IMG/VR virus record: IMGVR_UViG_3300034072_000926
Location: 229,621-293,620 of that record
Length of the DNA stretch: 64,000 bases
Source of the DNA: a virus
Reading direction: 5' to 3' (one strand)
In this document: positions 1 through 64,000 of the stretch, piece after piece
Layout of the letters: each line of letters starts with the position of its first letter
Numbering within the stretch: the first letter of the stretch is position 1
Translations under genes and position numbers: made by a program
Notes under the pieces: model-generated
What the model was told of the DNA's origin: nothing
Databases searched by the model: none
Seen by the model: only the letters and a program-made list of their open reading frames with translations

Positions 1-144
1 TGAAACGCTCAACGAGCACGACAAGCAACCCTTGCGATCATGTGGTCTAGCAGGGCAATATCGACGGTTAGCGGGCTTGATAGCGCAGTCATGAGAACAA
101 GAGGGAAGTTGCCTCCCCTCTTGTCCTTGTGTTGGTCGAAGCTG
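1..144. other. Window-edge stretch without a supported gene
   Basis: No convincing coding region is seen here. A hairpin with a 9-bp stem (97-105 pairing with 116-124) lies just downstream of the minus-strand VWA gene and could terminate its transcript, but no clear U-tract follows it. The left part probably belongs to the region between this gene and its neighbour outside the window. Confidence 0.4.
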
Positions 145-1434
145 TTACGCGGCGCGCTTGGCCTCGTCCTTCACATAATATGCGGTCATGCCGAAGGGAG
201 CAACGATGTTGGTGTTGCCGTGGACCACGAACAGCGTGTCGCAGTAGTCCTCTTCGCCCCACGTGCCGCAGGGATAACCGTCCGTGAACATGACGAACTT
301 CTTGGGTTCGATTGCATCGCCCAGACCCTCGACATCGCCGAAGCCATAGCCGGCCGGATCGCGCATGAACTCCCAGTTGCACTCAAACATGGTGCCACCG
401 CCACCCTTGGGATCATAGCTCATGATCTCGTCCAGGTTGTTTGCCGTGAAGACCGCCGGGTTATAGACGCGAGTGTCGAACGTCCACAGGGTCAGCTTGA
501 ACTCGTCGAACGTCTCCATGATGCCCTTAGTTTCCGAAAGGAAGTCGCGGAGCATTTCGTCGGTCATCGAACCCGAGGTGTCGATGCAGACTGCAACGTC
601 GACGGTGTCCTTGAAGTTGCTGCCGGGCAGGATGACCGTTGCGCCACCGTCCACGCCCCACGAGCGCTTGCTCGGACGGTTGAAGGTGTAGTCGTCCTTG
701 ATCGAGGACTGGATGTGCATTTCCAGAAGGGTGCGCCAGTCCATGATGGGGTTGGTGAAGTCCTCGATGAGACGCTTGACGCCCGCAGGGACCTTGCCGG
801 CGCCCACGGCCTGAGCAGCATTGATCGTCGCAGCCTTGATTTCGTTGCGGATCTTTTGCTTGTCCTCTTCGGTCAGCTGGGGAGGACCATCGGGGCCGCC
901 CTGGACAGTAACCGTAACGGTCTTGCCGCCGCTGTTGCCATCTTCGTCGCCTTCGCCGTCGCTGCCGTCCATTTCCAGATGCTCGTCCAGGGTCATCTGG
1001 AACTTGGTCTGGTTCTGTTCGAGCAGGCGATACACCTCTTCCGACGTCATTTCGTCGGTGTATTTGTCGTCATACAGGCCGCCCTGGGGCATCTTGCCCA
1101 GCTTTTCCTTGACGAGGGTGTAATTGACGATATAGTCGTTCGCCATGTTCCACAGTTTGTGTTCACGCGAGCCCTTGCGACCAAGGTGGTCGTAAACGCA
1201 GTGAAGCACTTCGTGGCCAATGAGGAACAGCAGTTCGTCGGGCGTCAGCGCCTTGATGAATTCGCGGTTGTAATAGAGCTTGCGGCCGTCGGTTGCAGCG
1301 GTCTTGCACCACTTGGTTGCATCGACGAGCTCCATGCGCGTAGCGAGGTTACCGAAGAACGGCTGGTTGAAGAGAAGACCCACACGCGCCTGCACAATGG
1401 CCTGGACGACGGGATCTGACATATTTGCTGCCAT
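145..1434 (-). CDS. VWA-domain protein with N-terminal HExxH metallopeptidase-like domain
   Basis: The 429-residue protein has an N-terminal domain carrying HEVLH (residues 74-78), the HExxH zinc signature of the DUF2201-type metallopeptidase-like domain. A C-terminal von Willebrand A-like domain follows, with a MIDAS-type DTSGS motif near residue 285. The start is placed at the ATG at 1434, which has an AAGGAAGG ribosome site 6 bases upstream; an in-frame upstream start at 1461 would lie across the promoter -10 box. The next gene upstream on the same strand encodes a MoxR-type AAA+ ATPase. MoxR/VWA pairs usually act together in metal insertion or complex remodelling, so this is probably the partner of that ATPase. 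The specific target in a phage infection is unknown. A consensus sigma70 promoter (1460-1487) drives it. Confidence 0.8.
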   Translation of the reverse strand: MAANMSDPVVQAIVQARVGLLFNQPFFGNLATRMELVDATKWCKTAATDGRKLYYNREFIKALTPDELLFLIGHEVLHCVYDHLGRKGSREHKLWNMANDYIVNYTLVKEKLGKMPQGGLYDDKYTDEMTSEEVYRLLEQNQTKFQMTLDEHLEMDGSDGEGDEDGNSGGKTVTVTVQGGPDGPPQLTEEDKQKIRNEIKAATINAAQAVGAGKVPAGVKRLIEDFTNPIMDWRTLLEMHIQSSIKDDYTFNRPSKRSWGVDGGATVILPGSNFKDTVDVAVCIDTSGSMTDEMLRDFLSETKGIMETFDEFKLTLWTFDTRVYNPAVFTANNLDEIMSYDPKGGGGTMFECNWEFMRDPAGYGFGDVEGLGDAIEPKKFVMFTDGYPCGTWGEEDYCDTLFVVHGNTNIVAPFGMTAYYVKDEAKRAA

Positions 1435-1459
1435 GGAAACCTTCCTTTCTTGTCTGCCC

Positions 1460-1487
1460 ATTATAACATGAGCAAACTCTTTGTCAA
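1460..1487 (-). promoter_or_regulatory. Consensus sigma70-like promoter for the VWA gene
   Basis: Reading the minus strand, TTGACA (1482-1487) and TATAAT (1460-1465) are both perfect consensus hexamers, separated by 16 bp. The predicted start falls about 20 bases before the ATG at 1434. This suggests host RNA polymerase transcribes the gene early in infection. Confidence 0.85.
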
Positions 1488-1498
1488 CCTATTTGGCA

Positions 1499-1533
1499 TA
1501 AAAACGGGGTGGAATGTTGCCACTCCACCCCGT
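1499..1533 (-). terminator. Intrinsic terminator after the MoxR gene
   Basis: A 10-bp GC-rich stem (1504-1513 with 1524-1533) is followed on the minus strand by a run of five T residues. It lies 28 bases past the MoxR stop and just before the promoter of the VWA gene, separating the two transcripts. Confidence 0.85.
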
Positions 1534-1560
1534 CCCGTTAGGCCACGGGAACCGTTTGGA

Positions 1561-2763
1561 TCAAGCGCCCAGGATCAGGTCCTGATACTTGTCCGAGAAG
1601 TCGTCCCAGTTCTTCATGCCCGAAGGATCGAACTGGATCTTGAAGATCGCCAGTGCGGTGCGCGCACCCATGATCACCATTTCGGACTGGAAGTTGCCCA
1701 TCATGAAGCCGAGGAAGTTATCCACGTTCGTGTTGAACTTCTTCTTGTCTTCGGCCTTGGCGCCCTTGCCGGCGTTGGTGTCGAAGCGGTCCTTCAGCTC
1801 GTAGCACAGAGCGGTCGTCAGTGCATACATCAGCGAGATGTCAGCGCCCTTCTTCAGCTCAGTGACCTTGCCTTCCAGAATGTCGCTGGCGGCGGGCAGG
1901 TTTGCCGCGTTCTTGCGGTATTCCAGGAACTTGACCGCGATACCGTCGCCGACGGCGCCGGCGATCAGTGCCATCTGGACGCTTTCCGGCAGATTCGGAT
2001 CACCGCGCAGGATATCCGAAACGCTTTCCCACGAACGAGGGGTCGGGAAGCCACGCGATGCGCTCGTCGCTTCGAACTGGAACAGTTCGTGCTTGAAGGC
2101 AGTCAGGTAGCCGACCACGGCCTGGTGGAACTGGGTGTTCAGCGCGAAGGTCTGGAAGTCTTCGAAGTCGACCCGCATTTCGATGTGCGTGAAGCGATTC
2201 AGCAGCGGGGTCGGCATCTTGAACGTGGCGCCCTTGTCGGTGTCACGGTTGCCGGCGGCCATCACGATCACGTTGGTCGGGCAGACCCATTCGCCGAGCG
2301 CGCCGTCCAGAACGATCTGGTAAGAACCAGCCTGGACCGAAGGAGCAGCGTTGGGAAGTTCGTCGAGCAGGATGATCGCACCATCATAATTGTGGCCGAA
2401 ATCGTCGGTGATGACTGCGCGACCCTTTTCGTCGCCGGCGGTGCGCTTGGGCAGCATTGCCGGGATCGCCCATTCCACATATGCACGACCTTCGTCGTTC
2501 TTGAAGGGAACCGGGATGCCGCGAAGGTCAGTGGGTTCCATCTGCGTCAGTCGAATGTCGATGAGCTTGTAGTTCAGCTCGTCGGCGACCTGTTCGACGA
2601 CCGAGGACTTTGCGATGCCGGGAGCGCCCCAGATGAACAGACCACGGCGCTTCTTGCCGATTTCTGCGTTCTTGAGGTTCACTTCCACCATGTGCTTGAT
2701 TGCAATGGCAGCTTCCGACGGCTTCACCGTCAGCGTGTCGATACGATTTGCCTTCTTGGACAT
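1561..2763 (-). CDS. MoxR-type AAA+ ATPase
   Basis: This 400-residue protein has a Walker A motif GAPGIAKS (46-53) and a Walker B segment IILLDELPN (about 130-138), as in the MoxR branch of AAA+ ATPases. The text between them (ADELNYKLIDIRL, then TDLRGIP) is typical of MoxR-like proteins. Such ATPases work with VWA-domain partners to remodel protein complexes or insert cofactors. The adjacent VWA protein at 145-1434 fits that pairing, although each gene has its own promoter and a terminator lies between them. Its substrate is unknown. The ATG at 2763 is preceded by a TAAGGAG ribosome site. Confidence 0.85.
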   Translation of the reverse strand: MSKKANRIDTLTVKPSEAAIAIKHMVEVNLKNAEIGKKRRGLFIWGAPGIAKSSVVEQVADELNYKLIDIRLTQMEPTDLRGIPVPFKNDEGRAYVEWAIPAMLPKRTAGDEKGRAVITDDFGHNYDGAIILLDELPNAAPSVQAGSYQIVLDGALGEWVCPTNVIVMAAGNRDTDKGATFKMPTPLLNRFTHIEMRVDFEDFQTFALNTQFHQAVVGYLTAFKHELFQFEATSASRGFPTPRSWESVSDILRGDPNLPESVQMALIAGAVGDGIAVKFLEYRKNAANLPAASDILEGKVTELKKGADISLMYALTTALCYELKDRFDTNAGKGAKAEDKKKFNTNVDNFLGFMMGNFQSEMVIMGARTALAIFKIQFDPSGMKNWDDFSDKYQDLILGA

Positions 2764-2809
2764 TTGAACTCCTTATAGTGGCCTAACGGTTACTAACAAC
2801 CTATCTGCA

Positions 2810-2837
2810 CCTATAACACCTAAAAGCGGCATGTCAA
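2810..2837 (-). promoter_or_regulatory. Sigma70-like promoter for the MoxR gene
   Basis: On the minus strand TTGACA (2832-2837) is followed after 16 bp by TATAGG (2810-2815). The spacing matches the VWA promoter. The rest of the 2764-2948 gap holds an imperfect GC-rich hairpin near 2870-2905 that may end the transcript of the gene stopping at 2949; no coding region is seen in it. Confidence 0.75.
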
Positions 2838-2948
2838 CCAACTTTTTAATGTTTTCGGTGAAGGAGTTTGTTTGTCCCCGCCGCTGTTTGCTGGTTAGCG
2901 GGACATTATAAGAAATGCAATATAGAAAATGACTACGTGGTGATTTTT

Positions 2949-3344
2949 CTAGCTAACAAAGGCTTGGATAAGGGTATCCAGATCTCCGACCAGTTTTGCC
3001 TTCATGGCTAGATCGGGTTCAAATAGCTGAATCGTGATGGGAAGATAGTTCGTTGTATACCAAGGCATGCGACACATTCGATCTAGGTACAATATATGAC
3101 GGCTCGAGAAAATCTGCTGATCAGGGAATACCACTTCAAATTTCTTGAAGTAGCTAGACATGATCGCTAGACCACCCTGGCTCAATTGCAAGCCATGCTT
3201 GTTATCATTCCCTCCACGGAAATTCACAAACATCATGCGAATGATCTCTTCGTCAGACATGCCAGGTAGCTGCGAAGCCGCGGCGACAGGTTTATCCTCC
3301 ATCGCTTTGCGGATCGCAGCTACTATGACGTAATGGACGCTCAC
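2949..3344 (-). CDS. Conserved phage hypothetical protein
   Basis: I do not recognise a function for this 131-residue protein. Its segment FVNFRGGNDNKHGLQLSQ followed by a GL-x-IM helix resembles uncharacterised proteins I associate with T4-like phages. It has no signal peptide or membrane segment. The start overlaps the upstream gene's stop by 4 bases (ATGA), suggesting translational coupling. Confidence 0.65.
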   Translation of the reverse strand: MSVHYVIVAAIRKAMEDKPVAAASQLPGMSDEEIIRMMFVNFRGGNDNKHGLQLSQGGLAIMSSYFKKFEVVFPDQQIFSSRHILYLDRMCRMPWYTTNYLPITIQLFEPDLAMKAKLVGDLDTLIQAFVS

Positions 3345-3628
3345 TCTGAGATTGGCTTACCGCCAGTTAGTTCATAGACCTTGAACTTGTCGGTCTTGAA
3401 CAACTTGTTGAGCTTTTCCGCTAGGTTGAAAGCATGTCCAGGATTGCTGAACGACACTTTCTTATACTTAGGGCCTGGATAATTGATCAAACTGTTGATC
3501 GATCTTAGATTAATTGGCTTTCCATCATAGAAAACAGCGTAGATCGCTTCGGCCTCAAGAACTTGTTCAGCCTTGTAGGTCTTGGGATCCGTGTAGTCCA
3601 GAAGGATTTTCGGCTTAGGACGAGACAT
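3341..3628 (-). CDS. Conserved phage hypothetical protein
   Basis: A 95-residue basic protein that starts MSRPKP and contains YPGPKYKKVSFSNPGHAFN. This looks like a family of small hypotheticals in T4-like phages, with no assigned role. I chose the ATG at 3628 over a longer start at 3652 because a GAGAGG ribosome site lies 7 bases upstream. A late-promoter-like ATAAATAT box (3655-3662) lies 27 bases further up. It is coupled to the following gene by a 4-base overlap. Confidence 0.7.
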   Translation of the reverse strand: MSRPKPKILLDYTDPKTYKAEQVLEAEAIYAVFYDGKPINLRSINSLINYPGPKYKKVSFSNPGHAFNLAEKLNKLFKTDKFKVYELTGGKPISE

Positions 3629-3654
3629 TTGCGACCTCTCTATTAAACACAAAG

Positions 3655-3662
3655 ATATTTAT
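3655..3662 (-). promoter_or_regulatory. T4-type late promoter-like box
   Basis: The minus strand reads ATAAATAT, 27 bases before the ATG at 3628. It fits the recurring NTAAATAN pattern of this window. Confidence 0.5.
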
Positions 3663-3665
3663 CCA

Positions 3666-3693
3666 TTGACATTTGGAACAGGGCTGTTAGAAC
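3666..3693 (+). promoter_or_regulatory. Promoter predicted to give a leaderless coaE mRNA
   Basis: TTGACA (3666-3671), a 16-bp spacer and TAGAAC (3688-3693) are followed by exactly 6 bases and then the coaE ATG at 3700. Transcription would begin at or next to the start codon, and no purine-rich ribosome site precedes the ATG. The same geometry recurs at 47558, 56410 and 56708. Confidence 0.6.
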
Positions 3694-3699
3694 ACGGGT

Positions 3700-4281
3700 A
3701 TGACTCAATATAAACGAATCGTAGGTCTTTCAGGAGGCATGGGTGCAGGCAAGTCCACACTCGTTGCTGTTATTCTGGAAAATGGCATTCCTGTTTGGGA
3801 TGCAGACAAGGCTGTTCATGCTCTCTATGAGACTGAGGGCTTTGTCGATGAAATCTCAAGCAAATTGGGAATCAGGACGCGAGCAGAGGCTGCTGCCCTA
3901 ATCGTTCAGGACCCAAGTGTTCTTCCTATACTGGAAAAGCTTGCCGAGGAATGGCTCGAAGCTGACTTCCAAGTGTTCATGAGCAAGCATGAGTCGGCAA
4001 AGTTCGTGATCATGGACGTTCCACTGCTTTATGAGCAGGGATGGGACGAACTCTGTGATTCGGTGATTATTGTCCAATGTCCCAGGGCTATCCGCGAAGA
4101 GCGCGTGATGAAACGGCCTGGTATGACTCCTGAGAAGATGAAGCTTCTCATGGACAAGCAACTTAGCGATGAAGAACGTCTAGACCGGGGTAACTTCATC
4201 GTCTACACTGACAGCGATATTGAGGATAGTCGTCACATTATGACAGGCATCCTCACACACCTTCAGGAGTTTTACGCATGA
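3700..4281 (+). CDS. coaE: Dephospho-CoA kinase
   Basis: The 193-residue protein has a P-loop GGMGAGKS (12-19), the early VWDADK motif around residue 34, and the DVPLLYE and QLSDEERLDRG segments expected of dephospho-CoA kinase. The enzyme phosphorylates the 3' hydroxyl of dephospho-CoA with ATP, the last step of coenzyme A synthesis, in the cytoplasm. Length is close to bacterial CoaE (about 200). It overlaps the following coaD by 4 bases (ATGA), so the two are surely co-translated. An unrelated P-loop nucleotide kinase is the main alternative, but the adjacent coaD makes CoaE much more likely. Confidence 0.85.
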   Translation: MTQYKRIVGLSGGMGAGKSTLVAVILENGIPVWDADKAVHALYETEGFVDEISSKLGIRTRAEAAALIVQDPSVLPILEKLAEEWLEADFQVFMSKHESAKFVIMDVPLLYEQGWDELCDSVIIVQCPRAIREERVMKRPGMTPEKMKLLMDKQLSDEERLDRGNFIVYTDSDIEDSRHIMTGILTHLQEFYA

Positions 4282-4826
4282 CCGCAGTTGGTCTTTATGC
4301 TGGTTCATTCGACCCTCTAACCCGTGGTCATCTGGACATCATATGCAAGGCTGTTCAGACCTTCGAGACAACCTACGTGGCTTGTGCGAGGAATGCAGCG
4401 AAGAAGGGACTCTTCGCGATTGCAGATCGTCTGGATCTGATTCAGAGCTCCTGTGAGGAATGGGAGAATCCCATCCTCAAACAAGCAATCTCGCAAGGTC
4501 GTTTGCAGTTTGGTTCCTATGAGGGAATCAGCATCATCAAGTATGCAAACCAAATTGGCGCAACCCACATTGTTCGTGGTCTTCGACAGGCCGGCGATTT
4601 CAATGATGAGTTCGCGTTGACTGGTATTGCGGGTCAACTGGACAGCAATGTGATCTTCACACATTTCATCGGCAAGGAGAAATACCTGCATGTCTCGAGT
4701 TCAACGGCTCGGGAACTCGCGAGTTTGAATGAAGATGTCAGCTGGCTTGTCACTCCTAGTGTCGAGCACGCCTTGAAGGTGGTATTCAGCGGAGGGCAAC
4801 TAGCCGCTCACCCCTACAAGCCGTAA
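4278..4826 (+). CDS. coaD: Phosphopantetheine adenylyltransferase
   Basis: This 182-residue protein shows the nucleotidyltransferase signature AGSFDPLTRGH (T15 and H18 correspond to the catalytic TxGH), then the conserved IVRGLR (98-103) and the VSSS phosphate-binding turn (139-142). These are hallmarks of CoaD, which transfers AMP to 4'-phosphopantetheine to give dephospho-CoA. That product is the substrate of the kinase encoded immediately upstream. The protein is slightly longer than host CoaD (about 160), with extra residues at the C-terminus. It is translated from an ATG overlapping the coaE stop. Confidence 0.9.
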   Translation: MTAVGLYAGSFDPLTRGHLDIICKAVQTFETTYVACARNAAKKGLFAIADRLDLIQSSCEEWENPILKQAISQGRLQFGSYEGISIIKYANQIGATHIVRGLRQAGDFNDEFALTGIAGQLDSNVIFTHFIGKEKYLHVSSSTARELASLNEDVSWLVTPSVEHALKVVFSGGQLAAHPYKP

Positions 4827-4830
4827 ATAT
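4823..4830 (+). promoter_or_regulatory. T4-type late promoter-like box
   Basis: GTAAATAT overlaps the coaD stop codon and lies 35 bases before the small membrane gene at 4865. Confidence 0.45.
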
Positions 4831-4864
4831 TAGATCGAGAAACAATCTCGACTAGGAGAATAAT

Positions 4865-5077
4865 ATGGATGCCGGTTTTCTATTGATGTTTGTCATGTGG
4901 CTGTTCCTGATGTTTGCAATTCCAGGAGCCATTTTTGCCATCTACAAAGAAACACAGGAGAGAACGATTTGTTCTCCCCTGATCGTCTCACTTCTCGTCA
5001 TCACAGTTTGTATGGCCTACGCTTTCTACATATTCACGCAGGTCTGCTTCCCAGTTGTTCGCGCGCTCTTCCTGTAA
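4865..5077 (+). CDS. Small two-helix membrane protein
   Basis: The 70-residue product is almost entirely hydrophobic, with two predicted membrane segments (about 3-28 and 39-62) joined by a short loop containing KETQERT. A clear TAGGAG ribosome site precedes the ATG. It could be a holin-like or superinfection-related protein, but nothing specific identifies it. Its last 90 bases overlap, in antisense, the 3' end of the convergent gene at 4988-5275. Confidence 0.6.
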   Translation: MDAGFLLMFVMWLFLMFAIPGAIFAIYKETQERTICSPLIVSLLVITVCMAYAFYIFTQVCFPVVRALFL

Positions 5078-5275
5078 GGTAGCGTGACCGAACCACTTAC
5101 GGGGATTGCCACAACAGTGGCTTGAACAAGGATGAGGGGTGGTTGCGCTTTTGCGGAGCCACTTTTCACGCTTTTCAGGATCGTGAGAACCCCACCATCC
5201 TACCTTGCTGGCACGAACTTTCGCACGAGCGATTGCACGCTCTCGTTGAGCACGCCTCCAAGACCTATCTCGCAT
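4988..5275 (-). CDS. Conserved small basic protein with Cys/His cluster
   Basis: The 95-residue protein has an Arg-rich N-terminus (MRDRSWRRAQRER) and a central segment HPCSSHCCGNPRKWFG, a Cys/His arrangement that could bind zinc. The pattern resembles a widespread uncharacterised family found in phages and bacteria. I chose the ATG at 5275 because GGAGG lies 5 bases upstream; a GTG at 5287 would overlap that site. The gene is convergent with, and overlaps, the membrane-protein gene at 4865-5077. Confidence 0.75.
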   Translation of the reverse strand: MRDRSWRRAQRERAIARAKVRASKVGWWGSHDPEKREKWLRKSATTPHPCSSHCCGNPRKWFGHATLQEERANNWEADLREYVESVGHTNCDDEK

Positions 5276-5359
5276 GTTAACCTCCACACGCCTAGGCCCC
5301 AGCTTGATTGCCGGGGTCAGGGTGTGAGCGGAGGTCCTGAAGTGTAAAAATCCATACCG

Positions 5360-6232
5360 TTACTTACTTGGAACTTCGATTTGTGTCAAGGTAAAGGGCG
5401 GATTCTCACGTGGATAGCCCCGTGCATTGTTGGCATAGATAACACCATCAATCTCAGTCATCTTCCTCGTGTGAGTGTGGCCATAGACCCAATAACGGAT
5501 CTTCTTGTTCACATCTGCTTCCAAGCAATTTTTCAAGCTCGTGTTCACATAGCTTGGAGTGAGCGTATTCCAGAACACATCGCCAGCTTTCCACTGCATA
5601 ATGTCTGCCCTTGGGCTCATATGTGTGGTCATGACAATTGACGCAACATCGTCATCATTCTGAACATCACGGACATTCTCAGCCAGCTGAACACTCTGTT
5701 CCATAGCCATACGAAGAGGACTGCTACCATCGAAATCGGGATAGCGAGAATCGTTGGAATATGAAGCCCATGCGCGTTGTGCCGTGAAGCTTGTAATGCC
5801 TTGATTAGCATAAGCCTCAAAGTCATACCAGCCGGTAGCACCGAAGAATGCCACTCCATCTAGCACGAACGTATCAGTACCATCGAGGTAGTGGACATTC
5901 GGGAAGGCTTTGAGCTCCTCCTTGAAGAACTCCATGCCGTTCCGAACTGTCATGTCTTCGCCATAATGCTCATGGTTGCCATCAACGACAATCACGTGTT
6001 CATATTCCTCTGCCGCAGCACCTACGACTTCCTTAGAAGTGAATAGGCTATTCGCAGTATCACCAGCAATGATCAGAACACGGCTTTCCGGGTTCTTGTA
6101 ATAACGCCAGTCGATATGGAGGAACTGTGACTTATATGGTTCACCTGTCCACATGCGACGATCGGGATCATGGAGAATAGTCTCACCCATCCACTGATCA
6201 ACATGGAGGTCAGAACAGAAATCAATCTTCAC
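5360..6232 (-). CDS. Calcineurin-like metallophosphoesterase
   Basis: The 290-residue protein shows the metallophosphoesterase metal-binding series in order: DLH (D8, H10), GDTAN (D58), GNHE (85-88), a histidine in TTHMSP, and GHTH near residues 250-255. These coordinate two metal ions for hydrolysis of phosphomonoesters or diesters. The substrate cannot be told; nucleic acid ends, cyclic nucleotides and protein phosphates are all possible. It overlaps the upstream gene by 4 bases (ATGA). Confidence 0.88.
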   Translation of the reverse strand: MKIDFCSDLHVDQWMGETILHDPDRRMWTGEPYKSQFLHIDWRYYKNPESRVLIIAGDTANSLFTSKEVVGAAAEEYEHVIVVDGNHEHYGEDMTVRNGMEFFKEELKAFPNVHYLDGTDTFVLDGVAFFGATGWYDFEAYANQGITSFTAQRAWASYSNDSRYPDFDGSSPLRMAMEQSVQLAENVRDVQNDDDVASIVMTTHMSPRADIMQWKAGDVFWNTLTPSYVNTSLKNCLEADVNKKIRYWVYGHTHTRKMTEIDGVIYANNARGYPRENPPFTLTQIEVPSK

Positions 6233-6444
6233 TTGAATGATCCTCCAGTCACGACAATCTCTTGAACGCCTGCGTTGGCAAGTTCTTCGATTTTCTTCAA
6301 CAGCTCATTCTCCCTCAGGAGCAAAAGAGCCATGCTGTTCGCGAGATCCTGAGCATCATCCATCGACATATTGAATGTCCGAGTCTGACTCCGGGATTGT
6401 TGACGAACGCGGTCAATATACCGCTTGATTACTTCTTGGCTCAC
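6229..6444 (-). CDS. Small hypothetical protein
   Basis: A 71-residue, mostly helical protein with a predicted coiled-coil-prone stretch (about residues 28-56) and a glycine-rich end. No known family is recognised. It overlaps genes at both ends by 4 bases and is part of an operon with the metallophosphoesterase. Confidence 0.6.
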   Translation of the reverse strand: MSQEVIKRYIDRVRQQSRSQTRTFNMSMDDAQDLANSMALLLLRENELLKKIEELANAGVQEIVVTGGSFK

Positions 6445-6908
6445 TTATTCTGACTCGACTGGATGTTCTCTTGTGTGGTCAGCATTGTGACGTGGTTGCT
6501 CAGCTCTAGCTTGGACTTGAACGGACCAACGCTTTCGTAGTCCTCAGTAGTCTTCTGTTTGGGACAGCAAACAAGTGTCCAACCCTTGGGGAATTTGAGA
6601 CCCCAATAGCCTGCACAGAACACAACCTTACCGCCAATGGTATAGAGAGGTGGCTTCTCGCTCTTAATCACGATATGCTCGTGGCGAACCGCATAGCCTG
6701 CAATGTGACTATGCTCAGTGTCTTCAGCCCGCTCTTCAATCTTGAGTTTGCCGAACTTCTTTTCAACCGCATCGTAGCTTTCGAACTCGATACGGCTTTG
6801 AGGGCTCATAAAGAGATATCCCTCGTCGGTCTTGAACAAAAGACCAGATGTGCCTGAACTTGCACGGATGAGCCAGCTATTGCTGGTTAGTTGGAGCATT
6901 TTGCTCAT
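6441..6908 (-). CDS. Hypothetical protein
   Basis: The 155-residue product begins with SNSWLIRASSGTSGLLFKTDEG, a beta-rich segment, and has no membrane segment. I do not recognise a function; similar 'SN-x-W-x-I' proteins exist in T4-like phages as hypotheticals. A GGAGG ribosome site precedes the ATG. It heads a three-gene overlapping operon. Confidence 0.65.
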   Translation of the reverse strand: MSKMLQLTSNSWLIRASSGTSGLLFKTDEGYLFMSPQSRIEFESYDAVEKKFGKLKIEERAEDTEHSHIAGYAVRHEHIVIKSEKPPLYTIGGKVVFCAGYWGLKFPKGWTLVCCPKQKTTEDYESVGPFKSKLELSNHVTMLTTQENIQSSQNK

Positions 6909-6965
6909 TGCGACCTCCGGTTAATAGAACTACCGTAGCAGACCTATTAGCCAGAGTGCAATAAA

Positions 6966-7325
6966 TCAGTCAGCTTTATCAGTAGTGTCTGAGGTTCCCG
7001 CAGAAGCACTCTCAGGGCGGTCGATGCCCATAGCCTCATACGCAGCATGGAAGAACGGTCTCGTTCTGTCGCGTTCTTCTCCGACGCTTAAGATACCCTT
7101 AACAGCGAGGACACCTTGTATGAAACCAATCCAACGCGAAGTCTTGTCCGTTGGCCAAACATCCACCATCTTTGTTGCTTGATTCAACATCCAGTAGAGG
7201 TTCGCAACATCAGTCTCTTTGACGACTTCAACGATGAGTTGCTGTCTGGTATAGTTGTTCATCAGCATCTCCCCCAGACCGTTGAGGGTCTGAAGGAGTG
7301 CGGCGCGAAGCGGGGCGTCGTTCAT
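6966..7325 (-). CDS. Hypothetical protein
   Basis: A 119-residue acidic protein with the segment SRWIGFIQGVL followed by EERDRTRPFFH, which looks like a family of small T4-like phage hypotheticals. The C-terminal 15 residues are low-complexity (Ser/Thr/Asp/Ala). It is coupled to the upstream gene by a 4-base overlap. Confidence 0.65.
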   Translation of the reverse strand: MNDAPLRAALLQTLNGLGEMLMNNYTRQQLIVEVVKETDVANLYWMLNQATKMVDVWPTDKTSRWIGFIQGVLAVKGILSVGEERDRTRPFFHAAYEAMGIDRPESASAGTSDTTDKAD

Positions 7326-7753
7326 TCGGCAGATTCTTCGACTACCGGACGGTAATAGTCCGAAGATGCGCGACCATCTAGACGATGATCGTCATTCTTG
7401 TCATTGGCCCAGGCCGACACGATATAACCCTCACGAGCAAGAACATACGAATAGTCGTATTTCTCGTCCAGGTTATGGATACGGATCAGCATCTTCTGGA
7501 TGCGGTTCATGGATTCGCCGAACTCGTTGAGGACTTCATAATACTCAACAAGAGTGTTGGCAGAGTGGAAGATTTCCTCGCGGGTCGGCAGAGGAATGAT
7601 CCCACGCTTGTCTTCAATCAACTGTTCGGCGGCGTGATAAGTCACATCCACATCAGTGATCTGTCCGAGGAACTCCATGCACATTTGGCCAGTGTTCTCA
7701 GGGAAGTAAATCTTGTGGTGGTAGCGACGAAGATTAGGGCGCTGGCGCGACAT
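7322..7753 (-). CDS. Hypothetical protein
   Basis: With the start at 7753 the product is 143 residues. This start is preferred over 7843 because AAGGAG lies upstream and the longer version would run deep into the CYTH gene. It begins MSRQRPNLRRYHHK and is mainly helical. No function is recognised. The start overlaps the stop of the CYTH gene. Confidence 0.6.
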   Translation of the reverse strand: MSRQRPNLRRYHHKIYFPENTGQMCMEFLGQITDVDVTYHAAEQLIEDKRGIIPLPTREEIFHSANTLVEYYEVLNEFGESMNRIQKMLIRIHNLDEKYDYSYVLAREGYIVSAWANDKNDDHRLDGRASSDYYRPVVEESAE

Positions 7754-7754
7754 T

Positions 7755-8321
7755 TTATGCGATCTCCTTGAGCAGCTCTTCGACTTTCTTGCGATCACAG
7801 AGCTTGCGATTCTTAAAACGAGTGTCGGTGCTGGGAACGGCATATCGGAGATATTCCTTCACCAGCGGATGCAATTTGTCCGGTGGACCAGCCCTTGCTG
7901 GAACTTCAAACTCAGCCATGGCCAAGTAGATACCGTCTGCATCTCGGAAGAAATCAATCTCCCAAACACCTGAGGTATTGTTACAGGGTAACATGAACCG
8001 CGTCTTTGTCAGCTTGTGATCAGCCTCGCTCCACGCTAGGTCGAAATCATCGTCACTCATAGGAGTTTCGATCTCAAGACAACCTGGCTGTTGAGTCAGG
8101 TCGAACTTATAAGTGAAGATCTTCTCGACGATCATTTCGTCAAGTGTCTCTCCGCTCTTTACAGACCATTCGCGCTTGCGAATGCGTCCCCCCTTACCGA
8201 GATACGCTTGTTCGATCTCGGCTCGTCCCACGATCAAGCCTGATGTGCTGATGGGATTTAGTCGATTCCACAGCTCATCCGCCGAACGCAGGAGATACTT
8301 AAATTCTAACTCGATTGGCAT
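7755..8321 (-). CDS. CYTH-domain protein (triphosphate tunnel metalloenzyme)
   Basis: The 188-residue protein opens with the CYTH signature ExExK (E4, E6, K8 in IELEFKYL). Basic and acidic tunnel residues follow (GGRIRKRE; IEKIFTYKFD-type strands; GVWEIDFF; AEFEV). CYTH proteins bind triphosphates and hydrolyse inorganic triphosphate, thiamine triphosphate, or make cAMP. The phage substrate is unknown; a nucleotide or RNA 5' triphosphate is possible. The start at 8321 puts ExExK at the N-terminus, as in the family. The only ribosome-site candidate, AGGGGAAAG, lies in the 3' arm of a hairpin (8335-8369). Confidence 0.85.
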   Translation of the reverse strand: MPIELEFKYLLRSADELWNRLNPISTSGLIVGRAEIEQAYLGKGGRIRKREWSVKSGETLDEMIVEKIFTYKFDLTQQPGCLEIETPMSDDDFDLAWSEADHKLTKTRFMLPCNNTSGVWEIDFFRDADGIYLAMAEFEVPARAGPPDKLHPLVKEYLRYAVPSTDTRFKNRKLCDRKKVEELLKEIA

Positions 8322-8334
8322 ATTATGCAACTTT

Positions 8335-8369
8335 CCCCTACGCTCATGTGTTGTATTGCTTCGTAGGGG
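8335..8369 (-). promoter_or_regulatory. Hairpin containing the CYTH gene ribosome site
   Basis: An 8-bp stem pairs 8335-8342 with 8362-8369. On the minus strand its 3' arm reads CGTAGGGG, which forms the purine-rich stretch before the CYTH ATG at 8321. Folding would limit ribosome access. It shares two bases with the neighbouring hairpin at 8368-8410, so the two compete at their junction. Confidence 0.45.
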
Positions 8370-8410
8370 CGGTGATGTCAACACCTTAATGATGAAGAAA
8401 CATCACCGCC
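8368..8410 (-). terminator. Hairpin after the exonuclease gene
   Basis: An 11-bp perfect stem (8368-8378 with 8400-8410) lies 16 bases past the exonuclease stop. No U-tract follows, so it may protect the mRNA 3' end rather than terminate. Confidence 0.5.
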
Positions 8411-8425
8411 TCGGTTAACCCTTTG

Positions 8426-9475
8426 TCAGACCTTTGTGTATGACGCCTGTAGCACTGTTGCGTAATCGTTAGGATTCTTTGCTAGGTTGGGTAGATTCAT
8501 CTCCTCACAAAACTTGAGGAAGTAAATGCCCACGCCTTGCTTCCTGGGAGCCTGACAGGCCTCGATAATCACAGAATCCATAAGTTCTTTGATATCGTCA
8601 GGCTGTTGCCTCAGGTCGATGAGATGTTGATTTCGCTTGTAGGCGTCAAGAACCTTGATCATGTTGCCCTCGTGGTCTTCCCATTCGTCTTGCATGAACA
8701 TTGTCCAATCGTAGCCACGACCATGACGATCCTCAAAAGCTTCCTTGATACCTGGCTTCTTAGAAGAGCCATTCTCGCGAACGCCTGGCTTGGCAGACAT
8801 GATATTATCCGATGCGTCGCCGCGGATAATCTTCTTGAAGAGTTCATAGTCCGGATTAGGAGGTGTTAGTTCCTCCTTGACCTTCTTCTTAACCTCTCGT
8901 TCCTTGCCCGTCTTGCCGATGAACTTTTCCGTAACGGTCTTTTCCTTAACGGCGGGTTTACCGTTCTCATCTAGCACGCTATCAAGGGAGATTGTAACGC
9001 CCTTCACACCATCATGGATGCGAACATTGGGAGCGAGCAGCTGGTAGAAGTCTGAGTCACTCGACATAATAATGTGCTGATCGTCTGGATGCAGGTCGAT
9101 CCAACGAGCAATGAAGTCGTCTGCCTCGCAACCCGGCGATTCCAAGATGGTCACATTCGTGCGCTTGCGGAGGAATTCAATAAAGACTTTCATCGTGTCG
9201 AAGAAGAACTCATCCTCTTCACGTTCGCTCTTTGTCTTGAGTGCATCCTGAACCCGACGATGTGCCTTGTATTCGGGATAGACGTCTTTGCGCCACGAGC
9301 TCTTATCCAGAGCCACGACCACGTGAGTGGCCTTATATTCGCGCCACAGTTTCCTGAGGCTGTTGAAGGCAATCTGAAGAGTGTTACCAGCTTTCAAAGC
9401 GGCATCACCTTGGATGACATGCCTTGCGCGGTGAAACAGATTGCTCAAGTCAACGATTGCATATGTTGCAGTCAT
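8426..9475 (-). CDS. rnh: 5'-3' exonuclease, T4 RNase H type (FEN/PIN fold)
   Basis: The 349-residue protein carries the acidic active-site residues of the 5' nuclease family: D9 in AIVDLSN, D57 in VVALDKSSWRK, E117/D119/D120 in GCEADDF, and D140/D142 in SSDSDF. T4 RNase H removes RNA primers from Okazaki fragments, which fits its place near replisome genes. An unusual Lys/Glu-rich insert (about 166-205) precedes the helix-hairpin-helix region. The ribosome site lies inside a hairpin immediately upstream. Confidence 0.88.
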   Translation of the reverse strand: MTATYAIVDLSNLFHRARHVIQGDAALKAGNTLQIAFNSLRKLWREYKATHVVVALDKSSWRKDVYPEYKAHRRVQDALKTKSEREEDEFFFDTMKVFIEFLRKRTNVTILESPGCEADDFIARWIDLHPDDQHIIMSSDSDFYQLLAPNVRIHDGVKGVTISLDSVLDENGKPAVKEKTVTEKFIGKTGKEREVKKKVKEELTPPNPDYELFKKIIRGDASDNIMSAKPGVRENGSSKKPGIKEAFEDRHGRGYDWTMFMQDEWEDHEGNMIKVLDAYKRNQHLIDLRQQPDDIKELMDSVIIEACQAPRKQGVGIYFLKFCEEMNLPNLAKNPNDYATVLQASYTKV

Positions 9476-9479
9476 AAAA

Positions 9480-9514
9480 ACTCCTGAGTGTCACCTATCT
9501 TAACACTCAGGAGT
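9480..9514 (-). terminator. Hairpin followed by T-run, overlapping a ribosome site
   Basis: A 12-bp perfect stem (9480-9491 with 9503-9514, 11-base loop) is followed on the minus strand by TTTT and then the exonuclease ATG. It has the form of an intrinsic terminator for the gene stopping at 9532. Its 3' arm also contains the AGGAG that would serve the exonuclease start, so it may couple readthrough to translation. Confidence 0.65.
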
Positions 9515-9531
9515 CCTATTTGTCATTATTC

Positions 9532-10386
9532 TTAGCGGTATTCAGTCAACCCGTCATCCCTGCGAGTTTTCTGGCTTCCTGCCATTGGCATTGGATCATC
9601 ATCACCTGTATCGATGGAATCAAGATCCTCAAGATGAAGGTTGTGCTTCATCATTGCCTCGAACCATTTGTCAACGGCTTCCTCAGCAGTGGATCCTACA
9701 TAGCCCAGAGTCTCAATGAACTGAACAAAGTGTTCATTCCAATCCAACTCAATAGCCATCCTCACCCCGCTACCATTTGTCGCGTGATCAGCGCCTATGA
9801 TATTGAACCAAGGCTCTCTGAGCAAATTAGCAACACTCTTATCATGACCGTTCTGGTCAATGTTGCCCCACTTTAGCTCTAGGTCCAACTGAGCAATCTG
9901 ATAGTCGATGGAAGTCTTATCCTCAAACTTCATATCAAGCAGTTCGTGATCGGCTTCCTCTTCAGTCTTCTTCTGGAAGCGAACATCAAGCTTCAGCTTT
10001 TCCTTCTGATACTGTTCAGTGTCCTTGACTGCATAGGATAGCTCAAACAGCTTGTATTCAAGTTCCTCAGCAGTGAGTCGACCATAGCGGTTCAGGTATT
10101 TCGCTACTTCACGTTCGCGATCAATATCAACCAACTTAGGATCGTTCTCGAGAAGTCCTAGACCATAGTCAAACTCGCCAATCTTATGAAAGCGATAGTC
10201 AAGCTTCAGTTTATCGTAACGATACTCCTTGGACTCCTTGTCATCATGCTCGATTTCCAGAAGGCGATAGGCTAGATCCTCACCATCCCAATGATATTCC
10301 GCAAAAGCAACTTCGCGTCGCTTGCCAGCTAGGCCCCAATTGGCCGGCCACCAGCCGAATGGGACGATTCGTGTAATCTTTGCCAT
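9532..10386 (-). CDS. Hypothetical protein with three tandem 40-residue repeats
   Basis: The 284-residue charged protein contains three related units at about 37-77, 107-147 and 146-185. Each has the pattern hydrophobic-LLE, an acidic stretch, EY, then KLKLD-x-RF-x-K (third copy: AQLDLELKWG). The units probably form repeated helix pairs. The C-terminal third is acidic. No family is recognised. A late-promoter-like box (10409-10416) lies 23 bases upstream, and a terminator hairpin follows. Confidence 0.7.
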   Translation of the reverse strand: MAKITRIVPFGWWPANWGLAGKRREVAFAEYHWDGEDLAYRLLEIEHDDKESKEYRYDKLKLDYRFHKIGEFDYGLGLLENDPKLVDIDREREVAKYLNRYGRLTAEELEYKLFELSYAVKDTEQYQKEKLKLDVRFQKKTEEEADHELLDMKFEDKTSIDYQIAQLDLELKWGNIDQNGHDKSVANLLREPWFNIIGADHATNGSGVRMAIELDWNEHFVQFIETLGYVGSTAEEAVDKWFEAMMKHNLHLEDLDSIDTGDDDPMPMAGSQKTRRDDGLTEYR

Positions 10387-10395
10387 ATTATCCTC

Positions 10396-10926
10396 TTACT
10401 TTACTGGAGTATTTACCCCAATGAGGTTAAGAATCTGGGTCATACGGTCAACTTCAGGGTTATTGGTCACACGACTGTAGGTAATCTGCTTCCTATTCAG
10501 AAGATTGACCATCGCGGAATCGACCTCAACGGCCTCTTCTGCAGTCTGATTCCTACCAGCAGTCTGGTAAGCAAAGTCGCGACCGATTAAGAAGTTGTGA
10601 TTGTCGTATGAGTTGAAGACGTCCATGACGAACGGTTCAAAGGTTTCATAATAGTTCTCAGGTGCATAGACCAAACCAATAGGTAATGGACTATCCGTGA
10701 TCACATACTCGACCTGACCCTTGAGACGCTCAAGGCGACGATTCTGTTTCGCGAGAATGTAGAGCTGGTCACCAAGGACATTGTGACGCTTTTCCCACGT
10801 CATGTCCTTGGCATACTCAGTCACAAGCTCAACGGGAATCTGTAGCTTCTTCATTTCGAAGAAGAGACCAGCGGCAGTGGTTGACTTGCCTGCTCCTGGC
10901 CCGCCCCAGATATTGATTACCTTCAT
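10396..10926 (-). CDS. P-loop kinase/ATPase, NadR-kinase-like
   Basis: The 176-residue protein starts MKVINIWGGPGAGKST, a textbook Walker A. It has a TDSPLP Walker-B-like segment near residue 77 and belongs to the small AAA_28/NadR-kinase-like nucleoside kinase group. It may phosphorylate a nucleoside or ribosylnicotinamide; the substrate is not evident. I chose the ATG at 10926 over the GTG at 10938 because GGAGG lies 5 bases upstream of it. It overlaps the upstream stop by 4 bases. Confidence 0.75.
   Translation of the reverse strand: MKVINIWGGPGAGKSTTAAGLFFEMKKLQIPVELVTEYAKDMTWEKRHNVLGDQLYILAKQNRRLERLKGQVEYVITDSPLPIGLVYAPENYYETFEPFVMDVFNSYDNHNFLIGRDFAYQTAGRNQTAEEAVEVDSAMVNLLNRKQITYSRVTNNPEVDRMTQILNLIGVNTPVK
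10409..10416 (-). promoter_or_regulatory. T4-type late promoter-like box
   Basis: The minus strand reads GTAAATAC inside the 3' end of the kinase gene, 23 bases before the ATG at 10386. Confidence 0.5.
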
Positions 10927-11192
10927 ATATTCCTCCACCCGACAATCTCAACTTCTTCACGGCTATGAATGAAATGAACTTTGAGATAATCTGGCAATTG
11001 TTGGTATTGAGCAGGTGAAATATAAGAACCAGTTGGCCTACGAATTCCATAAACCATGATAGGATAAGCAGACAAGGCTATCATAATCTTGATCGAATCA
11101 GCTGTCGAAATAGTATAGAGACTTTCAAGAGGACGATAGATATCTAGTTCCATCGTCTTAGGCGCTTTGGCCTTCCTAAACCAACCGAACAT
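10923..11192 (-). CDS. Small hypothetical protein
   Basis: With the ATG at 11192 the product is 89 residues and starts MFGWFRKAKAPK. It has a hydrophobic centre (IMIALSAYPIMVYGI) that might be membrane-associated. No family is recognised. It lies between queE and the P-loop kinase, overlapping both, so it is co-expressed with them. Confidence 0.6.
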   Translation of the reverse strand: MFGWFRKAKAPKTMELDIYRPLESLYTISTADSIKIMIALSAYPIMVYGIRRPTGSYISPAQYQQLPDYLKVHFIHSREEVEIVGWRNI

Positions 11193-11193
11193 C

Positions 11194-12123
11194 TTACTTT
11201 CCAATAATATTGCCAAAGCACCAAGTGTGAACACGTAGGGCTACGGAATAACCACGCTCCACTGCCTGTTCAGCAATAATAGCCTGATGGCTTTCCTGCA
11301 TCTCACGGTCAGCACCAACAGGCATAATCCAAACGTCCCAATCAATACCGGCTTTGCGATATGCTTCAGTTGCCCTCGCAACTTCATCCCAAGAACGATC
11401 AGTGCCGTTGCTGACGAACTTCAACTGACCATGATCGCTGATTGCCTTATAGTGGGCAAGAACGTCTGGCTTGATCGCGTTGTCCCAAAGTTCGCCCGAG
11501 AGATAGAGCTTAGGGCTTACAGACCAGAACAGTTCTGTATCACAAGCCACTGCATCATGATCTGCATCGAGCAGCTTCGTTGGACGCTCCCTGAAATCTC
11601 CATTGAAGAAGTTCTCAAAAGCAGGGCGAGGCTTCTGCGTTCCATTTGTTTCAATGGTAACGAAACGAGGCATGTTGTAACGCTTGCGGAAGTTCTGCAT
11701 CACATCAACAACTGCGGTCTGGCTCATCATTGGTTCGCCGCCGGTGAAAGCCATGTGGTGCCACTGCTTCGAGGTAGGATGTTCAAACTTACCACCAGGT
11801 AGAGTTGCTTCAATCTTGTCACAGATTTCAGCAGCCGTGTTCTGATGAGCAAGGTGTGAGAACCTCTTGGACCATGAGTAGCTCGAATCACAGCCCCTGT
11901 GGAAAACTGGAAGAGCTTCCATAGACTTGTATTCCGAAGGATCAATCTTCAGATAGTCCAGGTCGTAGGTCTCTGGCTTATCGGGCTGTTCCTGACCGAA
12001 GCCCGCACATTCGAAGTTGCAACCCCAAACTCGCAACCATGCTGTTGGACGACCGGTGTAAGCACCTTCACCCTGGAATGTTTGTCCGAAGATCTCGGAG
12101 TATCGATATTTCTTTTCAGTCAT
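11194..12123 (-). CDS. queE: 7-carboxy-7-deazaguanine synthase (radical SAM)
   Basis: The 309-residue protein opens EIFGQTFQGEG and RVWGCNFEC, characteristic of QueE, with GGEP at 128-131. QueE converts 6-carboxytetrahydropterin to carboxy-deazaguanine in the queuosine/deazaguanine pathway. The iron-sulfur cysteines appear as C35, C39 and C78 (HRGCDSSYSW), so the third is displaced by an insert of about 40 residues compared with the compact CxxxCxxC. FolE, which feeds the same pathway, lies two genes upstream. The start at 12123 is coupled to the phosphoribosyltransferase stop by ATGA. Confidence 0.85.
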   Translation of the reverse strand: MTEKKYRYSEIFGQTFQGEGAYTGRPTAWLRVWGCNFECAGFGQEQPDKPETYDLDYLKIDPSEYKSMEALPVFHRGCDSSYSWSKRFSHLAHQNTAAEICDKIEATLPGGKFEHPTSKQWHHMAFTGGEPMMSQTAVVDVMQNFRKRYNMPRFVTIETNGTQKPRPAFENFFNGDFRERPTKLLDADHDAVACDTELFWSVSPKLYLSGELWDNAIKPDVLAHYKAISDHGQLKFVSNGTDRSWDEVARATEAYRKAGIDWDVWIMPVGADREMQESHQAIIAEQAVERGYSVALRVHTWCFGNIIGK

Positions 12124-12623
12124 GCTTTCCACCATTCCTCGTAGGGAAAGATCACCCAGGAATCATCTTCGCTGCGATTGATCTCTCGACCTGCATAATT
12201 GGGCTCGAAGAGATCCTGGCCAATGTTGTTCCACAATACTGCAGACTTGAGCTCGTTGGAGCAATCATATTCGTCCGCATTATCTAGGTGGCACAGGATT
12301 TCATCCAGCTGGTCCACTACATTACGGAGAGTATCCCCGCCATCGCAAATATCATCTACGAGTAGGACCTTTTTCTTTGCCTTGATCTTCAGCGCAACAT
12401 CGTTGATTTCAGATGCCTGACTGACCTTGCGATCACGAAGAGAATAGTTGATCACTTCGAGGGGCTTGCCCAGGTAGTGGCTCAACATTGTGGCGGGCAC
12501 CAATCCCCCGCGAGCAATACCGACGATGATATCTGGCATGAAAGCATCCAGGGTCATCTGGCGCAGGATCTCTTGAAGGTCACCGCGCAATTGGGTATTG
12601 GTGTAAATGATCTTGTTGGGCAT
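12120..12623 (-). CDS. Purine-type phosphoribosyltransferase
   Basis: The 167-residue protein has the PRPP-binding motif VLLVDDICDGGDT (86-98), an upstream IVGIARGGLVPA loop and the LRDRK flexible region. It matches type I phosphoribosyltransferases such as xanthine or hypoxanthine-guanine enzymes. It would join a purine base to PRPP. Its position between folE and queE suggests a deazapurine or purine base as substrate, which is inference. The start shares one base with the upstream stop (TAATG). Confidence 0.82.
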   Translation of the reverse strand: MPNKIIYTNTQLRGDLQEILRQMTLDAFMPDIIVGIARGGLVPATMLSHYLGKPLEVINYSLRDRKVSQASEINDVALKIKAKKKVLLVDDICDGGDTLRNVVDQLDEILCHLDNADEYDCSNELKSAVLWNNIGQDLFEPNYAGREINRSEDDSWVIFPYEEWWKA

Positions 12624-12925
12624 TAGCACCACCTCATCTTGAAGAGCATTGCTTCCCTGATATCTAGTTCGACCAACACATATTCGTAAATAGTGATTGC
12701 TCGATGATCAGGGAAGCAAGTCCAAATCCAATCCATAGCCTCCGAAGCCTCCATCACAAGAAAGAAGTTTCGGACGACTTGCATTGCTTCACGCTGTCCT
12801 ACTTTTGGTTTGCCCCAAGTCATGTTCTTGACCATCAGGTCAACAGCATGGTTGGATTCATCCTCAGTTAGACCTAAGACCATCATCTCAGGAATCTTAG
12901 GATCGTAGATAGCGTGAGGCAACAC
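12623..12925 (-). CDS. FKLTW-family small protein
   Basis: A 100-residue protein ending DIREAMLFKMRWC, the C-terminal signature shared with many small proteins in this window. The segment before it has a Trp-containing helix (AMDWIWTCF) and two strands, the usual order for the family. The start appears to be a GTG 3 bases after the folE stop, without a clear ribosome site, so translation is probably coupled to folE. Function unknown. Confidence 0.7.
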   Translation of the reverse strand: MLPHAIYDPKIPEMMVLGLTEDESNHAVDLMVKNMTWGKPKVGQREAMQVVRNFFLVMEASEAMDWIWTCFPDHRAITIYEYVLVELDIREAMLFKMRWC

Positions 12926-12928
12926 GGA

Positions 12929-13690
12929 TTAATTGTGGCCCTTCATGCTCAGCATGATCTTGTAGAACTCGTCCTTCAGGTGAGCATCTTCACGGAACTT
13001 GCCACGCATAATTGCAGTGGTCATATCCGATTCGTGCTCGCGAACACCGCGATGCGTCATGCAGTGGTGTTCGGCCTTCAGGACAACCGCGACGTTTTCA
13101 GTCTCGGCGTATTCGACCAGAGCATCAGCAATCTGAGTGGTCATCTCTTCCTGAATCTGAGGACGTTCGCTGATCCAGTGGACCAGACGATTGAACTTCG
13201 ACAGGCCAATGACTTTATCCTCAGGGAAGATACCAACCCAGCACTTGCCAACAATATTCTGGAAGTGATGAGCACAAGTGGAACGGATCGAGATCGGACC
13301 TGCGGTGTAGAGATCCTGATAGCCGATGTTGGGGAACGAAGTGATCTTCGGAGCAGCCGAATAACGACCGCCGTAGGTTTCGTTCACATACATCTTGGCT
13401 ACGCGACGAGCCGTGCCATTGGTGTTGTGGTCATGATCAGTGTCGATGACCAGGCTGCGGAGAACCGCTTCCATCTTCTCAGTGACTTCATCGACTAGAA
13501 GAGCACGCTCTTCATCGCTGATGAACTTTGAGATGTTGTCGTTGCAATGGAACTGTTGACCAGCTTCAATCAAACGGGCGCGGATTTGTTCAGATACCGG
13601 AATTGGTGTGTCGGTAGCTGTAACCTCTTGCCCGAAAGTGCATTCACAATCGTTAGAGCCGCAGCTCTCGGTAAGTTTGGTGTCGGACAT
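12929..13690 (-). CDS. folE: GTP cyclohydrolase I
   Basis: The 253-residue protein shows the FolE core: STCAHHF with zinc ligands C139 and H142, the third ligand C210 in AEHHCM, and THRGVREHES. It converts GTP to dihydroneopterin triphosphate, the first step towards folate and towards queuosine/deazaguanine. With QueE downstream the deazaguanine role is favoured. The N-terminal 45 residues include a Cys-rich stretch (CGSNDCEC) not needed for catalysis. A TTGACA promoter lies at 13719-13747 and AAGGAG precedes the ATG. Confidence 0.93.
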   Translation of the reverse strand: MSDTKLTESCGSNDCECTFGQEVTATDTPIPVSEQIRARLIEAGQQFHCNDNISKFISDEERALLVDEVTEKMEAVLRSLVIDTDHDHNTNGTARRVAKMYVNETYGGRYSAAPKITSFPNIGYQDLYTAGPISIRSTCAHHFQNIVGKCWVGIFPEDKVIGLSKFNRLVHWISERPQIQEEMTTQIADALVEYAETENVAVVLKAEHHCMTHRGVREHESDMTTAIMRGKFREDAHLKDEFYKIMLSMKGHN

Positions 13691-13718
13691 TATCTGTCTC
13701 TCCTTATAGTTGTTCTAT

Positions 13719-13747
13719 ACCATACTTAGAAACTGGCATAGTGTCAA
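13719..13747 (-). promoter_or_regulatory. Sigma70-like promoter for folE
   Basis: On the minus strand TTGACA (13742-13747) and TATGGT (13719-13724) are separated by 17 bp, about 30 bases before the folE start. Confidence 0.6.
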
Positions 13748-13758
13748 TTTATTAGCTG

Positions 13759-14199
13759 TTAATTGCTCAGCTTTAGCATGAGCGCACACTTATTTAGAAA
13801 AGGTGCGATATCGGCTTCATTCTCGAAGAAAATCTCAAAGAAACCGCTTCCTGTGCCCTTAGAGATCATCGAACCAGTTGTTGAATCCCAGTCCTTGTCC
13901 CTAGAGTAGCTCTTGTCCATCGTCCAGAATCCGGTGCAGTTTTCATCACAATAGCGATGAATATCCTCCATAACGTCATCAATATCAGCATGGTCATATG
14001 AACCAAAGTCAGACACGTTGCTGGTATTAAACTTGATCAGAACCTTATTGCGAAGGAACTTCTGAGCAAGCTCTTGGAACTCAGGCTTTACAGCCCAAGT
14101 TCTCCAGTTGCGGGGACGTCCATCCTCTTGAGGAACTTCCATCATCCGTGCTTCGATGAAACGCTGGCGACGAATTACTCCAACAGTTAGGTCGGTCAT
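13759..14199 (-). CDS. Hypothetical protein, possible divergent FKLTW member
   Basis: The 146-residue protein has no recognised function. Its end, NKCALMLKLSN, resembles the family pattern A-x-LFKLTW in spacing and hydrophobicity, so it may be a diverged member. It overlaps the glycosyltransferase stop by 4 bases. Confidence 0.55.
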   Translation of the reverse strand: MTDLTVGVIRRQRFIEARMMEVPQEDGRPRNWRTWAVKPEFQELAQKFLRNKVLIKFNTSNVSDFGSYDHADIDDVMEDIHRYCDENCTGFWTMDKSYSRDKDWDSTTGSMISKGTGSGFFEIFFENEADIAPFLNKCALMLKLSN

Positions 14200-15269
14200 G
14201 CGAGCAGCCTATCTAGCATCGGGTTACAGGAGAGATACTTATCAAGCAGCTTCTGCTTTTGCTTGGCCATCTTATCCTGGAACAGGTGGTAATTCTTAAT
14301 CACATGCGTGAGAGCCTTGACCATCGGATAACGATGAGCCGTATAGTAGTCCCAGTCTGCTGTCCAATCACTCGGATAGAGCAAATCGTATTCATACATC
14401 TCAGTGTAGGATAGACGGTTAGGCAAGAACGGAATCGCTCCGACCAATACACCTTCCATTGCCGAGATACCTAGGGTTTCCTGCAAATTAGCGGAGAAGA
14501 CAACCTTGGCTTCTCCCAACAATTTGTGGTATTCATCCTTTGTGAGCTTCTTGTCCTGACAGACCACAAACTCAACATTCGGCATTTCCTGTGCGAGGTC
14601 ACGGAAGATCTCCACTTGCTTCTCAGGAGCAATTCGATGCGGGAACAAGACGAGGTCACGCTTAGGCATACCCTCAAATGCCCTCAGGCTGTCAACGAGT
14701 GCAGAGTGGGGCTGTCCGCTTATCACGCAACGTTCCTCGGCTGTTCCTCTTGCAGGGAGTAATGTGTTGAGAAACAACTCCTTGTGGAACTCGGTGGCAA
14801 AATAGTTGAAGTGACTAGCGTAGAACAGTCCGCGCTCAGTGTTGTAGGTCCAACGCTTGTCCCGAATCAAACGACCGAGGAAGTCCTGAGGATCATAAGA
14901 ACCTGCATGCCACATGCTATGGATCTCAACGGGAATCTGCATCAGTTCACTCATATAGCGAACCTGTGTGATACCAGTGTGCCACGCATCGGTGAACAGA
15001 ACCTTGTCACCTGCCTTCACGACACCCTTCTGGAAATACTCGACTAGTCGATTGACCTGAGAGTTCTTCCAGATATTGGTTGCAAAGAAATCCAAGAAGG
15101 CACCTTCGGTTGGTGCGCTGCTCGTCTGTTCACCCGCGATATTGTAGACAGTGACATCCTTGCCACGTTCCTGAGCCGTCTGCTCAATTAGCTTTGGGAT
15201 ACCATCGAACCACTGACCAGTGTATCGGGTTTCCAATGGCTCTAGGGCCATGATAAAAATGTTTGTCAT
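14196..15269 (-). CDS. GT-B fold glycosyltransferase
   Basis: The 357-residue protein has a C-terminal half typical of group 1 (GT4-like) glycosyltransferases: LFPHRIAPEKQVEIF, then a strand-turn FVVCQDKK, and the sugar-nucleotide site ETLGISAMEG (E-x7-E type). It would transfer a sugar from an activated donor. In T4-like phages such enzymes often decorate modified DNA bases, but an acceptor cannot be inferred from sequence. The gene sits between folE/queE and the small-gene cluster. Confidence 0.75.
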   Translation of the reverse strand: MTNIFIMALEPLETRYTGQWFDGIPKLIEQTAQERGKDVTVYNIAGEQTSSAPTEGAFLDFFATNIWKNSQVNRLVEYFQKGVVKAGDKVLFTDAWHTGITQVRYMSELMQIPVEIHSMWHAGSYDPQDFLGRLIRDKRWTYNTERGLFYASHFNYFATEFHKELFLNTLLPARGTAEERCVISGQPHSALVDSLRAFEGMPKRDLVLFPHRIAPEKQVEIFRDLAQEMPNVEFVVCQDKKLTKDEYHKLLGEAKVVFSANLQETLGISAMEGVLVGAIPFLPNRLSYTEMYEYDLLYPSDWTADWDYYTAHRYPMVKALTHVIKNYHLFQDKMAKQKQKLLDKYLSCNPMLDRLLA

Positions 15270-15270
15270 A

Positions 15271-15582
15271 TCAGCACCAAATTAGTTTGAACATCAGAGC
15301 GTCGTCAAGTTTCTCAAAATACCAGACAACCTCATATTCTCGGTAATAATTGTCAACGTCCCAATCGTATCCACCACCGGCCATAAAATCAATTATATCC
15401 GATTGGTCAGGATCTACGAACTTGACTATCCAAGCCCAACGACCTCTGTCTTCTTCGAAGAGCCACTTCATAGATTCAACATCTGATGACTCGAGTGCCT
15501 CTTTGTTGTGATTCATAAGAGCCCGACGTAGATCGTCGTCCATATCATGAAGGGTGTAGGCAACTTGATGATCCCAGAACAT
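15271..15582 (-). CDS. FKLTW-family small protein
   Basis: A 103-residue acidic protein that ends YFEKLDDALMFKLIWC. It carries a MKWLFEED helix mid-way and an aromatic strand (YEVVWYFEK) before the signature. It starts the run of adjacent paralogues and is followed by the glycosyltransferase with no intergenic space. Function unknown. Confidence 0.72.
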   Translation of the reverse strand: MFWDHQVAYTLHDMDDDLRRALMNHNKEALESSDVESMKWLFEEDRGRWAWIVKFVDPDQSDIIDFMAGGGYDWDVDNYYREYEVVWYFEKLDDALMFKLIWC

Positions 15583-15583
15583 G

Positions 15584-15832
15584 TCACATCCACGTTAGCT
15601 TGAACAACATTGCGGAATTATCATCCCAAATGTCGATATAGAATATCAGATAGGTATGTAGGCCCTCTCCTAGATCACGCTGCTCATGCAAAGCATAATC
15701 GTCATACTTGATATTGCGCTGATCCAGCCATTCCTTAACCACTGGATTGAGTCTTAGATCAAAATCAGCCGGGTCATCAGGATGGGCAAAGTTATGCCAA
15801 TCGTAGAGAGGTTTACGAAGCTGGAAAATCAC
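15584..15832 (-). CDS. FKLTW-family small protein
   Basis: An 82-residue protein with the family layout: helix VKEWLDQRNIKYDDY, strand TYLIFYIDIW, then DDNSAMLFKLTWM at the end. The start overlaps the QueD-like gene's stop by 4 bases. Function unknown. Confidence 0.75.
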   Translation of the reverse strand: MIFQLRKPLYDWHNFAHPDDPADFDLRLNPVVKEWLDQRNIKYDDYALHEQRDLGEGLHTYLIFYIDIWDDNSAMLFKLTWM

Positions 15833-16200
15833 TTCTTGACCGGATACTCAGCAAAGCTTCCGTTCTCACCGTCTTCGCTCACCTCAATAGTGATGTGACG
15901 ATTAGGGAACTTTGTGGTGATCTCAGCATAGAGTGCATCACTGATCATTTCACAGGACTTATAATCCAGTTCGAGGGTGCCGTTGCCGTAGAGGCTTTCG
16001 AGCCAACGCTTGAACTGAATGAACTCCAGGTCGCGATCATCATGGAACACTTCAATCCAGACCTTGAACTTGAACATATGACGATGGTCATAGCCAAGGA
16101 ACTTCACGTCTGCGAGGTTCGGGTCTGTTAGTGCGGCGGGGTATTTGTGGACACCTTCTTTTGCGAACGTGACCCAAATCATCTTAAAGTCTTCTGTCAT
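15829..16200 (-). CDS. QueD-like T-fold protein (6-carboxytetrahydropterin synthase-like)
   Basis: The 123-residue protein fits the T-fold layout of QueD/PTPS. A first histidine (H18) is followed by an HxH pair (H39, H41 in YDHRHMFKFKV). DLEFIQFKRWLE corresponds to the DF-x-x-LK helix, DYKSCEMISDALYAEI to the N-x-A helix, and an IEVSED strand (E107) to the substrate-binding glutamate. The catalytic cysteine expected between the first His and HxH is not visible, so activity is uncertain. FolE and QueE nearby would supply its pathway context. This call rests on motif reading and could be wrong. Confidence 0.5.
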   Translation of the reverse strand: MTEDFKMIWVTFAKEGVHKYPAALTDPNLADVKFLGYDHRHMFKFKVWIEVFHDDRDLEFIQFKRWLESLYGNGTLELDYKSCEMISDALYAEITTKFPNRHITIEVSEDGENGSFAEYPVKK

Positions 16201-16237
16201 GCTCTCTTTATAGCAAAACAGGTGACAGCGAGCAATA

Positions 16238-16570
16238 TTATCTGGAGAGCTTATTGATCAAGGCAGCGACTAGAAGTCTGCGATACACTGAGAATCGCTT
16301 CAAAGTGGGATTGAGGAAGATACGGATACCCCAATGATAATGGCTGACAATGGGTGCAGCCTTTTGATTCTTCCGCTTTCTCACACTTTGTCTGTCAACT
16401 GGATTATACTCAGACTTTATGACTGGCTCATGAACAATCATGAAGGCGCCGGGAATGAAGCGGTGCATTATAGAGTAGATGCGCTTATACTCTTCAAAAG
16501 TGGTGTGCATCTTGAGAAATAGGTGATCAGGATGTCTGCCACCCGAATAGTTGGTAATATCTTGAATCAC
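16238..16570 (-). CDS. Hypothetical protein
   Basis: A 110-residue basic protein with no recognised family, lacking the FKLTW ending though it sits inside that cluster. It starts at a GTG overlapping the stop of the preceding gene (ATGTGA), so it is probably translated by coupling. Its C-terminus is rich in Arg/Leu. Confidence 0.55.
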   Translation of the reverse strand: MIQDITNYSGGRHPDHLFLKMHTTFEEYKRIYSIMHRFIPGAFMIVHEPVIKSEYNPVDRQSVRKRKNQKAAPIVSHYHWGIRIFLNPTLKRFSVYRRLLVAALINKLSR

Positions 16571-16776
16571 ATCCAGGTCAACTTGAAAAACATTGCATCC
16601 TTGGGATTAGGAATCTGAATATACGCTCTTTGATCCATGAAACCCAGACTTAGGTGATATTTGATGCCATTACGATACAACCAAGAGTAGAACTGGCCAC
16701 TCAAGGTTCTTACCTTAGATTCCTTGACCACGATATAGGTATAGTGATCATCTTCTCGCAATTCAAAGGTCGTCAT
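16567..16776 (-). CDS. FKLTW-family small protein (short)
   Basis: A 69-residue member with helix FYSWLYRNGIKYH, strand RAYIQIPNP and the end KDAMFFKLTWM. It is one of the shortest members and so close to the minimal domain. ATGA overlap with the upstream paralogue. Confidence 0.75.
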   Translation of the reverse strand: MTTFELREDDHYTYIVVKESKVRTLSGQFYSWLYRNGIKYHLSLGFMDQRAYIQIPNPKDAMFFKLTWM

Positions 16777-17009
16777 AGCCAGGTCATCTTGAACAGTATG
16801 GCGTGATTATCATCGGGAAAGTTTAGCTCAACGAGACGGTATGATACCACTCGTCCAGAGAACAGAATGCCTAGGTCGTTACACCATTCGGCAACTTCTT
16901 CATCTAAGACAGGAAACCAGCTTCCTTCACCTTCTCGATCAATTGTGCATCGAGTCACGAAGCCAGCGTCTTTGTTCTCTTTGCAATGAGTTTTGACATA
17001 GAGCTTCAT
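16773..17009 (-). CDS. FKLTW-family small protein
   Basis: A 78-residue member: an N-terminal strand (MKLYVKTHC), helix VAEWCNDLGILFSG, strand YRLVELNFP, and the end DDNHAILFKMTWL. ATGA overlaps at both ends. Confidence 0.75.
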   Translation of the reverse strand: MKLYVKTHCKENKDAGFVTRCTIDREGEGSWFPVLDEEVAEWCNDLGILFSGRVVSYRLVELNFPDDNHAILFKMTWL

Positions 17010-17356
17010 GCGAGACCCTTAAAACCGAGACGATCGTTAGCGACGCGACGATCAAAATGGCCAAGGAAGATATTCTTGGAAGGTATATTCCAGGCTAGAA
17101 CGAAATGTCGAGCAGTCTTGAGATCTTTGAATTTCAAGTAGCTTTCTTTGCGACCCTTGGCTCTGTTCTGATACTTGACCTCGACAACGTGTTGAGTCTT
17201 GGCTACGCCATTGGCTTCTAGCCAGCGTTCCAGGTCGGGATTCATCTCACGTTTCCAACCACTGCCATAGATCCTCATGTTGTTAGTGGCCTCGGATCCT
17301 TGAACCCAACGCCAATGAAACCGACGATCAAGTATGATTGAAATCTCTATATCCAT
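17006..17356 (-). CDS. Diverged FKLTW-family protein with C-terminal extension
   Basis: A 116-residue member with helix LERWLEANGVAKTQH, a strand (HVVEVKYQ), then a variant signature LKTARHFVLAW followed by about 27 extra residues. The Lys of FKL is replaced by Val. It overlaps the upstream paralogue by 10 bases. Confidence 0.65.
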   Translation of the reverse strand: MDIEISIILDRRFHWRWVQGSEATNNMRIYGSGWKREMNPDLERWLEANGVAKTQHVVEVKYQNRAKGRKESYLKFKDLKTARHFVLAWNIPSKNIFLGHFDRRVANDRLGFKGLA

Positions 17357-17595
17357 GTCAACTTGAATAGCATCGCGTCTTTCAAGCTGTCAAAATAGAT
17401 TGCAGAAACCTTGCTAAATGGAGCCTCGCCATACCAATATTCGAGGTTCTGATCTTTCAGCCATTCCTCAATATCCTCATTGAGGCGATAGGTCTTACCG
17501 TAATAGGGATCAGCAGAACTCTTCCATCGACTGTCGAGGTGACGATGGCGACCGTCCAACATAACGAGATGTTTGTTTGTGAACATTATAGCCAC
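17347..17595 (-). CDS. FKLTW-family small protein
   Basis: An 82-residue member with helix IEEWLKDQNLEYWYG, strand VSAIYF and the end LKDAMLFKLTWI. The end of its signature overlaps the start of the next paralogue; it also overlaps the preceding gene by 10 bases. Confidence 0.75.
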   Translation of the reverse strand: MAIMFTNKHLVMLDGRHRHLDSRWKSSADPYYGKTYRLNEDIEEWLKDQNLEYWYGEAPFSKVSAIYFDSLKDAMLFKLTWI

Positions 17596-17798
17596 CTTAG
17601 TTTGAACATAGCGGCCTTCTTACGATCCGTTATGTGTATGATTGCTTTGAAATTGGATAAGAGACTAAAGACGTATTCAGTCTTCGTGACTACGAGCCAG
17701 AGTTTAACATCACGCCGCAAATGTAAAGAAGTCTGCCATTCATTGACTTGCTGAGACTCGATAAACTCTGATCCAAGTTCGAACAGAGTATCAAGCAT
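17586..17798 (-). CDS. FKLTW-family small protein
   Basis: With the ATG at 17798 (GGCTAAGG just upstream) the product is 70 residues and ends DRKKAAMFKLRWL. A longer start at 17852 would lie inside the glycosylase gene. Its start overlaps the last codons of the DNA glycosylase gene by 8 bases. Confidence 0.7.
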   Translation of the reverse strand: MLDTLFELGSEFIESQQVNEWQTSLHLRRDVKLWLVVTKTEYVFSLLSNFKAIIHITDRKKAAMFKLRWL

Positions 17799-18369
17799 CC
17801 TTAGCCTTCTTCGCGTAGGTATTCCAGATATGCAGATCGAAATCAGCAACACTCATACCCGACGCATCAGCGAGCTTGAGGAACTCTTTCTCCAATTCAG
17901 CATACTTCTTACCACCTGGTGTTCCGACCTGAGTCGTTAGTCCGAGGTCGCGCATGTGACGAATCACATGGGTATCAAGACAAGCGATGCGTTGATTGGC
18001 ACGGGTATGGAGCATGAAATAGCGGGCAGTCTTCGCCCCGGCTCCGTGGATCGCTTCGAGGTCTGCAATCGTGCAGGTCTTGAGATCAGTGCCGAGACTC
18101 TGACTGAATGCCCTAGATAATTTGTTGTATTGACCCAGCTTGGCGTCCTTGATCGAGTCAAGTAACATGCCACATTGTTCCAAGACAGCAACGACTTGGA
18201 AAGGTGTCTGGAAGTTGGGAAACTCTGCTCGACCAGCTGATAGAAAAGCTTCGAGGTGTTTAGCCTGAGTAACCGCTGTCTTTCCTGCTACACAGAGACA
18301 GAATAGCCAGAACTCTTGAAGCTCTGCATCGGTGCGGTCAAACTTTGTGACATCTGTTGGATCAATCAT
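17791..18369 (-). CDS. HhH-GPD family DNA glycosylase
   Basis: The 192-residue protein has the helix-hairpin-helix IHGAGAKTARYF (near residue 110) and a catalytic-type aspartate in ACLDTHVIRHM about 25 residues later, matching the HhH-GPD base-excision repair superfamily. It lacks the C-terminal iron-sulfur cysteines of endonuclease III, so it may be nearer the AGOG/AlkA types. The damaged or modified base it removes is unknown. Confidence 0.78.
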   Translation of the reverse strand: MIDPTDVTKFDRTDAELQEFWLFCLCVAGKTAVTQAKHLEAFLSAGRAEFPNFQTPFQVVAVLEQCGMLLDSIKDAKLGQYNKLSRAFSQSLGTDLKTCTIADLEAIHGAGAKTARYFMLHTRANQRIACLDTHVIRHMRDLGLTTQVGTPGGKKYAELEKEFLKLADASGMSVADFDLHIWNTYAKKAKDA

Positions 18370-18403
18370 ACACCCTCATAGCAGGGAGAATTGCGTTGTG
18401 TCA

Positions 18404-18913
18404 CTATCCGATATGTTTCCAAGTTTTCCTTGATTTTACGTTCTTGATTGTAGAAACATTAACCGAGAATTTATCAGCCAACTGAACATTCGTTAGATTA
18501 GAATTCCTAATAAAACGGATATCATTTTCTTTGAGGACCGAACAACCGTTTCTTTCTCCGATTGCATTCCTACCTCGAGCAATACAGTCATCAGAATTGT
18601 CTTTATGCGTTCCGATAGATAAATGAGATGGTTTCACACATGATGGATTATCACAGGAATGTCGAATGAGCATTCCGATAGGTATGTTTCCGTTATGTGC
18701 TTCGTAAGACAATCGATGAGCAAAGATTTGCTTCCCGTTCAGGATTACAAATCCATAACCTTTTCTATCACGAGAGCCTGTCCAGATCAAGCAATCGTTG
18801 ACCTCTTTAGAGTTTAGATCTATTCTACATTTAGGAGAACAGACTTTCTTAGTCGAGTTGCTATTCACTTGCATTTCATTAGAACATACAAGACATTGGA
18901 CAGTGTAAGACAT
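18404..18913 (-). CDS. HNH homing-type endonuclease
   Basis: The 169-residue protein starts with a CxxC...CxxxC zinc-binding knuckle (C7, C10, C25, C29). An HNH_3-type core follows: HRLSYEAHNG, IRHSCDNPSCVKPSHLSIGT and KDNSDD, with H85, C87, C92 and H97. The C-terminal third resembles a DNA-binding helix-turn-helix (NVQLADKFSVNVSTIKNV). Its sequence is visibly more AT-rich than its neighbours, as expected for a free-standing homing endonuclease acquired by transfer. It follows a structured element at 18925-19027. No ribosome site is obvious before the ATG at 18913. Confidence 0.85.
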   Translation of the reverse strand: MSYTVQCLVCSNEMQVNSNSTKKVCSPKCRIDLNSKEVNDCLIWTGSRDRKGYGFVILNGKQIFAHRLSYEAHNGNIPIGMLIRHSCDNPSCVKPSHLSIGTHKDNSDDCIARGRNAIGERNGCSVLKENDIRFIRNSNLTNVQLADKFSVNVSTIKNVKSRKTWKHIG

Positions 18914-18924
18914 CGATCTTGAGA

Positions 18925-19027
18925 TTGAGGAGGTGGGGGCCACGCAAACCCCCGCAAGCTGCTCTGGAACTACCGTTCCTGCGCGAAGAAAGGAATCACC
19001 TCCTCAAGAGTAAATTGGGCAGCTTGC
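18925..19027 (-). ncRNA. Pseudoknot-forming structured element between clamp and HNH genes
   Basis: Two perfect inverted repeats interlock. 18925-18935 pairs with 18997-19007 (11 bp), and 18954-18962 pairs with 19019-19027 (9 bp), an A-B-A'-B' order that folds as a pseudoknot. Two hairpins sit inside: 18935-18939 with 18949-18953, and 18966-18970 with 18975-18979 (4-base loop). It lies between the sliding clamp and the HNH gene on the clamp transcript. No known RNA class fits fully. Confidence 0.5.
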
Positions 19028-19029
19028 TT

Positions 19030-19050
19030 TGTGGGGCACTAGGCCCCACA
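19030..19050 (-). terminator. GC-rich hairpin after the sliding clamp gene
   Basis: An 8-bp stem (19030-19037 with 19043-19050) with a 5-base loop follows the clamp stop by 4 bases. No U-tract follows, so termination is uncertain. Confidence 0.5.
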
Positions 19051-19054
19051 CTCA

Positions 19055-19810
19055 TTACTTCTTGCGAGCAGGAAGAATGAACTTGTATTCGGCAACACCC
19101 GAAGCCATCGTGATCTGCAGAGCGCCACGGCTCGAGAACTGAAGCTTGAGGTTTTCGTCAGCACCCAGCTTGAGGATCTTCAGCACTGGATCAATGCCCC
19201 AGTGAAGATCGCCACCCAGGTCACCCGAGACATCGTCAGCGATGGTTAGGTAAGCGCGGTGCATGGACGAACCTTCGTCGCCGATGTAGAAGCGCAGCTC
19301 GTTCTTGCCTTCTTCGTTCTTGACGGTCTTGACCATGAAGAAGTTTTCGAAGGTGCTATACAGACCTGCAAGAGCCTGCAGTTCCTTGAGCTTGCTGGCC
19401 GAAGGATCAACCTCGACGTCCCAGGTCGTGCCCAGGAACTTAGCCTGGTCAGGAATCAGATCCTTCGACATCAGACGGTAAGCTGCATTGCTCTTGGTGT
19501 TCTTGTTGTTGAACACGATTTCCTCAGGGGTATCAACGCCACCACGATCGCGACGCTTAATGTCGACGGTCACCCCGTCGCCCTTGTAGAGAGCACTGGT
19601 AACCAGACCCTGCAGAAGACCAAGCTGCGACAGACCGAATTCACCCTTGAGGGCTGGTTCGACGGTGGTCAGCTCGCCCTTGACAATGACAGTGCGATCA
19701 TTGTCCATAGCTTCGATGATGGTCTTGTCATCAGTGCCGGTGATCTTCACCGTGTCGATGAAGCCAAGGCCACCAGTGTGCCTTACGATGTCCTGAAATG
19801 TTTCACGCAT
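19055..19810 (-). CDS. 45: DNA polymerase sliding clamp (gp45-like)
   Basis: The 251-residue protein has the length and two-fold domain pattern of T4-type processivity clamps (gp45 is about 228). It includes the acidic strand-rich segments FSSRGALQITM and GVAEYKFILPARKK at the C-terminus. It would encircle DNA as a trimer and tether the polymerase, whose gene lies just upstream on the same strand. A promoter lies at 19846-19874. Confidence 0.8.
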   Translation of the reverse strand: MRETFQDIVRHTGGLGFIDTVKITGTDDKTIIEAMDNDRTVIVKGELTTVEPALKGEFGLSQLGLLQGLVTSALYKGDGVTVDIKRRDRGGVDTPEEIVFNNKNTKSNAAYRLMSKDLIPDQAKFLGTTWDVEVDPSASKLKELQALAGLYSTFENFFMVKTVKNEEGKNELRFYIGDEGSSMHRAYLTIADDVSGDLGGDLHWGIDPVLKILKLGADENLKLQFSSRGALQITMASGVAEYKFILPARKK

Positions 19811-19845
19811 TAGGGAGTTTATCCTTCTATTTGGATGTTTAACCT

Positions 19846-19874
19846 AATCTAGCAATTAGGTGAACGAACGTCAA
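19846..19874 (-). promoter_or_regulatory. Sigma70-like promoter for the sliding clamp
   Basis: On the minus strand TTGACG (19869-19874) and TAGATT (19846-19851) are separated by 17 bp. Confidence 0.5.
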
Positions 19875-19877
19875 TAA

Positions 19878-20168
19878 TTAGATCACCCTGACTTCGCATT
19901 GTCCACCGAAACGGCCCTGTCCGTCCGTGTAAACCGCAACTTCGTAACCCTCAGAATCGAGAGTCTTTACGAAGTCACAGAATGCAGTCATCTTGTCAGC
20001 TGGGATGATCCAGTTTGCTGCCTTCACATTGTTGTAGGCAATCATATACCCGGCCCAGCTGAGCTCAGGGAATTCAGCGAATAGGAGTTCTCCCGTTCGC
20101 CGTTCACTTGAGGACAACTCTTCACGCGAAGGTGCCTTAGTGCGATTAATTAGGAGAACTCTATTCAT
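19878..20168 (-). CDS. Hypothetical protein downstream of DNA polymerase
   Basis: The 96-residue protein starts MNRVLLINRTKAPSRE; the start at 20168 has TGAGGA nearby and lies just after the polymerase stop. It ends in a beta-rich segment (GQCEVRVI). No function is recognised. It shares a transcript with the polymerase. Confidence 0.6.
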   Translation of the reverse strand: MNRVLLINRTKAPSREELSSSERRTGELLFAEFPELSWAGYMIAYNNVKAANWIIPADKMTAFCDFVKTLDSEGYEVAVYTDGQGRFGGQCEVRVI

Positions 20169-20176
20169 CTTATTCC

Positions 20177-23100
20177 TCAAAAGCTAAAGAGATCATTGAA
20201 AGTCGTGTCTTCGCGGGTCTCACTGAGGTCCCACTTCAACACACCAATCAGGTTGTTGATCTTCTTGTCAATGATCGTGTCTTCCATCGACGCAGAGTCG
20301 AAAGGAAGTTCCTTATACCACTCCGGAATGTTGAGCTCGTCGATTGGATAGGCAACGCTGTCCATCTTCAACGGGTTTGGCTTCAACTTGCAAACAATAA
20401 CCTTCTGACCATCGCTGATTTCCATTGCATAATGGTCATTGTAGAGCTTGCGGAGAGTGTTCCAGTGGATAGACGCTTGAACGTGTCCAGGAACCCTAAC
20501 CTTTTCCTTCGGGCCGGATTTCAGAATATCTTTCTTGCCATCACCTGCGGTTAGGCGGTCAACATATCCCGTAATACCGTTCACCTTCTTCGGCGTTCCC
20601 TGAAGATATCCAGGCAAAGCACGGAAGTCCTTACGGAACTCACGAATCATATCAAAGATCAAATCCTTGCTTCCTCCGTCTAGCAGAGTGGTAATGATCT
20701 TTTCAAGAAACTCTTGCATAATCTTTGGCGTATCAGCGCGCTTGAGATCCAGACCAACGGCCTTGATCTTACCAGGCTTACCATTAACGTCAAGACGCAC
20801 CCCATCCTTGTCATACATCAGAAGAGCATAACGCTTCTTAGTGATGAACAAACCACGGCTTGCAATTAGTTCTCGACCTGCCTTAATGATTGCACCGCGT
20901 TCAAGACCAGTATTGAATGCCTGATCCATGAAGGGTGGGAAGCTATCGTTGACCTCGTCACCGATACCATCATAGAGACTGATCATTGCCTCACGACTTT
21001 CCAGCATCGAAGCCAACTCTGGATCTGCCTTCAGCATGTGATATGCGGTGAAGTAAACCGAGTCAGTATCGTTGTATAGAATTGCATCACCACGAACGTC
21101 ATAGACACCAGTGATGATTTCGTTGGCCTTGCTGCTCATGTGCTTGGTAATCGTTCGACCCGTCAAGGTAACCGACTGACCAATACGAGCGTCATAGAAA
21201 CGACAACCCTCATTGAGAAGCGCACCATATAGGGAGTTCAGGAGGATCTTACGAGCCTGCTGACGCTGATTCCAGAATACTTCGTGTTCTTTGGCTTCCT
21301 TAAAGTGTGATTCGTTGATGAAGATTTTGCCATCATCAATCCTAATCGCACCTTGCTCAATTAGGCTTCGGAGCGAACTGGCATCCTTGGCTTTTACAAA
21401 GTCTGCCAATTCAGCAAAGCTGGCAGTTTCGGTTGCATACTGAGACATGATTGCGTCAATGAATTCAGTATCGATGGAATCACCCTTCTTGAGAGCAAAA
21501 CCCTTGGACTGTGCTGCTGCTTCACTGTAGACAGTTTCTTTGAACTGCATTGCCTTACGTTCGGAATACCAGCGAGCCAGAAGGCCCGGAATGACTGCCT
21601 CAACGTCAGTACGGAAGATCGTTCCATTTGCAGTGATGCAGTAGGGATTGCCCTGAAGGAAGATATACTCATAAAGCTGAGCACCGGTGACTTCTAGGGT
21701 GTTGCCATCCTCAAAGTCAACAACCATCTTCTCATCTGTGCGATCAGCGACCATCTGGTATTCGAGAGTGCTGAACAAGCCTTCCCAACATTCTGGACCA
21801 GGAGTACCCTGAGCCAGACGACTGTCGATGAGCGCGTTAGTGCGCTGAAGCCTGATCTGTCCAACGAGAGTCTCTGGGCCCATGTTAAGCGCACGGAGCG
21901 CAGATGGATACAGGGAGTTAATGTCGCAACATGCAATCTCATCATGCAGGCCAATCTTCGGCTTTGCCACGTATGCGCCGACAACTGGTCGCTTACCATC
22001 GGCAAACTTGAAAGATGGGGTGCCATCTTCATTCTCTTCGTCGTCATTGTCGAAGTCATCATCAACATCGACTTCGAAGTCTGCGCGCTTCCTGTTTGGA
22101 ACGCACATGCCACGACTGTGGGCTTCATTGATGATCGACTGCTCAATTAGAGCCACCGAACCCATCGTGGTTGGCAAGAGAACAGTATTTGCGTGAGCAA
22201 TCTGATTTGCTAGACCGATGAAACGCTTCTTCTGGTCAATCTTATAGAGTAGAAGAGTGTCCTGGCGGTTGTATTCGAGGAATAACTTGAAGTCCCTCTT
22301 GTAGAGGTTGTCCAGGGTGCCGTTGTAGGCAACCTTATTTTCCTTGACCTCAATCTCACCCACGTAGTCTAGACGATAACTGTGGAGTTCCTGAGGATTA
22401 TGCTTCTTGTAAAGCTCAAGATAGTCAAGGTGAATACGACCAATCAGGTCATATGTATTGTGCTCTTTCTTGAACTGGGTGTACTTCTTCCGGCGAGGAC
22501 GCTGGTTCCAAAGGCACATCCTCTTACTGTGGTCTTTGCCCATCAATCGCTCGATGCGGTTCACCACGTAGGGAATATCGAAACCCTTGGAGTTCCATCC
22601 GCTCAATACGTCCGAGTCCTCAATGAGGTCTAGGAAGATGTCAAGCATCTGAACTTCGTCATTACACAGAATAGTATTTGGTAGACTCTGACAGATCGCT
22701 TCTGCGGCTTCCCAAGTCAGGTGATCCTTATCGGATTCTGGCAAGTTAGGCTTTAGGCAGAGAGTGTATAGTTCGTTGTCTTGAGAGCGATGGACTGAGA
22801 TAGCTGTGATTGCGCTGAACGGATCATCCGGACGAGCGAAGCCTCGCTGAGGATCAAAGTCCACCTCAATATCGAAGAAAGCCAGATTCAGTTCTGGCGA
22901 TTCAGCGCCTAGATAGTTCTCCTCGAGACAACGAAATACCGGATTGATATCGCTCTCGTAGGTCTTGCGACTACCCTGCATCCTTAGTTCAGCTTGGAAC
23001 TTCTTATGCGAGGTGTAGGAACTTTTGGAAACTGGTCGACCCCACATGTCTTTGTAGCGGCCGGCGCGAGGATCTTCATAGTAGAAAACATAATTGGCAG

Positions 23101-23191
23101 GTAGCGAACGAAACACTCGCTGACCATCAATGCGCTCTACGATGAGAATCTCGTCCTTTTCTTTGTCGTGCATTGCATCAACGTAGGACAC
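20177..23191 (-). CDS. 43: Family B DNA polymerase (gp43-like)
   Basis: The 1004-residue protein has all key elements of a replicative family B polymerase. A 3'-5' exonuclease motif FFDIEVDF (D107, E109) comes first. Polymerase motif A CDINSLYPSALR is near residue 422, motif B KILLNSLYG near 650, and motif C YNDTDSVYF near 705. T4 gp43 is 898 residues, so this version is about 100 longer, with acidic inserts (for example around 375-392). It acts with the clamp and clamp loader encoded in this window. Confidence 0.95.
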   Translation of the reverse strand: MSYVDAMHDKEKDEILIVERIDGQRVFRSLPANYVFYYEDPRAGRYKDMWGRPVSKSSYTSHKKFQAELRMQGSRKTYESDINPVFRCLEENYLGAESPELNLAFFDIEVDFDPQRGFARPDDPFSAITAISVHRSQDNELYTLCLKPNLPESDKDHLTWEAAEAICQSLPNTILCNDEVQMLDIFLDLIEDSDVLSGWNSKGFDIPYVVNRIERLMGKDHSKRMCLWNQRPRRKKYTQFKKEHNTYDLIGRIHLDYLELYKKHNPQELHSYRLDYVGEIEVKENKVAYNGTLDNLYKRDFKLFLEYNRQDTLLLYKIDQKKRFIGLANQIAHANTVLLPTTMGSVALIEQSIINEAHSRGMCVPNRKRADFEVDVDDDFDNDDEENEDGTPSFKFADGKRPVVGAYVAKPKIGLHDEIACCDINSLYPSALRALNMGPETLVGQIRLQRTNALIDSRLAQGTPGPECWEGLFSTLEYQMVADRTDEKMVVDFEDGNTLEVTGAQLYEYIFLQGNPYCITANGTIFRTDVEAVIPGLLARWYSERKAMQFKETVYSEAAAQSKGFALKKGDSIDTEFIDAIMSQYATETASFAELADFVKAKDASSLRSLIEQGAIRIDDGKIFINESHFKEAKEHEVFWNQRQQARKILLNSLYGALLNEGCRFYDARIGQSVTLTGRTITKHMSSKANEIITGVYDVRGDAILYNDTDSVYFTAYHMLKADPELASMLESREAMISLYDGIGDEVNDSFPPFMDQAFNTGLERGAIIKAGRELIASRGLFITKKRYALLMYDKDGVRLDVNGKPGKIKAVGLDLKRADTPKIMQEFLEKIITTLLDGGSKDLIFDMIREFRKDFRALPGYLQGTPKKVNGITGYVDRLTAGDGKKDILKSGPKEKVRVPGHVQASIHWNTLRKLYNDHYAMEISDGQKVIVCKLKPNPLKMDSVAYPIDELNIPEWYKELPFDSASMEDTIIDKKINNLIGVLKWDLSETREDTTFNDLFSF

Positions 23192-23224
23192 TTAGATTCT
23201 CCTTATTCTTATGTTCTTGGGTGC

Positions 23225-23232
23225 TTATTTAC
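23225..23232 (-). promoter_or_regulatory. T4-type late promoter-like box
   Basis: The minus strand reads GTAAATAA, 34 bases before the DNA polymerase ATG. Confidence 0.4.
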
Positions 23233-23283
23233 CATAACACCTATTCGATCTAGAATGCGATATTCAGGTGAACTAGAAACAAG

Positions 23284-23309
23284 AACGGGTGACCCGAAGG
23301 TCACCCGTT
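23284..23309 (-). terminator. UUCG-capped terminator after dsbA-like gene
   Basis: An 11-bp perfect stem (23284-23294 with 23299-23309) closes on a TTCG tetraloop on the minus strand, followed by CTTGTTTC. It lies 10 bases beyond the stop at 23319. Confidence 0.75.
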
Positions 23310-23318
23310 TGTAGGCGC

Positions 23319-23573
23319 TTAGGCGCGGCCGACGGCGGCGAGGACTTCCTCGACTTCGTTGACTGCTTCCTTCTCGCTCTCCAGCGATGCCTTGTAGGCA
23401 TAGCGGATTGCCTTGTTGATCACAGCAGGCTTGAGGTTCAGTTCCTCAGCAACAGCCTTGACAGTGTCCTTGAACGAACCCTTGAGGTCTTCAACTTCCT
23501 GAGTGATCTTCAGACCTTCGTCGATGATGCGCTTCAGCTTCTTGGCATCTTCGGCAGTAAGAGTGGTGCTCAT
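23319..23573 (-). CDS. DsbA-like double-stranded DNA-binding protein
   Basis: The 84-residue helical, charged protein resembles T4 DsbA, a small DNA-binding protein that helps late transcription. Shared features are length, a KDTVKAVAEELNLKPAVINKAIR segment read as a helix-turn-helix, and an acidic C-terminus (EAVNEVEEV). A strong AAGGAG site precedes the ATG. A different small DNA-binding role is possible. Confidence 0.65.
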   Translation of the reverse strand: MSTTLTAEDAKKLKRIIDEGLKITQEVEDLKGSFKDTVKAVAEELNLKPAVINKAIRYAYKASLESEKEAVNEVEEVLAAVGRA

Positions 23574-23635
23574 TTTGTTCTCCTTGCGAGCGTTTGTAAA
23601 CTCACATTACGGAACACCACTCTCCTATGTCACTA

Positions 23636-24400
23636 TTATTTCCACCTTTTTACGACACGGAGGCAACGAGCGGTCTGGTCATAGAGAACATCTAAAGCGC
23701 CAGGATCCAAAATAGCATCCTTATGCACCGCTGAATAACTCATGCTCTGTGAGGGAGCCTCAGGGGCAGGAAGGCCGGATTCTTTCGCATCCCTCTTGGC
23801 TTTCTTGTAAGCGGCTTCAGTTTCTGCCAGAGCTTGGTCCATATCGTCAACCAATTCATCATTGGTTCCCTTAACAACCATCATCCTCTTGCTTGCGATG
23901 AAGTCAATGACCTTGGCATAATCGTCCAAGTTGTCAAACTCGATGATAGCAACTGTTCGCTCATCATTGTTCACAAAATCCCAACGACGCTTTAGTGCTT
24001 CATGGGCTTTGGTAACGAAACTTGCATCGGCAAAATTGATATAGGTGTCAGTCTTAGACATCCAAGGAATGCCCTTATACATCAGCACACCGAGAGCAGC
24101 ATCTAGCTCTTCACTGGTCGCAAACTGAATCGAATTGTCTGGAATACCATCTGCCGAAGATTCTTCACTACCCATGTCATCCATCGCAGCATCGAGATCA
24201 ACCTCGACTTCATCTTCTACGACTTGTGGCTTTGGAGACTTCTTGGCACGAGTTTCGAGTTCTTTGACCTCGGTTGCCTCCAGTGCCATTTCTTCTGATA
24301 CGATTCGGATTGCGCTTTCGAGCAATTCGCCCTTAGTCATATGACGGGCAACACGGAACTGGGCCTCGGTCACTAGGGCTTCAAAGATTAGATCTTTCAT
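23636..24400 (-). CDS. Hypothetical acidic protein
   Basis: The 254-residue product has an N-terminal helical region, a long acidic linker (about 60-90, rich in D/E) and a globular C-terminal half. No family is recognised. The linker looks like those that join a binding peptide to a domain. AGGAGG precedes the ATG, and a late-promoter-like box lies at 24425-24432. Confidence 0.6.
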   Translation of the reverse strand: MKDLIFEALVTEAQFRVARHMTKGELLESAIRIVSEEMALEATEVKELETRAKKSPKPQVVEDEVEVDLDAAMDDMGSEESSADGIPDNSIQFATSEELDAALGVLMYKGIPWMSKTDTYINFADASFVTKAHEALKRRWDFVNNDERTVAIIEFDNLDDYAKVIDFIASKRMMVVKGTNDELVDDMDQALAETEAAYKKAKRDAKESGLPAPEAPSQSMSYSAVHKDAILDPGALDVLYDQTARCLRVVKRWK

Positions 24401-24424
24401 GGGATACCTCCTAAAGGTTATCCC

Positions 24425-24432
24425 GTATTTAC
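24425..24432 (-). promoter_or_regulatory. T4-type late promoter-like box
   Basis: The minus strand reads GTAAATAC, 25 bases before the ATG at 24400 and next to the stop of the upstream gene. Confidence 0.5.
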
Positions 24433-24701
24433 AACTTTAAGGGAATCATTCCTGCCCAAGTGATCTTGAACAACATAGCATCCTGTGGATCTGCAAACCA
24501 AACACCATCGTCGTGCGGATTGACATCTCCTTTGCAATTATCAAGGAGCCATTCTCTGATGTTATCGTCCCAGAACACCGCAAGCTGATCATCATGCTTT
24601 TGTGTCATCTTCCGACGAGGAGGAAGACCAAGATCTTCCCAGAATACCGTTACACTTCGAAGCGTAATGACAATCGGATCAAAGTCCTCTGACTCACTCA
24701 T
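24429..24701 (-). CDS. FKLTW-family small protein
   Basis: A 90-residue acidic member with helix IREWLLDNCKG, strand DGVWFADP, the signature QDAMLFKITW and eight further residues. It overlaps the membrane-bound paralogue upstream by 4 bases, so the two are coupled. Confidence 0.72.
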   Translation of the reverse strand: MSESEDFDPIVITLRSVTVFWEDLGLPPRRKMTQKHDDQLAVFWDDNIREWLLDNCKGDVNPHDDGVWFADPQDAMLFKITWAGMIPLKL

Positions 24702-25123
24702 CCCCAGGCCAACTTGAACATTGCTGCATCACCCTTACGGCGGAATTTATAGCGGTAGGGATTGATCTTGATGTAGCCGGCTTTCGAACAACTGGCAACC
24801 CATTCAGCAATCTCTTTGCGAATGTCTTCGGGAGACTCGCCTGCAATCTCACGATTCGCTAGTTTCGGAGTGTCGGCGGTTATCACAGTCCCATAGAAGA
24901 CAGACCACCAAAGCTTCGGGTTCCGCTGCTTCATGAACATACCGGTCAGAAACAATATAAACGGCATTGCCATAACCCATAGGTCAGGAGTCTTCATAGG
25001 ATTGCCCATGAGCACACCGATACTGATTGGGATATAGAGCCCGGCCGAAACCGCAACAGTGCTCATAAAGAGTGGACCACCATCGCTGGCCATGATCCAC
25101 TCTTTAAAGGACGTCTTAGCCAT
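24698..25123 (-). CDS. Membrane-anchored FKLTW-family protein
   Basis: The 141-residue protein has two hydrophobic membrane segments (about 18-40 and 48-64). A soluble part follows with helix IRKEIAEWVASCSKAGYIK and the ending GDAAMFKLAWG. It is thus the family domain joined to a membrane anchor, placing at least one member at the envelope. It overlaps neighbours by 1-4 bases (TAATG, ATGA). Confidence 0.7.
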   Translation of the reverse strand: MAKTSFKEWIMASDGGPLFMSTVAVSAGLYIPISIGVLMGNPMKTPDLWVMAMPFILFLTGMFMKQRNPKLWWSVFYGTVITADTPKLANREIAGESPEDIRKEIAEWVASCSKAGYIKINPYRYKFRRKGDAAMFKLAWG

Positions 25124-25545
25124 TACCAGCTGGCTTCTACCGTGATCGCGATGATCTCGCCATATTCGGTAGTGACCTTGCCCTTGAGGCTCTTGCGCTC
25201 ATCGGCCCAGAAGTCGTTCTCATATTCACGAACTTCGCGATCCGTGCCACAAAGCTTGTTGCCCTCGTCGTCTTCGCTGGGACGATGAGTGGACAGACGA
25301 GTCCAATTCGAGGCTTCGAAGATTGCTGGCCAGAACTTCTGCTGCATTTCGCCGCTCTGTTCCTTGGTCACAATGTTGAACTGATTGCGGACCAGTTCAG
25401 GCTCGTCCTTGATCTTGTCCATCAGAGCCTGGAGACATTCCGAACTCGTGAACTTCTTGATCTTGCCGTCTTCATCGTCGCCGAAATAGCCGCCACCGAG
25501 GCCAGTAACGCCGATCCCTGCAATTGGATGAATGATATTGCTCAT
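25123..25545 (-). CDS. Hypothetical protein
   Basis: The 140-residue product has a Gly-rich N-terminus (GIGVTGLGGGYFG) and an acidic body. No function is recognised. GGAGG lies upstream of the ATG. It sits between two membrane-protein genes in an overlapping operon starting at ligA. Confidence 0.6.
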   Translation of the reverse strand: MSNIIHPIAGIGVTGLGGGYFGDDEDGKIKKFTSSECLQALMDKIKDEPELVRNQFNIVTKEQSGEMQQKFWPAIFEASNWTRLSTHRPSEDDEGNKLCGTDREVREYENDFWADERKSLKGKVTTEYGEIIAITVEASW

Positions 25546-25805
25546 ATTTGCCTCCTGTAATCTGGCTTATGGATGCGCTTCAAATCTCGCACAACATCAT
25601 CCAGAAGCCCCAAACCCAGTATAACAAGAATCATACCATAAAACAAGAATCCCCAGGTCGGTGCATTGCCCTTAAAGGCAGACCAAGCAAAGAGAACCCC
25701 CTTGCAGCAGAACCCATAAAGTGCAAGGCTTGCGAGGAGAGAAACGAACCCTCTGATCCGTTCCTTCCTTCGCAGCTTTTTACGCAGTTGGCCTACTGTG
25801 AGCAT
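25542..25805 (-). CDS. Small membrane protein
   Basis: With the ATG at 25805 the product has 87 residues: a basic N-terminus (RKKLRRKERIRG) and two hydrophobic segments (about 20-42 and 50-70). This is consistent with a two-helix inner-membrane protein. Its start shares one base with the ligA stop (TGATG). No specific function. Confidence 0.6.
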   Translation of the reverse strand: MLTVGQLRKKLRRKERIRGFVSLLASLALYGFCCKGVLFAWSAFKGNAPTWGFLFYGMILVILGLGLLDDVVRDLKRIHKPDYRRQI

Positions 25806-27796
25806 CAGCCCCACTTGGCCTTTGCTTCGACAATGCTGATCACATTGTCGCTGCCGATGAGCTGTCGAGCCTTGACCAGCTTGCTCGAATTGCCAGTGGG
25901 GTCCTTGGCCACGAGGTAGGTCGTATCCTTGTTGATCGAGCTGCCGATACGACCGCTACGGGCTTCAATCTTGGCCTCGAGTTCCTTGTCACGAATGCCG
26001 GTGAAGACTACCGTCACGCCATCGAGGTCGCCACCAACAACCTTTTCCTTGGGAGCAACGAGCGTATAATAGCCGTCGATGTCGTCGAGGAATGCACGGA
26101 AAGCCGGCAAGTTGTCCACGATGGTAGTCGCAATGGTCGTGCCGAAGCCTTCGACCGCGGCGATTTTCTTAGCCAGTTCCGCGTTGGGAGTATCGACCAG
26201 AACCACTTCGTTGCCCAGAGCCTCAATGAGCTTGGTCATCTTCCGGCGCCCGATGCCGCGACCGAGCAAGTTGGACGACCCGGCGAGGATGCCCAGTTCC
26301 ACGTTGGCCAGCTTTGCCTTCAGACCTTCATAGATCTTCTTGCCCGCCGAATCACCAACAGCCGCCTTCAGTTCAGCTTCAGTGGCCTTGATGATCGCCG
26401 TCGGATTGGTCAGACCGGCATCGAAGAGCTTCTCGATGCTGCCCTCGCGCAGATGAGCCGTATCCAGTCCACCGCTGCCGAACATTGCAGCGATGATCTC
26501 CAGCTGAACAGCCTTGTTGTTCGAGGTGTCGGTCATAACCAGATCGACCTGACCATCCGTCCATTCCATCGGACCGAATTCGCTCTCAAGCGGTTCCTGC
26601 CAGACCGAAGCCGGTTCGACAACCTTCTGGATGAAGGGGATCACATCGCCGGAGCGCGTGATCTGAATCTTGGCGCCTGGGCCAATCAGCTTGTCGCGAA
26701 TGAACTTGGCGTTGAAACCGGTTGCGTAGGTGATCGTTACCCCGACGAGATCGACGGGCTTGATTTCCACACGCGGCTTGAGATAGCCGGCCTTGCTGGG
26801 GTTCCAGTGAACCTTGACCACTTCAGCGATTGCCACGTTGTCGTCGCTGCCGATTTTGAACTTGCGCGAATACATGGGGTTGATCGACGAACTGTTGCGA
26901 CGCAGGTTGTCTCGCAAAGTCGCATCATCGAGATCGATTACCAGGCCGTCGATTGCCGTCTTGGTTTCCGCACGACGCTTTGCCAGCAGAGCGGTCAGGA
27001 ATTCGTCGGTGAGTTCACGACCATATGCCGTAACATACGGAGTAACTTCGTAGCCTGCCGCTTCCAGTGCCTTGAACTGTGCCAGCTTGCCCATCTTGGG
27101 CGAGACAATCGAGGTCGCGATAACACGAACGTTATCGTAGAAGTCCTTCGGACTCTCGCTTGCGTTCATGCGTCCCGCAACATAGTTGCGAGCATTCTTG
27201 TAGACGCGACCACCATCGGCTTCGGCCTGTGCCTTCATTGCCGCGAAGGTTTCATCTTCCATGATAACTTCGAGGCGTACGTCGTATCCACCGATGTTCA
27301 TAACATCCAGCGAGCGGGGCATGTTCTTGATGCGCTTCATGTGTCGCGTGATATCCGCGCCCTGGAAGCCATTGCCGCGCGAATAAGCAATTCGGAGTTC
27401 GCCGTCCTTGGCATGACAGTTGAGAGCCGAAGTGCCGTCCTGTTTGTCCGAAATGACGAACAGTTCGTCTTCCCAACCGTTCGACTGGATCCACTTGATC
27501 GTGTCGCCCTCATAGACCTGGTCCAGAGAGCCCATCGGATGGGGAAGGTCGATTTTGCCGCCACGCACATCGGAGCCGACTGCCTCGAGGAACTTGTTCT
27601 TGGGATCGATGCTCTTCAGCATCTTCTCGAGCTCGTCATATTCGGCATCGCTGATGAACGATTCGCCGTCGCCGTTGTGATATTGATCCGACGCCTCGGT
27701 CAGAATGTGGACGAGCATATCAGGGGTGGCTTCAATCTCACCGCTGATGATCTGCTGGGATGCTTCGACCGCATCGAAAAGCTGAACCGTGGTCAT
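25805..27796 (-). CDS. ligA: NAD-dependent DNA ligase lacking the zinc finger
   Basis: The 663-residue protein has the LigA order. An NMN-binding Ia domain (ISDAEYDELEKML) is followed by the adenylation site KQDG with K118, GYDVRLEV and an OB-fold (SGDVIPFI). Helix-hairpin-helix repeats and a C-terminal BRCT domain (about 585-663; VTVVFTGIRDKELE) complete it. The four cysteines of the usual zinc finger between OB-fold and HhH are absent; that stretch has no Cys. The enzyme seals nicks using NAD+. T4 itself uses an ATP ligase. Promoter at 27828-27855. Confidence 0.93.
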   Translation of the reverse strand: MTTVQLFDAVEASQQIISGEIEATPDMLVHILTEASDQYHNGDGESFISDAEYDELEKMLKSIDPKNKFLEAVGSDVRGGKIDLPHPMGSLDQVYEGDTIKWIQSNGWEDELFVISDKQDGTSALNCHAKDGELRIAYSRGNGFQGADITRHMKRIKNMPRSLDVMNIGGYDVRLEVIMEDETFAAMKAQAEADGGRVYKNARNYVAGRMNASESPKDFYDNVRVIATSIVSPKMGKLAQFKALEAAGYEVTPYVTAYGRELTDEFLTALLAKRRAETKTAIDGLVIDLDDATLRDNLRRNSSSINPMYSRKFKIGSDDNVAIAEVVKVHWNPSKAGYLKPRVEIKPVDLVGVTITYATGFNAKFIRDKLIGPGAKIQITRSGDVIPFIQKVVEPASVWQEPLESEFGPMEWTDGQVDLVMTDTSNNKAVQLEIIAAMFGSGGLDTAHLREGSIEKLFDAGLTNPTAIIKATEAELKAAVGDSAGKKIYEGLKAKLANVELGILAGSSNLLGRGIGRRKMTKLIEALGNEVVLVDTPNAELAKKIAAVEGFGTTIATTIVDNLPAFRAFLDDIDGYYTLVAPKEKVVGGDLDGVTVVFTGIRDKELEAKIEARSGRIGSSINKDTTYLVAKDPTGNSSKLVKARQLIGSDNVISIVEAKAKWG

Positions 27797-27827
27797 CTAA
27801 ACTCCTTGTGTTTCCGATCTATATCAC

Positions 27828-27855
27828 GTGATAACACAGGTTATTCAGAAGTCAA
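27828..27855 (-). promoter_or_regulatory. Sigma70-like promoter for ligA
   Basis: On the minus strand TTGACT (27850-27855) and TATCAC (27828-27833) are 16 bp apart; the -35 box lies in the 3' end of the upstream gene. Confidence 0.55.
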
Positions 27856-28233
27856 GCGGATTAGTTCTTTCTGGAGGGTTGCCATAGGCAAGTGCTTGGA
27901 AAGGCTGTTAAGGAGTATCCTACGATACCATAGATTCCATTCAAGGGCATTTGCGGAAAGAGCGGCCGCTTCAATAGCCTCGTCGGCTTCTTGGCCTTGA
28001 AGATTGCCACTTGATATACGCATGGCTAGGGAGAAGAAATCCCCAAAGGTAAAAGTGCCTGGCTCGGTATCTTCAGGATCGAGCGCAGGCACATTTGAGA
28101 TATTAAATGACAGAGATGTTGCTAGATCGAGTCCGATCCAGAATTCCTCACCATCCTCCCATGCCTCATTGATTGTTTGAACATGATCGGCGGTATTATC
28201 CATCAGTGAGAGAACAATATCTATAGGCTTCAT
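27841..28233 (-). CDS. Hypothetical protein
   Basis: A 130-residue acidic, mostly helical protein with no recognised family. It follows the RyR-domain gene by 7 bases and likely shares its transcript. Confidence 0.6.
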   Translation of the reverse strand: MKPIDIVLSLMDNTADHVQTINEAWEDGEEFWIGLDLATSLSFNISNVPALDPEDTEPGTFTFGDFFSLAMRISSGNLQGQEADEAIEAAALSANALEWNLWYRRILLNSLSKHLPMATLQKELIRLTSE

Positions 28234-28240
28234 TGTTCTC

Positions 28241-28840
28241 TCACTTAATCCATTTATTCAAATCATTTCTACTCACTACCACATAGCCTTGTTCGACAAG
28301 CATGTTCATGAACAAATGTGGCAATTCATAATCGACATTTCGATATTGTTCTGGTAGGTCTTCCCATGGGCGCATAAGCGGGTGTTGTTTACTCGTCTTA
28401 TCTTCCTTCAAACCAAATGACCAACCTCTGGCCGAACGTGCTTCATACCAGCGTTGGTGTTGGTGCTTAGCCAGCGTTACACAAAGAGAGTTGTAATCGT
28501 CCTCGTCCATTACAACAGCGTCAGCTGGACCTTGACGCGCGGATTTAACATCTTCAGAACTTGTTTCAATTTCGCCCTCAGGATATGCAGATTCAATTAT
28601 AGCCGTTTCATCTTCGGTGAGGTCACGGGTTAGTGGAATTTCATAATAGTGGGTGCCACTCTTTGTTTCTTTATGAACCATAAAGACTACATCGGGGTCA
28701 CCTTGAGGATTTGTTGTCTGCACACTGGATTGAACCCCAGATGGCAGATTGTTCTTTACACAATGATACCACGCGATAGCCTCCTCTTTCGAGAGAGGCT
28801 CGCTTGTTTTTAGTCGGATGAAGAGTGGAATCTCTGTCAT
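28241..28840 (-). CDS. RyR-domain protein
   Basis: The 199-residue product has a C-terminal half matching the RyR repeat: HQHQRWYEARSARGWSFG, then KQHPLMRPWEDLPEQYRNVD. In ryanodine receptors and in scattered bacterial and phage proteins this domain may bind nucleotides or proteins. The N-terminal half is a separate alpha/beta region. The start at 28840 is one base after the holin-like gene's stop; a longer start would run into that gene. Role in the phage unknown. Confidence 0.72.
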   Translation of the reverse strand: MTEIPLFIRLKTSEPLSKEEAIAWYHCVKNNLPSGVQSSVQTTNPQGDPDVVFMVHKETKSGTHYYEIPLTRDLTEDETAIIESAYPEGEIETSSEDVKSARQGPADAVVMDEDDYNSLCVTLAKHQHQRWYEARSARGWSFGLKEDKTSKQHPLMRPWEDLPEQYRNVDYELPHLFMNMLVEQGYVVVSRNDLNKWIK

Positions 28841-28841
28841 G

Positions 28842-29378
28842 TTAATACTTATCAGGCTCCGCATCTGGATTATCAATTCCTGCCGCAGTTGTCTGATCAA
28901 CAGCTGGATTATTACCACCCGTTACGTTGACCTGAGTCACTGGAGTAGGATTTGGATTCAGCTGGCTTGGCACATAATAGGTAGGAACCATCGTCGGAGT
29001 ATATGGAGAACGATCGCTCTCACCCGACTGACGAATGCTCTCAATCTGTGCGCTACCACGAGTCCATGCCGCAACACCAAGAATTGCACCGAAAGCAACG
29101 TGGAAGAGACCACTACCCTGCATAGTCAGAGGTTGCCAAGGCGTCCTGTTCTGGATTAACGCAACTGCAATCTGTGGATCCAAGTCCTTAATCGCAGCGG
29201 CCATCTGTGCCATGTTTGCACTCTTGAAGCCCATGAAAGCAGGGGCGACAATAAAGTCGAATACGCAGATTGCCAAATATACGACGGCGGCTGCTGGTCG
29301 CCAAGACCTATTCAGCCAGCCTTCGCCCTCTTCCAATGGATCGTATGGATCCTTCTTAATTTGCTTCTTCTTTGCCAT
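28842..29378 (-). CDS. Holin-like membrane protein
   Basis: The 178-residue protein has a first membrane segment preceded by LNRSWRP (VVYLAICVFDFIVAP), an amphipathic middle, and a second segment in GSGLFHVAFGAILGVAAW. It ends in a long polar tail rich in Pro/Asn/Thr. The 'W-x-LT...G-x-GLFH-x-x-FGAILG' pattern resembles phage holins that permeabilise the inner membrane for lysis. No endolysin is seen next to it, so the call is tentative. Confidence 0.55.
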   Translation of the reverse strand: MAKKKQIKKDPYDPLEEGEGWLNRSWRPAAAVVYLAICVFDFIVAPAFMGFKSANMAQMAAAIKDLDPQIAVALIQNRTPWQPLTMQGSGLFHVAFGAILGVAAWTRGSAQIESIRQSGESDRSPYTPTMVPTYYVPSQLNPNPTPVTQVNVTGGNNPAVDQTTAAGIDNPDAEPDKY

Positions 29379-29407
29379 GATAGCCGATCTCCCATTTGGG
29401 TTACCGG

Positions 29408-29415
29408 CTATTTAT
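29408..29415 (-). promoter_or_regulatory. T4-type late promoter-like box
   Basis: The minus strand reads ATAAATAG, 30 bases before the holin-like gene ATG. Confidence 0.55.
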
Positions 29416-29449
29416 GGTAAAACATTCAAATGTTATTCAACTCCGAATA

Positions 29450-31810
29450 TTATAATGTTGCTAGGTTGAAATAATCAATCGAAGCCAATATATTATTGGT
29501 TGTCCTGTTATAGAATCCTCCAATGCCCACGTGTGTTGGTCTAGCTGTTAGCCAAGTCGCTTGTTGTTCCGAACCTAATGTTACCCAATTTTTACCATCT
29601 CGGCTAACATATCCATATATGGTAGTGCCTATAATAGAAAGCCTCAACCACTCCCAGTATGTAGATGCCGTATTTGATGCGATAGTAGCACTGTATGTTG
29701 ATGGAGCCGCAGTTCTAGTGAAAGTAACATTCAAAGAGGCATTGAATTCATTTTGGATATTAATTAGCCTGTTATTAGAAGAATTAAAAAATCGTAATCC
29801 AAAACCGGCATAATTGCTCATAAGTGTCGTAGTATTATGATGTATGGTAACCTGACAGTTACCAGTGGTCGGCAGTTCAAATCCTTTACCAATTTGAACA
29901 TCGCCAGTTGCTGGTGTACCTAAATCTATACAAAGGCCTACTTCATTGTCATCTGTCAACGTCGGAGCAGTATTGCCCCAAGTGGTTGTAAAAATAGATG
30001 AAGTCGGCGGGCTCCAATACCAAGGCTTGCTAGATCCTGTGCCACTGCTATCCTTGGCTATCCAAAGATTGGATATACTATCAAATGTTAGAACTTGTCC
30101 GTGTGTCGGAGATAAGATACTTGTATCAGTTAATGAGGTTAAATTAGCAATTTCCCAACTTCCGTTTTTTCGCAAATATGATTTATTATCATTTGCGGGA
30201 TCAATCATCGAAGAATTCGGATCAAAGATTTCAACCCATGCATCAGATGTGCCAGGTTCGTCATTCGTGCCAGGAGTCAAGCAAAGCCAGGTTTTGCCAT
30301 TGTGATCAGCGGTGTCTCCGTGTTGATACGCATTAGCAGCAACCATGTCAGGATAGCTGATTGTGGAGAAGTGAGTGTTCTGGAATCCAGACTGATATGC
30401 ACGGTCACTGGTATAACGGAAACGAACAGTATGAGTGCCAACTGTGAGATTTTCTACTCGTTCCAACCAAACATCAGTGTGGTTCAGATAGTTGTATTTC
30501 TCAACACCATCGATCAGGAGTCGGAAACCATCATACCCTGGTTCACCCTGAGATTTGAATCGAACAGTGAGAGTCTTATTCTCTTCAGTTGCAATCACAA
30601 CAAATTCTAGCCAATAATCAGCAAAGTTGCCGAGATTGTCAGAGTTACCGAAACGTAATGCCTTAGTCGTCGATGGACCAGCATCCGGGTCATCTACGAT
30701 CGAACCAGGAGTGTTATTATTCCAAGTGAAATTAGAAGGCAATACCATGCTGTCAAAGGACTGTGTAATGGTTGCACTTGTTAGACCCCACGATGGGTAA
30801 TGGACCGTTGGATTGGTGTCACTACCTCCGCCACCTTCTGGTGGGTCAATCCATGCGGTATTAAAGTCTTCGCCGTTTACCTTCGAAAGAAGCTGTCCAG
30901 TGTAACCGCCGACTGGAACACCGTTGCCGTTGGTGCCATTGGTTCCATTAGTGCCTGCCGGACCTTGAGCACCCGTGTCACCCTTGTCACCCTTGTCGCC
31001 CTTTGGACCTTGGAGGGTTTCCATTACAATCCACTCTACGCCATCCTGTGTAGAGTTGACTGCAAGAACATCACCTGCATGACCGGTCATATCTGGATAT
31101 TCAGCAGAACCTCCGCCTGAGGCATCCTGCCAAGTAGCATCACCATTCATATTTGAGTTCTTAGTTAGAACTTGACCAGTGGTGCCGCCATCAGGAACAC
31201 CATTGCCGCCGGTCTGATCTGCCCAGATAACATCTCCGGAAGTTGCAGAAGCCTTAGTCAATACCTGACCCTGGTTACCACCATTAGGAAGTTCGGGCGA
31301 ACCTTCGCTACCTGCTGGAAGATCCAACCAAGCAAAATCACCATCAGTCGCAGAGGTCTTACCAAGGAACTGACCCTGGTTACCACCGAGCGGAACAGTA
31401 TAGTCGCTCAAGTAGTCAGGAGTTACCCAGATAGTATCGTAGTTTGCACCAGATGCCTTAGTTAGCACCTGTCCTTGAGCGCCGCCTGCTGGAACACCTT
31501 CACCGTCAACACCATCAGTTCCGTTTGTTCCATCAGCGCCGCGATCACCTGGATCGCCCTGGACACCACGTTGTCCGGTTTCGCCCTGTGGACCTTGATC
31601 GCCAGTATCACCCTTGACACCCTTAAGGCTGGCAATCCATTGTGCTTCGGTTCCTACAAAGCCGAGTTCAACGGCAGATTCATAAGCAGACTTGCCAGCA
31701 GCTTGGGTTCTAAGAACACGCCAAGCAACGCCAGTCCATTCCCATGACTTTAGTCCAACCGTATGGATTTGACCAACAGTTGGATTGGATGGGAAATTAA
31801 GTTCAGCCAT
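29450..31810 (-). CDS. Collagen-like tail fibre with lectin-like tip
   Basis: The 786-residue protein starts with a short head (FPSNPTVGQI), then a collagen stretch of Gly-x-x repeats (about 67-108). Roughly six copies follow of a unit with the pattern VP-x-GG-x-x-GQVLTK...D-x-x-W-x-D, then a second collagen block (GPKGDKGDKG). The large C-terminal region ends in a beta-rich LamG-like domain (IGTTIYGYVSRDGKNWVTLG). This is the layout of a trimeric fibre whose tip binds the cell surface. I chose 31810 over 31813 because GGAG then lies 6 bases upstream. Confidence 0.8.
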   Translation of the reverse strand: MAELNFPSNPTVGQIHTVGLKSWEWTGVAWRVLRTQAAGKSAYESAVELGFVGTEAQWIASLKGVKGDTGDQGPQGETGQRGVQGDPGDRGADGTNGTDGVDGEGVPAGGAQGQVLTKASGANYDTIWVTPDYLSDYTVPLGGNQGQFLGKTSATDGDFAWLDLPAGSEGSPELPNGGNQGQVLTKASATSGDVIWADQTGGNGVPDGGTTGQVLTKNSNMNGDATWQDASGGGSAEYPDMTGHAGDVLAVNSTQDGVEWIVMETLQGPKGDKGDKGDTGAQGPAGTNGTNGTNGNGVPVGGYTGQLLSKVNGEDFNTAWIDPPEGGGGSDTNPTVHYPSWGLTSATITQSFDSMVLPSNFTWNNNTPGSIVDDPDAGPSTTKALRFGNSDNLGNFADYWLEFVVIATEENKTLTVRFKSQGEPGYDGFRLLIDGVEKYNYLNHTDVWLERVENLTVGTHTVRFRYTSDRAYQSGFQNTHFSTISYPDMVAANAYQHGDTADHNGKTWLCLTPGTNDEPGTSDAWVEIFDPNSSMIDPANDNKSYLRKNGSWEIANLTSLTDTSILSPTHGQVLTFDSISNLWIAKDSSGTGSSKPWYWSPPTSSIFTTTWGNTAPTLTDDNEVGLCIDLGTPATGDVQIGKGFELPTTGNCQVTIHHNTTTLMSNYAGFGLRFFNSSNNRLINIQNEFNASLNVTFTRTAAPSTYSATIASNTASTYWEWLRLSIIGTTIYGYVSRDGKNWVTLGSEQQATWLTARPTHVGIGGFYNRTTNNILASIDYFNLATL

Positions 31811-31821
31811 CATTTTCTCCT

Positions 31822-32001
31822 TTAGGCGATCTCTACCCAGACAGGCCCATTAGTATCTAGGATGTAGATATAGATGGCCATTGACTCGGGATCGAACCAG
31901 ACTTGATTGATTTCGGGATTTTCAGGTGCTTCGGTCGAAACACTGAATGGTTGTTTTAGGGCAACCAACAATCCAGTAATTTGTTTCATTTGGAGCTGCA
32001 T
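31822..32001 (-). CDS. Small virion-associated hypothetical protein
   Basis: From the ATG at 32001 (AGGGGA 7 bases upstream) the product is 59 residues and starts MQLQMKQITGLLVAL. It has a segment INQVWFDPESMAIYIY ending in W-V-E-I-A, a small beta module common in fibre proteins. It sits between two fibre genes, so it may be a fibre connector or chaperone. Confidence 0.55.
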   Translation of the reverse strand: MQLQMKQITGLLVALKQPFSVSTEAPENPEINQVWFDPESMAIYIYILDTNGPVWVEIA

Positions 32002-32023
32002 GGATGATCCCCTAGATATGGTT

Positions 32024-32055
32024 AGAGCGTGGAAAGAACTAACTCTCCACGCTCT
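32024..32055 (-). terminator. Hairpin between fibre genes
   Basis: A 10-bp stem (32024-32033 with 32046-32055) lies downstream of the stop at 32066 and just after a TTAAATAG box. It probably shapes the 3' end or 5' leader of adjacent fibre transcripts. Confidence 0.5.
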
Positions 32056-32061
32056 ATTTAA
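32054..32061 (-). promoter_or_regulatory. T4-type late promoter-like box
   Basis: The minus strand reads TTAAATAG, 53 bases before the ATG at 32001. Confidence 0.4.
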
Positions 32062-32065
32062 TCGT

Positions 32066-32836
32066 TTAGGATGCGAATGCGTAACGTGCCGAAACCACAT
32101 CACCTGGATCAAGATCGTAAGGCAGAGTGTCGAGGTCTAGGACCAAGTTACGACCGCTTACGGTGTATTGATTGCTCTCGATACGCTGACCATTCACTTC
32201 AACAGTGATCGTGCCTGCCTGTGGAGCATACTCGAAGAAGTTGTTGAGAGTGTAGGTGCCAGTTGCAACGCTGTTACCAGCATATTCAACTGCCGTGTCA
32301 CGCATGTTAACACCTGCACCGCCTAGACCAGTAGCACCGATGTAACGGTGACCTACGAGCCATAGCGAAGTGATACCAGCAGGAACAGTGTTAACAAAGC
32401 GCAGGGTGCCTGCTGCATAGTCAAAGACCCATTCCTGGCCGTTGGTGCCGCCGTTGAGCTTGTTTGCAGAAACGCTTGGATCGTTCTTGTAAACTTCAAC
32501 GAGGTAACCTGCGTCAAGTGCTGGTGGAATCCAGTTGGTCAGACGAGTTGCTGCATCACCGAAGGTGTCAGTAGCAAGCCATGCTGCCTGTCCGGAAACA
32601 GTCGAGTCAGCAGTCATCTGCAAAGCTGCGGCCTTCGAGTAATACTCAAGAACCGAAGTCGAAGCAGCTGGCGCAGGAACTGGGACGTTCTCGGCCATGA
32701 TGTTATTGCTGTAGACTGCACCATTGCTACCAATGGTTTCTTCGAAGCCTTGCTTGCCCGAACCACCAGTGTTGGTTACGTTATAGATCGTCTTCTTCCA
32801 GAGGAAGTCGACCTTTTGGGTATCGGAAATAGCCAT
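32066..32836 (-). CDS. Virion structural protein (fibre-associated)
   Basis: The 256-residue protein ends with a beta domain (ITVEVNGQRIESNQYTVSG, then DPGDVVSARYA). This is shared in outline with the ends of the fibre proteins at 34641 and 36889. The N-terminus reads MAISDTQKVDFLWKKTIYNVT. It is likely a tail-fibre or baseplate-attached subunit. A strong AGGAGG precedes the start. Confidence 0.65.
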   Translation of the reverse strand: MAISDTQKVDFLWKKTIYNVTNTGGSGKQGFEETIGSNGAVYSNNIMAENVPVPAPAASTSVLEYYSKAAALQMTADSTVSGQAAWLATDTFGDAATRLTNWIPPALDAGYLVEVYKNDPSVSANKLNGGTNGQEWVFDYAAGTLRFVNTVPAGITSLWLVGHRYIGATGLGGAGVNMRDTAVEYAGNSVATGTYTLNNFFEYAPQAGTITVEVNGQRIESNQYTVSGRNLVLDLDTLPYDLDPGDVVSARYAFAS

Positions 32837-32849
32837 TAGTCAATCCTCC

Positions 32850-34583
32850 TTATGCGATGGACAGCGCAGTGATTTCCTGCGAGCCAGTTAGCTTGAAGCG
32901 GACGAAGATAGCGTTGTCGGTCGCAGAGGACGACGAAGCAGTACCAAAAGTCAGCGTGAAAGTCTGAGTGCCAGTCTTGGCAGGTAGAGTACCAGCTGCA
33001 CAACCTGCATCAGTATCACCCGAACGTCCTGGAACACCTGCACCGCTGTAAAGTGCCGAACCGTTCCACCAAGCGCCGTTGATCGAAGCTGGCTGAGCAG
33101 TCGAAACACCTGGAAGTGCAATCCAGACATCCGAGTAAGTTCCCGTTACAGTGATTGCAATCGAGCTCTTACCAGCAGCATTGAGACGATATGTCACATA
33201 CTGGCTAGCGGACTTGCCCGAATAGTCGATACCGACTGGCAAGTAACCGGTGGTGTAGTTGGTGCGATCGCTACGGATTACGCCGCCAACAATTGCTGCT
33301 TCGTGGAGGAAGTCAGCTGCCGAAAGATCCTGAGTGTTATCCCAGTTCACAGTCGAGGCAGTTGCACCCGAGAAAACAGTTGCCGCAGGAGTGTCAGTGG
33401 TTGCGGTGTTGCCGAGGCTTACGCGCTTCACAGTGCCAATCGCAGCATCGTCGATACCCGCACCCGAACCGACCCAAGTGATCAGGTTAGTAGAGTCAGT
33501 GCCATTACCCGAACCGTTTGGATTGGTTGCAGTCAAGACTAGCTTTGCAGAACGACTCTTAACATTAACACCAGTGCCGCCAATGTTGAAGTTCTGAGCA
33601 GCCATGTTAAAGGACAGAGTATCCTTTGCTAGGATGCTTGGCAGGCCGCCCTGACCAGCAGTGAAGTTCACAGTAGTGCCTGGACCGGAGATCGAAAGAA
33701 TCGTGCCCGAAACATAAGTTTCACCAGCAAGATTCGAAGCGGTGCCTGCAAGCGAGACGACTGCACCAGTGGTGTAGTGGTCAATACCCGACTTCTTAAC
33801 AACGGTCTTGGTTACTTCTGCAGAAGTAAGAGCGCTGATTGCTGGGTTCGCGGTCAACGAGTCACGGACGAATCCGAGAACATTGGTGTTACCCGAAAGA
33901 GTGTGACGAAGCTGGAAGGTGTTGTAACCAACAGCCGCAGCGCCACCAACAATCTGAGAGTCGAAGGACTGGAAGAAACCATCAGGTGCTGCGCCGCCGC
34001 CAACTGCGGTGCCGCCCCACTTATTGTCGGTGATACGTAGAACACCGGTGGTCTTTGCATCGCCAGTAGCTTCGGTCATGGTCAGGGTTTCGCCACTAAC
34101 TGCCGAGCCATCCTTCCAGTAAGAAACAACACCAGCGGTGCCATCGCCCAGATCCTGAAGGATCGCAGTATCAGCGGTTGCTGCAACGATACGAACAACC
34201 GACGAACCGGCTGCTGGAGCATTGACAACGCTGTTAGTGGTGTAGCCCGATGCTGCCCTCTGTGTGCTGTTGGTAGTCGACAGTGCGAGCGTACCAGAGC
34301 TCAGTGGAGCAGGAGCCGTTGGGAGAAGAAGTCCAAGGACTTCGTTGATCGAGTCGATTGCGCTCGAAACTAGAGTAGTTGGCTGCAGAGCAACTGCCGG
34401 AGCCTTACCGCCATCATAGCGGGACTCAGTGTAGCTACCGTCTTCTGCTGGGCCGAGATAGGAATTAGCACCGGATGCCGCTTCAGGAACAACCCACTGG
34501 TTGTTGCCTTCACCGTCTGTCATCAGGACTGCGCCTTCTGGCTGACCATCAGAGGAAATCTGCTTGATTTTAATCTTGGACAT
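32850..34583 (-). CDS. Tail fibre/virion structural protein
   Basis: The 577-residue protein is rich in Gly, Ser, Thr and Ala with many short beta repeats and almost no Cys, as in phage fibres. The N-terminus (MSKIKIKQISSDGQ...GAVLMTDG) resembles that of the neighbouring fibre at 34641 (AKQIKLSNQDD), suggesting they bind similar sites. No enzymatic motif is seen. AAAGGAG lies 7 bases before the ATG at 34583. Confidence 0.7.
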   Translation of the reverse strand: MSKIKIKQISSDGQPEGAVLMTDGEGNNQWVVPEAASGANSYLGPAEDGSYTESRYDGGKAPAVALQPTTLVSSAIDSINEVLGLLLPTAPAPLSSGTLALSTTNSTQRAASGYTTNSVVNAPAAGSSVVRIVAATADTAILQDLGDGTAGVVSYWKDGSAVSGETLTMTEATGDAKTTGVLRITDNKWGGTAVGGGAAPDGFFQSFDSQIVGGAAAVGYNTFQLRHTLSGNTNVLGFVRDSLTANPAISALTSAEVTKTVVKKSGIDHYTTGAVVSLAGTASNLAGETYVSGTILSISGPGTTVNFTAGQGGLPSILAKDTLSFNMAAQNFNIGGTGVNVKSRSAKLVLTATNPNGSGNGTDSTNLITWVGSGAGIDDAAIGTVKRVSLGNTATTDTPAATVFSGATASTVNWDNTQDLSAADFLHEAAIVGGVIRSDRTNYTTGYLPVGIDYSGKSASQYVTYRLNAAGKSSIAITVTGTYSDVWIALPGVSTAQPASINGAWWNGSALYSGAGVPGRSGDTDAGCAAGTLPAKTGTQTFTLTFGTASSSSATDNAIFVRFKLTGSQEITALSIA

Positions 34584-34606
34584 CAAGAGCTCCTTTATAG
34601 GCGAAA

Positions 34607-34632
34607 GGGAGAGGATGTTTCCACCCTCTCCC
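34607..34632 (-). terminator. Terminator after the coiled-coil fibre gene
   Basis: An 8-bp stem (34607-34614 with 34625-34632) is followed by TTTCGCC on the minus strand, 9 bases past the stop at 34641. Confidence 0.6.
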
Positions 34633-34640
34633 AGTAATTA

Positions 34641-36860
34641 TTAAGCGGCCTTGGTGTAGCTTACCGACAGGGTGTCGCCAGCTTCATAAGGATAGCCATT
34701 TGCCGAGTCGACCAGGGTAACAGTCTGTCCGGAAACAGTGTAACCTGCCTTCTTGAGCTTCACGCCGTTCATGTAAACTGCGACGTCACCGGTTGGGGTG
34801 TTGTCGAGAGTGAACGAAACGTTCGCAGCAGCAGCTGGAGCATAGTCTTCCTCAACCGATACGGTTGCACCCAACTGAGCAGCAGTTACATACTCAATCT
34901 GCTTCGAAGTGCCATTCCAACGCAGGAACATGCCATCTGCTGGAGTGCCAACCTGGCCAAGTGCCGAGAAGTTGATCTTCGAAGGATCCAGGTCAATCGA
35001 AACGCCAGCGATGACTGCGCCTTCGCCACCGGTGATCACGATTGCTTCGTCTGCCGACTCTAGGTCTGCAAGAGCAGCAACGCCAGTACCACCATTAGCA
35101 ACAGGAACAACGCCGCTCAGTGCAACGGTGAAACCAGTGTCAGTCGAACCAGTAACAGCGATGTTCTGGCCGGCCAGGACTTTGCTGTTGGTGTTGTCGA
35201 TGATGTCAACGCCACCAGTGGTGTTGAAGACCAGACCGTCCTGCGACTTAACGAAGAAAGCTTCGCCTTCTTCACCGACCTTGAACCAACCATCAGCGCC
35301 TACCTTATAGTAGTCACCAGCGTCCTTGCCACCAGCTGGCAGGGTCGAGAGGTCAAATGCGTTCTCAGCATCTGCACCACCTGCAGTTGCACCCGAGAGC
35401 AGACCAACATAGTTGAAAGCTGCACCCAGAGCGTCAACGCGAGCGTCGAGGGTTGCAATGTCAGATTCAGCAGTGGTCAGAGCAGCATCGAGACCTTCGA
35501 TTGCAGCCTTGAGGGTTGCGCCAGCAGCATAGTGACCGTTGTTCGCATAAGCGTCCAGATCGCCATTTGCGTTCAGACCAACAGCAGCTTCAATCGCATC
35601 AACTTCTGTCTGCAGATTAGCAACGCCGCCGCTGCTAAGAGCAGCAATTGCGTCCGCGTTTGCCTTAACGGCTGCGTCCAAGAGAACGTCTGCACCCTTG
35701 AGGGTGGTTGCCGAACCTAGGTAGGTAGTGCCAGTTGGAGCAACGTATGCACCAGTGACTTCTAGACCAGCACCTGCCTGGGTTGCATCGACTTCTGCCT
35801 GAAGAGTCGAAACTGCGGTGCCGCGAGTAACTTCTTCAGCCTTCAGAGCAGCGTCCAGCTTGCCGATAGCCACAGTGTGGTTATCTGGAGCAACAGCAGG
35901 AACAGCTGGAACCGCAGGAACATAACCCTCTTCGCCTTCAACGCCTTCTGCTGGGATTTCAGCCGAACCAGCCGAACCCTGAACGATATAGTTACCGTTT
36001 GCATACAGGTTTGCGGTGCCGTCTGCCTTCGAACCAACAGTGACTTCCAGAGCATCTAGCTCAGTCTGCAGAGCAGTGTCAGCAGCGGTGCGGTCAGAAA
36101 TCTCGTCAGCCAGGTCAGTCTGCAGAGTAGTGATATCACCCTGTGCAGTTGCCAGGTCTGCTTCAACAGTATCCAGACGACCGTCAAGTGCATTGTCAGC
36201 TGCCGAACGAGCAGCTTCTTCAGCAGCAAGAGCAGTGTCGACTGCCATGATGGTGTCCATGACCGAGGTTGCCGCAGCAACACCAGCATGAGCCGAACCA
36301 GCGTTCTTGGTTTCGTCAAACGCACCAGTCGAAGTCAGACCAACCGCATCTTCAATTGCGTCAACTTCGTCCTGCAGGGACTGTAGCGAAGTGCCTTCGC
36401 CACCGCCCGACAGTGCGTCCAACTGAGCCTGAAGGTCCTGTTCAGCAGCAGTTGCGCGAGCAACTTCGTCAGCCAGGTCATCTGCGACAGCCGAAACAGC
36501 CGTAGTGCGGTCTGCGATTTCAGTAGCGAGATCAGCTACAACATCGTCAATACGACCACCAAGGGCAGTATCAGCGTTGGTGCGATCGGTAATTTCCGTT
36601 GCGAGATTAGCAGCGGTAGTCGATGCCAGAGCCTTTGCTTCGATCAGCGCAGCAGCGACGTCGGTAGCAGTGAAGGAAGCATCAGAGAAGGTGGTGTCAG
36701 CGGCTGCTACCTTTTCGTAACCAAGTTGGCCGCCTGCCAGGACCTTTAGGACCTGACCAGCGGTACCCTTGGAAAGAACAGTACCATTGCCGCTAGCGCC
36801 ACCAATTAGCAGATCGTCTTGATTAGAAAGCTTGATCTGCTTTGCGCGTAGCTGTGCCAT
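34641..36860 (-). CDS. Long coiled-coil tail fibre protein
   Basis: The 739-residue protein begins MAQLRAKQIKL. It then runs through a long alanine-rich heptad region (about 80-480) with many 'DLADEI-x-DRT-x-A' units, the signature of trimeric coiled-coil fibres. A beta-rich end closes with GDVAVYMNGVKLKKAGYT and AGDTLSVSYTKAA. The C-terminal unit is shared with neighbouring fibre genes. It is probably a long tail fibre shaft. Confidence 0.75.
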   Translation of the reverse strand: MAQLRAKQIKLSNQDDLLIGGASGNGTVLSKGTAGQVLKVLAGGQLGYEKVAAADTTFSDASFTATDVAAALIEAKALASTTAANLATEITDRTNADTALGGRIDDVVADLATEIADRTTAVSAVADDLADEVARATAAEQDLQAQLDALSGGGEGTSLQSLQDEVDAIEDAVGLTSTGAFDETKNAGSAHAGVAAATSVMDTIMAVDTALAAEEAARSAADNALDGRLDTVEADLATAQGDITTLQTDLADEISDRTAADTALQTELDALEVTVGSKADGTANLYANGNYIVQGSAGSAEIPAEGVEGEEGYVPAVPAVPAVAPDNHTVAIGKLDAALKAEEVTRGTAVSTLQAEVDATQAGAGLEVTGAYVAPTGTTYLGSATTLKGADVLLDAAVKANADAIAALSSGGVANLQTEVDAIEAAVGLNANGDLDAYANNGHYAAGATLKAAIEGLDAALTTAESDIATLDARVDALGAAFNYVGLLSGATAGGADAENAFDLSTLPAGGKDAGDYYKVGADGWFKVGEEGEAFFVKSQDGLVFNTTGGVDIIDNTNSKVLAGQNIAVTGSTDTGFTVALSGVVPVANGGTGVAALADLESADEAIVITGGEGAVIAGVSIDLDPSKINFSALGQVGTPADGMFLRWNGTSKQIEYVTAAQLGATVSVEEDYAPAAAANVSFTLDNTPTGDVAVYMNGVKLKKAGYTVSGQTVTLVDSANGYPYEAGDTLSVSYTKAA

Positions 36861-36888
36861 AGTTTGTTATTCTCCTAGTTGATCAACT

Positions 36889-37977
36889 TTAGGATTTGTA
36901 GATGAAGAACACTTCATCATCTACGTCGACCCCATAACCGGTTTCAACGGGGTCGAAGTTCAACACCTTAGACACGGGGTCAAAAGTGAAGTTCTCATTT
37001 TCGATACCATTGATTGCCATGTAGAGAACCTCTAGTGCATCGTCTGGAATCGTGAATGTGGTCTGACCGGCAGTCACATTCTCAACGTCATATTTATATG
37101 TTTCCGAGTCCTTTGGTGGCGGTGGAATCGTAATTTCTGCTCCACGTTCCAACATAATTGCACGGTTTGGTAAGTCCAATTGCAAGTAGACTGGGATAGC
37201 ATTGCTGGCTGGTTTCTCGTTCGTTAGAGCACCAGGTTCATTAGGATCAAGGTAGAAAATGTCACCATGAGCACCCCATAGAGGTGGATTGACATCGTTG
37301 ATCAAACGACCTAGTGGACGATAGGCAAAGTAATAGAGTCCAGGGACTCCTACTTCTGTAACGATACCAATGGCGCGATTGAAGTTTGCCGCATTTACTT
37401 TCTTGTATCCGTAGTCAGTTTCAAAGTCGGCATAAATCACGTCTCCTACCACGAAGCCGTGAAGTTCTTGGCGGACTAGAACAAACTCCTTGAGGCCGTT
37501 ACGAGCGAAGAATCGAGCCTGGAGATCCTCGATTGTCTTGGTTGGAAGGTAGAACTCTTCAATCGGACCCAGGATGGGCATACCCTCATTGTTGAGTCGG
37601 AAGAAGAAGCCCGGCTCCTGTGTTACGAGGCCATAACCCTGTAGGTTAGGATCGGTAAACAAGTTCCAGCGCTCATAGTCCTCGACTACAGCTTCGACCT
37701 GGAAGTCGTTCTGATTCTTGATCTCGATGATGACCACGGCCTTGCCGTTGATACCCGAGGCGAACCAGTCGCCAACCTTGATGTCCATACCAGTGAAGTA
37801 ATTGGGCGTCAGAGTGGTGTGGTTAGAATGTTGCTGAGGAGTGATATTGAAAGTGATGTCCCATCGGTATGCGTAACCGATGTAGGGATCACTCGTATTA
37901 TCATTCTCGCTCCAGAAGGCGTTCTCTGAATATGAGTCGAAGAACGCCTTCAAGAGGAATGTAGGAGAAACTGGCAT
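36889..37977 (-). CDS. Virion structural protein, fibre connector candidate
   Basis: The 362-residue protein starts MPVSPTFLLKAFFDS and ends in a beta module (FTIPDDALEVLYMAINGI, then VDVDDEVFFIY) of the same kind as adjacent fibre ends. The aromatic, mixed alpha/beta body suggests a baseplate or fibre-connector role rather than a shaft. No catalytic motif is visible. It sits within the fibre block with 11-29-base gaps. Confidence 0.6.
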   Translation of the reverse strand: MPVSPTFLLKAFFDSYSENAFWSENDNTSDPYIGYAYRWDITFNITPQQHSNHTTLTPNYFTGMDIKVGDWFASGINGKAVVIIEIKNQNDFQVEAVVEDYERWNLFTDPNLQGYGLVTQEPGFFFRLNNEGMPILGPIEEFYLPTKTIEDLQARFFARNGLKEFVLVRQELHGFVVGDVIYADFETDYGYKKVNAANFNRAIGIVTEVGVPGLYYFAYRPLGRLINDVNPPLWGAHGDIFYLDPNEPGALTNEKPASNAIPVYLQLDLPNRAIMLERGAEITIPPPPKDSETYKYDVENVTAGQTTFTIPDDALEVLYMAINGIENENFTFDPVSKVLNFDPVETGYGVDVDDEVFFIYKS

Positions 37978-37988
37978 CTATAATCTCC

Positions 37989-40571
37989 TTAGACCAGGGT
38001 AATGCTGATACGAGCCTTACCGTTTGCAGTAGAACCCGACTGGGTCGCACCAAGAGCAGCCATCGAGAACGAACCCTGCAAGGCACCGAGTGTGATGCTG
38101 AAGCCTGGCGAAACCTTGTAGAGGTAGACGCCGCTGCTGTTGGTGCCAAAGCAACCAACGATGCCTGGCCAGCCTGCAGCCGTGTAGGTTGCATCCAGGG
38201 TGTTGTTACCAGTCCTCGTGACAGTCAGACCAGAGGATACATCGCTGAAGCTCAGGATAGCACCACTGCCGTCGAAGTTGACCACAAAGCTGATCACGTT
38301 GGTGCCACCGCCAGTTCCTCCACTGCCGCTACCAGCAGCAATATCAACCACAGCTTCTGTGCCGCTCTGAGTTACCGTGACACCTGAACCAGTGAACTTG
38401 ATCGCAGTTGGGTTGGAGGCAATTGTTGCATTCTCCCACTTGACCGCGGTGATGTTTCCGTTCGTGCCCGCCGGACCAGTTGCGCCAGTTGCACCAGTAT
38501 CACCCTTTACCTGACCAACGTCGGCAGTGGTCGAATCGCTGTAGGTTAGGATCAAGCGACCTGAACCGTTTATAGCCGAAGAAGTAATTCCACGGCCATC
38601 CGTGCCAGGTGTTCCTGCTGCACCGCGAGCAATACCAGCATTGATAGTGGTCGAGTCGCTCATCGACAACACGAGTTCACCCGAGCCATTAATTGCTGCG
38701 GCCAAAACATTGCGTCCGGCTGGACCAGTTGCACCTGTGGCACCTGTTGCGCCAGTAGGACCTGCATCACCAGTATCACCCTTTGGACCAGCTGGGCCGG
38801 TCGCGCCAGTAGGACCAGTGTTACCAGTATCACCCTTTGGACCCTGCGGACCTGCTGGACCAGTGATGTCACCTGCGTCAATGGTAGTCGAATCGCTCAT
38901 CGAAAGGATGAGATGTGAGTTGGTTACTGCCGCACTGGTTACGTTACGGCCAGCCGGACCCTGTGCGCCCTGTGGACCTGTTGGACCTGCATCGCCAGTA
39001 TCACCCTTTGGACCCAACACACTACCCGAAACCACAACCGTCGAGCTGTCGTTCATAGTCAGAGTCAGAGTCGAACCAGTAACACTTGCACTTGCGACAC
39101 TCGTTCCCTGTGGACCAGTATCACCTGTGTCGCCCTTAGGTCCTGCTGGACCAGTTGCGCCGGTCGGACCTAGAATGCTACCAGAGACGTTGATTGTAGA
39201 ACTGTCGTTCATTGTCAGGACCAATGTGGAACCCGACACGCTTGCGCTCGAGATACTTGTTCCTGCTGGACCAGCCGGACCCTGAGGGCCGGTATTGCCA
39301 GTGTCACCCTTTGGACCAGCTGGACCAGTGTTACCAATTGGGCCCTGTGGACCAGTTGCACCAGTATCACCAACAACCTTGCCTACGTCAACTGTTGAAG
39401 TGTCGGCGTAGGTTACAATGAGGTGACCTGATCCATTGATGGACATCGAGGAGACTTCTCGACCGCCGCCGCCAGAACCACCAGTCGAAGTGATCTTGAT
39501 ACGACGATTACCCTGAGCGTCCATGTCATTCATGGAGATCTGGATGCCTTCGCCCTGTTCGAAGATCAGGAACTTCTGAGCACCATAGGAATTTGCCGAC
39601 GACGTTCCGGTGTTCCAGATACCAATAGCTGGACCTTTAGCCGAGAGTTCGACGCTAGTGCCGTTGCCGCTGTCTGCAACTAGACCATCGCCGATGATAA
39701 GCTGAGCAGGGGTCCACGTCTGAGTTAGCTCGCCTGGATAGACGACCTCAAGTGGATTGCTAGGAGTTGTTCCGCCGCTTTGTTCGACATCAACAAATAC
39801 CTTAGAAAAGTCACTGCCCTGACGAACAATTACACCTGGGCCAAATTCAAAGCCAGTGATAGAATCGTTCTGATACTGCTGGAAATTACCACTGTCGTCT
39901 TCGACAGTGCTGTCCTGACCAGTAACATCTAGGGTCGACCAAACAACCTTATGACCTGGGCCTTCACCGGTATCAACTTTCAGACCCATTCCAAATTCGA
40001 TCATGCCAGTGTAGCTGCTGGTTTCTAGACCATCGCCGTACACCATAAGACCAGGAACGTGGACAATCGCTGTTGAATCAGAGTCATCATCGGTGAGAAG
40101 TTCGACACCTTCGCCGGTGAATACTAGATTGGATACTGGTTCGATCGTTGGGTCATCAACAAATCCGCCTTCTTCGTCATAGACGCGTTCAGCAACAATT
40201 AGAGTTCCGCCTGCTCCTGGAGGACCGGCAGGACCCTGTGGGCCGGCAGGACCTTGAGGACCGGCGGGACCAGCTGGACCCTGTGGTCCAGTAGCGCCGG
40301 TGTCGCCCTTATCGCCCTTGGCTCCCTTTTCGCCATTACCTGTCGAGACAATTCCGCCGCCACTGTTAATGGCAATTGCGCTCGAGACAGGCGCGCTTGG
40401 AGCCTTAATGTATTGCTTACCATCATGAGCACCCGATTCAATACGGATATCATTCGAGGTCTGACCCATATCTTCGCCAGTGTAGCCGACGGTCGAGGTG
40501 TTAGTGGTAGGAGTTGTAGCACCTGGAATGGGAAGGTAGGTGCCTGGATTTTCAGGTGTAGGTCCGGCCAT
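37989..40571 (-). CDS. Collagen-like tail fibre with alternating repeats
   Basis: The 860-residue protein has a collagen block at about 80-122, a globular middle, and a second region (about 397-705). There, collagen segments alternate with about seven copies of a beta unit of pattern 'S-A-x-V-x-GS-x-L-x-LT-x-x-DSST'. A compact C-terminal domain (about 750-860) ends [18 protein letters not shown]. Such alternation would make a segmented, flexible fibre. Repeat number may vary between related phages by recombination. Confidence 0.78.
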
Positions 40572-40601
40572 GATCGATCATCCTCTAAAACTGGAGTTCC
40601 A

Positions 40602-40609
40602 ATATTTAG
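40602..40609 (-). promoter_or_regulatory. T4-type late promoter-like box
   Basis: The minus strand reads CTAAATAT, 31 bases before the ATG of the collagen-like fibre at 40571. Confidence 0.55.
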
Positions 40610-40624
40610 CCCTTTTCGGGCGCT

Positions 40625-41053
40625 TTAACGTGCCAGGACCACCTTGACCACGTTACCGTAACGGGGGAGAACATTAGGGTCCTCTTCAAACAGAATGTCT
40701 TCTAGATAACTGCGATCCATACGAGCGCGCAGCCAGAGGGCATTGATCTTGAAGGAGCGACCAATCACCATGGTATCTCCGCCAATATCAAAACTACCAG
40801 TTGGTTTGAGTGGATTTAGGGGAAACTCAACATAGGGAGTTTCAGGCTGCAAGGCAATAGGGAACCAATCCTCTTCAGTCGGAGCGGATGCTAGGCTTGC
40901 TTCAATATAGACACGACCAGTGAAATTAACTACCTGGATCGAAACTGTGTGGAGACCATCGCGGTGCCCATACCAACCATCTGCCCTACAAATAGGTCCA
41001 GTTAGGTTTGCAAACTCTTGGCTGTTCCCCATCATAACAGTGGTGTTGGGCAT
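40625..41053 (-). CDS. Putative virion structural protein
   Basis: From the ATG at 41053 (AAGGAG 8 bases upstream) the product is 142 residues and begins MPNTTVMMGNSQEF. It is mainly beta and lacks Cys-rich or enzymatic motifs. It lies at the head of the fibre block behind a late-type box, so a structural role is likely. Confidence 0.6.
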   Translation of the reverse strand: MPNTTVMMGNSQEFANLTGPICRADGWYGHRDGLHTVSIQVVNFTGRVYIEASLASAPTEEDWFPIALQPETPYVEFPLNPLKPTGSFDIGGDTMVIGRSFKINALWLRARMDRSYLEDILFEEDPNVLPRYGNVVKVVLAR

Positions 41054-41075
41054 GGTCGATCTCCTTTTTACCCGC

Positions 41076-41083
41076 ATATTTAA
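41076..41083 (-). promoter_or_regulatory. T4-type late promoter-like box
   Basis: The minus strand reads TTAAATAT, 23 bases before the ATG at 41053. Confidence 0.55.
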
Positions 41084-41124
41084 CGAATAATGACTTTCAC
41101 CCAACACTCCAGTTAATTAGGTGA

Positions 41125-41907
41125 ATGAGCATATTTTCAAAGATGATGGGTCTGATAGGACTACAATCGGTTACAGTTTATGAGGATCTGATTCCTCACG
41201 ACAATACTAACCTGTTCTATACGGTAATTGATATCCCTGAGGGTCCGGGAGTGGAAAAACTCAACTGGATCCTAGAACAGTTGCCGCCTCTTGACCTCAA
41301 AGCAGGGCCGTGGGTTGCAGGCGGCGCAGCTCGTCGACTACTAGAGGGTCAGCCACTAGAAGGTGGAGATGTTGATATCTTCTTCTCTTGTAGGAAGTCT
41401 TTCAAGATCTTCTGTCAGCATCTGGAGAGTTATCAGTTGGTCATTTCGACCGAACGAGCAAAGACCTTTATGGTGCAAGGGATCAAGGTTCAGGCAATTT
41501 GTCGCCAGACCTACATCACAGTTGAAGATCTCTTCAAGGATTTTGATTTCAGCGTCTGTCAGATTGCCACAGACGGCAAGAAGATTGCTATCTCGAATCA
41601 AGGTCATCGAGATATGAAGGAACGAGTCCTTCGATTTGCCCCAGGTGGGAAGGTTGCTCGTCAGACTGTCATCAAGCGAATGACCAAATATCTCGCATAC
41701 GGATTCATTCCCGAACCAGGTCTCTATGAGACTATGGTCAATAGCGGGTTGTTAGGTGTGAGCAGTTATTCGATCTTTGAAGGCTCAGAAGCTGATTCGT
41801 CAAACTATGATATTCCGGAAGGTGAAGAATTGCCTCCGGTTGATGTTGAGGAAGCCAATGCAGAGTTTCTGCGTGATGCTGCCCTCCGTCTAGGGATTGA
41901 AATCTAA
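41125..41907 (+). CDS. Nucleotidyltransferase-fold protein
   Basis: The 260-residue protein has AGGAARRLLEG followed by GGDVDIFF, the GG...DxD active-site motif of Pol beta-type nucleotidyltransferases. This version is closest to the head domain of tRNA/poly(A) polymerases. It could add nucleotides to RNA or to a small molecule or protein. The gene is divergent from the fibre block. No good ribosome site is seen; a weak ATGACT-17-TTAATT box ends 6 bases before the ATG, possibly another leaderless start. Confidence 0.7.
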   Translation: MSIFSKMMGLIGLQSVTVYEDLIPHDNTNLFYTVIDIPEGPGVEKLNWILEQLPPLDLKAGPWVAGGAARRLLEGQPLEGGDVDIFFSCRKSFKIFCQHLESYQLVISTERAKTFMVQGIKVQAICRQTYITVEDLFKDFDFSVCQIATDGKKIAISNQGHRDMKERVLRFAPGGKVARQTVIKRMTKYLAYGFIPEPGLYETMVNSGLLGVSSYSIFEGSEADSSNYDIPEGEELPPVDVEEANAEFLRDAALRLGIEI

Positions 41908-42350
41908 TGACCGATCTACAACAATTCATCAAGACCAATTGTGTCTGGAGTAAGCTATCTGAGAAGCCCGTAGTGCGTCAATGGAAGCATCTAGAGCTAG
42001 TCTTTGTTCACGGATACCCTATGACATTGAGGGCGTTCTACATCCTTTGTAACAAGGCTGTGTTCGGCAATACTCTCTATCTGCGTGGGAAGATTTGGAA
42101 CGAACTACATGCAGAAACGAAACTGCTCTGTAGGGGAATGAATCACAATCTCATCGAAGGTCGTGAGGCGTTCAGTATCGTTGATGGAATCAGAGCCGCT
42201 ATTGGATGGGACAAGAATACGGCCAAGGCAAGTCTAGGATATCATTACAATACCGAACCCACTAAACCAGTCCAGCATTGGTTGGAAGACGTAGAGCGAC
42301 AGATCGCCGCTCTACGCGGTGTTACCCTTCCAGGTCCACAACTTCGATAA
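41907..42350 (+). CDS. Hypothetical protein
   Basis: The 147-residue protein follows the nucleotidyltransferase directly, its ATG overlapping that gene's stop (TAATG). No family is recognised. The tight coupling suggests a partner. Its 3' end overlaps the convergent small gene at 42322. Confidence 0.6.
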   Translation: MTDLQQFIKTNCVWSKLSEKPVVRQWKHLELVFVHGYPMTLRAFYILCNKAVFGNTLYLRGKIWNELHAETKLLCRGMNHNLIEGREAFSIVDGIRAAIGWDKNTAKASLGYHYNTEPTKPVQHWLEDVERQIAALRGVTLPGPQLR

Positions 42351-42504
42351 GAAGCTTCGTGCCCTGTGCTTCGAAGAAGAGCTGCTCTGCCATAAGCATC
42401 AGCGCTTCTTTCATTTCCGGAGTCAGGATAACTTCCTGAATCTCTCCGTCCTTGAGAAGCTTGCTCAGCTTAACAACGACAATCTCTTCATGCAACTTAG
42501 CCAT
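42322..42504 (-). CDS. Small hypothetical protein
   Basis: A 60-residue helical protein (MAKLHEEIVVVKL...) with GGGAGG upstream of the ATG and a late-promoter-like box at 42531-42538. Its last 29 bases overlap the convergent gene ending at 42350. Confidence 0.6.
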   Translation of the reverse strand: MAKLHEEIVVVKLSKLLKDGEIQEVILTPEMKEALMLMAEQLFFEAQGTKLLIEVVDLEG

Positions 42505-42530
42505 GATCGGCCTCCCAATTAACTGACTAT

Positions 42531-42538
42531 ATATTTAG
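42531..42538 (-). promoter_or_regulatory. T4-type late promoter-like box
   Basis: The minus strand reads CTAAATAT, adjoining the stop of the gene at 42539 and 27 bases before the ATG at 42504. Confidence 0.55.
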
Positions 42539-42769
42539 TCAGGATTTGGAAAGCCTTTTCAGCAGGTTATCGAGGTTGTTCTGAATGACCTGCATCTGAG
42601 ATATCAAATCATTCACGCTGTTCTGTAGGTCACAAGCCTGCAAGGTCAGCATCTCTTTCACAGCCGAGAGGTTTGTGATCTGCGTCTTGAGCGCTTTGAT
42701 CTCCTCGTCCTTCGCCGCAAGTTCTTCTCGTAGCTGGGCAGGCGTCTTGAAATCAATGACGTTGCTCAT
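42539..42769 (-). CDS. Small coiled-coil protein
   Basis: The 76-residue product begins MSNVIDFKTPAQ and is then almost wholly a heptad-rich coiled coil (about 12-74). It probably oligomerises. No specific role can be assigned. Confidence 0.6.
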   Translation of the reverse strand: MSNVIDFKTPAQLREELAAKDEEIKALKTQITNLSAVKEMLTLQACDLQNSVNDLISQMQVIQNNLDNLLKRLSKS

Positions 42770-42835
42770 ATTTTACTCCGGCCCGAAAACCTGGCGGGTT
42801 TTTGGATCCATGCAAAGAACTTATCCATTCAACCC

Positions 42836-42955
42836 TCACGAAGCAACAGAGAACAAAAGCAAGATGGATGCGAAGATTAGGACGAATACTAGACAACCGA
42901 AAGCGATGAATACCCTTGCGGCTATTTCGAAAATCCTAGCGAAGAAGTCGCCCAT
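42836..42955 (-). CDS. 39-residue single-pass membrane microprotein
   Basis: A short frame gives MGDFFARIFEIAARVF and then a strongly hydrophobic helix ending LLLFSVAS. Its ATG shares one base with the stop of the upstream gene (TAATG at 42955), an arrangement common elsewhere in the window. The product is likely a single-pass membrane peptide. Confidence 0.55.
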   Translation of the reverse strand: MGDFFARIFEIAARVFIAFGCLVFVLIFASILLLFSVAS

Positions 42956-43323
42956 TAGAATTCATCATCCTCGTCTTCTTCCGGACGGCGGTTCTTTGGC
43001 TTACGACCACGACGCTTGCCGAGGATCGCTTTGCCGCCATCTGCCGTGACATTGTAGACATCAGCAAAACGAACCGGGTCCATTCCGTCGATGGTCTCTA
43101 CGGCTTCTGCCAGCACGTCAGTGGGCTTGCCCGAACGTAGGTCAGCAAGTCGGAATACAACCTTGCCATCTTCACGAATAGTTGTGCCGATAATCGAAAA
43201 GTCGTTGCTCACCAACACGGTGTTTACTGAACACAAACCCTTAGCGAAATGCTTTGCATGAACCTCAGTTCCGGCAGGCAGAACACCCTTCTTGACCAGA
43301 GCTTCGGCTAGTTTATTTTCCAT
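42955..43323 (-). CDS. Hypothetical protein with basic/acidic tail
   Basis: From the ATG at 43323 the product has 122 residues, starts MENKLAEALVKKG and ends with KRRGRKPKNRR followed by an acidic run (EEDEDDEF). The AT-hook-like RGRKPK suggests nucleic-acid binding. No family is recognised. Confidence 0.6.
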   Translation of the reverse strand: MENKLAEALVKKGVLPAGTEVHAKHFAKGLCSVNTVLVSNDFSIIGTTIREDGKVVFRLADLRSGKPTDVLAEAVETIDGMDPVRFADVYNVTADGGKAILGKRRGRKPKNRRPEEDEDDEF

Positions 43324-43429
43324 TTTGAAACGACTCCACAACGTACCGATCTCAGGACGCCGTTTCGATCTATGTCGTTTCTGTATATTGCTTGTTTAGC
43401 AGTTTCGAGAAGTTAATCAAGTGTCAAGG

Positions 43430-43465
43430 TGAGCACTAGGTGAGATTTTTCTCACCTAGTGCTCA
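43430..43465. terminator. Perfect 15-bp hairpin after clpA
   Basis: 43430-43444 pairs perfectly with 43451-43465 around a 6-base loop. It follows the clpA-like stop by 6 bases. The T-run needed for an intrinsic terminator is only on the plus strand, so its role for the minus-strand transcript may be mRNA 3' end protection. Confidence 0.65.
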
Positions 43466-43471
43466 TAGTTT

Positions 43472-45814
43472 TTACGCGATTTCAGTGAGTTCCAGAACGT
43501 CTTCGACTGGAGCCGAACCACTGACCTTCAATGCATCGCCATCTACATCCAAGTGGGCAATGCCACCGGACTTCAACAGACCGAAGAGCATCAGTCGGCT
43601 AAGTGGCTTGCTGACTTCATTCTGAATCACGCGAGCCAGAGGACGCGCACCCATCTTAGGGTCATAGCCCTTACGAGCCAGGTAGTCCAGTGCAGCATCA
43701 GTTGCCTCGATGGTAACACCCTTCTCCTGAGCCTGCGAGTTCAGCTGACCCATGAACTTCTGCACGATGCGAATCATGTTCTCGCTCTTGAGCGCGTTGA
43801 ACTTCACAATCGCATCCAGTCGGTTGCGGAACTCAGGGGCAAACATCTTCTCAATGACCTTGTCATCGTTGCCAGCAATCGAGTTGCTACCGAAGCCCAG
43901 GTTATTCTTCTGGAGTTCACTTGCACCGGCGTTGCTGGTCATGATCAGGATCACGTTGCGGAAGTTCACCGTCTTGCCTGCACTGTTGGTCAGTTCACCA
44001 TTGTCCATGACCTGCAGGAAGATGTTAAAGATGTCCGGATGAGCCTTTTCGAGTTCGTCGATGAGAAGCACACAATGCGGGCTGTTCTCAACAGCATTGG
44101 TCAGAAGACCCGAACCCGAAGCACCATCGCCAAAGCCCACGTAACCCGGAGGGGAACCGATGAACTTGCTGACGCTGTGCTTCTCCATGTATTCCGACAT
44201 ATCGAAACGATGAAGAGGAATATTGAGTGTCTTGCTCAACTGCTTCGCAAGTTCAGTCTTACCCACGCCGGTCGGACCAGCGAAGAGGTAGTTACCCTGA
44301 GGCTTGTTGGGATCGCGCAGACCAGCACGGCTCAGAAGAACCGCATCGACGACTTCGTCGATTGCCTGATCCTGTCCGAAAACCACACCATAGAGGTCAC
44401 CATGCAGACGTTCCAGCTTCTCGGTCTCGTCTTCCTTAACCGAACGAGCAGGGATCTTTGCAATGCGACTGACTTCTTCCTCGATGAGTTCGACCGTGAT
44501 CTGTGTCTTGCGGTCGGCCTCAGGCGCAATGCGCTGACGAGCACCAGCAGCGTCGATGACGTCAATGGCCTTATCAGGCAGCATCTTGTCAGTCACATAG
44601 CGGGCAGTCAATTCGACCGCTGCATCAAGGGCAGCATCGTCGTAGGTGATGCCGTGATAATCAGCATAGACCTTCGAAATACCAGCGATGATCCGCTTTG
44701 CATCAGCGATGCTTGGCTCGGCAATATCCAGCTTCTGGAAGCGACGCAGCAGAGCGCGATCCTTCTCGAAATGCTTGCGATATTCCTCATAGGTTGTGCC
44801 ACCAATGCAACGCAGCTTACCCTTTGCCAGTGCAGGCTTCAAGAGGTTTGCAACGTCGAGTGCGCCATTGCTTCCGGCACCTGCACCCATCATGGTGTGG
44901 ATTTCGTCGATGAACAGGATGATGGGAACCTGCTTCTCTTCACTGACCTTCTCGAGTGCTTCGAGAATCTGCTTCACACGCTCTTCCATGTCACCACGGA
45001 ACTTCGTGCCGGCCATCAGTGCGCCGATTTCCAAGCTGTAGACAGTTGCACCCTTGAGAGCATCTGGGACATTCTCTTCGGCAATCATCTTCGCAAGACC
45101 TTCGACAACCGCAGTCTTACCAACGCCGGGTTCACCGACGATGACCGCGTTGTTCTTGGTCCTACGAGCAGTAGTGAGGATCAGGCTTGCAACTTCGGCT
45201 TCACGACCAATCAGAGGGTCAATCTTGCCCTCAAGTGCCTGCTCGTTGAGGTTGACACAGAACTTGTCCAGCAGGCGTTCGTTCTTGGACTTCTTAGGGC
45301 CCTTGTCTTCACCGCCAGGAACGTCTTCGTCATCCTTGGTCTTGACCTCGCCGGTCTCTTCTTCGTCAAGAAGATCGTCATGAGCAACAGCCTTCTTCAC
45401 GTCGAAGATGTCCAGATTCTGCTTCGCGAGGAAGTAGCAAGCAAAATTGCTCTCCTCAGCATTCTCTTGCATGATTGCGATGAGAATGTCGATTGCACGG
45501 AAATCATGACGACCGCTGAACAACACCTGGCTAACAGTGCGCTGAACAACTCGGGCAAGGCTCATAGTCTGACGGGGTGGCTGTCCATTTGCCTTGCCGA
45601 GAACGCCGGCGTTAAAATGAGCAACCAAGTCAGCGCTCAATTCGGGCATGTTTGCCCCGAGTTCAGAGAGCACTTCAATGACCCGATGGTCCTGAATGAC
45701 AGCAGCCAACAGGTGTTCCAGGGTCAGGTATTCATGATCATATTTCATCGCAATGTCTTGCGCCTGATCGATGATCTGCTGGGCCCGGGTCGGGTCGTAG
45801 TCTTCCATGGCCAT
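43472..45814 (-). CDS. clpA: ClpA-like AAA+ unfoldase
   Basis: The 780-residue protein has the complete ClpA order. An N-terminal Clp_N double repeat (about 1-145) and an acidic linker come first. AAA+ module 1 has GEPGVGKT near 228 and DEIHTMMGAG. AAA+ module 2 has GPTGVGKT near 515, and a ClpB-D2-small C-terminus follows. E. coli ClpA is 758 residues. Where ClpA has its ClpP-docking IGL loop, this protein has NNLGFGS (about 636-642), an LGF that could dock to ClpP. A phage ClpP gene lies at 53748, so a phage ClpAP protease is plausible. No M-domain is seen, arguing against ClpB. Confidence 0.9.
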   Translation of the reverse strand: MAMEDYDPTRAQQIIDQAQDIAMKYDHEYLTLEHLLAAVIQDHRVIEVLSELGANMPELSADLVAHFNAGVLGKANGQPPRQTMSLARVVQRTVSQVLFSGRHDFRAIDILIAIMQENAEESNFACYFLAKQNLDIFDVKKAVAHDDLLDEEETGEVKTKDDEDVPGGEDKGPKKSKNERLLDKFCVNLNEQALEGKIDPLIGREAEVASLILTTARRTKNNAVIVGEPGVGKTAVVEGLAKMIAEENVPDALKGATVYSLEIGALMAGTKFRGDMEERVKQILEALEKVSEEKQVPIILFIDEIHTMMGAGAGSNGALDVANLLKPALAKGKLRCIGGTTYEEYRKHFEKDRALLRRFQKLDIAEPSIADAKRIIAGISKVYADYHGITYDDAALDAAVELTARYVTDKMLPDKAIDVIDAAGARQRIAPEADRKTQITVELIEEEVSRIAKIPARSVKEDETEKLERLHGDLYGVVFGQDQAIDEVVDAVLLSRAGLRDPNKPQGNYLFAGPTGVGKTELAKQLSKTLNIPLHRFDMSEYMEKHSVSKFIGSPPGYVGFGDGASGSGLLTNAVENSPHCVLLIDELEKAHPDIFNIFLQVMDNGELTNSAGKTVNFRNVILIMTSNAGASELQKNNLGFGSNSIAGNDDKVIEKMFAPEFRNRLDAIVKFNALKSENMIRIVQKFMGQLNSQAQEKGVTIEATDAALDYLARKGYDPKMGARPLARVIQNEVSKPLSRLMLFGLLKSGGIAHLDVDGDALKVSGSAPVEDVLELTEIA

Positions 45815-46314
45815 TAGTTCTTCCTTTCGCGCTTATCACGCTTTTTCTTTGCCATATCCAGCGTCAGCTTGCTGACCTTGGACGTAAAGCAAACACCATC
45901 CAGATGGTCCAGCTCGTGTTGGAAGCACCTTGCCGCAATGCCGGACAGTTCTTCTTCAAAGAACTCTCCCTTTGAGTTTTGGTAGCGCACCGTCACGATA
46001 GCTGGTCGTTTGACTTTGAAGTATAGCCCAGGGAAACTGAGACACCCCTCTTCAGACATAACCTGTTGTTCTTCACTTGCGGTCAGAATTTCTGGGTTAT
46101 AGAAGAAGCGGGCTTCATCGTCGATCTTCATCGCAAAAATGCGATACAAAAAGCCCATCTGATTGGCCGCGAAGCCAATACCACCTTCCTCGTCCATTAG
46201 ACGAGAGAGTTCAGATTCAATATCCTCGGAATTCGCTGGTGGATTCTCGAAGTCCCATTCGGAACTCGGAACGTAGAGACTCTCGGCCCCATCGGTCTGA
46301 AGGTTGAACTTCAC
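45814..46314 (-). CDS. def: Peptide deformylase
   Basis: The 166-residue protein has the three deformylase motifs: GIGFAANQ (45-52), EGCLS with metal ligand C91, and QHELDH (132-137) with H133, E134 and H137. It removes the formyl group from nascent peptides. The start is a GTG at 46314, which gives the usual 45-50 residues before motif 1. As a result it overlaps the upstream secreted-protein gene by 98 bases on the same strand. Its stop overlaps the clpA start. Confidence 0.92.
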   Translation of the reverse strand: MKFNLQTDGAESLYVPSSEWDFENPPANSEDIESELSRLMDEEGGIGFAANQMGFLYRIFAMKIDDEARFFYNPEILTASEEQQVMSEEGCLSFPGLYFKVKRPAIVTVRYQNSKGEFFEEELSGIAARCFQHELDHLDGVCFTSKVSKLTLDMAKKKRDKRERKN

Positions 46315-46669
46315 TTAGCAACGCCCTCGCATATTGTTCGATCTGGGTGCGAGCCATTGCCGTAACGTGTCTGCAATCGGCAACCTTAGGTTCACCGCCA
46401 ACGAGTCTAGCTCGTTGGACATACACTATATTATCATGCACGAAATCTCGGGCAGATACAAGAGCAAAATTGAAATCTGTAATTAAAGATTGATCAACCC
46501 TGCCACCTCGGTCGGTCGAGTTGCGTTCAAGCAATCGACGGAAGTCCAATGCCCAAGAGCCATATTCTTGTTCGACCTTATCACACGCACGAATCACAGT
46601 CTGGTCAGAAGTCTGAGCCATTGCTGGGACACTTGAGAGCATAAGAATCAAACCGGCTAGTAGTCGCAT
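46217..46669 (-). CDS. Secreted hypothetical protein
   Basis: The 150-residue product starts with a clear Sec signal peptide (MRLLAGLILMLSSVPAMAQ, cleavage after AMA). Two cysteines (C29, C98) in the mature part could form a disulfide. A periplasmic role such as lysis control is possible, but no family is recognised. AAAGGAGG precedes the ATG. Its last 98 bases are read in a second frame by the deformylase gene. Confidence 0.65.
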   Translation of the reverse strand: MRLLAGLILMLSSVPAMAQTSDQTVIRACDKVEQEYGSWALDFRRLLERNSTDRGGRVDQSLITDFNFALVSARDFVHDNIVYVQRARLVGGEPKVADCRHVTAMARTQIEQYARALLSEVQPSDRWGRESLRSEFRMGLRESTSEFRGY

Positions 46670-46688
46670 TGAACCTCCTTTCGTCCCA

Positions 46689-46716
46689 TAGATAAAAGGA
46701 TTAGGTTAGAAGTCAA
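46689..46716 (-). promoter_or_regulatory. Sigma70-like promoter for the secreted protein/def/clpA operon
   Basis: On the minus strand TTGACT (46711-46716) and TATCTA (46689-46694) are 16 bp apart, about 20 bases before the ATG at 46669. It could drive the downstream def and clpA genes. Confidence 0.65.
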
Positions 46717-47558
46717 GCTTTTCTTTTCGCCCTGATGGCTTCAATGGCTTGACGATCCTCTTCATCAAGCTTTTCAGGAGTGAATGCAATTTCTACCATC
46801 ATGTCTCCGCGACGACCATCGCCGAGTGGCATACCTTTACCAGCAGCCCTCAAGGACTGACCGGGATGAATACCCGCCGGGACGCGCATCTTGATCTTAC
46901 CGCCCTCAATCGTTGGGATTTCGACTTCGGTTCCCAATAGCGCATCGAGATATCCGATGTTTACATTTGCGACTAGATGGTGTCCCATACGAGTGAAAGT
47001 AGTGTGAGGCATGACGTTGATCTTCACATATAGATCACCGGCTTTCACATTCGACATAGAGTCATCACCCTTGCCTTGGAATCTCAGACGAATGCCGTCC
47101 TGGATACCTGCTGGGATTTTGATCTTGATGCTCTGCGTTTCCTTGTTGGGAAGATTGTAGGAGATCTCTGCTTCGCGTCCTGTATAGCTCTCTTCAAGGG
47201 TAATCGTGTAGTTGAGCACAATATCACGATTGCGAGCATCTTCAGGATACGGGTTTCTCGAACGACGAATATCTTTGAGGATCTCCTCAATGTCAACTTC
47301 TGGGCGAGGTTGATTGGACCAATGAAAGTTTGGATTGGGACGAAATCCACCGGTCCTCTGTGCATCATACTGGGAACGCTTGTTTGCGTCCTTCAACACA
47401 TCATAGGCTTCGCCGACTTCTTTGAAACGAGCCTCTGCCTCTTTGTTGTTCGGATTGGTATCAGGATGGTTCTCCTTAGCCAACTTGCGATAGGCAGACT
47501 TGATCGCTGCTTCATCAGCCGTGACTGGAACACCGAGGACCTGGTAATAATCTTTCAT
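46713..47558 (-). CDS. DnaJ/CbpA-type co-chaperone
   Basis: The 281-residue protein has an N-terminal J domain with HPD (31-33). A linker follows, then the two beta C-terminal substrate-binding domains ([26 protein letters not shown]). The Cys-rich zinc domain of DnaJ is absent, so it is a type II (CbpA-like) protein. It would stimulate host DnaK and could direct it to phage proteins. A TTGACA-17-TAGAAA promoter ends 6 bases before the ATG, predicting a leaderless mRNA. Confidence 0.9.
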
Positions 47559-47564
47559 AATCTC

Positions 47565-47593
47565 TTTCTACAGATAGAAATGCTCTATGTCAA
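47565..47593 (-). promoter_or_regulatory. Promoter predicted to give a leaderless dnaJ-like mRNA
   Basis: On the minus strand TTGACA (47588-47593), a 17-bp spacer and TAGAAA (47565-47570) are followed by 6 bases and the ATG at 47558. Confidence 0.55.
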
Positions 47594-47645
47594 AATTGAC
47601 TAAACGGTTTCCGAATAATTATCAACGTAGATAAAGGAGAAAAAG

Positions 47646-47984
47646 ATGGACGATCTGTTCGGTAAGGTATTTCAGACCAATCGCCAGCGAGTGATGGACA
47701 TTTTCGACCGTCGTATGCTCAAGCTGGGTGAAGAGTATGGCGAAGCATGTCAGGCCTACCTGAGTGTTTCGAGTGAGAACAACAGCAAGAAAAAGTCGTG
47801 GGATGATGTCCGTGAGGAACTCGTCGACGTCTTAGTGGTCACCCTTGATCTACTCTGTCACACTATGCCCGATGAAAAGGACATGACTGAGGAGGAAAAA
47901 CTCGCTAGTGTGACTAAGATTCTTAATCGCAAGCTTGATAAGTGGGCGAAGAAAATTAAGAAAAGTGAGGACACAAGCAAGTGA
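47646..47984 (+). CDS. MazG-like nucleotide pyrophosphohydrolase
   Basis: The 112-residue helical protein has LGEEYGEACQA (E29, E30, E33) and then WDDVREELVDVLV (E57, E58, D61), the ExxE...ExxD metal-binding pattern of the MazG/dUTPase-like all-alpha family. It would hydrolyse an (d)NTP to NMP and pyrophosphate. Phage MazG proteins have been linked to nucleotide-pool or alarmone changes. AAGGAG lies 7 bases upstream. Confidence 0.72.
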   Translation: MDDLFGKVFQTNRQRVMDIFDRRMLKLGEEYGEACQAYLSVSSENNSKKKSWDDVREELVDVLVVTLDLLCHTMPDEKDMTEEEKLASVTKILNRKLDKWAKKIKKSEDTSK

Positions 47985-48298
47985 AATATGTTCTGGCCCA
48001 GAAGCCTGAGAAGCACAATGGAGGAGTGTTCTTCGAGCACGAGATCCATTTCGTTCTTGAAGGCGACGGAGCCCGATTCAGTTCCACAAGACTGCGCGCA
48101 CAGGTCGAAGCTTTTATTGCTGAGAACATAGGCGCCAAACACTCTGATTTCAGGGTTTCAGTAAGTCTGCGATGGAATCGCGAAGCAAAAACTATCAGCA
48201 GCTACGGCCAATATCATATGAGCGCAGTTGCTACCGTCAAGGCTAGATTTGTGGACAAGAACAAAGCTTTGCGTTTTAAGCTGTCCTGGCCTCATTAA
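47981..48298 (+). CDS. FKLTW-family protein
   Basis: A 105-residue member. The N-terminus (QKPEKHNGGVFFEHEIHFV) closely matches that of the next gene (PEKHNGQKWFGHEIHVKV), showing recent duplication. It ends FVDKNKALRFKLSWPH. ATGA overlap with the MazG-like gene suggests co-translation. Confidence 0.75.
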   Translation: MKYVLAQKPEKHNGGVFFEHEIHFVLEGDGARFSSTRLRAQVEAFIAENIGAKHSDFRVSVSLRWNREAKTISSYGQYHMSAVATVKARFVDKNKALRFKLSWPH

Positions 48299-48312
48299 AA
48301 TATTGATATTTT

Positions 48313-48342
48313 CCATGCCGTGATGCTTTAGCCGCGGCATGG
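48313..48342 (+). promoter_or_regulatory. Hairpin enclosing a start codon
   Basis: An 8-bp perfect stem (48313-48320 with 48335-48342) places the ATG at 48339 in its 3' arm. No ribosome site is visible. The structure may limit translation of the downstream FKLTW gene. Confidence 0.45.
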
Positions 48343-48869
48343 AATATCGATACCAAGAACCACCCGAAAAACACAACGGCCAGAAATGGTTCGGCCACGA
48401 AATTCACGTGAAGGTTGTTCCTGCACGGAAGACAGAGCTCTTCGAGTTCGTGGAAAAGATCGCCGGCGAAAAAGGCACCGGTTTTCGGGTTGTCGATATA
48501 AATCACAAATGGTCTTTCAAACGAATTGAGGATGTCGTTATACGCTTTGTGGATAAGAACTCCGCATTGCTGTTCAAGTTGACTTGGGATCCATGTCCCG
48601 AACCAGAAGATATCTTTGAACAGTTGAAAAAGATCATGGCACAATTTCCGCCCATCACAAACCATACTGCGATCATGAGTCGGCGATATCCTACTATTGA
48701 TCAGTATGCGGACATATATCCAACATCGGTAGATCCTATAGTCTGGTATAAGGATTATAAAGAGCACCAGAAAACCTACTGGACCAAATCCAGAAGGATT
48801 AAAGCTGGTGATACCATCATGGATTTCAGCGAACTAAGAAAGAGGCTAGACGGTGGAACTGAATCGTAA
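48339..48869 (+). CDS. FKLTW-family protein with C-terminal extension
   Basis: The 176-residue protein is a close paralogue of the preceding gene over its first ~85 residues, with signature FVDKNSALLFKLTW. About 90 more residues of unknown type follow, including RRYPTIDQYADIYP. The signature can therefore be internal. Its end overlaps the next member by 17 bases. Confidence 0.75.
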   Translation: MEYRYQEPPEKHNGQKWFGHEIHVKVVPARKTELFEFVEKIAGEKGTGFRVVDINHKWSFKRIEDVVIRFVDKNSALLFKLTWDPCPEPEDIFEQLKKIMAQFPPITNHTAIMSRRYPTIDQYADIYPTSVDPIVWYKDYKEHQKTYWTKSRRIKAGDTIMDFSELRKRLDGGTES

Positions 48870-49455
48870 TCGTCCTGACCGGCCGCATCAATCCGGAAAG
48901 AAACGTCATTTCAAAGACGGTTTTGATCTCTGGATTAAGAAAGAGCGTATCGGCGAACTGAGGAAGCTTCTAAAGGGTTGGGACCTCAAAGCTGAGAAAG
49001 ATTATATCTTCTCAGTAAAGTCCACCTATGATTTTGATAGGATGAAATCCTTCGGCGGAGTAATCTGCATGGAAGCTGTCATCTCGTTCAAATCTTCTGA
49101 CAAGGCCACACTGTTTAAGCTCAGCTGGGCAGAATGTGAACCAACCCGATCTGATAGGGTGCGCTATCTCAACAAGGTCGTCTTGCCAGTCATCCGAAGG
49201 GTGATGCCGAGTATCATCGCGCATGACATCATAGGTGTTCAGCCAATGACAACACCGGCGGCCCAGGTTCACTCTTTGAAGGTGAAATACGGAACAGGCA
49301 CCCCGCAACCGCAACCGCCACCGCAATCGCAATCCAAGAGCAAGCTGGAGAAGATGCTAGATGATGCCCGAGAGGAATTGAAGAAAGCCGCGGGCGCCAC
49401 GTCATCCTCTCCCAACCACTCTTTCTCTCTTATCCGACCTGACGAAACGGAGTGA
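48853..49455 (+). CDS. FKLTW-family protein with long C-terminal extension
   Basis: The 200-residue member has signature SSDKATLFKLSW near residue 91. A proline/glutamine-rich linker (PQPQPPPQSQ) and a charged helix (KLEKMLDDAREELKKA) follow. The extension looks like a flexible tether plus helix. Function unknown. Confidence 0.7.
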   Translation: MELNRNRPDRPHQSGKKRHFKDGFDLWIKKERIGELRKLLKGWDLKAEKDYIFSVKSTYDFDRMKSFGGVICMEAVISFKSSDKATLFKLSWAECEPTRSDRVRYLNKVVLPVIRRVMPSIIAHDIIGVQPMTTPAAQVHSLKVKYGTGTPQPQPPPQSQSKSKLEKMLDDAREELKKAAGATSSSPNHSFSLIRPDETE

Positions 49456-49643
49456 GTCTGTGTCGGATCGCACCTCTGGTGTTTTCTTAATTGAAAATAT
49501 TCTAAATCCATGTTATCTGGGTATACCCGCTGGGCGGGTACATCTAGACAACCTGCTTTTGTATGTTCTATTAAGCAAATACCGGAGTGGCGTTTATATA
49601 GTACGGAAGAATCGCTCAGAAAGAAATCAGAAAGAACAGCCAC
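49456..49643 (+). other. Intergenic stretch with a doubtful short frame
   Basis: A frame from a GTG at 49460 would encode about 73 residues but runs 38 bases into the HAD gene and has no family resemblance. A small GC-rich inverted repeat (CCCGC...GCGGG) lies near 49530-49540. I see no convincing gene here. Confidence 0.35.
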
Positions 49644-50126
49644 ATGACAGACCTAATAACCACTCCCCATATCTATTGTGACTTCGATGGAGTCCTAGTA
49701 GACTTCGAACGAGGTTTCGAGATGCAATATGGCAAGCGACATGATTCCGTACCTGAGTTTGTTATGTGGAAGATCATCAAGAACAATATGAGTCACTGGG
49801 AACAACTCCCAGCCATGCCAGGTGCTCTACAGCTCTGGGCATATATCGCTCGCTACAATCCAACGATCCTCACTGGCTGTCCTAGCTCTGGAATGCAGCA
49901 AGCTGCCGAAGGCAAAACCATCTGGAAGAATCGTGAACTAGGTGAGCATGTTCCGATCATAACCTGTCTATCGCGTTACAAGCCCAAGCACATGAAAGCT
50001 AAGGGCGACTTCCTCATTGACGATATGCAGAAGAACATCGACCGCTGGAATGAAGCAGGCGGTGTTGGTATCCTGCATACCTGTGCGGCTTCTACAATCG
50101 AAAAGCTCAAGGAGCATGGTCTATGA
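49644..50126 (+). CDS. HAD-family phosphatase (deoxyribonucleotidase-like)
   Basis: The 160-residue protein has the HAD nucleophile motif YCDFDGVLVD (D13, D15), a TG motif-II segment (TILTGCPSS) and a late DFLIDD aspartate pair. It resembles 5'(3')-deoxyribonucleotidases. It would dephosphorylate a small phosphomonoester, probably a nucleotide. It overlaps the next gene by 4 bases. Confidence 0.75.
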   Translation: MTDLITTPHIYCDFDGVLVDFERGFEMQYGKRHDSVPEFVMWKIIKNNMSHWEQLPAMPGALQLWAYIARYNPTILTGCPSSGMQQAAEGKTIWKNRELGEHVPIITCLSRYKPKHMKAKGDFLIDDMQKNIDRWNEAGGVGILHTCAASTIEKLKEHGL

Positions 50127-50581
50127 ACCAGAAAGATTTCGTCCTCACTCTGATGATCATCATTGCCTGTATGGCCGCTTATTGTCTCTTTCTCCATCTG
50201 AAGATGGAGGGAATGAAACTTGATAAAGGACGTCGTCAGCGAGTGTTCAGCGGAGATCAGGTCGGAGGCAACATTGACATTGCCGGGCGTCATTTCAAAG
50301 GCAAAAATGTCGTCATCAAAGGAAACAAGGTCTTTGTTGATGGTCGAGACGTGTCTGAATACTTCGATGAAGGTCAGATTGTTGAGATCAAACTCACAGG
50401 TCCATTGGAGAGCTTGACTACCAGTGCGAATGTGACTTGCAAAGACGTCCAGGGCAACGTGAATGCTAATGGCAATGTTGTGTGCGGCGATGTGCGTGGT
50501 TATGTTAAGACAGACGGAAACGTGACTGCTAAGGATATCACGGGCGGCGTAAAAGCCGGCGGCAATGTAATTTATGGTTGA
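50123..50581 (+). CDS. Membrane-anchored beta-helix-like protein
   Basis: The 152-residue product has one N-terminal membrane segment (about 6-25). Its C-terminal half consists of short repeats of pattern 'x-G-N-V-x-(A/C)-x-D-V/I-x-G' (about 100-152; for example NVTCKDVQG, NVVCGDVRG, NVTAKDITG). The repeats predict a small beta-solenoid, reminiscent of bactofilins. The exact function is unknown. Confidence 0.6.
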   Translation: MNQKDFVLTLMIIIACMAAYCLFLHLKMEGMKLDKGRRQRVFSGDQVGGNIDIAGRHFKGKNVVIKGNKVFVDGRDVSEYFDEGQIVEIKLTGPLESLTTSANVTCKDVQGNVNANGNVVCGDVRGYVKTDGNVTAKDITGGVKAGGNVIYG

Positions 50582-50605
50582 CAAACCGAACTAGCCTGCT
50601 ATAGG
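50578..50605 (+). promoter_or_regulatory. Sigma70-like promoter with long structured leader
   Basis: TTGACA (50578-50583), a 16-bp spacer and TATAGG (50600-50605) would start transcription about 130 bases before the nucleotidyltransferase gene at 50743. Confidence 0.7.
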
Positions 50606-50633
50606 GTGGGCTAGTTCAACAAAGGAATTTGTC

Positions 50634-50675
50634 ATGATTATATGGTGTCAATATTGGAGATCGGCAGGGTCCTAA
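50634..50675 (+). CDS. Possible 13-codon leader peptide
   Basis: An ATG with AAAGGA 7 bases upstream opens a frame MIIWCQYWRSAGS and stop, with two Trp codons. It lies in the leader of the next gene and overlaps one arm of a predicted stem (50641-50649 with 50681-50689). Translation could affect folding of the leader, but this is inference. Confidence 0.35.
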   Translation: MIIWCQYWRSAGS

Positions 50676-50705
50676 TACACGATACCATATCTATGGCGTG
50701 ATTGG

Positions 50706-50736
50706 CCACCCTGCGAGGAATAACCTTTCAGGGTGG
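50706..50736 (+). promoter_or_regulatory. Hairpin covering a ribosome site
   Basis: An 8-bp perfect stem (50706-50713 with 50729-50736) has AGGGTGG, the likely ribosome site for the ATG at 50743, in its 3' arm. Confidence 0.5.
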
Positions 50737-50742
50737 TTTATC

Positions 50743-51633
50743 ATGGGCGGAAATGCTTTTCCGGGTCTGCAGATGGTGCGGGTCCGAAGGGAGGATGTTG
50801 CCTCCACAGTTGATCATGTCGTTCAGGCTCTAGCAATGCCTGATTTCACTCTCGCATACGCGATGGACAATCTCATGGGAAGTGCTGGTAAACAGGACGA
50901 CTCTGGAGACCTTGACTTCGCGATGAACAACAAGCCAGCACGGTTTGTTGGAGAGCCCGAACTTCCTGTGTTCAAACTTCGTGAAGTTGCGGAGAGAGCA
51001 CGAGCAGTTCTGCCTCAGGGACACGTGAACACAAAGACATTGAAGGGCGGACAGTTCCAGACTGCCTTCCCAGTTGCTGGTGATCCCACAAAGGGATATG
51101 TTCAGGTCGACTTTGTAGCAGGAAATCCTGAATGGTTGAAGTTCAGTCACTTCTCACCGGGTAAGGATTTCAGCCCCTACAAGGGTGTCTTAGTGTCCAC
51201 AATGTTGGGTGTGCTCGCTAAGATGCGAAAGGACTTTGAGCTCTTCAGCGGGGATCTACGGGTTGCTCGCGTGGGTCTAAGGTTCGATCTTGAGAAAGGA
51301 CTCTCACGTTCCTGGAAGATGCAGAAGCGCGAAGGAAACGGCATGTCGTTTGTTTCTGCAGACGAATTTGAGACTGCTGTTGCAACTTCTCCGCGTTTCA
51401 CACGTTTAGAGAATGTTACAGCGCCTGACGAGGTTCTGCAACTGCTGTTCGGGATGCCAGTGACTCATGAGGAAGTTAACACTTTCGAGAAGTTGGTAGC
51501 GAAGGTTCGGGAAGTGCTACCGGACCGTTTTGAAGAGGCGCGTGAGCGTTTCCTAGAAGCGGCTTCAAGGAGTGCAGCGAAGAACGACTATACGCTGGAA
51601 GGTCTCTCAAACTTGCCAGTGTGGTCACAGTAA
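50743..51633 (+). CDS. Nucleotidyltransferase-like protein
   Basis: The 296-residue protein has MGSAGKQDDSGDLDFAM, which matches the GS-x-GK...SGDLD-x-A pattern of phage proteins in the nucleotidyltransferase superfamily (G-S and D-x-D). The substrate is unknown. I chose the ATG at 50743, which has AGGGTGG upstream, over a GTG at 50698. It is the second nucleotidyltransferase-fold gene in the window. A long-stem terminator follows. Confidence 0.68.
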   Translation: MGGNAFPGLQMVRVRREDVASTVDHVVQALAMPDFTLAYAMDNLMGSAGKQDDSGDLDFAMNNKPARFVGEPELPVFKLREVAERARAVLPQGHVNTKTLKGGQFQTAFPVAGDPTKGYVQVDFVAGNPEWLKFSHFSPGKDFSPYKGVLVSTMLGVLAKMRKDFELFSGDLRVARVGLRFDLEKGLSRSWKMQKREGNGMSFVSADEFETAVATSPRFTRLENVTAPDEVLQLLFGMPVTHEEVNTFEKLVAKVREVLPDRFEEARERFLEAASRSAAKNDYTLEGLSNLPVWSQ

Positions 51634-51635
51634 AG

Positions 51636-51700
51636 AAGAACACCTAAGTTGTCGAGCATGAGGGACCCCCGCCTCTCTAGACTCCAACTTAGGTGTTCTT
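51636..51700 (+). terminator. Long-stem terminator with 33-base loop
   Basis: A 16-bp perfect stem (51636-51651 with 51685-51700) starts 3 bases after the stop, followed by a T-rich tail (TTCTCTT). The 33-base loop contains a smaller GC hairpin, so the element could also be a stable small RNA. Confidence 0.75.
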
Positions 51701-51768
51701 TTCTCTTGCGCTTCTAGGGTAAACCTGTTACAAACAGAGAGCTTAAGAACACAAGAGATACAGGAACG

Positions 51769-52128
51769 ATGGCTCGTCGTAAAAGAAAAACCTCATATCG
51801 TTTCTCACTATCTATGTTCCTCGTAAACAGAACCTCCAAAGTTGATCGCAGGCGTCGTCGTCGCATTCGTCGTTCGAAGAATCATTGGCGGACGATTGAC
51901 AAGCTTACCTACTCAAAGATCCTCATCACGGATATTGAACGGGTATGGCTTGAGCTGAACGCACCCACGGCAACCATTACCTATGAACGGGCTCCCAAAT
52001 ATAAGGAGAGCATCGCGTATCGGAAGGGTTATTGGCATGGCTATGTCTATGTCGTGCGTTTTCCTGAATCGATTTCTGACAAGGCGATCACATTCAAACA
52101 TACTTGGTGGAACAAGAAATGCCTGTAA
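51769..52128 (+). CDS. FKLTW-family protein with very basic N-terminus
   Basis: The 119-residue member has an Arg/Lys-rich start (RRKRKTSYRF...DRRRRRRIRRSK), suggesting nucleic-acid binding. The family body follows, ending ISDKAITFKHTWWNKKCL. A CAGGAA ribosome site precedes the ATG. Confidence 0.68.
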   Translation: MARRKRKTSYRFSLSMFLVNRTSKVDRRRRRRIRRSKNHWRTIDKLTYSKILITDIERVWLELNAPTATITYERAPKYKESIAYRKGYWHGYVYVVRFPESISDKAITFKHTWWNKKCL

Positions 52129-52421
52129 AGCCAATTGCCATCGAATGTGATATAAAGACTTTGTCTCAGGAAGCTCGTGATTGGCTGTGGGAAGGCTCGA
52201 CCGATCTCTGTTGGATTCAATCAGATTATCGGATTGAAGATCGAGAAGTCACTCGAGAAAGTGTTATCACTAATCCTGTGCCACAACATCTTATGAGTCC
52301 ACATCTTATAGCTTGGTATTATAGGGCGGATGATACTTCCTTCTGGCTCACGATCAAGCATGATGCGGTGATGTTTGCTAGTCCCTCTGATGCAACCTAT
52401 TTCAAGTTGACCTTCCTATGA
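52119..52421 (+). CDS. FKLTW-family protein
   Basis: From the ATG at 52119 the product has 100 residues and ends SPSDATYFKLTFL. It includes an EARDWLWEG helix and a strand FWLTIKHDAVMFA. It overlaps the upstream paralogue by 10 bases. Confidence 0.7.
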   Translation: MPVKPIAIECDIKTLSQEARDWLWEGSTDLCWIQSDYRIEDREVTRESVITNPVPQHLMSPHLIAWYYRADDTSFWLTIKHDAVMFASPSDATYFKLTFL

Positions 52422-52720
52422 AGCCCTTATTCTATATGCTCGCCAAGCATGGTCCTTGGTTACATCATGTCAGGATCTCAAAGTCTGTTAACTTCGTGAG
52501 CGCAGTTGAATGGCTAACGAAACAAGGCAAGAAGCAAGATATTGATTACGAAATCTTGATTGAGAAGATCGAGCATCGTAATACACAGATCGTTCAACCT
52601 GGTAAGACCTCGGGATCGAAGCAATTCACTAATCCAACAGTGAAAGCAATCGAACCAATTCTGTTTTTCAATGACGCAAGTCTTGCCAGCTATGTGAAGC
52701 TTACGTGGGGTGGTCGATGA
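52418..52720 (+). CDS. FKLTW-family protein
   Basis: The 100-residue member has helix VSAVEWLTKQGKKQDIDY and ends [16 protein letters not shown], a looser form of the signature (YVKLTW). ATGA overlap with the previous gene. Confidence 0.7.
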   Translation: MKPLFYMLAKHGPWLHHVRISKSVNFVSAVEWLTKQGKKQDIDYEILIEKIEHRNTQIVQPGKTSGSKQFTNPTVKAIEPILFFNDASLASYVKLTWGGR

Positions 52721-53103
52721 GTATCCTGAAAGCCTTTACGCATCCTGATTTTATCAAGGAAGCCAAAGAACTCATCGAGAGCTATTCTATCCTTGATAAT
52801 GATGCATTTGACCTTGGATCAGAACTCCAAGCTATCTTGCTTCGACAATATGAATGGGAATTTGAGGACGAGATCAAAGACCATCCCTATGGGATAGGAA
52901 TCCCCAAGTTGGGAACCTATGATTTTGCCCAAGAGGTAGAGCTTGAACTGCTAGAATGGCTTGACAACACCTATCCCAGAGACGATTACATTTTCATGCC
53001 TCTGTCTGCTTATGGCAAATATAAGGATAAGTGGAATTGGATCTATTTCAAGAAAGCATCACAAGCTGTTCATTTCAAACTAATCTGGTTTGATTACTTG
53101 TAA
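52717..53103 (+). CDS. FKLTW-family protein
   Basis: From the ATG at 52717, overlapping the previous stop (ATGA), the product has 128 residues. It ends [17 protein letters not shown]. The helix [15 protein letters not shown] fits the family layout. Its last 10 bases overlap the convergent IF-1 gene. Confidence 0.7.
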
Positions 53104-53312
53104 CGGAAACTGATACGTCCCTTCGAAACATCGTAGGGAGTCATTTCTACCTCTACTCGATCGCCGAGTAGGACATTGATATTGTTCTTACGCATCTTGC
53201 CCGAGATATGACCGATAATCACAAAGTCATTCTCGAGCTTGACACGGAACAAAGCATTAGGAAGGACCTCGATGATTTGGCCCTTCATTTTCATTACGTC
53301 TTGCTTTGACAT
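53094..53312 (-). CDS. infA: Translation initiation factor IF-1 homologue
   Basis: The 72-residue product has exactly the length of bacterial IF-1 and follows it almost throughout: [43 protein letters not shown] and [10 protein letters not shown]-1 binds the 30S A site during initiation. A phage copy could alter start-site choice. I chose the ATG at 53312, with GAGGAA upstream, over a start at 53387 that would lie in the NUDIX gene. A late-type box (53340-53347) lies 28 bases upstream. Confidence 0.92.
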
Positions 53313-53339
53313 TATTCCTCGCAGATGGGATACCCAGGT

Positions 53340-53347
53340 ATATTTAG
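53340..53347 (-). promoter_or_regulatory. T4-type late promoter-like box
   Basis: The minus strand reads CTAAATAT, overlapping the NUDIX stop and 28 bases before the IF-1 ATG. Confidence 0.55.
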
Positions 53348-53748
53348 CCTGAGACCGTGATCGTCTGCACTTCGATGGTGTCATCATTCATCATCGGGAT
53401 AATCCACCACAGATTAGGAATAAGGTTCTCGGGAAGGTCGTAGGTCTCAACGACTTCCACGACTTCATCGGTCATCGTGCGCAGGTAGGTCATAGCCTCC
53501 GTATTGTGACATGAGAAGAAGTGAACCTTGTAGTCTGGACCCTCAAGAGTGATTCGATGATCCCAATCAATGTCCACGCCGGCTTCTTCGATGAACTCGC
53601 GCTTCATAGCATCATAGGCTGTTTCGCCGAATTCAATCTTGCCACCAACAGCGTTATAGAGTCCAGCTTGCCACTCTGGACGGTTCTTTTGGATGAGGGT
53701 GACACGATCACCCTCATCGCTATAGAGAAGACCTGCGACGTATTCCAT
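53344..53748 (-). CDS. NUDIX hydrolase
   Basis: The 134-residue protein has a full NUDIX box, [18 protein letters not shown] followed by IEEAG (35-57). It would hydrolyse a nucleoside diphosphate linked to another group, such as a damaged dNTP, NADH or capped RNA. The specific substrate is unknown. Its start overlaps the clpP stop by one base (TAATG). Confidence 0.88.
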
Positions 53749-54389
53749 TACTTCGAGTTGCCTGCACCGAGGATCTTGATCTCATCGCAAACGCCGAGGT
53801 CTTTAGCTTCCTGAGCCGACAGCCAAACATCATGGGCAGGAAGCAGACGTTCCAAGACCTGTGCCTTGGTCAAGCCAGTGTGCTTCATGTAGTGGTTCAG
53901 CATACGCTCCTGAGTGAGTTCAAATTCACGAACAGTAGCAAACAGTTCGTGCGACTTACCGCGAGAACCCCACGACCATTCATGCGACAGAATCGAAGTA
54001 TTGGGAGTGAGAACGCGATGACCCTTTGCACCGGCGATGAAAGTGAGGAAGCCACAGGAGCCAATCATACCCAGGCCCATAGTGTGGACGGGGATTGCGC
54101 TGCCTTCCATCGCGTCGATGATTGCGAATGCGCTATTGACTTCACCGCCAGGACTGTTGATGATCAGGGTCAGGTGATCATACTCCTGACGAGGAGCAAA
54201 GTTTGCCTCGAGAATCCAGGTCACAATCTTGTGAGCATTCTCAGAATTGAAACCGCCGCTCAGGAAATAGACGCCCTTGTCACGCAGGGTGGGAGCAAAA
54301 TTCGGCGGGGTGGTTGCCATTACAGTAGTTGCCTCGGGCGTTTCCTTCTCGATGACAACACCTTTTTCAGCACCAGTCTTCTTAACCAT
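53748..54389 (-). CDS. clpP: ClpP-like serine protease
   Basis: The 213-residue protein keeps the ClpP fold and catalytic triad: S111 in GMIGSCGF, H136 in SHEWSW, and D187 in HDVWLSAQEAKDLG. It also has INSPGGEVNSAFAI. E. coli ClpP is 207 residues. Residues round the active Ser differ from host MGQAASMG, so subunits may prefer their own kind. With the phage ClpA it may form a separate protease, or it could mix with host ClpP. The first ~30 residues look like a propeptide. TAGGAG precedes the ATG. Confidence 0.88.
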   Translation of the reverse strand: MVKKTGAEKGVVIEKETPEATTVMATTPPNFAPTLRDKGVYFLSGGFNSENAHKIVTWILEANFAPRQEYDHLTLIINSPGGEVNSAFAIIDAMEGSAIPVHTMGLGMIGSCGFLTFIAGAKGHRVLTPNTSILSHEWSWGSRGKSHELFATVREFELTQERMLNHYMKHTGLTKAQVLERLLPAHDVWLSAQEAKDLGVCDEIKILGAGNSK

Positions 54390-54499
54390 ATAAACTCCTA
54401 ATACGCCCTTGTGGGCTGCATCTTTGTTCTTAAAGGGGCGGAGAAGAGTTTGTCAGTATTTTATTTGCAGAAGTTAATTCTGCCTGCTAGTCGGTCTCT

Positions 54500-54853
54500 A
54501 TGATGCATATTGTCGTTATCCAAAACTCAAACACTGGTCGATTCCTCCTAAAGAAAGAAAACGACGTCTGGAACTGGCCATTCGTGGAAGAATGCAATCC
54601 AGAAGAACCGATGCTCTTTAATAGTCTCACGGTTTGTGAAGCATTGACCAACGTCGGCGTGGATAACATGCTCATGGATTTTGTAGATTATCCGAAGGAT
54701 CAATTGTTCTTCATCTATATAAGAGATGAGAACCTAACCCCTGATGTTGCTTGGCATTACCTCTATGAGTTTCCTGAGAACGTTTCGACGTTCATCGAAG
54801 AGGTTTGTGATCACGAAACTTTCATAAAGAAAGCAATCTCACCTGCCTTGTAG
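54500..54853 (+). CDS. Hypothetical protein, possible NUDIX-like fold
   Basis: The 117-residue protein starts MMHIVVIQNSNTGRFLL and has a KKENDVWNWPFVEE segment like the opening strands of NUDIX proteins. The catalytic NUDIX box is missing, so hydrolase activity is not expected. No ribosome site precedes it; a weak TTGCAG-17-TAGTCG box ends 6 bases before the first ATG. Confidence 0.5.
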   Translation: MMHIVVIQNSNTGRFLLKKENDVWNWPFVEECNPEEPMLFNSLTVCEALTNVGVDNMLMDFVDYPKDQLFFIYIRDENLTPDVAWHYLYEFPENVSTFIEEVCDHETFIKKAISPAL

Positions 54854-54860
54854 AAAATGG

Positions 54861-54889
54861 TTGCAATAAGGAAACAGTCTAGCTATAAG
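54861..54889 (+). promoter_or_regulatory. Promoter for tRNA-Leu
   Basis: TTGCAA (54861-54866), a 17-bp spacer and TATAAG (54884-54889) would start transcription within a few bases of the tRNA. The tRNA-Pro gene has a nearly identical promoter. Confidence 0.6.
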
Positions 54890-54900
54890 TAAGACATAAC

Positions 54901-54985
54901 GCGCCTGTGGTGAAATTGGTAGACGCGCTGGTTTTAGGTACCAGTATCGAAAGATGTGGGGGTTCGAGTCCCTTCAGGCGCACCA
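54901..54985 (+). tRNA. tRNA-Leu (anticodon UAG)
   Basis: A full cloverleaf is seen: acceptor 54901-54907 with 54975-54981, D-arm TGGTGAAATTGGTAGACGC, anticodon loop TTTAGGT giving UAG, a long variable arm typical of Leu, TTCGAGTCC T-arm, and an encoded CCA (54983-54985). Confidence 0.92.
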
Positions 54986-55028
54986 CCCTTTAAAGCTTTA
55001 GATCGGATTACCGTTAGAAGGCTTTAAG

Positions 55029-55172
55029 ATGTCGAGCGATACTATTCTGCACGTTGTCAGCGCGTTTGCATTTGCTGGCATGATCTACTGGGGTTGGTCA
55101 CAGATTCCTCCCGAAGATCCTGAAATCGTTAAGGCCCGCGCCGAACACGGCAAGGTCGATTTGAACGACTAA
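55029..55172 (+). CDS. Small single-pass membrane protein
   Basis: A 47-residue frame starts MSSDTILHVVSAFAFAG with a short hydrophobic helix and an acidic tail (VDLND). AAGG lies 7 bases before the ATG. It lies between two tRNA genes. Confidence 0.55.
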   Translation: MSSDTILHVVSAFAFAGMIYWGWSQIPPEDPEIVKARAEHGKVDLND

Positions 55173-55300
55173 TGGACACCGTCCATAAAGTCTTGTTTGT
55201 GGTGTTAATCAGTTTAGGTGTGTTTCTCATCTGGGCAACATATCAATTAATTAAACCCACTACGTTCTATAATATCGATCCTTCTGAGGACGATATTTAG
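55172..55300 (+). CDS. Small single-pass membrane protein
   Basis: A 42-residue frame whose ATG shares a base with the previous stop (TAATG). It has one hydrophobic helix (about 7-23) and an acidic end (PSEDDI). Likely co-translated with the gene before it. Confidence 0.55.
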
Positions 55301-55304
55301 AATT

Positions 55305-55378
55305 GGTCCCGTAGCTCAGCTGGATAGAGCGTCTGCCTCCTAAGCAGAAGGTCACTGGTTCGAATCCAGTCGGGATCA
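55305..55378 (+). tRNA. tRNA-Arg (anticodon CCU)
   Basis: Acceptor 55305-55311 pairs with 55371-55377 (one G-U). The anticodon stem TCTGC/GCAGA holds loop CTCCTAA, giving CCU. The T-loop reads TTCGAAT. No CCA is encoded; it would be added by the host. Confidence 0.92.
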
Positions 55379-55386
55379 CAGATCGA

Positions 55387-56112
55387 ATGAAGATCTTCCC
55401 CGAAATCACATTTCATCACTTTCCCAAAGATAGGTCTTTGGTTGAGAAGGTGATTCGTAAATTCTACATTCCGGAATTTGCAAGGTTTCGTTCCATCGGT
55501 GGATATGAGAAATACTGCCGTAGGATGAAGAAGTCCTTTCCTGTCCGTTGGTTTATCAGCGATAGTCTACCCGACTTCTGGCACTTCAAAGTCAAACAGC
55601 CCTACTATAATGTAAGGGCTTGGTATCGTTATCGGTTCACCGAAAAGTATCATATCGTAAAGCTAGACGTCAAACCTGGCTATATGGATCCTGATGATCG
55701 CATCTTGCATGTGAACTTTCAGATCCTCAAAGACTTTGTTGAGATTGAGTTGGGTGCGATGCATGATGCATCAGAAGCCAAAGACAACGGCAAGATTCTA
55801 GGTTCGTTTTCTAAACTTTACCGAAAGTATAAGAAGAAGAACATTCGCAACCCGGAGGGCGGTGTTCAGTATTTGGATTGGGAGATTGCTGAGTCAGGTT
55901 CTTCCCATCAGGCACACGCGGCTGCTGAGAAGAAGGCAATTTACCTGTGGTGGACTGAAGAACGCCCTAATCGTCTTGACGTCTATGATAATCCATACAT
56001 GGATAATGAAACCAACTACAGGGCTATGAATCGTCTCGAGAGTTTCTATTACGAACAAGACCAAGAAATGCTAAAGCGTTTGATTGATATCAGAAGTAGC
56101 ATTTGGATGTAA
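55387..56112 (+). CDS. Hypothetical protein
   Basis: The 241-residue protein is basic and aromatic-rich ([12 protein letters not shown]). No family is recognised. It begins 9 bases after tRNA-Arg without a clear ribosome site and is followed by tRNA-Pro, so it is probably processed from the same transcript. Confidence 0.6.
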
Positions 56113-56119
56113 AAAGATA

Positions 56120-56148
56120 TTGCAATGCAGATTATCCATGTGTATAAA
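56120..56148 (+). promoter_or_regulatory. Promoter for tRNA-Pro, containing TATAAATA
   Basis: TTGCAA (56120-56125), a 17-bp spacer and TATAAA (56143-56148) match the tRNA-Leu promoter. The -10 extends to TATAAATA (56143-56150), the exact T4 late consensus, so it might serve at both stages. Confidence 0.6.
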
Positions 56149-56181
56149 TAAACACATAGAGCAGCACATTGCTTTATACCT

Positions 56182-56255
56182 CGGGGAGTAGCGCAGTCTG
56201 GTAGCGCGCTTGCTTTGGGAGCAAGATGTCGCAGGTTCGAATCCTGTCTCCCCGA
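56182..56255 (+). tRNA. tRNA-Pro (anticodon UGG)
   Basis: Acceptor 56182-56188 pairs with 56248-56254. Anticodon stem CTTGC/GCAAG holds loop TTTGGGA, giving UGG. The T-arm is GCAGGTTCGAATCCTGT. No CCA is encoded. Confidence 0.92.
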
Positions 56256-56344
56256 CATAGTTGAAGTGGTCCCACTGACGCAAGTCATGCACCCTCAACC
56301 CTCCTAGGCCAGTTGGTCGGATTAGTCCCACCCATTGAGCTGGA

Positions 56345-56372
56345 AAAAGCCGAGCCGAAAGGTTCGGCTTTT
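56345..56372 (+). terminator. GAAA-capped terminator after the tRNA genes
   Basis: A 12-bp stem (56345-56356 with 56361-56372, one G-U) with a GAAA loop ends in TTTT followed by CTCTT. A typical intrinsic terminator. Confidence 0.85.
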
Positions 56373-56375
56373 CTC

Positions 56376-56403
56376 TTGACTAGTCTGTCAATCCTGCTAC
56401 CAT
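56376..56403 (+). promoter_or_regulatory. Promoter predicted to give a leaderless mRNA
   Basis: TTGACT (56376-56381), a 16-bp spacer and TACCAT (56398-56403) are followed by 6 bases and the ATG at 56410. No ribosome site is present. Confidence 0.55.
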
Positions 56404-56409
56404 CCCCCT

Positions 56410-56685
56410 ATGTCTTTTGTTTACAAGCCATATAGAAGGGATTCATCCCTCGACAGTAAGCCTTTCGTTAGGATCGAACTCCTTGTTGATGTCGTCGAAT
56501 TTGAGGGTCTTGTAAACTGGCTTCACCAGAGAAATTCTAGAGCCTTCCTCAATGGATGGACTACTGACCAATGGCTAAGAAGTTTCAATCTCTATATACC
56601 AGATAGCGGCGTTATAATCTCTCTTGAGAGAGAATTTGCCAAAACCTTGGTTCTTCGTTTTCCATCAGTGGTCTTGACAAATTGA
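56410..56685 (+). CDS. Hypothetical protein, possible diverged FKLTW member
   Basis: The 91-residue protein has a helix LVNWLHQRNSRAFLNG like those in the FKLTW family, and ends EFAKTLVLRFPSVVLTN, which keeps the A-x-x-hydrophobic spacing but lost the core residues. It is followed by a clear family member. Expression appears leaderless. Confidence 0.55.
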   Translation: MSFVYKPYRRDSSLDSKPFVRIELLVDVVEFEGLVNWLHQRNSRAFLNGWTTDQWLRSFNLYIPDSGVIISLEREFAKTLVLRFPSVVLTN

Positions 56686-56701
56686 GCAAAGGTGCTACGA
56701 C
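56674..56701 (+). promoter_or_regulatory. Promoter predicted to give a leaderless mRNA
   Basis: TTGACA (56674-56679), a 16-bp spacer and TACGAC (56696-56701) are followed by 6 bases and the ATG at 56708, the same geometry as at 3700 and 56410. Confidence 0.6.
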
Positions 56702-56707
56702 TTTGGT

Positions 56708-56995
56708 ATGGATTATGAAGTCGTCTATACAGATCATGTGATGCATCTCACAGACGAAGAGACTGATCGTTTCTTCGATGCCTTTGATAAGTCAGATGAC
56801 GACTTGCCTTTCTATCTCCACAACGCCCGTCACCGCTTCATAAAGCAAGATCTGTATGACTGGCTGGAGAACAATGTTGGCCAAGCTGGTTATGATTGGA
56901 CACATATCAAGGGATTGACCCGAGATTGTCGTTCAATCAAGTTCAGACAACAAAGTCACGCAATGCTGTTTAAGCTGACGTTTGGAGGGAAATAA
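56708..56995 (+). CDS. FKLTW-family small protein
   Basis: A 95-residue member with helix LYDWLENNVGQAGYDW and the ending QQSHAMLFKLTFGGK. Expression appears leaderless, from its own promoter. It shares one base with the next gene (TAATG). Confidence 0.72.
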   Translation: MDYEVVYTDHVMHLTDEETDRFFDAFDKSDDDLPFYLHNARHRFIKQDLYDWLENNVGQAGYDWTHIKGLTRDCRSIKFRQQSHAMLFKLTFGGK

Positions 56996-57255
56996 TGGGT
57001 AAGACTCACAAGATTGAACGTGCTCGTGCTCTCAATGTCGCTCAGGGACGTCCACACAAGGAAGTGGATTTGATTCCAACTGGGATGCCGGAAGGACTTA
57101 TCGATACTCGCACTGGCATCGCGCACGAACGTCACATTAACAATGGCGGTCAGCGTTATGGCAATCAGCGCAAGATGCGCGCCAAGATGAAGGTCGACGA
57201 AAGGAAAAAGGAGCGCAAAGAAAGAAACCGCGCTCCTTTAGATTTGGACGATTAA
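56995..57255 (+). CDS. Small basic hypothetical protein
   Basis: The 86-residue protein is rich in Lys/Arg (RKMRAKMKVDERKKERKERN), suggesting nucleic-acid or ribosome binding. No family is recognised. Its stop overlaps the convergent GNAT gene by 4 bases. Confidence 0.6.
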   Translation: MGKTHKIERARALNVAQGRPHKEVDLIPTGMPEGLIDTRTGIAHERHINNGGQRYGNQRKMRAKMKVDERKKERKERNRAPLDLDD

Positions 57256-57671
57256 AGTTTCTTAATCATGAGTGGACCTGAGTTGGTTTCCTTCATGATC
57301 TGGTATCCTGATCTTTCATACCAAGACGTGAGGTCAAAACCCTCACTCTGTGATTCGTGAACATCTGCTATTAGCAGAACAATCTGAGCACCATGACTTG
57401 AAGCTTCTGATTCGAAAGATTCTAGGAGGTCATTGCCCATTCCAGTTCCTCGAGAATCTTCTTCGACGTTGATATTGTTGAGCATTGCAATCGTCTGATA
57501 TTGGCTGCGAATGTTTTCGACAATTTGGTCATCGTAGATATCATATCGAGCAAGCCAATTTGGAAGCTGTTCTGCCGAACTATCTACGGTATATCCTTCA
57601 ACGCTTCCACCATCAAAGTCGAACTCGATTGAGCTAGGACCTTGAGATTCAAATATCTCATTCCAGCGCAT
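57252..57671 (-). CDS. GNAT-family acetyltransferase
   Basis: The 139-residue protein has the acetyl-CoA motif V-x-x-x-x-RGTGMGNDLL, followed by IVLLIADV and a WYERSGYQ end, as in GNAT enzymes. The acceptor is unknown. The phage-encoded coaE/coaD could support acetyl-CoA supply, but that link is speculative. Confidence 0.75.
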   Translation of the reverse strand: MRWNEIFESQGPSSIEFDFDGGSVEGYTVDSSAEQLPNWLARYDIYDDQIVENIRSQYQTIAMLNNINVEEDSRGTGMGNDLLESFESEASSHGAQIVLLIADVHESQSEGFDLTSWYERSGYQIMKETNSGPLMIKKL

Positions 57672-58411
57672 TATACAATCCTAAACAGTGCAACTTCGTG
57701 GAGGGCATTCGCGACCAGCAAGTGTTCTCCACGCTGTTCAACTAGCCAGAAGTCACCCAACATCCTCTGAACCCTACGACAGTTTGCATTCGCGGTTTCA
57801 TCGAGACGGGTTGCGGACATCATAGCTGCGTTATTCTCATAAACAACATCGTAGCTACCATGATCAACAAACTCAAGCTCTACGGATACTCCACGAGCTT
57901 CCATAGTAGCAATCTTTCCCTCTACGACAAGATTGTCTAGATCACTTGCACGGAAGAATTCCGTGAGGTCTTCTGCGATCTCGTCTTCGTGACCTTTATG
58001 GTCTTCGAGGGATTCTAGACGAACATCCTGCTGAAGAGTCTCGAGAGTTACTGGCTGAACAACGCCAGTTTCATAGAATGTGCCTTTCCAGCTTTTAATG
58101 CCCGTCAGACCATTCAAACTATCAAGCATTGCCACGACCTTCTTGGGAAGGTCAGCATCCCTGAGAAGTTCTACAAATACGAGATAATACCCTTCCTCAT
58201 TAGGAGCGGGGCTCACATCAGTATCTAGAATTGGAGTAGCGCCCTTCTGGATGAAACGGTTCAAGTCTTGAGCTGGTTCTCGGTCAATGACGAAGAATGC
58301 GATAACAATCGAGTCGTCATCCAACTTGCTGTCATATTCATCAATAGAGATGAGAGGGAAGACTAGTTCTTCCAAGTCGCCTTCTTTGAGACCTTCAAAG
58401 AGATTTTCCAT
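57671..58411 (-). CDS. Hypothetical acidic protein
   Basis: The 246-residue product is acidic and mixed alpha/beta, with no recognised domain. Its ATG shares one base with the upstream gene's stop (TAATG) and its stop touches the GNAT start the same way, so all three are co-translated. Confidence 0.6.
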   Translation of the reverse strand: MENLFEGLKEGDLEELVFPLISIDEYDSKLDDDSIVIAFFVIDREPAQDLNRFIQKGATPILDTDVSPAPNEEGYYLVFVELLRDADLPKKVVAMLDSLNGLTGIKSWKGTFYETGVVQPVTLETLQQDVRLESLEDHKGHEDEIAEDLTEFFRASDLDNLVVEGKIATMEARGVSVELEFVDHGSYDVVYENNAAMMSATRLDETANANCRRVQRMLGDFWLVEQRGEHLLVANALHEVALFRIV

Positions 58412-58962
58412 TATAGACCTCCAGTCTCAGATTCGTCTTCCTCTGCGTCTGGTTCGGCATCACCAGCATCATCAGTGAAAGCATCAGTCTCATCAACGTC
58501 TTCGTCACGAGCGTCCGAGACATTCTCAATGTCAACAGCTTCGTCATCAACGTGCATTTCAAGATCAGAGTCATCAAGTTCTTCGATAAAGCGACGCGGG
58601 ATCTGAACATCAACTAGCCAGATCTCTTCCTGCTTCATCTTCGGTTTGTTATTAGGCTGAAGGTCGCTAGGAGTTTCAATCTCAACTGCGACTTCTTCCT
58701 TGGCCTTACGGAAGACAACCTTTGCGCCATGCTGTAGGAGACGTTCAGCACCGGCGGGATCAGGCATCTGCTTGTAGGCATATTTGAGAGTCATCGATAC
58801 CCAGTAACGACGAATATTTGGACCTTCAACAATCTCACCATCAATCCAGTTCTTGAACACATATAGGTCAAGCGAGTCCAGAAAGTCTTCCATCTGTATC
58901 AAGACGTCCGTAAGGCTGTCTGAGTCACTTAGACGCTTATAAAGATTAGGATTTGCTGGCAT
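58411..58962 (-). CDS. Hypothetical protein with acidic C-terminal tail
   Basis: The 183-residue protein begins MPANPNLYKRLSDS and ends in about 45 residues dominated by Asp/Glu, a disordered tail like those of DNA-mimic or chaperone-like proteins. No family is recognised. AAGGAG lies 7 bases upstream and a late-type box at 58984-58991. Confidence 0.6.
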   Translation of the reverse strand: MPANPNLYKRLSDSDSLTDVLIQMEDFLDSLDLYVFKNWIDGEIVEGPNIRRYWVSMTLKYAYKQMPDPAGAERLLQHGAKVVFRKAKEEVAVEIETPSDLQPNNKPKMKQEEIWLVDVQIPRRFIEELDDSDLEMHVDDEAVDIENVSDARDEDVDETDAFTDDAGDAEPDAEEDESETGGL

Positions 58963-58983
58963 TATTGTCTCCTTAATTCCGTT

Positions 58984-58991
58984 CTATTTAC
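58984..58991 (-). promoter_or_regulatory. T4-type late promoter-like box
   Basis: The minus strand reads GTAAATAG, 22 bases before the ATG at 58962. Confidence 0.5.
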
Positions 58992-59007
58992 CAAAATGCT
59001 CAAAAAG

Positions 59008-59015
59008 GTAAATAG
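59008..59015 (+). promoter_or_regulatory. T4-type late promoter-like box
   Basis: GTAAATAG lies 29 bases before the ATG at 59044, back-to-back with the minus-strand box at 58984. Confidence 0.5.
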
Positions 59016-59043
59016 GATATAGAATTCTGATTGGAGCCAAGCT

Positions 59044-59508
59044 ATGCGTCTTTGGGAACTATTCAGCGACCTTAATGAACGAAACCTGAAAGATATTGAA
59101 CGCGATCTAGATTCGCAGGTCTATCAACCAGCAGAAAAGGTTTCGCAAGGTAAGCCTGTCATCGACCTCGATCTACTAAGCAGTCCACATTTTATTCAGC
59201 GAGTAAACCAGCGCGCAGGTAATGCTGGTGTCTCTCCTGAGGAGGTGGAAGATCTCTTCCGTGCAGGTCGTGAAAAGTTTAAGGTCGAAATTGGCCAGGC
59301 TTCCCGCAAAGATAATTTCCAGGACACTGGTTCACACATCGATTTCTATGATCCAAAGACCAAGCTGATGGTTCCTACTATCGTTCAGCCAAATCCGAAT
59401 TGCAAGCCAAATAGCCGTGGTAAGGTTGTATGTCAGACACCTAATGGCACTGAACCAAAGAACAGGCTAGTTGCAAAGACAATGTTTCGTAAGGGTGTCG
59501 ACGATTAA
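59044..59508 (+). CDS. Conserved phage hypothetical protein
   Basis: The 154-residue protein has HFIQRVNQRAG, VEDLFRAGREKF and a later KNRLVAKTMFRKG. This arrangement is like a family I recall from T4-like phages without known function. GGAG lies upstream. It is convergent with, and overlaps by 4 bases, the next gene. Confidence 0.65.
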   Translation: MRLWELFSDLNERNLKDIERDLDSQVYQPAEKVSQGKPVIDLDLLSSPHFIQRVNQRAGNAGVSPEEVEDLFRAGREKFKVEIGQASRKDNFQDTGSHIDFYDPKTKLMVPTIVQPNPNCKPNSRGKVVCQTPNGTEPKNRLVAKTMFRKGVDD

Positions 59509-60155
59509 AAGCTGATCATCTTATTGAGGATAGTTGCTATATCCTCAATAGAGACATCGTCGAACTTGTCCCAGTCGACACGCATTACTCGGCCTTCCGA
59601 GATTTTCAGAACCTTCAGATTAAACAGACCTAGAACGAGGATCATATCTCGTTCATGAATGCTCGACAGACGAGCATCTTTTTCTAGCATCTTCGCTAGA
59701 CCCTTACGAGTCCGGTTCCATCGGATGCGAATACTCTCTCGACATTTCTGCCAGCTTTCGACCATGCGCTTCGAATGTGCATCGAACTCTCGAAGCTTCA
59801 TTTTTTGCTCACGATCATACTGAGCTTTGCGCCGGACGATATTATCCTCTTCGGATTTAATGGCCTGATCAGCTTCTTCACTATAGATTCGAACCGCCAT
59901 GAGATAGCGGCGATAATAATGAAGCAACATACCGGTTTTATCGTTCAGCATCGCGGAACGACCGTTCGTTTCGAGGATATCAAGCTTGTAGGGCTCAAGG
60001 CCAAGGAGGTCAGCTAGACCTCCTTTCCTCGTATAACCTGCACTGAAAGGCTTGGGCTTCTTCTCTACTAGCTTATCCTCGATCTTGGAACTGCCGAACT
60101 CTAAGCGTCCGGCAATATCCTCGAGGAAGTCATCAGAGAAGAAGGGATCACTCAC
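59505..60155 (-). CDS. Hypothetical protein
   Basis: The 216-residue protein has a long basic helix in its middle (about 100-165) and a small C-terminal alpha/beta part. No function is recognised. It overlaps the upstream gene by 4 bases. Confidence 0.6.
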   Translation of the reverse strand: MSDPFFSDDFLEDIAGRLEFGSSKIEDKLVEKKPKPFSAGYTRKGGLADLLGLEPYKLDILETNGRSAMLNDKTGMLLHYYRRYLMAVRIYSEEADQAIKSEEDNIVRRKAQYDREQKMKLREFDAHSKRMVESWQKCRESIRIRWNRTRKGLAKMLEKDARLSSIHERDMILVLGLFNLKVLKISEGRVMRVDWDKFDDVSIEDIATILNKMISF

Positions 60156-60649
60156 AGGTTAGTGATCTTGTTGTCTTGCTTCTGGCCCTGCATCTTGAAA
60201 TAGACCAGTTTGCTCTTCAGTGCCTTGAACTCTTCTTCCTGATTGTTGACGATCAGGTCGACGAAACGCATGTCGATGCTACCCTTGTCCATCATTTCCT
60301 GATAGAACTTGATCGAGCTCTCAAAGTCGGGCTTGCTGTGCGTCGAGTTCCAGAAGACGCCCATTTGCAGGTTGTTGTAAACGGTCTGACCGATTTCGGT
60401 GAGTGCCTTTTTGATCACCCATTTGCCGTCGACCATGACGGGTTCCTGAACTTCGATGAGGGCTTTGTAGATGCCCTGGCTTGCCAGCTCTGCATCATAT
60501 ATCTCACTGGCAATGTCCTCGGCGGAATCGCCGTCAGTGAGATCTGCGATCTTGTCCATATCGATGGTAAGATTCTTCTTCCCTTCGGCGACGAGGCTTA
60601 GGGTGCTGTGTTCCCGCTCGAGGGGACGGAAGTGAGATGCGTTTGTCAT
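60152..60649 (-). CDS. Hypothetical protein
   Basis: The 165-residue product is acidic and mostly helical. No known family is recognised. It is coupled to the downstream gene by ATGA. Confidence 0.6.
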   Translation of the reverse strand: MTNASHFRPLEREHSTLSLVAEGKKNLTIDMDKIADLTDGDSAEDIASEIYDAELASQGIYKALIEVQEPVMVDGKWVIKKALTEIGQTVYNNLQMGVFWNSTHSKPDFESSIKFYQEMMDKGSIDMRFVDLIVNNQEEEFKALKSKLVYFKMQGQKQDNKITNL

Positions 60650-60684
60650 GCCACTCTTTTAGCATATAAGGTGAGCTTGTCAAC

Positions 60685-60720
60685 TAAAAGAAAACGGCCC
60701 GAGGATATTTCCCCGGACCG
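60685..60720 (-). terminator. Intrinsic terminator after phoH
   Basis: 60695-60704 and 60711-60720 pair over 10 bp only as minus-strand RNA, because two positions are G-U there but C-A on the other strand. A T-rich tract (TTTTCTTTT) follows on the minus strand. This fixes its direction and assigns it to the PhoH gene. Confidence 0.8.
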
Positions 60721-60745
60721 TCTCAATTTCTATACAGGATTGCTC

Positions 60746-61543
60746 TTAGATTCCTTTGTTGTCGCCATAAATGCCAAGGAGTTCCTTGACCACTGGGTGA
60801 CGCTCAACATCCTGACGAGCAAACTTGATCACATCAATATGCTTCGAACCCTGAAAACGATTCAGGAAGTCCGCAAGACCATTGTCTGCGCCACGGTCGC
60901 TCTGCGCCAAGTCGCCGGTGACTACCATCTGCGAACCTTCACCAATACGGGTAAGGATCGACAGTAGGGAGTTTGGCGTAGTGCCCTGCGCTTCGTCAAC
61001 TAGGATATATGCGTTCTTGAAGGTACGACCACGGATGAATGCAATAGGCACCATTTCAATGATGTTCTCTTCCAACATGGTCTGAATCTCAATCTGAGTG
61101 TAATATTCAGCAAACACGTCGAGAACTGGCATCATCCAAGGAGTCATCTTCTTCAAGATGTCACCTGGGAGGTAACCAATGTCCTTATCGTCAACTGCTA
61201 CGTTTGGACGAGTGATAACAATCTTCTCTACAAGACCTGCCTTGAAGCACTTGATCGCGTGTAGGGTTGCAAGAAGAGTCTTACCGGTTCCTGCTGGGCC
61301 AACAGCAAATGTCACATATTTGCTGGAATCTTCTAGGCTTGCTAGGAGATTTTCCTGAGTCAGGTTACGTGGGACAATGTCCACGCGCTGCTTCTTTGGC
61401 TTTTGAGGGAAGTTTAGCTCAATAACATTCGAGGTGCGATCCTGCTGCTGGTAACGTCCGCCACGGGCGCTTGGAGCACCAATGTTACGGTCTGCACGAG
61501 GATTAGCGCGATTTGCGCCCTTAGCACGGGGTTGTTTAGCCAC
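60746..61543 (-). CDS. phoH: PhoH-like ATPase
   Basis: The 265-residue protein has Walker A GPAGTGKT (82-89), ITRPNVAV, a Walker B segment YILVDEAQ near 170, and VVTGDLAQSD, all typical of PhoH. PhoH proteins are RNA-linked ATPases/helicases common in phages. The N-terminal ~60 residues are basic and low-complexity. I chose the GTG at 61543, which has GGAGG 6 bases upstream, over an ORF start at 61558. Confidence 0.9.
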   Translation of the reverse strand: MAKQPRAKGANRANPRADRNIGAPSARGGRYQQQDRTSNVIELNFPQKPKKQRVDIVPRNLTQENLLASLEDSSKYVTFAVGPAGTGKTLLATLHAIKCFKAGLVEKIVITRPNVAVDDKDIGYLPGDILKKMTPWMMPVLDVFAEYYTQIEIQTMLEENIIEMVPIAFIRGRTFKNAYILVDEAQGTTPNSLLSILTRIGEGSQMVVTGDLAQSDRGADNGLADFLNRFQGSKHIDVIKFARQDVERHPVVKELLGIYGDNKGI

Positions 61544-61587
61544 TTTCGACCTCCACAATGAGGGTTGTTATTGCGGGCTGCTCGAAA

Positions 61588-61595
61588 GTATTTAA
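61588..61595 (-). promoter_or_regulatory. T4-type late promoter-like box
   Basis: The minus strand reads TTAAATAC, 45 bases before the phoH GTG. Confidence 0.4.
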
Positions 61596-61665
61596 TGGTT
61601 TAGGTTTCTGAAAAGTGCGTATGTTAAGTCATGGGAATGGGCCACTAAATAGCGGCCCACCCTAC

Positions 61666-62310
61666 TTACATTGCTGCCTGATTACCTGGATAGGTCCTAG
61701 CAACAGGGAATGGTTCCAAGGCTTCTGGATCATAGATCTTCTCATAGATCTCATGCCAATCATCAACTCTTGTTACACGATCATCGCTATATTGCTCATT
61801 GTGCTTATAGTTGATCAGGAAACTCTTGTGTCCATGATCAGCACCGGCGCTGGCGTGCTTCATCTTGTCTTCAACCCAGAAGGTTGGCTTATAGCGAGCC
61901 AAATGACCTGCCTTACTGGAAGCCAAGCCTACACAATGAAGTGCATCAAAGACCCCGAATCCAAACACGTCGTTGAGATTCTGCCAACGACCTTCCCAAG
62001 TCTGACGATCTTCAGCACATGCGGTGATCGCTACAAACTTGAAGCCTTCATCATGTAGCTTCAGAACATTCTCGACCACACCAGGCAGTGGCTTGAAGTG
62101 ATTCCAATACTTTGGATCGCCGTTGAAGATGCGAATCATTTCACGCGACTCTTCGAGGGTCGTGCCAAGCCATGCTTCAACATGCCAGTAGTCGGTTAGA
62201 TTACCCAGTGCATCGCGATGTTCTGGATAGGTTTCACGAACCCATGCTTCGAAGGGCGATGCCCAGTCGAAGAGCACTTCATCGCAGTCAGTCAGGATTA
62301 CTTTGGTCAT
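61666..62310 (-). CDS. HAD-family phosphatase
   Basis: The 214-residue protein has the HAD nucleophile motif LTDCDEVLFD (D8, D10), a TAC motif-II segment (FVAITACAED) and a late acidic motif (FWVEDK). The substrate is not evident; nucleotides are likely. It overlaps the next gene's stop by 23 bases. Confidence 0.75.
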   Translation of the reverse strand: MTKVILTDCDEVLFDWASPFEAWVRETYPEHRDALGNLTDYWHVEAWLGTTLEESREMIRIFNGDPKYWNHFKPLPGVVENVLKLHDEGFKFVAITACAEDRQTWEGRWQNLNDVFGFGVFDALHCVGLASSKAGHLARYKPTFWVEDKMKHASAGADHGHKSFLINYKHNEQYSDDRVTRVDDWHEIYEKIYDPEALEPFPVARTYPGNQAAM

Positions 62311-62581
62311 CTAGTTCCTCTGGCTTCTTGGGACCAATCATAAGATTGTAGATGCTGAACTCTTCAGTCCCAGTTTCCCTAATCCTAACATCTACCCTCA
62401 GTTCGAAGGCAGCAATAGACTCAGGCGTATTGTTGTTCTCGTCACAACGAACAGCATATTCCTTTACTGAGATATCCTGATTGAGGAACTCGTAGAAAGC
62501 ATCAACTACTTTGCTACGAGTTGCCTCATCATTCAACTCAAATCGGAACTGGTTCAGAACCCCGTAGAGCTTACTCTCCAT
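62288..62581 (-). CDS. Hypothetical protein
   Basis: A 97-residue acidic protein without recognised motifs, overlapping both neighbours (11 and 23 bases). It lies in the operon running from the clamp loader to the HAD gene. Confidence 0.6.
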   Translation of the reverse strand: MESKLYGVLNQFRFELNDEATRSKVVDAFYEFLNQDISVKEYAVRCDENNNTPESIAAFELRVDVRIRETGTEEFSIYNLMIGPKKPEELDDQSNPD

Positions 62582-62966
62582 CGGTGACCTCAGGAGCAGC
62601 TTCCTTCTTCGTGGAGAAGCGGTCGATGAATACCTGAACCTTCTTGAGGTTCATAGGATCCTTCTGAATCCAAGTAGTCAGCGCAGCCTTGACATCATCG
62701 AAGTGACGAGACACAAACATATTGATCAGCTTCTCATGTTCCAGTTCTTGATCCCGGCACATTACAACCTTGTTTTCAAACAAGTCGATAATCAGTTCGG
62801 CAGCTCGCATCTGCTTGTTCGAGACACGATCAACGATGACCATGTTCTCAATGGGTTCCCACTGAGCAGTTTCGCCAAATCCCTTGACCTGGCTCTTCTG
62901 ACCAGCAGCCAAGACGTAGGTGTAGCTGATGATCATGAATGGACGATTGCGTAGATAGTTAGACAT
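62571..62966 (-). CDS. Hypothetical protein
   Basis: The 131-residue product starts MSNYLRNRPFMIISYTY. GAGG lies 6 bases before the ATG. It overlaps the dCMP deaminase stop by 8 bases. No family is recognised. Confidence 0.6.
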   Translation of the reverse strand: MSNYLRNRPFMIISYTYVLAAGQKSQVKGFGETAQWEPIENMVIVDRVSNKQMRAAELIIDLFENKVVMCRDQELEHEKLINMFVSRHFDDVKAALTTWIQKDPMNLKKVQVFIDRFSTKKEAAPEVTDGE

Positions 62967-63465
62967 TCTTTACCTCAAAAATTTCGTAGGGGAGTTCAAC
63001 CCATTCTACGCCTGCTTCCTCGAAGCGCCTCTTGCTCTCCGAGAGGATTGGTGCCCAACGGTCAGCCTTATCAGGCGGACAAGTAGGGGCGACTACTCGT
63101 GTAATACCGGCCTGGATCATATGGACCGCGCAGCGATCACAAGACAAAAAGGGCCATGTGTAAAGGGTGTTACCACGCACATTATCATGTGCGCTTAACA
63201 CCGCGTTCATTTCACAATGCACGATGAAGCTGTATTTGACCTCACGATCCTCATAGCGTTCAGGGGTGTCCTCAATACCACGAGGGAAGCCATTATAGCC
63301 GATGCTCGCTACCGAATTGTCAGGTCGAACAATGACAGCACCAGTCTGAGTGCTAGGATCTTTGGACCAGCTCGCAACTAGGCGAGCTAGTTCAACATAA
63401 CGGATATCCCACTTGACCTTGCTATTTTGAGCGTCTAGGACTTTCTGGATATCTACATCAATCAT
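62959..63465 (-). CDS. cd: dCMP deaminase
   Basis: The 168-residue protein has the zinc-binding deaminase motifs HCEMNAVL (H83, E85) and CDRC (C109, C112), plus STQTGAVIV and SIGYNGFPRG expected of dCMP deaminases. It makes dUMP for thymidylate synthesis, as T4 Cd does. ATGA overlap with the clamp-loader gene. Confidence 0.9.
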   Translation of the reverse strand: MIDVDIQKVLDAQNSKVKWDIRYVELARLVASWSKDPSTQTGAVIVRPDNSVASIGYNGFPRGIEDTPERYEDREVKYSFIVHCEMNAVLSAHDNVRGNTLYTWPFLSCDRCAVHMIQAGITRVVAPTCPPDKADRWAPILSESKRRFEEAGVEWVELPYEIFEVKNV

Positions 63466-64000
63466 AGTTGACTCAGTTCCACAAGAGTGGCAGCCAAGTT
63501 GATTTCAGCATCGGCCGAGATAGCGTGATTGCGAAGACCAGCAGCGATGATGATAATTGCCTGACTCTGAGTTACTTCATCAGCGCCGAAGAGATGCAGG
63601 TTCTTATACATGAAGCGGAAGATATCTTCGTAGTCGTTAATGTCAGCCTTGCTGACAATCAGCTTACGAGCTTCAGTGAAGTGACGAGCCTTAAACAGTT
63701 CAACAGCTTCTTCCATATAGTTGAGGCTAGTTGCGCTGGCTTCCTTCAGAGGAGAAAGAACACCACCAGTAGTGTGCTGGTCAAGCAGGTTGATGCACTT
63801 GCGAAGATCAGGATAGGTGTTTGTGACATAGAGCTCAAGGTCATTTATGTCGTAGGTCACATTTTCCATAGTCAGGATCTCAAGCGCACGACCGAAGAAG
63901 CCTTCCATGTCCAGTGCGTCGAAGTGAATACCTTGCATCCTCGAGTGCAATGCGCCCATGATCTTATGAGGCAGGTTGCAGGTAATGATGAAGCGAACGC
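63462..64000 (-). CDS. 44: Clamp loader AAA+ subunit (gp44-like), 5' end outside window
   Basis: The visible C-terminal ~178 residues open with RFIITCN (the sensor-1 T-x-N strand) and HSRMQ, as in RFC/gp44 clamp-loader ATPases. Helical bundles follow (TYPDLRKCINLLDQHT). The Walker motifs lie beyond the right edge. The protein would load the clamp encoded at 19055 onto DNA for the polymerase. Confidence 0.85.
   Translation of the reverse strand, partial: VRFIITCNLPHKIMGALHSRMQGIHFDALDMEGFFGRALEILTMENVTYDINDLELYVTNTYPDLRKCINLLDQHTTGGVLSPLKEASATSLNYMEEAVELFKARHFTEARKLIVSKADINDYEDIFRFMYKNLHLFGADEVTQSQAIIIIAAGLRNHAISADAEINLAATLVELSQL

What the first reader, a model, noticed from the sequence alone, without database searches (positions are those of the whole stretch)
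3700..4826. Phage-encoded last two steps of coenzyme A synthesis (coaE-coaD)
Both enzymes keep their catalytic motifs and are fused into one translational unit by a 4-base overlap. In bacteria the two genes are usually apart. This suggests selection for CoA or dephospho-CoA supply during infection, or for use of dephospho-CoA as an RNA 5' cap or NCIN. The role is inference.
Basis: partly seen in the sequence, partly recalled or inferred. Interest (0 to 1): 0.72.

Follow-up and report, generated by a model that had tools for sequence, protein, structure and literature searches.

The report
Huge phage's own coenzyme A genes
A 465-kb virus of bacteria carries its own copies of the last two enzymes that make coenzyme A, joined in one small operon; related and unrelated huge phages carry the same pair in other arrangements, sometimes as a single fused gene, so boosting coenzyme A in the infected cell is probably useful to them, though nobody has yet tested this.

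Summary
Window 3700-4281 (+) encodes dephospho-CoA kinase (CoaE) and 4278-4826 (+) encodes phosphopantetheine adenylyltransferase (CoaD), overlapping by ATGA. Both pass NCBIfam equivalog cut-offs, keep the conserved active-site residues and show saturated synonymous but constrained protein change. The CoaE model's best 30 PDB matches are all dephospho-CoA kinases. The record is a 465-kb myovirus-type phage related to Sinorhizobium phage Phosso and Agrobacterium phage Atu_ph07, which carry a glutaredoxin gene in the same slot.

Beyond the finding: (i) CoaD belongs to a subfamily shared by jumbo phages and a rare second CoaD copy in some Alphaproteobacteria; CoaE is alphaproteobacterial-like, so the operon was assembled from two sources. 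(ii) Among nine relatives coaD is constant, coaE present in five. (iii) Other huge phages carry both genes: unlinked, as an overlapping coaD-coaE pair (735-kb phage), or as one fused CoaD-CoaE protein, also seen on a megaplasmid.

Best reading: the phage draws host 4'-phosphopantetheine to CoA. The dephospho-CoA RNA-cap idea is disfavoured because CoaE consumes dephospho-CoA. coaD and coaE were already listed as phage metabolic genes (PMC11097641); the operon, fusions and CoaD subfamily were not found described. No activity has been measured.

The parts
3700..4281 (+). coaE: dephospho-CoA kinase (CoA synthesis, last step), 193 aa
   Evidence: PF01121 2e-27; TIGR00152 above cut-off; AF2 pLDDT 90.8; the best 30 PDB fold matches are all dephospho-CoA kinases (one the kinase part of CoA synthase), TM up to 0.89; Walker A GGMGAGKST, conserved Asp36 and lid Arg/Gln
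4278..4826 (+). coaD: phosphopantetheine adenylyltransferase (penultimate step), 182 aa, of the phage/CoaD2 subfamily
   Evidence: TIGR01510 117.4 bits; profile to PDB PPATs E=1e-37; aligned to E. coli CoaD: H18, K42, R88, R91, E99, S129 equivalents kept, T10 is Ser; tree
4278..4281 (+). ATGA overlap of the coaE stop and the coaD start (translational coupling inferred)
   Evidence: sequence; the same ATGA in L003, L004, L006, L026
3341..3652 (-). conserved 103-aa flanking gene, left border of the variable slot
   Evidence: 87-100% identical in relatives, 83% in Phosso, 59% in Atu_ph07
4865..5077 (+). possible third gene of the operon: 70-aa protein with two hydrophobic segments (unverified)
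   Evidence: 53% identical ORF in L006; unrelated small hydrophobic ORFs follow coaD in L002, L005, L007, none in L003, L004, L026
4988..5287 (-). conserved 99-aa gene, right border of the slot
   Evidence: 53-73% identity in relatives, about 42-45% in Phosso
5360..6232 (-). metallophosphoesterase, syntenic flank
   Evidence: PF00149; orthologue in Phosso and Atu_ph07
1561..2763 (-). AAA ATPase, syntenic flank
   Evidence: phrog_1297; 64.5% identical to Phosso

Best explanation
A phage-encoded terminal CoA-synthesis module. During infection CoaD adenylylates host 4'-phosphopantetheine to dephospho-CoA, and CoaE, made from the same message through stop-start overlap, at once phosphorylates it to CoA. 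The phage thereby draws on the host's 4'-phosphopantetheine pool (from host pantothenate kinase and CoaBC, or from ACP turnover) and escapes dependence on, and perhaps feedback control of, the host CoaD, keeping or raising CoA and acyl-CoA during a long, host-destroying infection. Shown here: gene identity, residues, fold (CoaE), linkage, recurrence, purifying selection, no CoaBC detected. Inferred: activity, flux, relaxed feedback and benefit. What the phage uses CoA for is unknown.
For: Both equivalog cut-offs passed; CoaE fold; residues; purifying selection. coaE and coaD co-occur: LR756500, LR756501, LR756502, LR745206, G449 and G450 were found through coaE and all six carry coaD, though LR756500 and G449 look near-identical. 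Linkage arose repeatedly: coaE-coaD overlap (window clade), coaD-coaE 4-nt overlap in the 735-kb phage LR756501, fused CoaD-CoaE ORFs in L037 and L227/L228. Chance adjacency on one strand is roughly 0.1-0.2% per phage (rough). CoaBC (PF04127) absent from G000 and no hit to E. coli CoaA.
Against: No biochemical or infection data. Among nine relatives coaE is missing in four while coaD stays, so the pair is not obligatory. Host bacteria already encode both enzymes. Cultured relatives Phosso and Atu_ph07 have neither gene in this slot and were not seen among the listed hits. Why CoA should be limiting is not shown.
Confidence: 0.62

Rival explanations
1. The module supplies dephospho-CoA as a non-canonical initiating nucleotide so that phage RNAs carry dephospho-CoA 5' caps.
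For: CoaD makes dephospho-CoA, a known RNA cap in bacteria (PMC9283932). Many jumbo phages carry coaD alone.
Against: CoaE, translated from the same message, removes dephospho-CoA; CoA has a 3'-phosphate and should not allow extension (own knowledge). Linked or fused CoaE would work against the cap.
Confidence: 0.07
2. Counter-defence: the module rebuilds CoA after a host defence lowers it, as phage NAD-reconstitution pathways do against NAD-depleting defences.
For: Phage NAD salvage genes accompany coaD in some phages (nicotinamide phosphoribosyltransferase near coaD in Caulobacter phage BL47 and Myxococcus phage Mx1). The genes are a patchy cassette in a variable slot.
Against: No CoA-depleting defence turned up in one literature search. 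No direct link.
Confidence: 0.1
3. Cofactor for phage-encoded acyl-CoA users (for example GNAT acetyltransferases) or thiol-redox balance: in the cultured relatives the same slot holds a glutaredoxin gene.
For: GNAT hits in 8 of 11 coaE+ and 1 of 6 coaE- records (p=0.05, or 0.12 after dropping one near-duplicate). Glutaredoxin in the slot of Phosso and Atu_ph07 and only a marginal glutaredoxin-like hit (E=0.01) in G000.
Against: A slot shared by unrelated cargo need not mean a shared function.
Confidence: 0.12
4. Neutral or transient host-gene cargo without function.
For: Patchy coaE; flanks show a variable slot.
Against: Purifying selection with saturated synonymous change, conserved overlap, coaD kept in all nine relatives, recurrence in unrelated huge phages.
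Confidence: 0.05

Closest known systems
Bacterial CoaD (TIGR01510) and CoaE (TIGR00152, PF01121)
   Same: Equivalog scores, active-site residues, fold (CoaE)
   Different: Encoded by a phage, adjacent and overlapping; CoaD is in a separate phage/CoaD2 subfamily; CoaE about 36% or less to the sampled bacterial CoaE
Phage auxiliary metabolic genes coaD and coaE of snow viromes (PMC11097641)
   Same: The same two functions listed as abundant viral metabolic genes; six metabolic genes marked in its figure lie on one 321.7-kb contig
   Different: No gene order, operon, phylogeny or fusion found in the sections read; whether the two are adjacent there is not stated
coaD of Caulobacter and Brevundimonas jumbo phages (Dolichocephalovirinae)
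   Same: Same CoaD subfamily, 42-45% identity, jumbo phages
   Different: coaD alone, no coaE in the two records searched; a different phage lineage
Eukaryotic CoA synthase (COASY, bifunctional PPAT + DPCK)
   Same: The same two steps physically coupled; the viral fusions L037 and L227 have the same domain order (own knowledge for COASY)
   Different: Separate overlapping genes in the window; the fusions use a bacterial-type CoaD
Phage NAD salvage and reconstitution genes
   Same: Cofactor synthesis genes on large phages; coaD lies near nicotinamide phosphoribosyltransferase in BL47 and Mx1
   Different: Different cofactor; no matching depletion defence found

Membership tests
Dephospho-CoA kinase (CoaE) | Score above the equivalog cut-off TIGR00152 | tested here: met
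   79.8 vs 65.55 bits; relatives 78-86
Dephospho-CoA kinase (CoaE) | P-loop GxxGxGKS/T, substrate Asp, lid Arg/Gln | tested here: met
   alignment with E. coli CoaE
Dephospho-CoA kinase (CoaE) | DPCK fold rather than another NMP-kinase-like fold | tested here: met
   top 30 PDB hits are DPCK (including the DPCK part of mouse CoA synthase); adenylate kinase first at rank 31, E 8.8e-6
Dephospho-CoA kinase (CoaE) | Phosphorylates the 3'-OH of dephospho-CoA | not testable with these tools
   needs an enzyme assay
Phosphopantetheine adenylyltransferase (CoaD) | Score above the equivalog cut-off TIGR01510, better than NMNAT/NaMNAT models | tested here: met
   117.4 vs 103.3; NaMNAT model 29.4 vs cut-off 112
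Phosphopantetheine adenylyltransferase (CoaD) | T/SxxH motif, Lys42, Arg88/Arg91, Glu99, SSS motif | tested here: met
   all kept, T10 is Ser
Phosphopantetheine adenylyltransferase (CoaD) | Adenylylates 4'-phosphopantetheine; CoA feedback | not testable with these tools
   needs an enzyme assay
Phage auxiliary metabolic gene | Host-like metabolic gene on a genuine phage genome, under selection | tested here: met
   phage genes both sides, synteny with Phosso and Atu_ph07, purifying selection
Phage auxiliary metabolic gene | Changes host metabolism during infection | not testable with these tools
   needs infection metabolomics
dephospho-CoA RNA-capping (NCIN) system | Raises dephospho-CoA without consuming it | tested here: not met
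   CoaE co-encoded with overlap; follows from the pathway, flux not measured
COASY-type bifunctional CoA synthase | PPAT and DPCK in one polypeptide | tested here: not met
   window has two ORFs; met in viral loci L037 and L227/L228 and in a megaplasmid, L274

The most novel reading that the evidence does not exclude
Terminal CoA synthesis is a convergent function of huge phages, aimed at keeping CoA available against a host process (an undiscovered CoA-depleting defence, or CoA feedback shut-off). The phage CoaD subfamily would be a feedback-insensitive PPAT, and the physical coupling to CoaE (overlap in either order, or fusion) would serve to clear dephospho-CoA quickly.
Probability: 0.15. 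Interest if true: 0.82.

Novelty: new variant of a known kind. Interest (0 to 1): 0.52.

Why it matters
CoA synthesis is usually thought of as the host's business during infection. Repeated linkage of the last two steps in several huge-phage lineages, once by gene fusion, would mark CoA as a resource phages control, like NAD and nucleotides. It would give clear targets: measure CoA pools in infection, test whether phage CoaD escapes feedback, and look for a host process that limits CoA. The rare second CoaD copies in Alphaproteobacteria point to gene flow between such phages and bacteria.

Tried and rejected
A close-relative search of viral contigs with the window CoaE alone found nothing; the four-sequence alignment and a broader one did. 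Microcystis phage MaAM05 coaD was set aside because rplA, rplK, nusG and secE beside it suggest bacterial sequence. The Listeria, Staphylococcus, Salmonella and Acinetobacter 'phage' fragments with separate coaD and coaE were not used (likely host DNA). G021 was set aside because an ABC transporter lies beside its coaD. G020 and G024 are left as ambiguous, so the coaD-coaE overlap claim rests on LR756501. L037's fused protein folded well only in its CoaD half, so its kinase half rests on sequence (61.4 bits, just under the cut-off of 65.55). ACP (PF00550) and ACPS (PF01648) searches gave no sign in G000 of a phage pantetheinylation pathway. A promoter for the operon was not recognised. The GNAT association is too weak to rely on. 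One literature search for a CoA-depleting defence found none. The paper cited for CoA-pathway metabolites rising during infection was not held.

Full report
WHAT IS THERE. The two genes are real and exactly placed: coaE 3700-4281 and coaD 4278-4826, both on the + strand, sharing ATGA. Sequence models assign both with curated equivalog thresholds. The best profile matches among solved structures are phosphopantetheine adenylyltransferases and dephospho-CoA kinases. An AlphaFold2 model of CoaE (pLDDT 90.8) matches dephospho-CoA kinases in all of its best 30 PDB hits (one of them the kinase part of mouse CoA synthase), TM up to 0.89, before any adenylate kinase. Aligned with the E. coli enzymes, the CoaD residues H18, K42, R88, R91, E99 and S129 and the CoaE P-loop and conserved Asp are kept.

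THE GENOME. The window lies in a 465,259-bp virus record. Its DNA polymerase is 57% identical to Sinorhizobium phage Phosso (469 kb) and 50% to Agrobacterium phage Atu_ph07 (490 kb), and the neighbourhood of the pair is syntenic with both: ATPase, a gene at the 131-aa position, the conserved 103-aa gene, [slot], a gene at the 99-aa position (not seen in Atu_ph07), metallophosphoesterase. In the cultured phages the slot holds a glutaredoxin gene in the orientation of its neighbours; here it holds coaE-coaD in the opposite orientation. The host is therefore probably an alphaproteobacterium, perhaps of Rhizobiales (inference). Base composition of the pair is that of the phage.

RELATIVES. Nine phage contigs share this locus. 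All keep coaD (68-78% to the window); five, the window included, have coaE as well (the other four 47-51% to the window), always with the ATGA overlap. On a well-supported tree of five neighbouring genes coaE needs two changes of state and the five CoaE proteins are one clade (100/100), so one gain and one or two losses is the simplest account. Codon comparisons show saturated synonymous change with constrained protein change in both genes, coaE evolving faster.

TWO SOURCES. The CoaD tree puts the phage clade in one supported group (96 SH-aLRT) with the CoaD of Dolichocephalovirinae jumbo phages, other viral CoaDs and a set of bacterial CoaDs from Caulobacteraceae, Sphingomonas and others. 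Those bacterial genes are a second copy: all 13 genomes examined also have the ordinary CoaD, which falls in a separate clade. With a strict threshold the second copy was seen in 1 of 385 genomes of the class, the seed itself, so it is rare. The phage CoaE instead groups with ordinary alphaproteobacterial CoaE (97/91). The operon was thus put together from two sources. Direction of transfer for the second CoaD is not settled, since the tree is unrooted.

OTHER HUGE PHAGES. Both genes occur together in unrelated records: LR756500 and its near twin G449, LR756502, LR745206, G010/G011, G012 and G450, unlinked; LR756501 (735 kb), where coaD and coaE overlap by 4 nt in the reverse order; and L037 and L227/L228, where CoaD and CoaE are one protein of 360 and 377 aa, 37% identical over nearly their whole length. 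The neighbours of the fusions include a tail-assembly-chaperone-like protein (L037) and a T4-type DNA ligase (L227). A related fusion lies on a 1.17-Mb Pseudomonas silesiensis plasmid, with altered CoaD motifs, so the fusion is not exclusive to viruses. In LR756501 the two neighbouring genes together match the fused protein over 81% of its length, so that pair and the fusions may share an ancestor; counted conservatively, linkage arose at least twice. All six large records found first through coaE also carry coaD (two of the six are near twins).

MECHANISM. The module needs only 4'-phosphopantetheine and ATP. No CoaBC was found in the phage, no hit to E. coli CoaA (a weak test), no ACP or ACP synthase family, so upstream steps are the host's. 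CoaD is a control point of the pathway in E. coli (own knowledge); a phage copy could bypass it, and CoaE next to it would carry the product forward. That coaD is the constant partner fits CoaD as the limiting step, with coaE an optional addition. The cap hypothesis is weakened by CoaE; it remains possible only for phages with coaD alone. What the phage needs CoA for is not known; an association of coaE with GNAT acetyltransferases is suggestive at best.

KNOWN AND NEW. A study of snow viromes already lists coaE and coaD among abundant viral metabolic genes and says their purpose is not entirely known (PMC11097641). coaD is annotated in cultured jumbo phages. The main text of the huge-phage survey does not mention them. 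What I did not find described is the overlapping operon, its recurrence in the reverse order, the fused viral protein, and the phage/second-copy CoaD subfamily. The library holds open-licence papers only, so prior description elsewhere is possible. I file it as a new variant of a known kind.

LIMITS. No activity, expression or infection data. IMG/VR records may be incomplete, so absences are soft; G020, G021 and G024 were not used as evidence. Adjacency probabilities are rough. CoaD of the window was not modelled in 3D.

Noticed in passing
L037 5001-6083; L227 3518-4651; L274 4986-6149: Single-protein CoaD-CoaE fusions on viral contigs and on a 1.17-Mb Pseudomonas silesiensis plasmid (there with altered CoaD motifs); L037's next gene looks NADAR-like by eye.
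   Followed up: partly
L058-L073 (for example L062 2977-3516): Rare second CoaD copy in Caulobacteraceae, Sphingomonas and Reyranella genomes, closer to phage CoaD than to the ordinary CoaD.
   Followed up: partly
L263 2209-2282 and L271 7951-8027 (G000): ARAGORN calls two tRNAs with a CTA anticodon ('tRNA-Pyl'), possible amber-suppressor tRNAs, beside a phage complement of more than 50 tRNAs clustered mostly in L252.
   Followed up: no
L250 5490-5747; L251 5682-5939: Glutaredoxin gene in the slot that holds coaE-coaD in the window: a cargo hot spot between conserved genes.
   Followed up: partly
window 11194-12135 and 12929-13690: QueE-like radical SAM protein and a GTP cyclohydrolase: possibly part of a 7-deazaguanine (queuosine/DNA modification) pathway.
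   Followed up: no
window 28241-28918: RyR domain protein (PF02026) on a phage.
   Followed up: no
L234 2992-4126 and 5222-6384: Myxococcus phage Mx1 has coaD overlapping a second nucleotidyltransferase gene (annotated cytidylyltransferase), with nicotinamide phosphoribosyltransferase nearby.
   Followed up: partly

Follow-up and report, generated by a model that had tools for sequence, protein, structure and literature searches.

We asked what is encoded by a set of interlocked inverted repeats lying between a sliding clamp gene and an HNH endonuclease gene of a phage. A preliminary description had read them as a pseudoknot beside the endonuclease gene and had proposed a ribozyme, an intron remnant, a regulatory RNA for the endonuclease or the endonuclease target site. 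The window analysed here, a stretch of 64,000 nucleotides, belongs to a 465-kb phage record, and its minus strand carries in order a family B DNA polymerase gene, a small ORF, the sliding clamp gene (19055..19810; 251 aa ORF), the element, an HNH_3 homing-type endonuclease gene (18404..18913; Pfam HNH_3 E = 4e-12; PHROG HNH E = 1e-31) and an Ogg-HhH-like glycosylase gene (17791..18369; Pfam PF22175 E = 5e-8). The position given earlier was correct: the element lies directly downstream of the clamp stop codon at 19055 and upstream of the HNH start at 18913. The HNH ATG stands directly 3′ of the motif AAGATCG and has no local Shine-Dalgarno (SD) sequence. The glycosylase gene, here the second gene 3′ of the element, is separated from it by 0–1 genes in relatives. 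Clamps of close relatives, which are IMG/VR contigs, share 75–88% identity with the window clamp (76–88% in L001–L007), and the named relatives are distant (clamp identity 48% for Sinorhizobium phage Phosso and 39% for Agrobacterium phage Atu_ph07). The window also holds a paralogue array 3′ of the glycosylase gene (15271–17852, minus strand), composed of tandem ORFs of ~70–120 aa, most with a C-terminal motif resembling (A/M)LFKLTW(M/L), and found in L001, L005, L006, L007 and L020 as well. Elsewhere it carries three tRNA genes (54901–56256, plus strand; Leu, Arg-CCT and Pro-TGG) and an inverted repeat at 60002–60027, AAGGAGGTC...GACCTCCTT, with an SD-like arm on either strand.

The perfect repeats were present as first described, in the interlocked order A-B-A′-B′ on the minus (sense) strand. 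The 9-bp pair consists of A (GCAAGCTGC; 19027–19019) and A′ (GCAGCTTGC; 18962–18954), and the 11-bp pair of B (TTGAGGAGGTG; 19007–18997) and B′ (CACCTCCTCAA; 18935–18925). Two further hairpins lie within, GGAAC/GTTCC (18966–18979) and GGGGG/CCCCC (18935–18953), both of which are conserved in relatives. A chance origin, judged unlikely before, is indeed unlikely yet possible: an interlocked 9- plus 11-bp pair within 110 nt appeared in 2 of 150 Markov-1 shuffles of the whole window, and the window itself contains a single occurrence. On the minus strand the region is more stably folded than its own shuffles (z = −3.2).

The element is conserved in nine related jumbo-phage contigs besides the window (10 sequences in total). 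Seven relatives carry a related sequence 3′ of the clamp gene or, if genes intervene, 5′ of the glycosylase gene, and a pattern scan of IMG/VR returned nine contigs, all from the family, of which two were new. A covariance model built from six members matched L001 (E = 7e-11), L007 (E = 1e-9) and the window (E = 2e-5); over the members, E values ranged from 2e-5 to 2e-28, with one strong match per genome. Weak second matches were seen in G003 and G006, and the G003 site appears to be coding. Phosso and Atu_ph07 had no copy, more distant clamp or glycosylase relatives were without it, and the named phages gave no DNA match to it. A pattern scan of genome contigs yielded 33 matches, approximately the estimated chance number, none of which was a good match to the covariance model. 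Rfam scans of the window, L003 and L024 returned no relevant ribozyme, riboswitch or intron match up to E = 10. The comparisons argue strongly for a conserved and undescribed RNA without an Rfam family, from a clade of uncultured jumbo phages.

There is likewise a strong case that the minus strand of 18914–19050 encodes a conserved structured RNA of the form P0-P1-P2-P3-AAGAUCG. The P0 hairpin (19030..19050) is found a few nucleotides 5′ of P1 in 10/10 members, its sequence varying while its pairing is kept. P1 is formed by A (5′ arm, 19019..19027) and A′ (3′ arm, 18954..18962), which covary between AAGCTGC/GCAGCTT and GCCTGC/GCAGGC. The inner hairpins constitute P2 and P3. P2 (GGAAC-GGTA-GTTCC in the window) shows compensatory changes, occurring as GGAAC/GTTCC, GAGAC/GTCTC, GGGAC/GTCCC and GGGTC/GATCC, and in P3 (GGGGG...CCCCC) the inner three pairs change jointly between lineages. 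Both MAFFT and the model alignment displace P2 and P3 between the two groups, so manual alignment was used for the stem arms. Permutation of the 3′ arms restored pairing 0 (P0), 27 (P1), 1 (P2) and 0 (P3) times per 5000, which are counts and not probabilities since the members are related. Distinct arms contained 12 G-U and 0 A-C wobbles in the minus-strand sense, and the RNA is therefore the minus-strand transcript. Around three of the helices the joining regions are invariant (TGAGGAGGTGATT, CG and AGAGC). At the 3′ boundary, AAGATCG (18914..18920, minus strand), the bases AGATCG do not vary among the nine members extending that far (the L002 contig ends before), and sequence similarity among members stops directly 3′ of this motif. 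We rejected AAGATCG as a general post-hairpin motif, as, outside this element, it followed hairpins at one L003 site and a few seemingly coding window sites. The family is new to Rfam and has compensatory support. In Phosso, the gap between clamp and glycosylase (L013:3741–3848) contains a TCGGCCC/GGGCCGA stem around AAGGCGGTGATTC, followed by a hairpin, which may be a distant version of the element; the P1-enclosed AGGCGGTGATTC is loosely similar, an ordinary SD precedes the following gene, and no relatives were found for the Phosso locus.

B, in turn, is the RNA's invariant core UGAGGAGGUGAUU. The stretch between P1 and P2 that is invariant in all 10 sequences, TGAGGAGGTGATT, spans 18994..19006 on the minus strand (B, 18997–19007), and includes ten invariant bases, AGGAGGUGAU, that are an exact complement of the 3′ tail of bacterial 16S rRNA. 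For this pairing we used the standard bacterial tail sequence. The predicted duplex of core and tail has 13 pairs (−21.8 kcal/mol, versus −18.4 for B:B′ and −15.4 for A:A′), and ten-base matches to the tail occur three times in the window, the element core among them. By complementarity, the core is an extended SD. No ATG, GTG or TTG was found at normal spacing 3′ of it. A coding reading starting at a GTG within the core (GTG ATT ...), which is open in L003, L005, L006 and L020, was discarded, as in the window, L004 and L024 it meets a stop after no more than 3–10 codons. In thermodynamic folding the SD was just ~40–57% unpaired, and in several members weak alternative hairpins cover it.

How, then, does B′ fit this RNA? 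A 14-nt insertion, CCTCCTCAATCTCA (18920..18933, minus strand), occurs in the window genome only and is missing from the eight other members reaching the site, in which CCCC(C)A is directly joined to AGATCG (with C for A in L020). Together with the preceding CA the insertion makes up CACCTCCTCAA, that is B′, an inverted copy of the core ~60 nt away. Since B′ is confined to a 14-nt private insertion, conservation does not extend to the B/B′ pseudoknot. The conserved pseudoknot of the preliminary description accordingly survives in part: A/A′, B and the hairpins are kept in relatives and B′ is peculiar to the window. The covariance check that it had recommended across homologues gave covariation for A/A′ and none for B/B′, and no homologue retained the A-B-A′-B′ order with both helices, B′ being missing from every other member. 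Nested folding gave −60.1 kcal/mol with P1 kept versus −55.4 kcal/mol with B/B′ forced; forming A/A′ and B/B′ together would require a pseudoknot.

Taking B/B′ alone as a separate question, we lean slightly towards a functionless mutation caused by template switching during replication. B′ is found in one genome only, nine bases of the 14-nt insertion repeat the core in inverted orientation, and there is microhomology at both ends, with entry at a shared CA and exit near a shared AAGA, which suggests a template switch. On the other hand, B′ sits right on the HNH junction and covers the SD, as expected had it been selected to curb the endonuclease, and SD-masking structures frequently repress homing endonucleases of the T4 type (PMC3014915, PMC2988022). 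A conspicuous single-genome pseudoknot can come from a small private insertion.

We then compared the genes that flank the element. It is present without the HNH gene in L001, L003–L007 and L020 and is missing from the HNH relative L027; in L001, the closest relative, an 82-aa ORF takes the place of HNH. The expectation that relatives lacking HNH might also lose the element was therefore not borne out. Because such relatives keep the RNA, it can be neither the remnant of an intron nor a component of an endonuclease cassette, and its retention without HNH together with its absence from L027 makes it a resident of the phage clade. Among the relatives compared, the element was not found to travel with the HNH gene as a homing cassette. 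Of the regulatory RNA proposed for the endonuclease, what stands is a structured regulatory RNA 5′ of HNH, being conserved, covarying, strand-specific and found by the covariance model in 9 records; the part specific to the endonuclease falls away, as the element is kept without HNH and has other genes downstream. The upstream gene varies also (the clamp gene, a ValRS-like gene in L005 and L020, and others). The ValRS-like gene, at L005:6268–7659 and L020:3282–4670 between clamp and element, encodes a 463-aa valyl-tRNA-synthetase-like protein with HIGH- and KMSKS-type motifs that is much shorter than the bacterial enzyme and perhaps has no editing domain. A GIY-YIG endonuclease gene in L006 (6681–7502) has the same start point as the window HNH gene, directly after AAGATCG. 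On this comparison, the point 3′ of AAGATCG is a gene exchange site.

Start codons cluster at this boundary. In seven members (the window, L006, L020, L003, L005, L001 and L007) the first starts lie 0, 0, 1, 3, 3, 7 and 7 nt after AGATCG and 74–85 nt from GGAGG, an SD beyond normal spacing as in a split ribosome-binding site. The RNA structure between SD and AUG that such a site also implies is kept in relatives, P2, P1′ and P3 having compensatory changes. No SD of at least 4 bases was found at normal spacing in the first-start regions of 8/9 members, L004 being the exception, in sequences that are related and with crude ORF calls; in the window, 52/78 long ORFs have an SD at a start, as against 85/608 control ATGs (14%). 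Poor fits were L004 (96 nt, with its own SD), L024 (100 nt, without SD) and the ATG of ORF102 in L007 (151 nt away), and the close starts in L003, L005 and L007 open ORFs of 12–17 codons whose reality is doubtful. A possible bridging helix, UGAUU:GAUCG, is weak (−2.6 kcal/mol, two G-U pairs), invariant and free of covariation, and a match so short could be chance.

We tentatively interpret the element as a structured translation-initiation leader, either a split or a standby ribosome-binding site, acting on any gene placed 3′ of it, with B′ as a possible mask, and hold this reading with slightly less than even confidence. The region enclosed by P1 would display the extended SD, pair with the 16S rRNA 3′ tail and dock the 30S subunit, and initiation at an AUG 3′ of AAGAUCG would depend on GAGGAGGUGAUU. 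The ribosome might reach a start ~80 nt off because P1, P2 and P3 fold out the gap, as in a split ribosome-binding site, or alternatively by sliding from a standby site. Such a leader would serve any gene landed 3′ of it, the HNH gene here and GIY-YIG or other ORFs in relatives, and B′ of the window, as an anti-SD strand, could compete with 16S rRNA and lower HNH translation. Ribosome docking, gap bridging and repression by B′ are what we infer from sequence. It is conceivable, if rather doubtful, that the element represents a translation-initiation RNA of a novel phage class, with a four-helix fold, a 13-nt 16S-complementary core and a start ~80 nt away, which would give newly acquired genes an exchangeable platform for their expression. 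Should the leader work in the manner proposed, an SD could act from ~80 nt via a conserved fold, and the expression of genes that land at the exchange point without their own ribosome-binding site would be explained.

Among other readings, we regard as unlikely a regulated leader, in which a switch responding to a ligand or protein (such as an operator to which the clamp, the glycosylase or another phage protein binds) would toggle the SD between exposed and hidden and the SD would be in the core by happenstance. The invariant joining regions around the three helices resemble a binding core and the weak alternative hairpins over the SD would suit a switch, but 16S complementarity alone accounts for the invariant core, no Rfam riboswitch matched, and the variety of downstream genes points to no shared regulated pathway. 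Less probable again is a separate trans-acting small RNA that would bind the 16S 3′ tail and modulate or hijack host ribosomes, its location before genes being incidental. Such an RNA would be consistent with the constancy of the element while both flanking genes vary, with the stable end hairpins P0 and P3, and with the 13-pair 16S complementarity; yet no U-tract follows P3, and genes start directly at the 3′ boundary without their own SD in most members, which suggests a role in cis. We consider it improbable that the element is a DNA feature, a site that homing endonucleases recognize or insert at, with the RNA secondary: the window HNH and L006 GIY-YIG genes both start directly after AAGATCG and the locus swaps genes between relatives, but the compensatory changes and strand-specific G-U wobbles indicate selection at the RNA level, and members without any endonuclease keep the element. 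Finally, a self-cleaving ribozyme or intron remnant is very improbable, as the P1-core-P2-P1′-P3 order resembles HDV topology only superficially (no P3 adjoins P1′), the three members scanned against Rfam matched no ribozyme or intron family, and every relative has an uninterrupted clamp ORF, with no gene split.

Read as a translation-initiation leader, the element has partial counterparts in known systems. T4 genes 38 and 25 have split ribosome-binding sites, with gaps of 22 and 27 nt bridged by RNA secondary structure (PMC3014915, citing Nivinskas 1999; Malys and Nivinskas 2009). They share with the element an RNA structure between SD and start and a restriction to a clade within a phage group; the gap here, however, is ~80 nt and contains P2 and P3, and P1 additionally surrounds the SD, which is 10–13 nt long. 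In the tisB mRNA, whose ribosome-binding site is sequestered, standby involves a single-stranded region and an S1-binding pseudoknot (PMC7708055). There, as is proposed here, 30S is brought in by a structured leader at a long distance (~100 nt) from the start, whereas in our element the distant site itself would be an extended SD and most starts are SD-less. For the free-standing homing endonucleases Aeh1 mobE and T4 segB, SD-masking structures are described (PMC3014915, PMC2988022), and by analogy B′, an SD-complementary strand, could repress translation of a homing endonuclease; in mobE the masked ribosome-binding site is near the start, while masking here would act at 85 nt, via an interlocked helix. 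Long pairing with the 16S tail is also a property of the extended SD motifs of S. aureus (PMC13009471), which are proximal to the start codon, whereas the core described here is distant from it and lies within a conserved fold.
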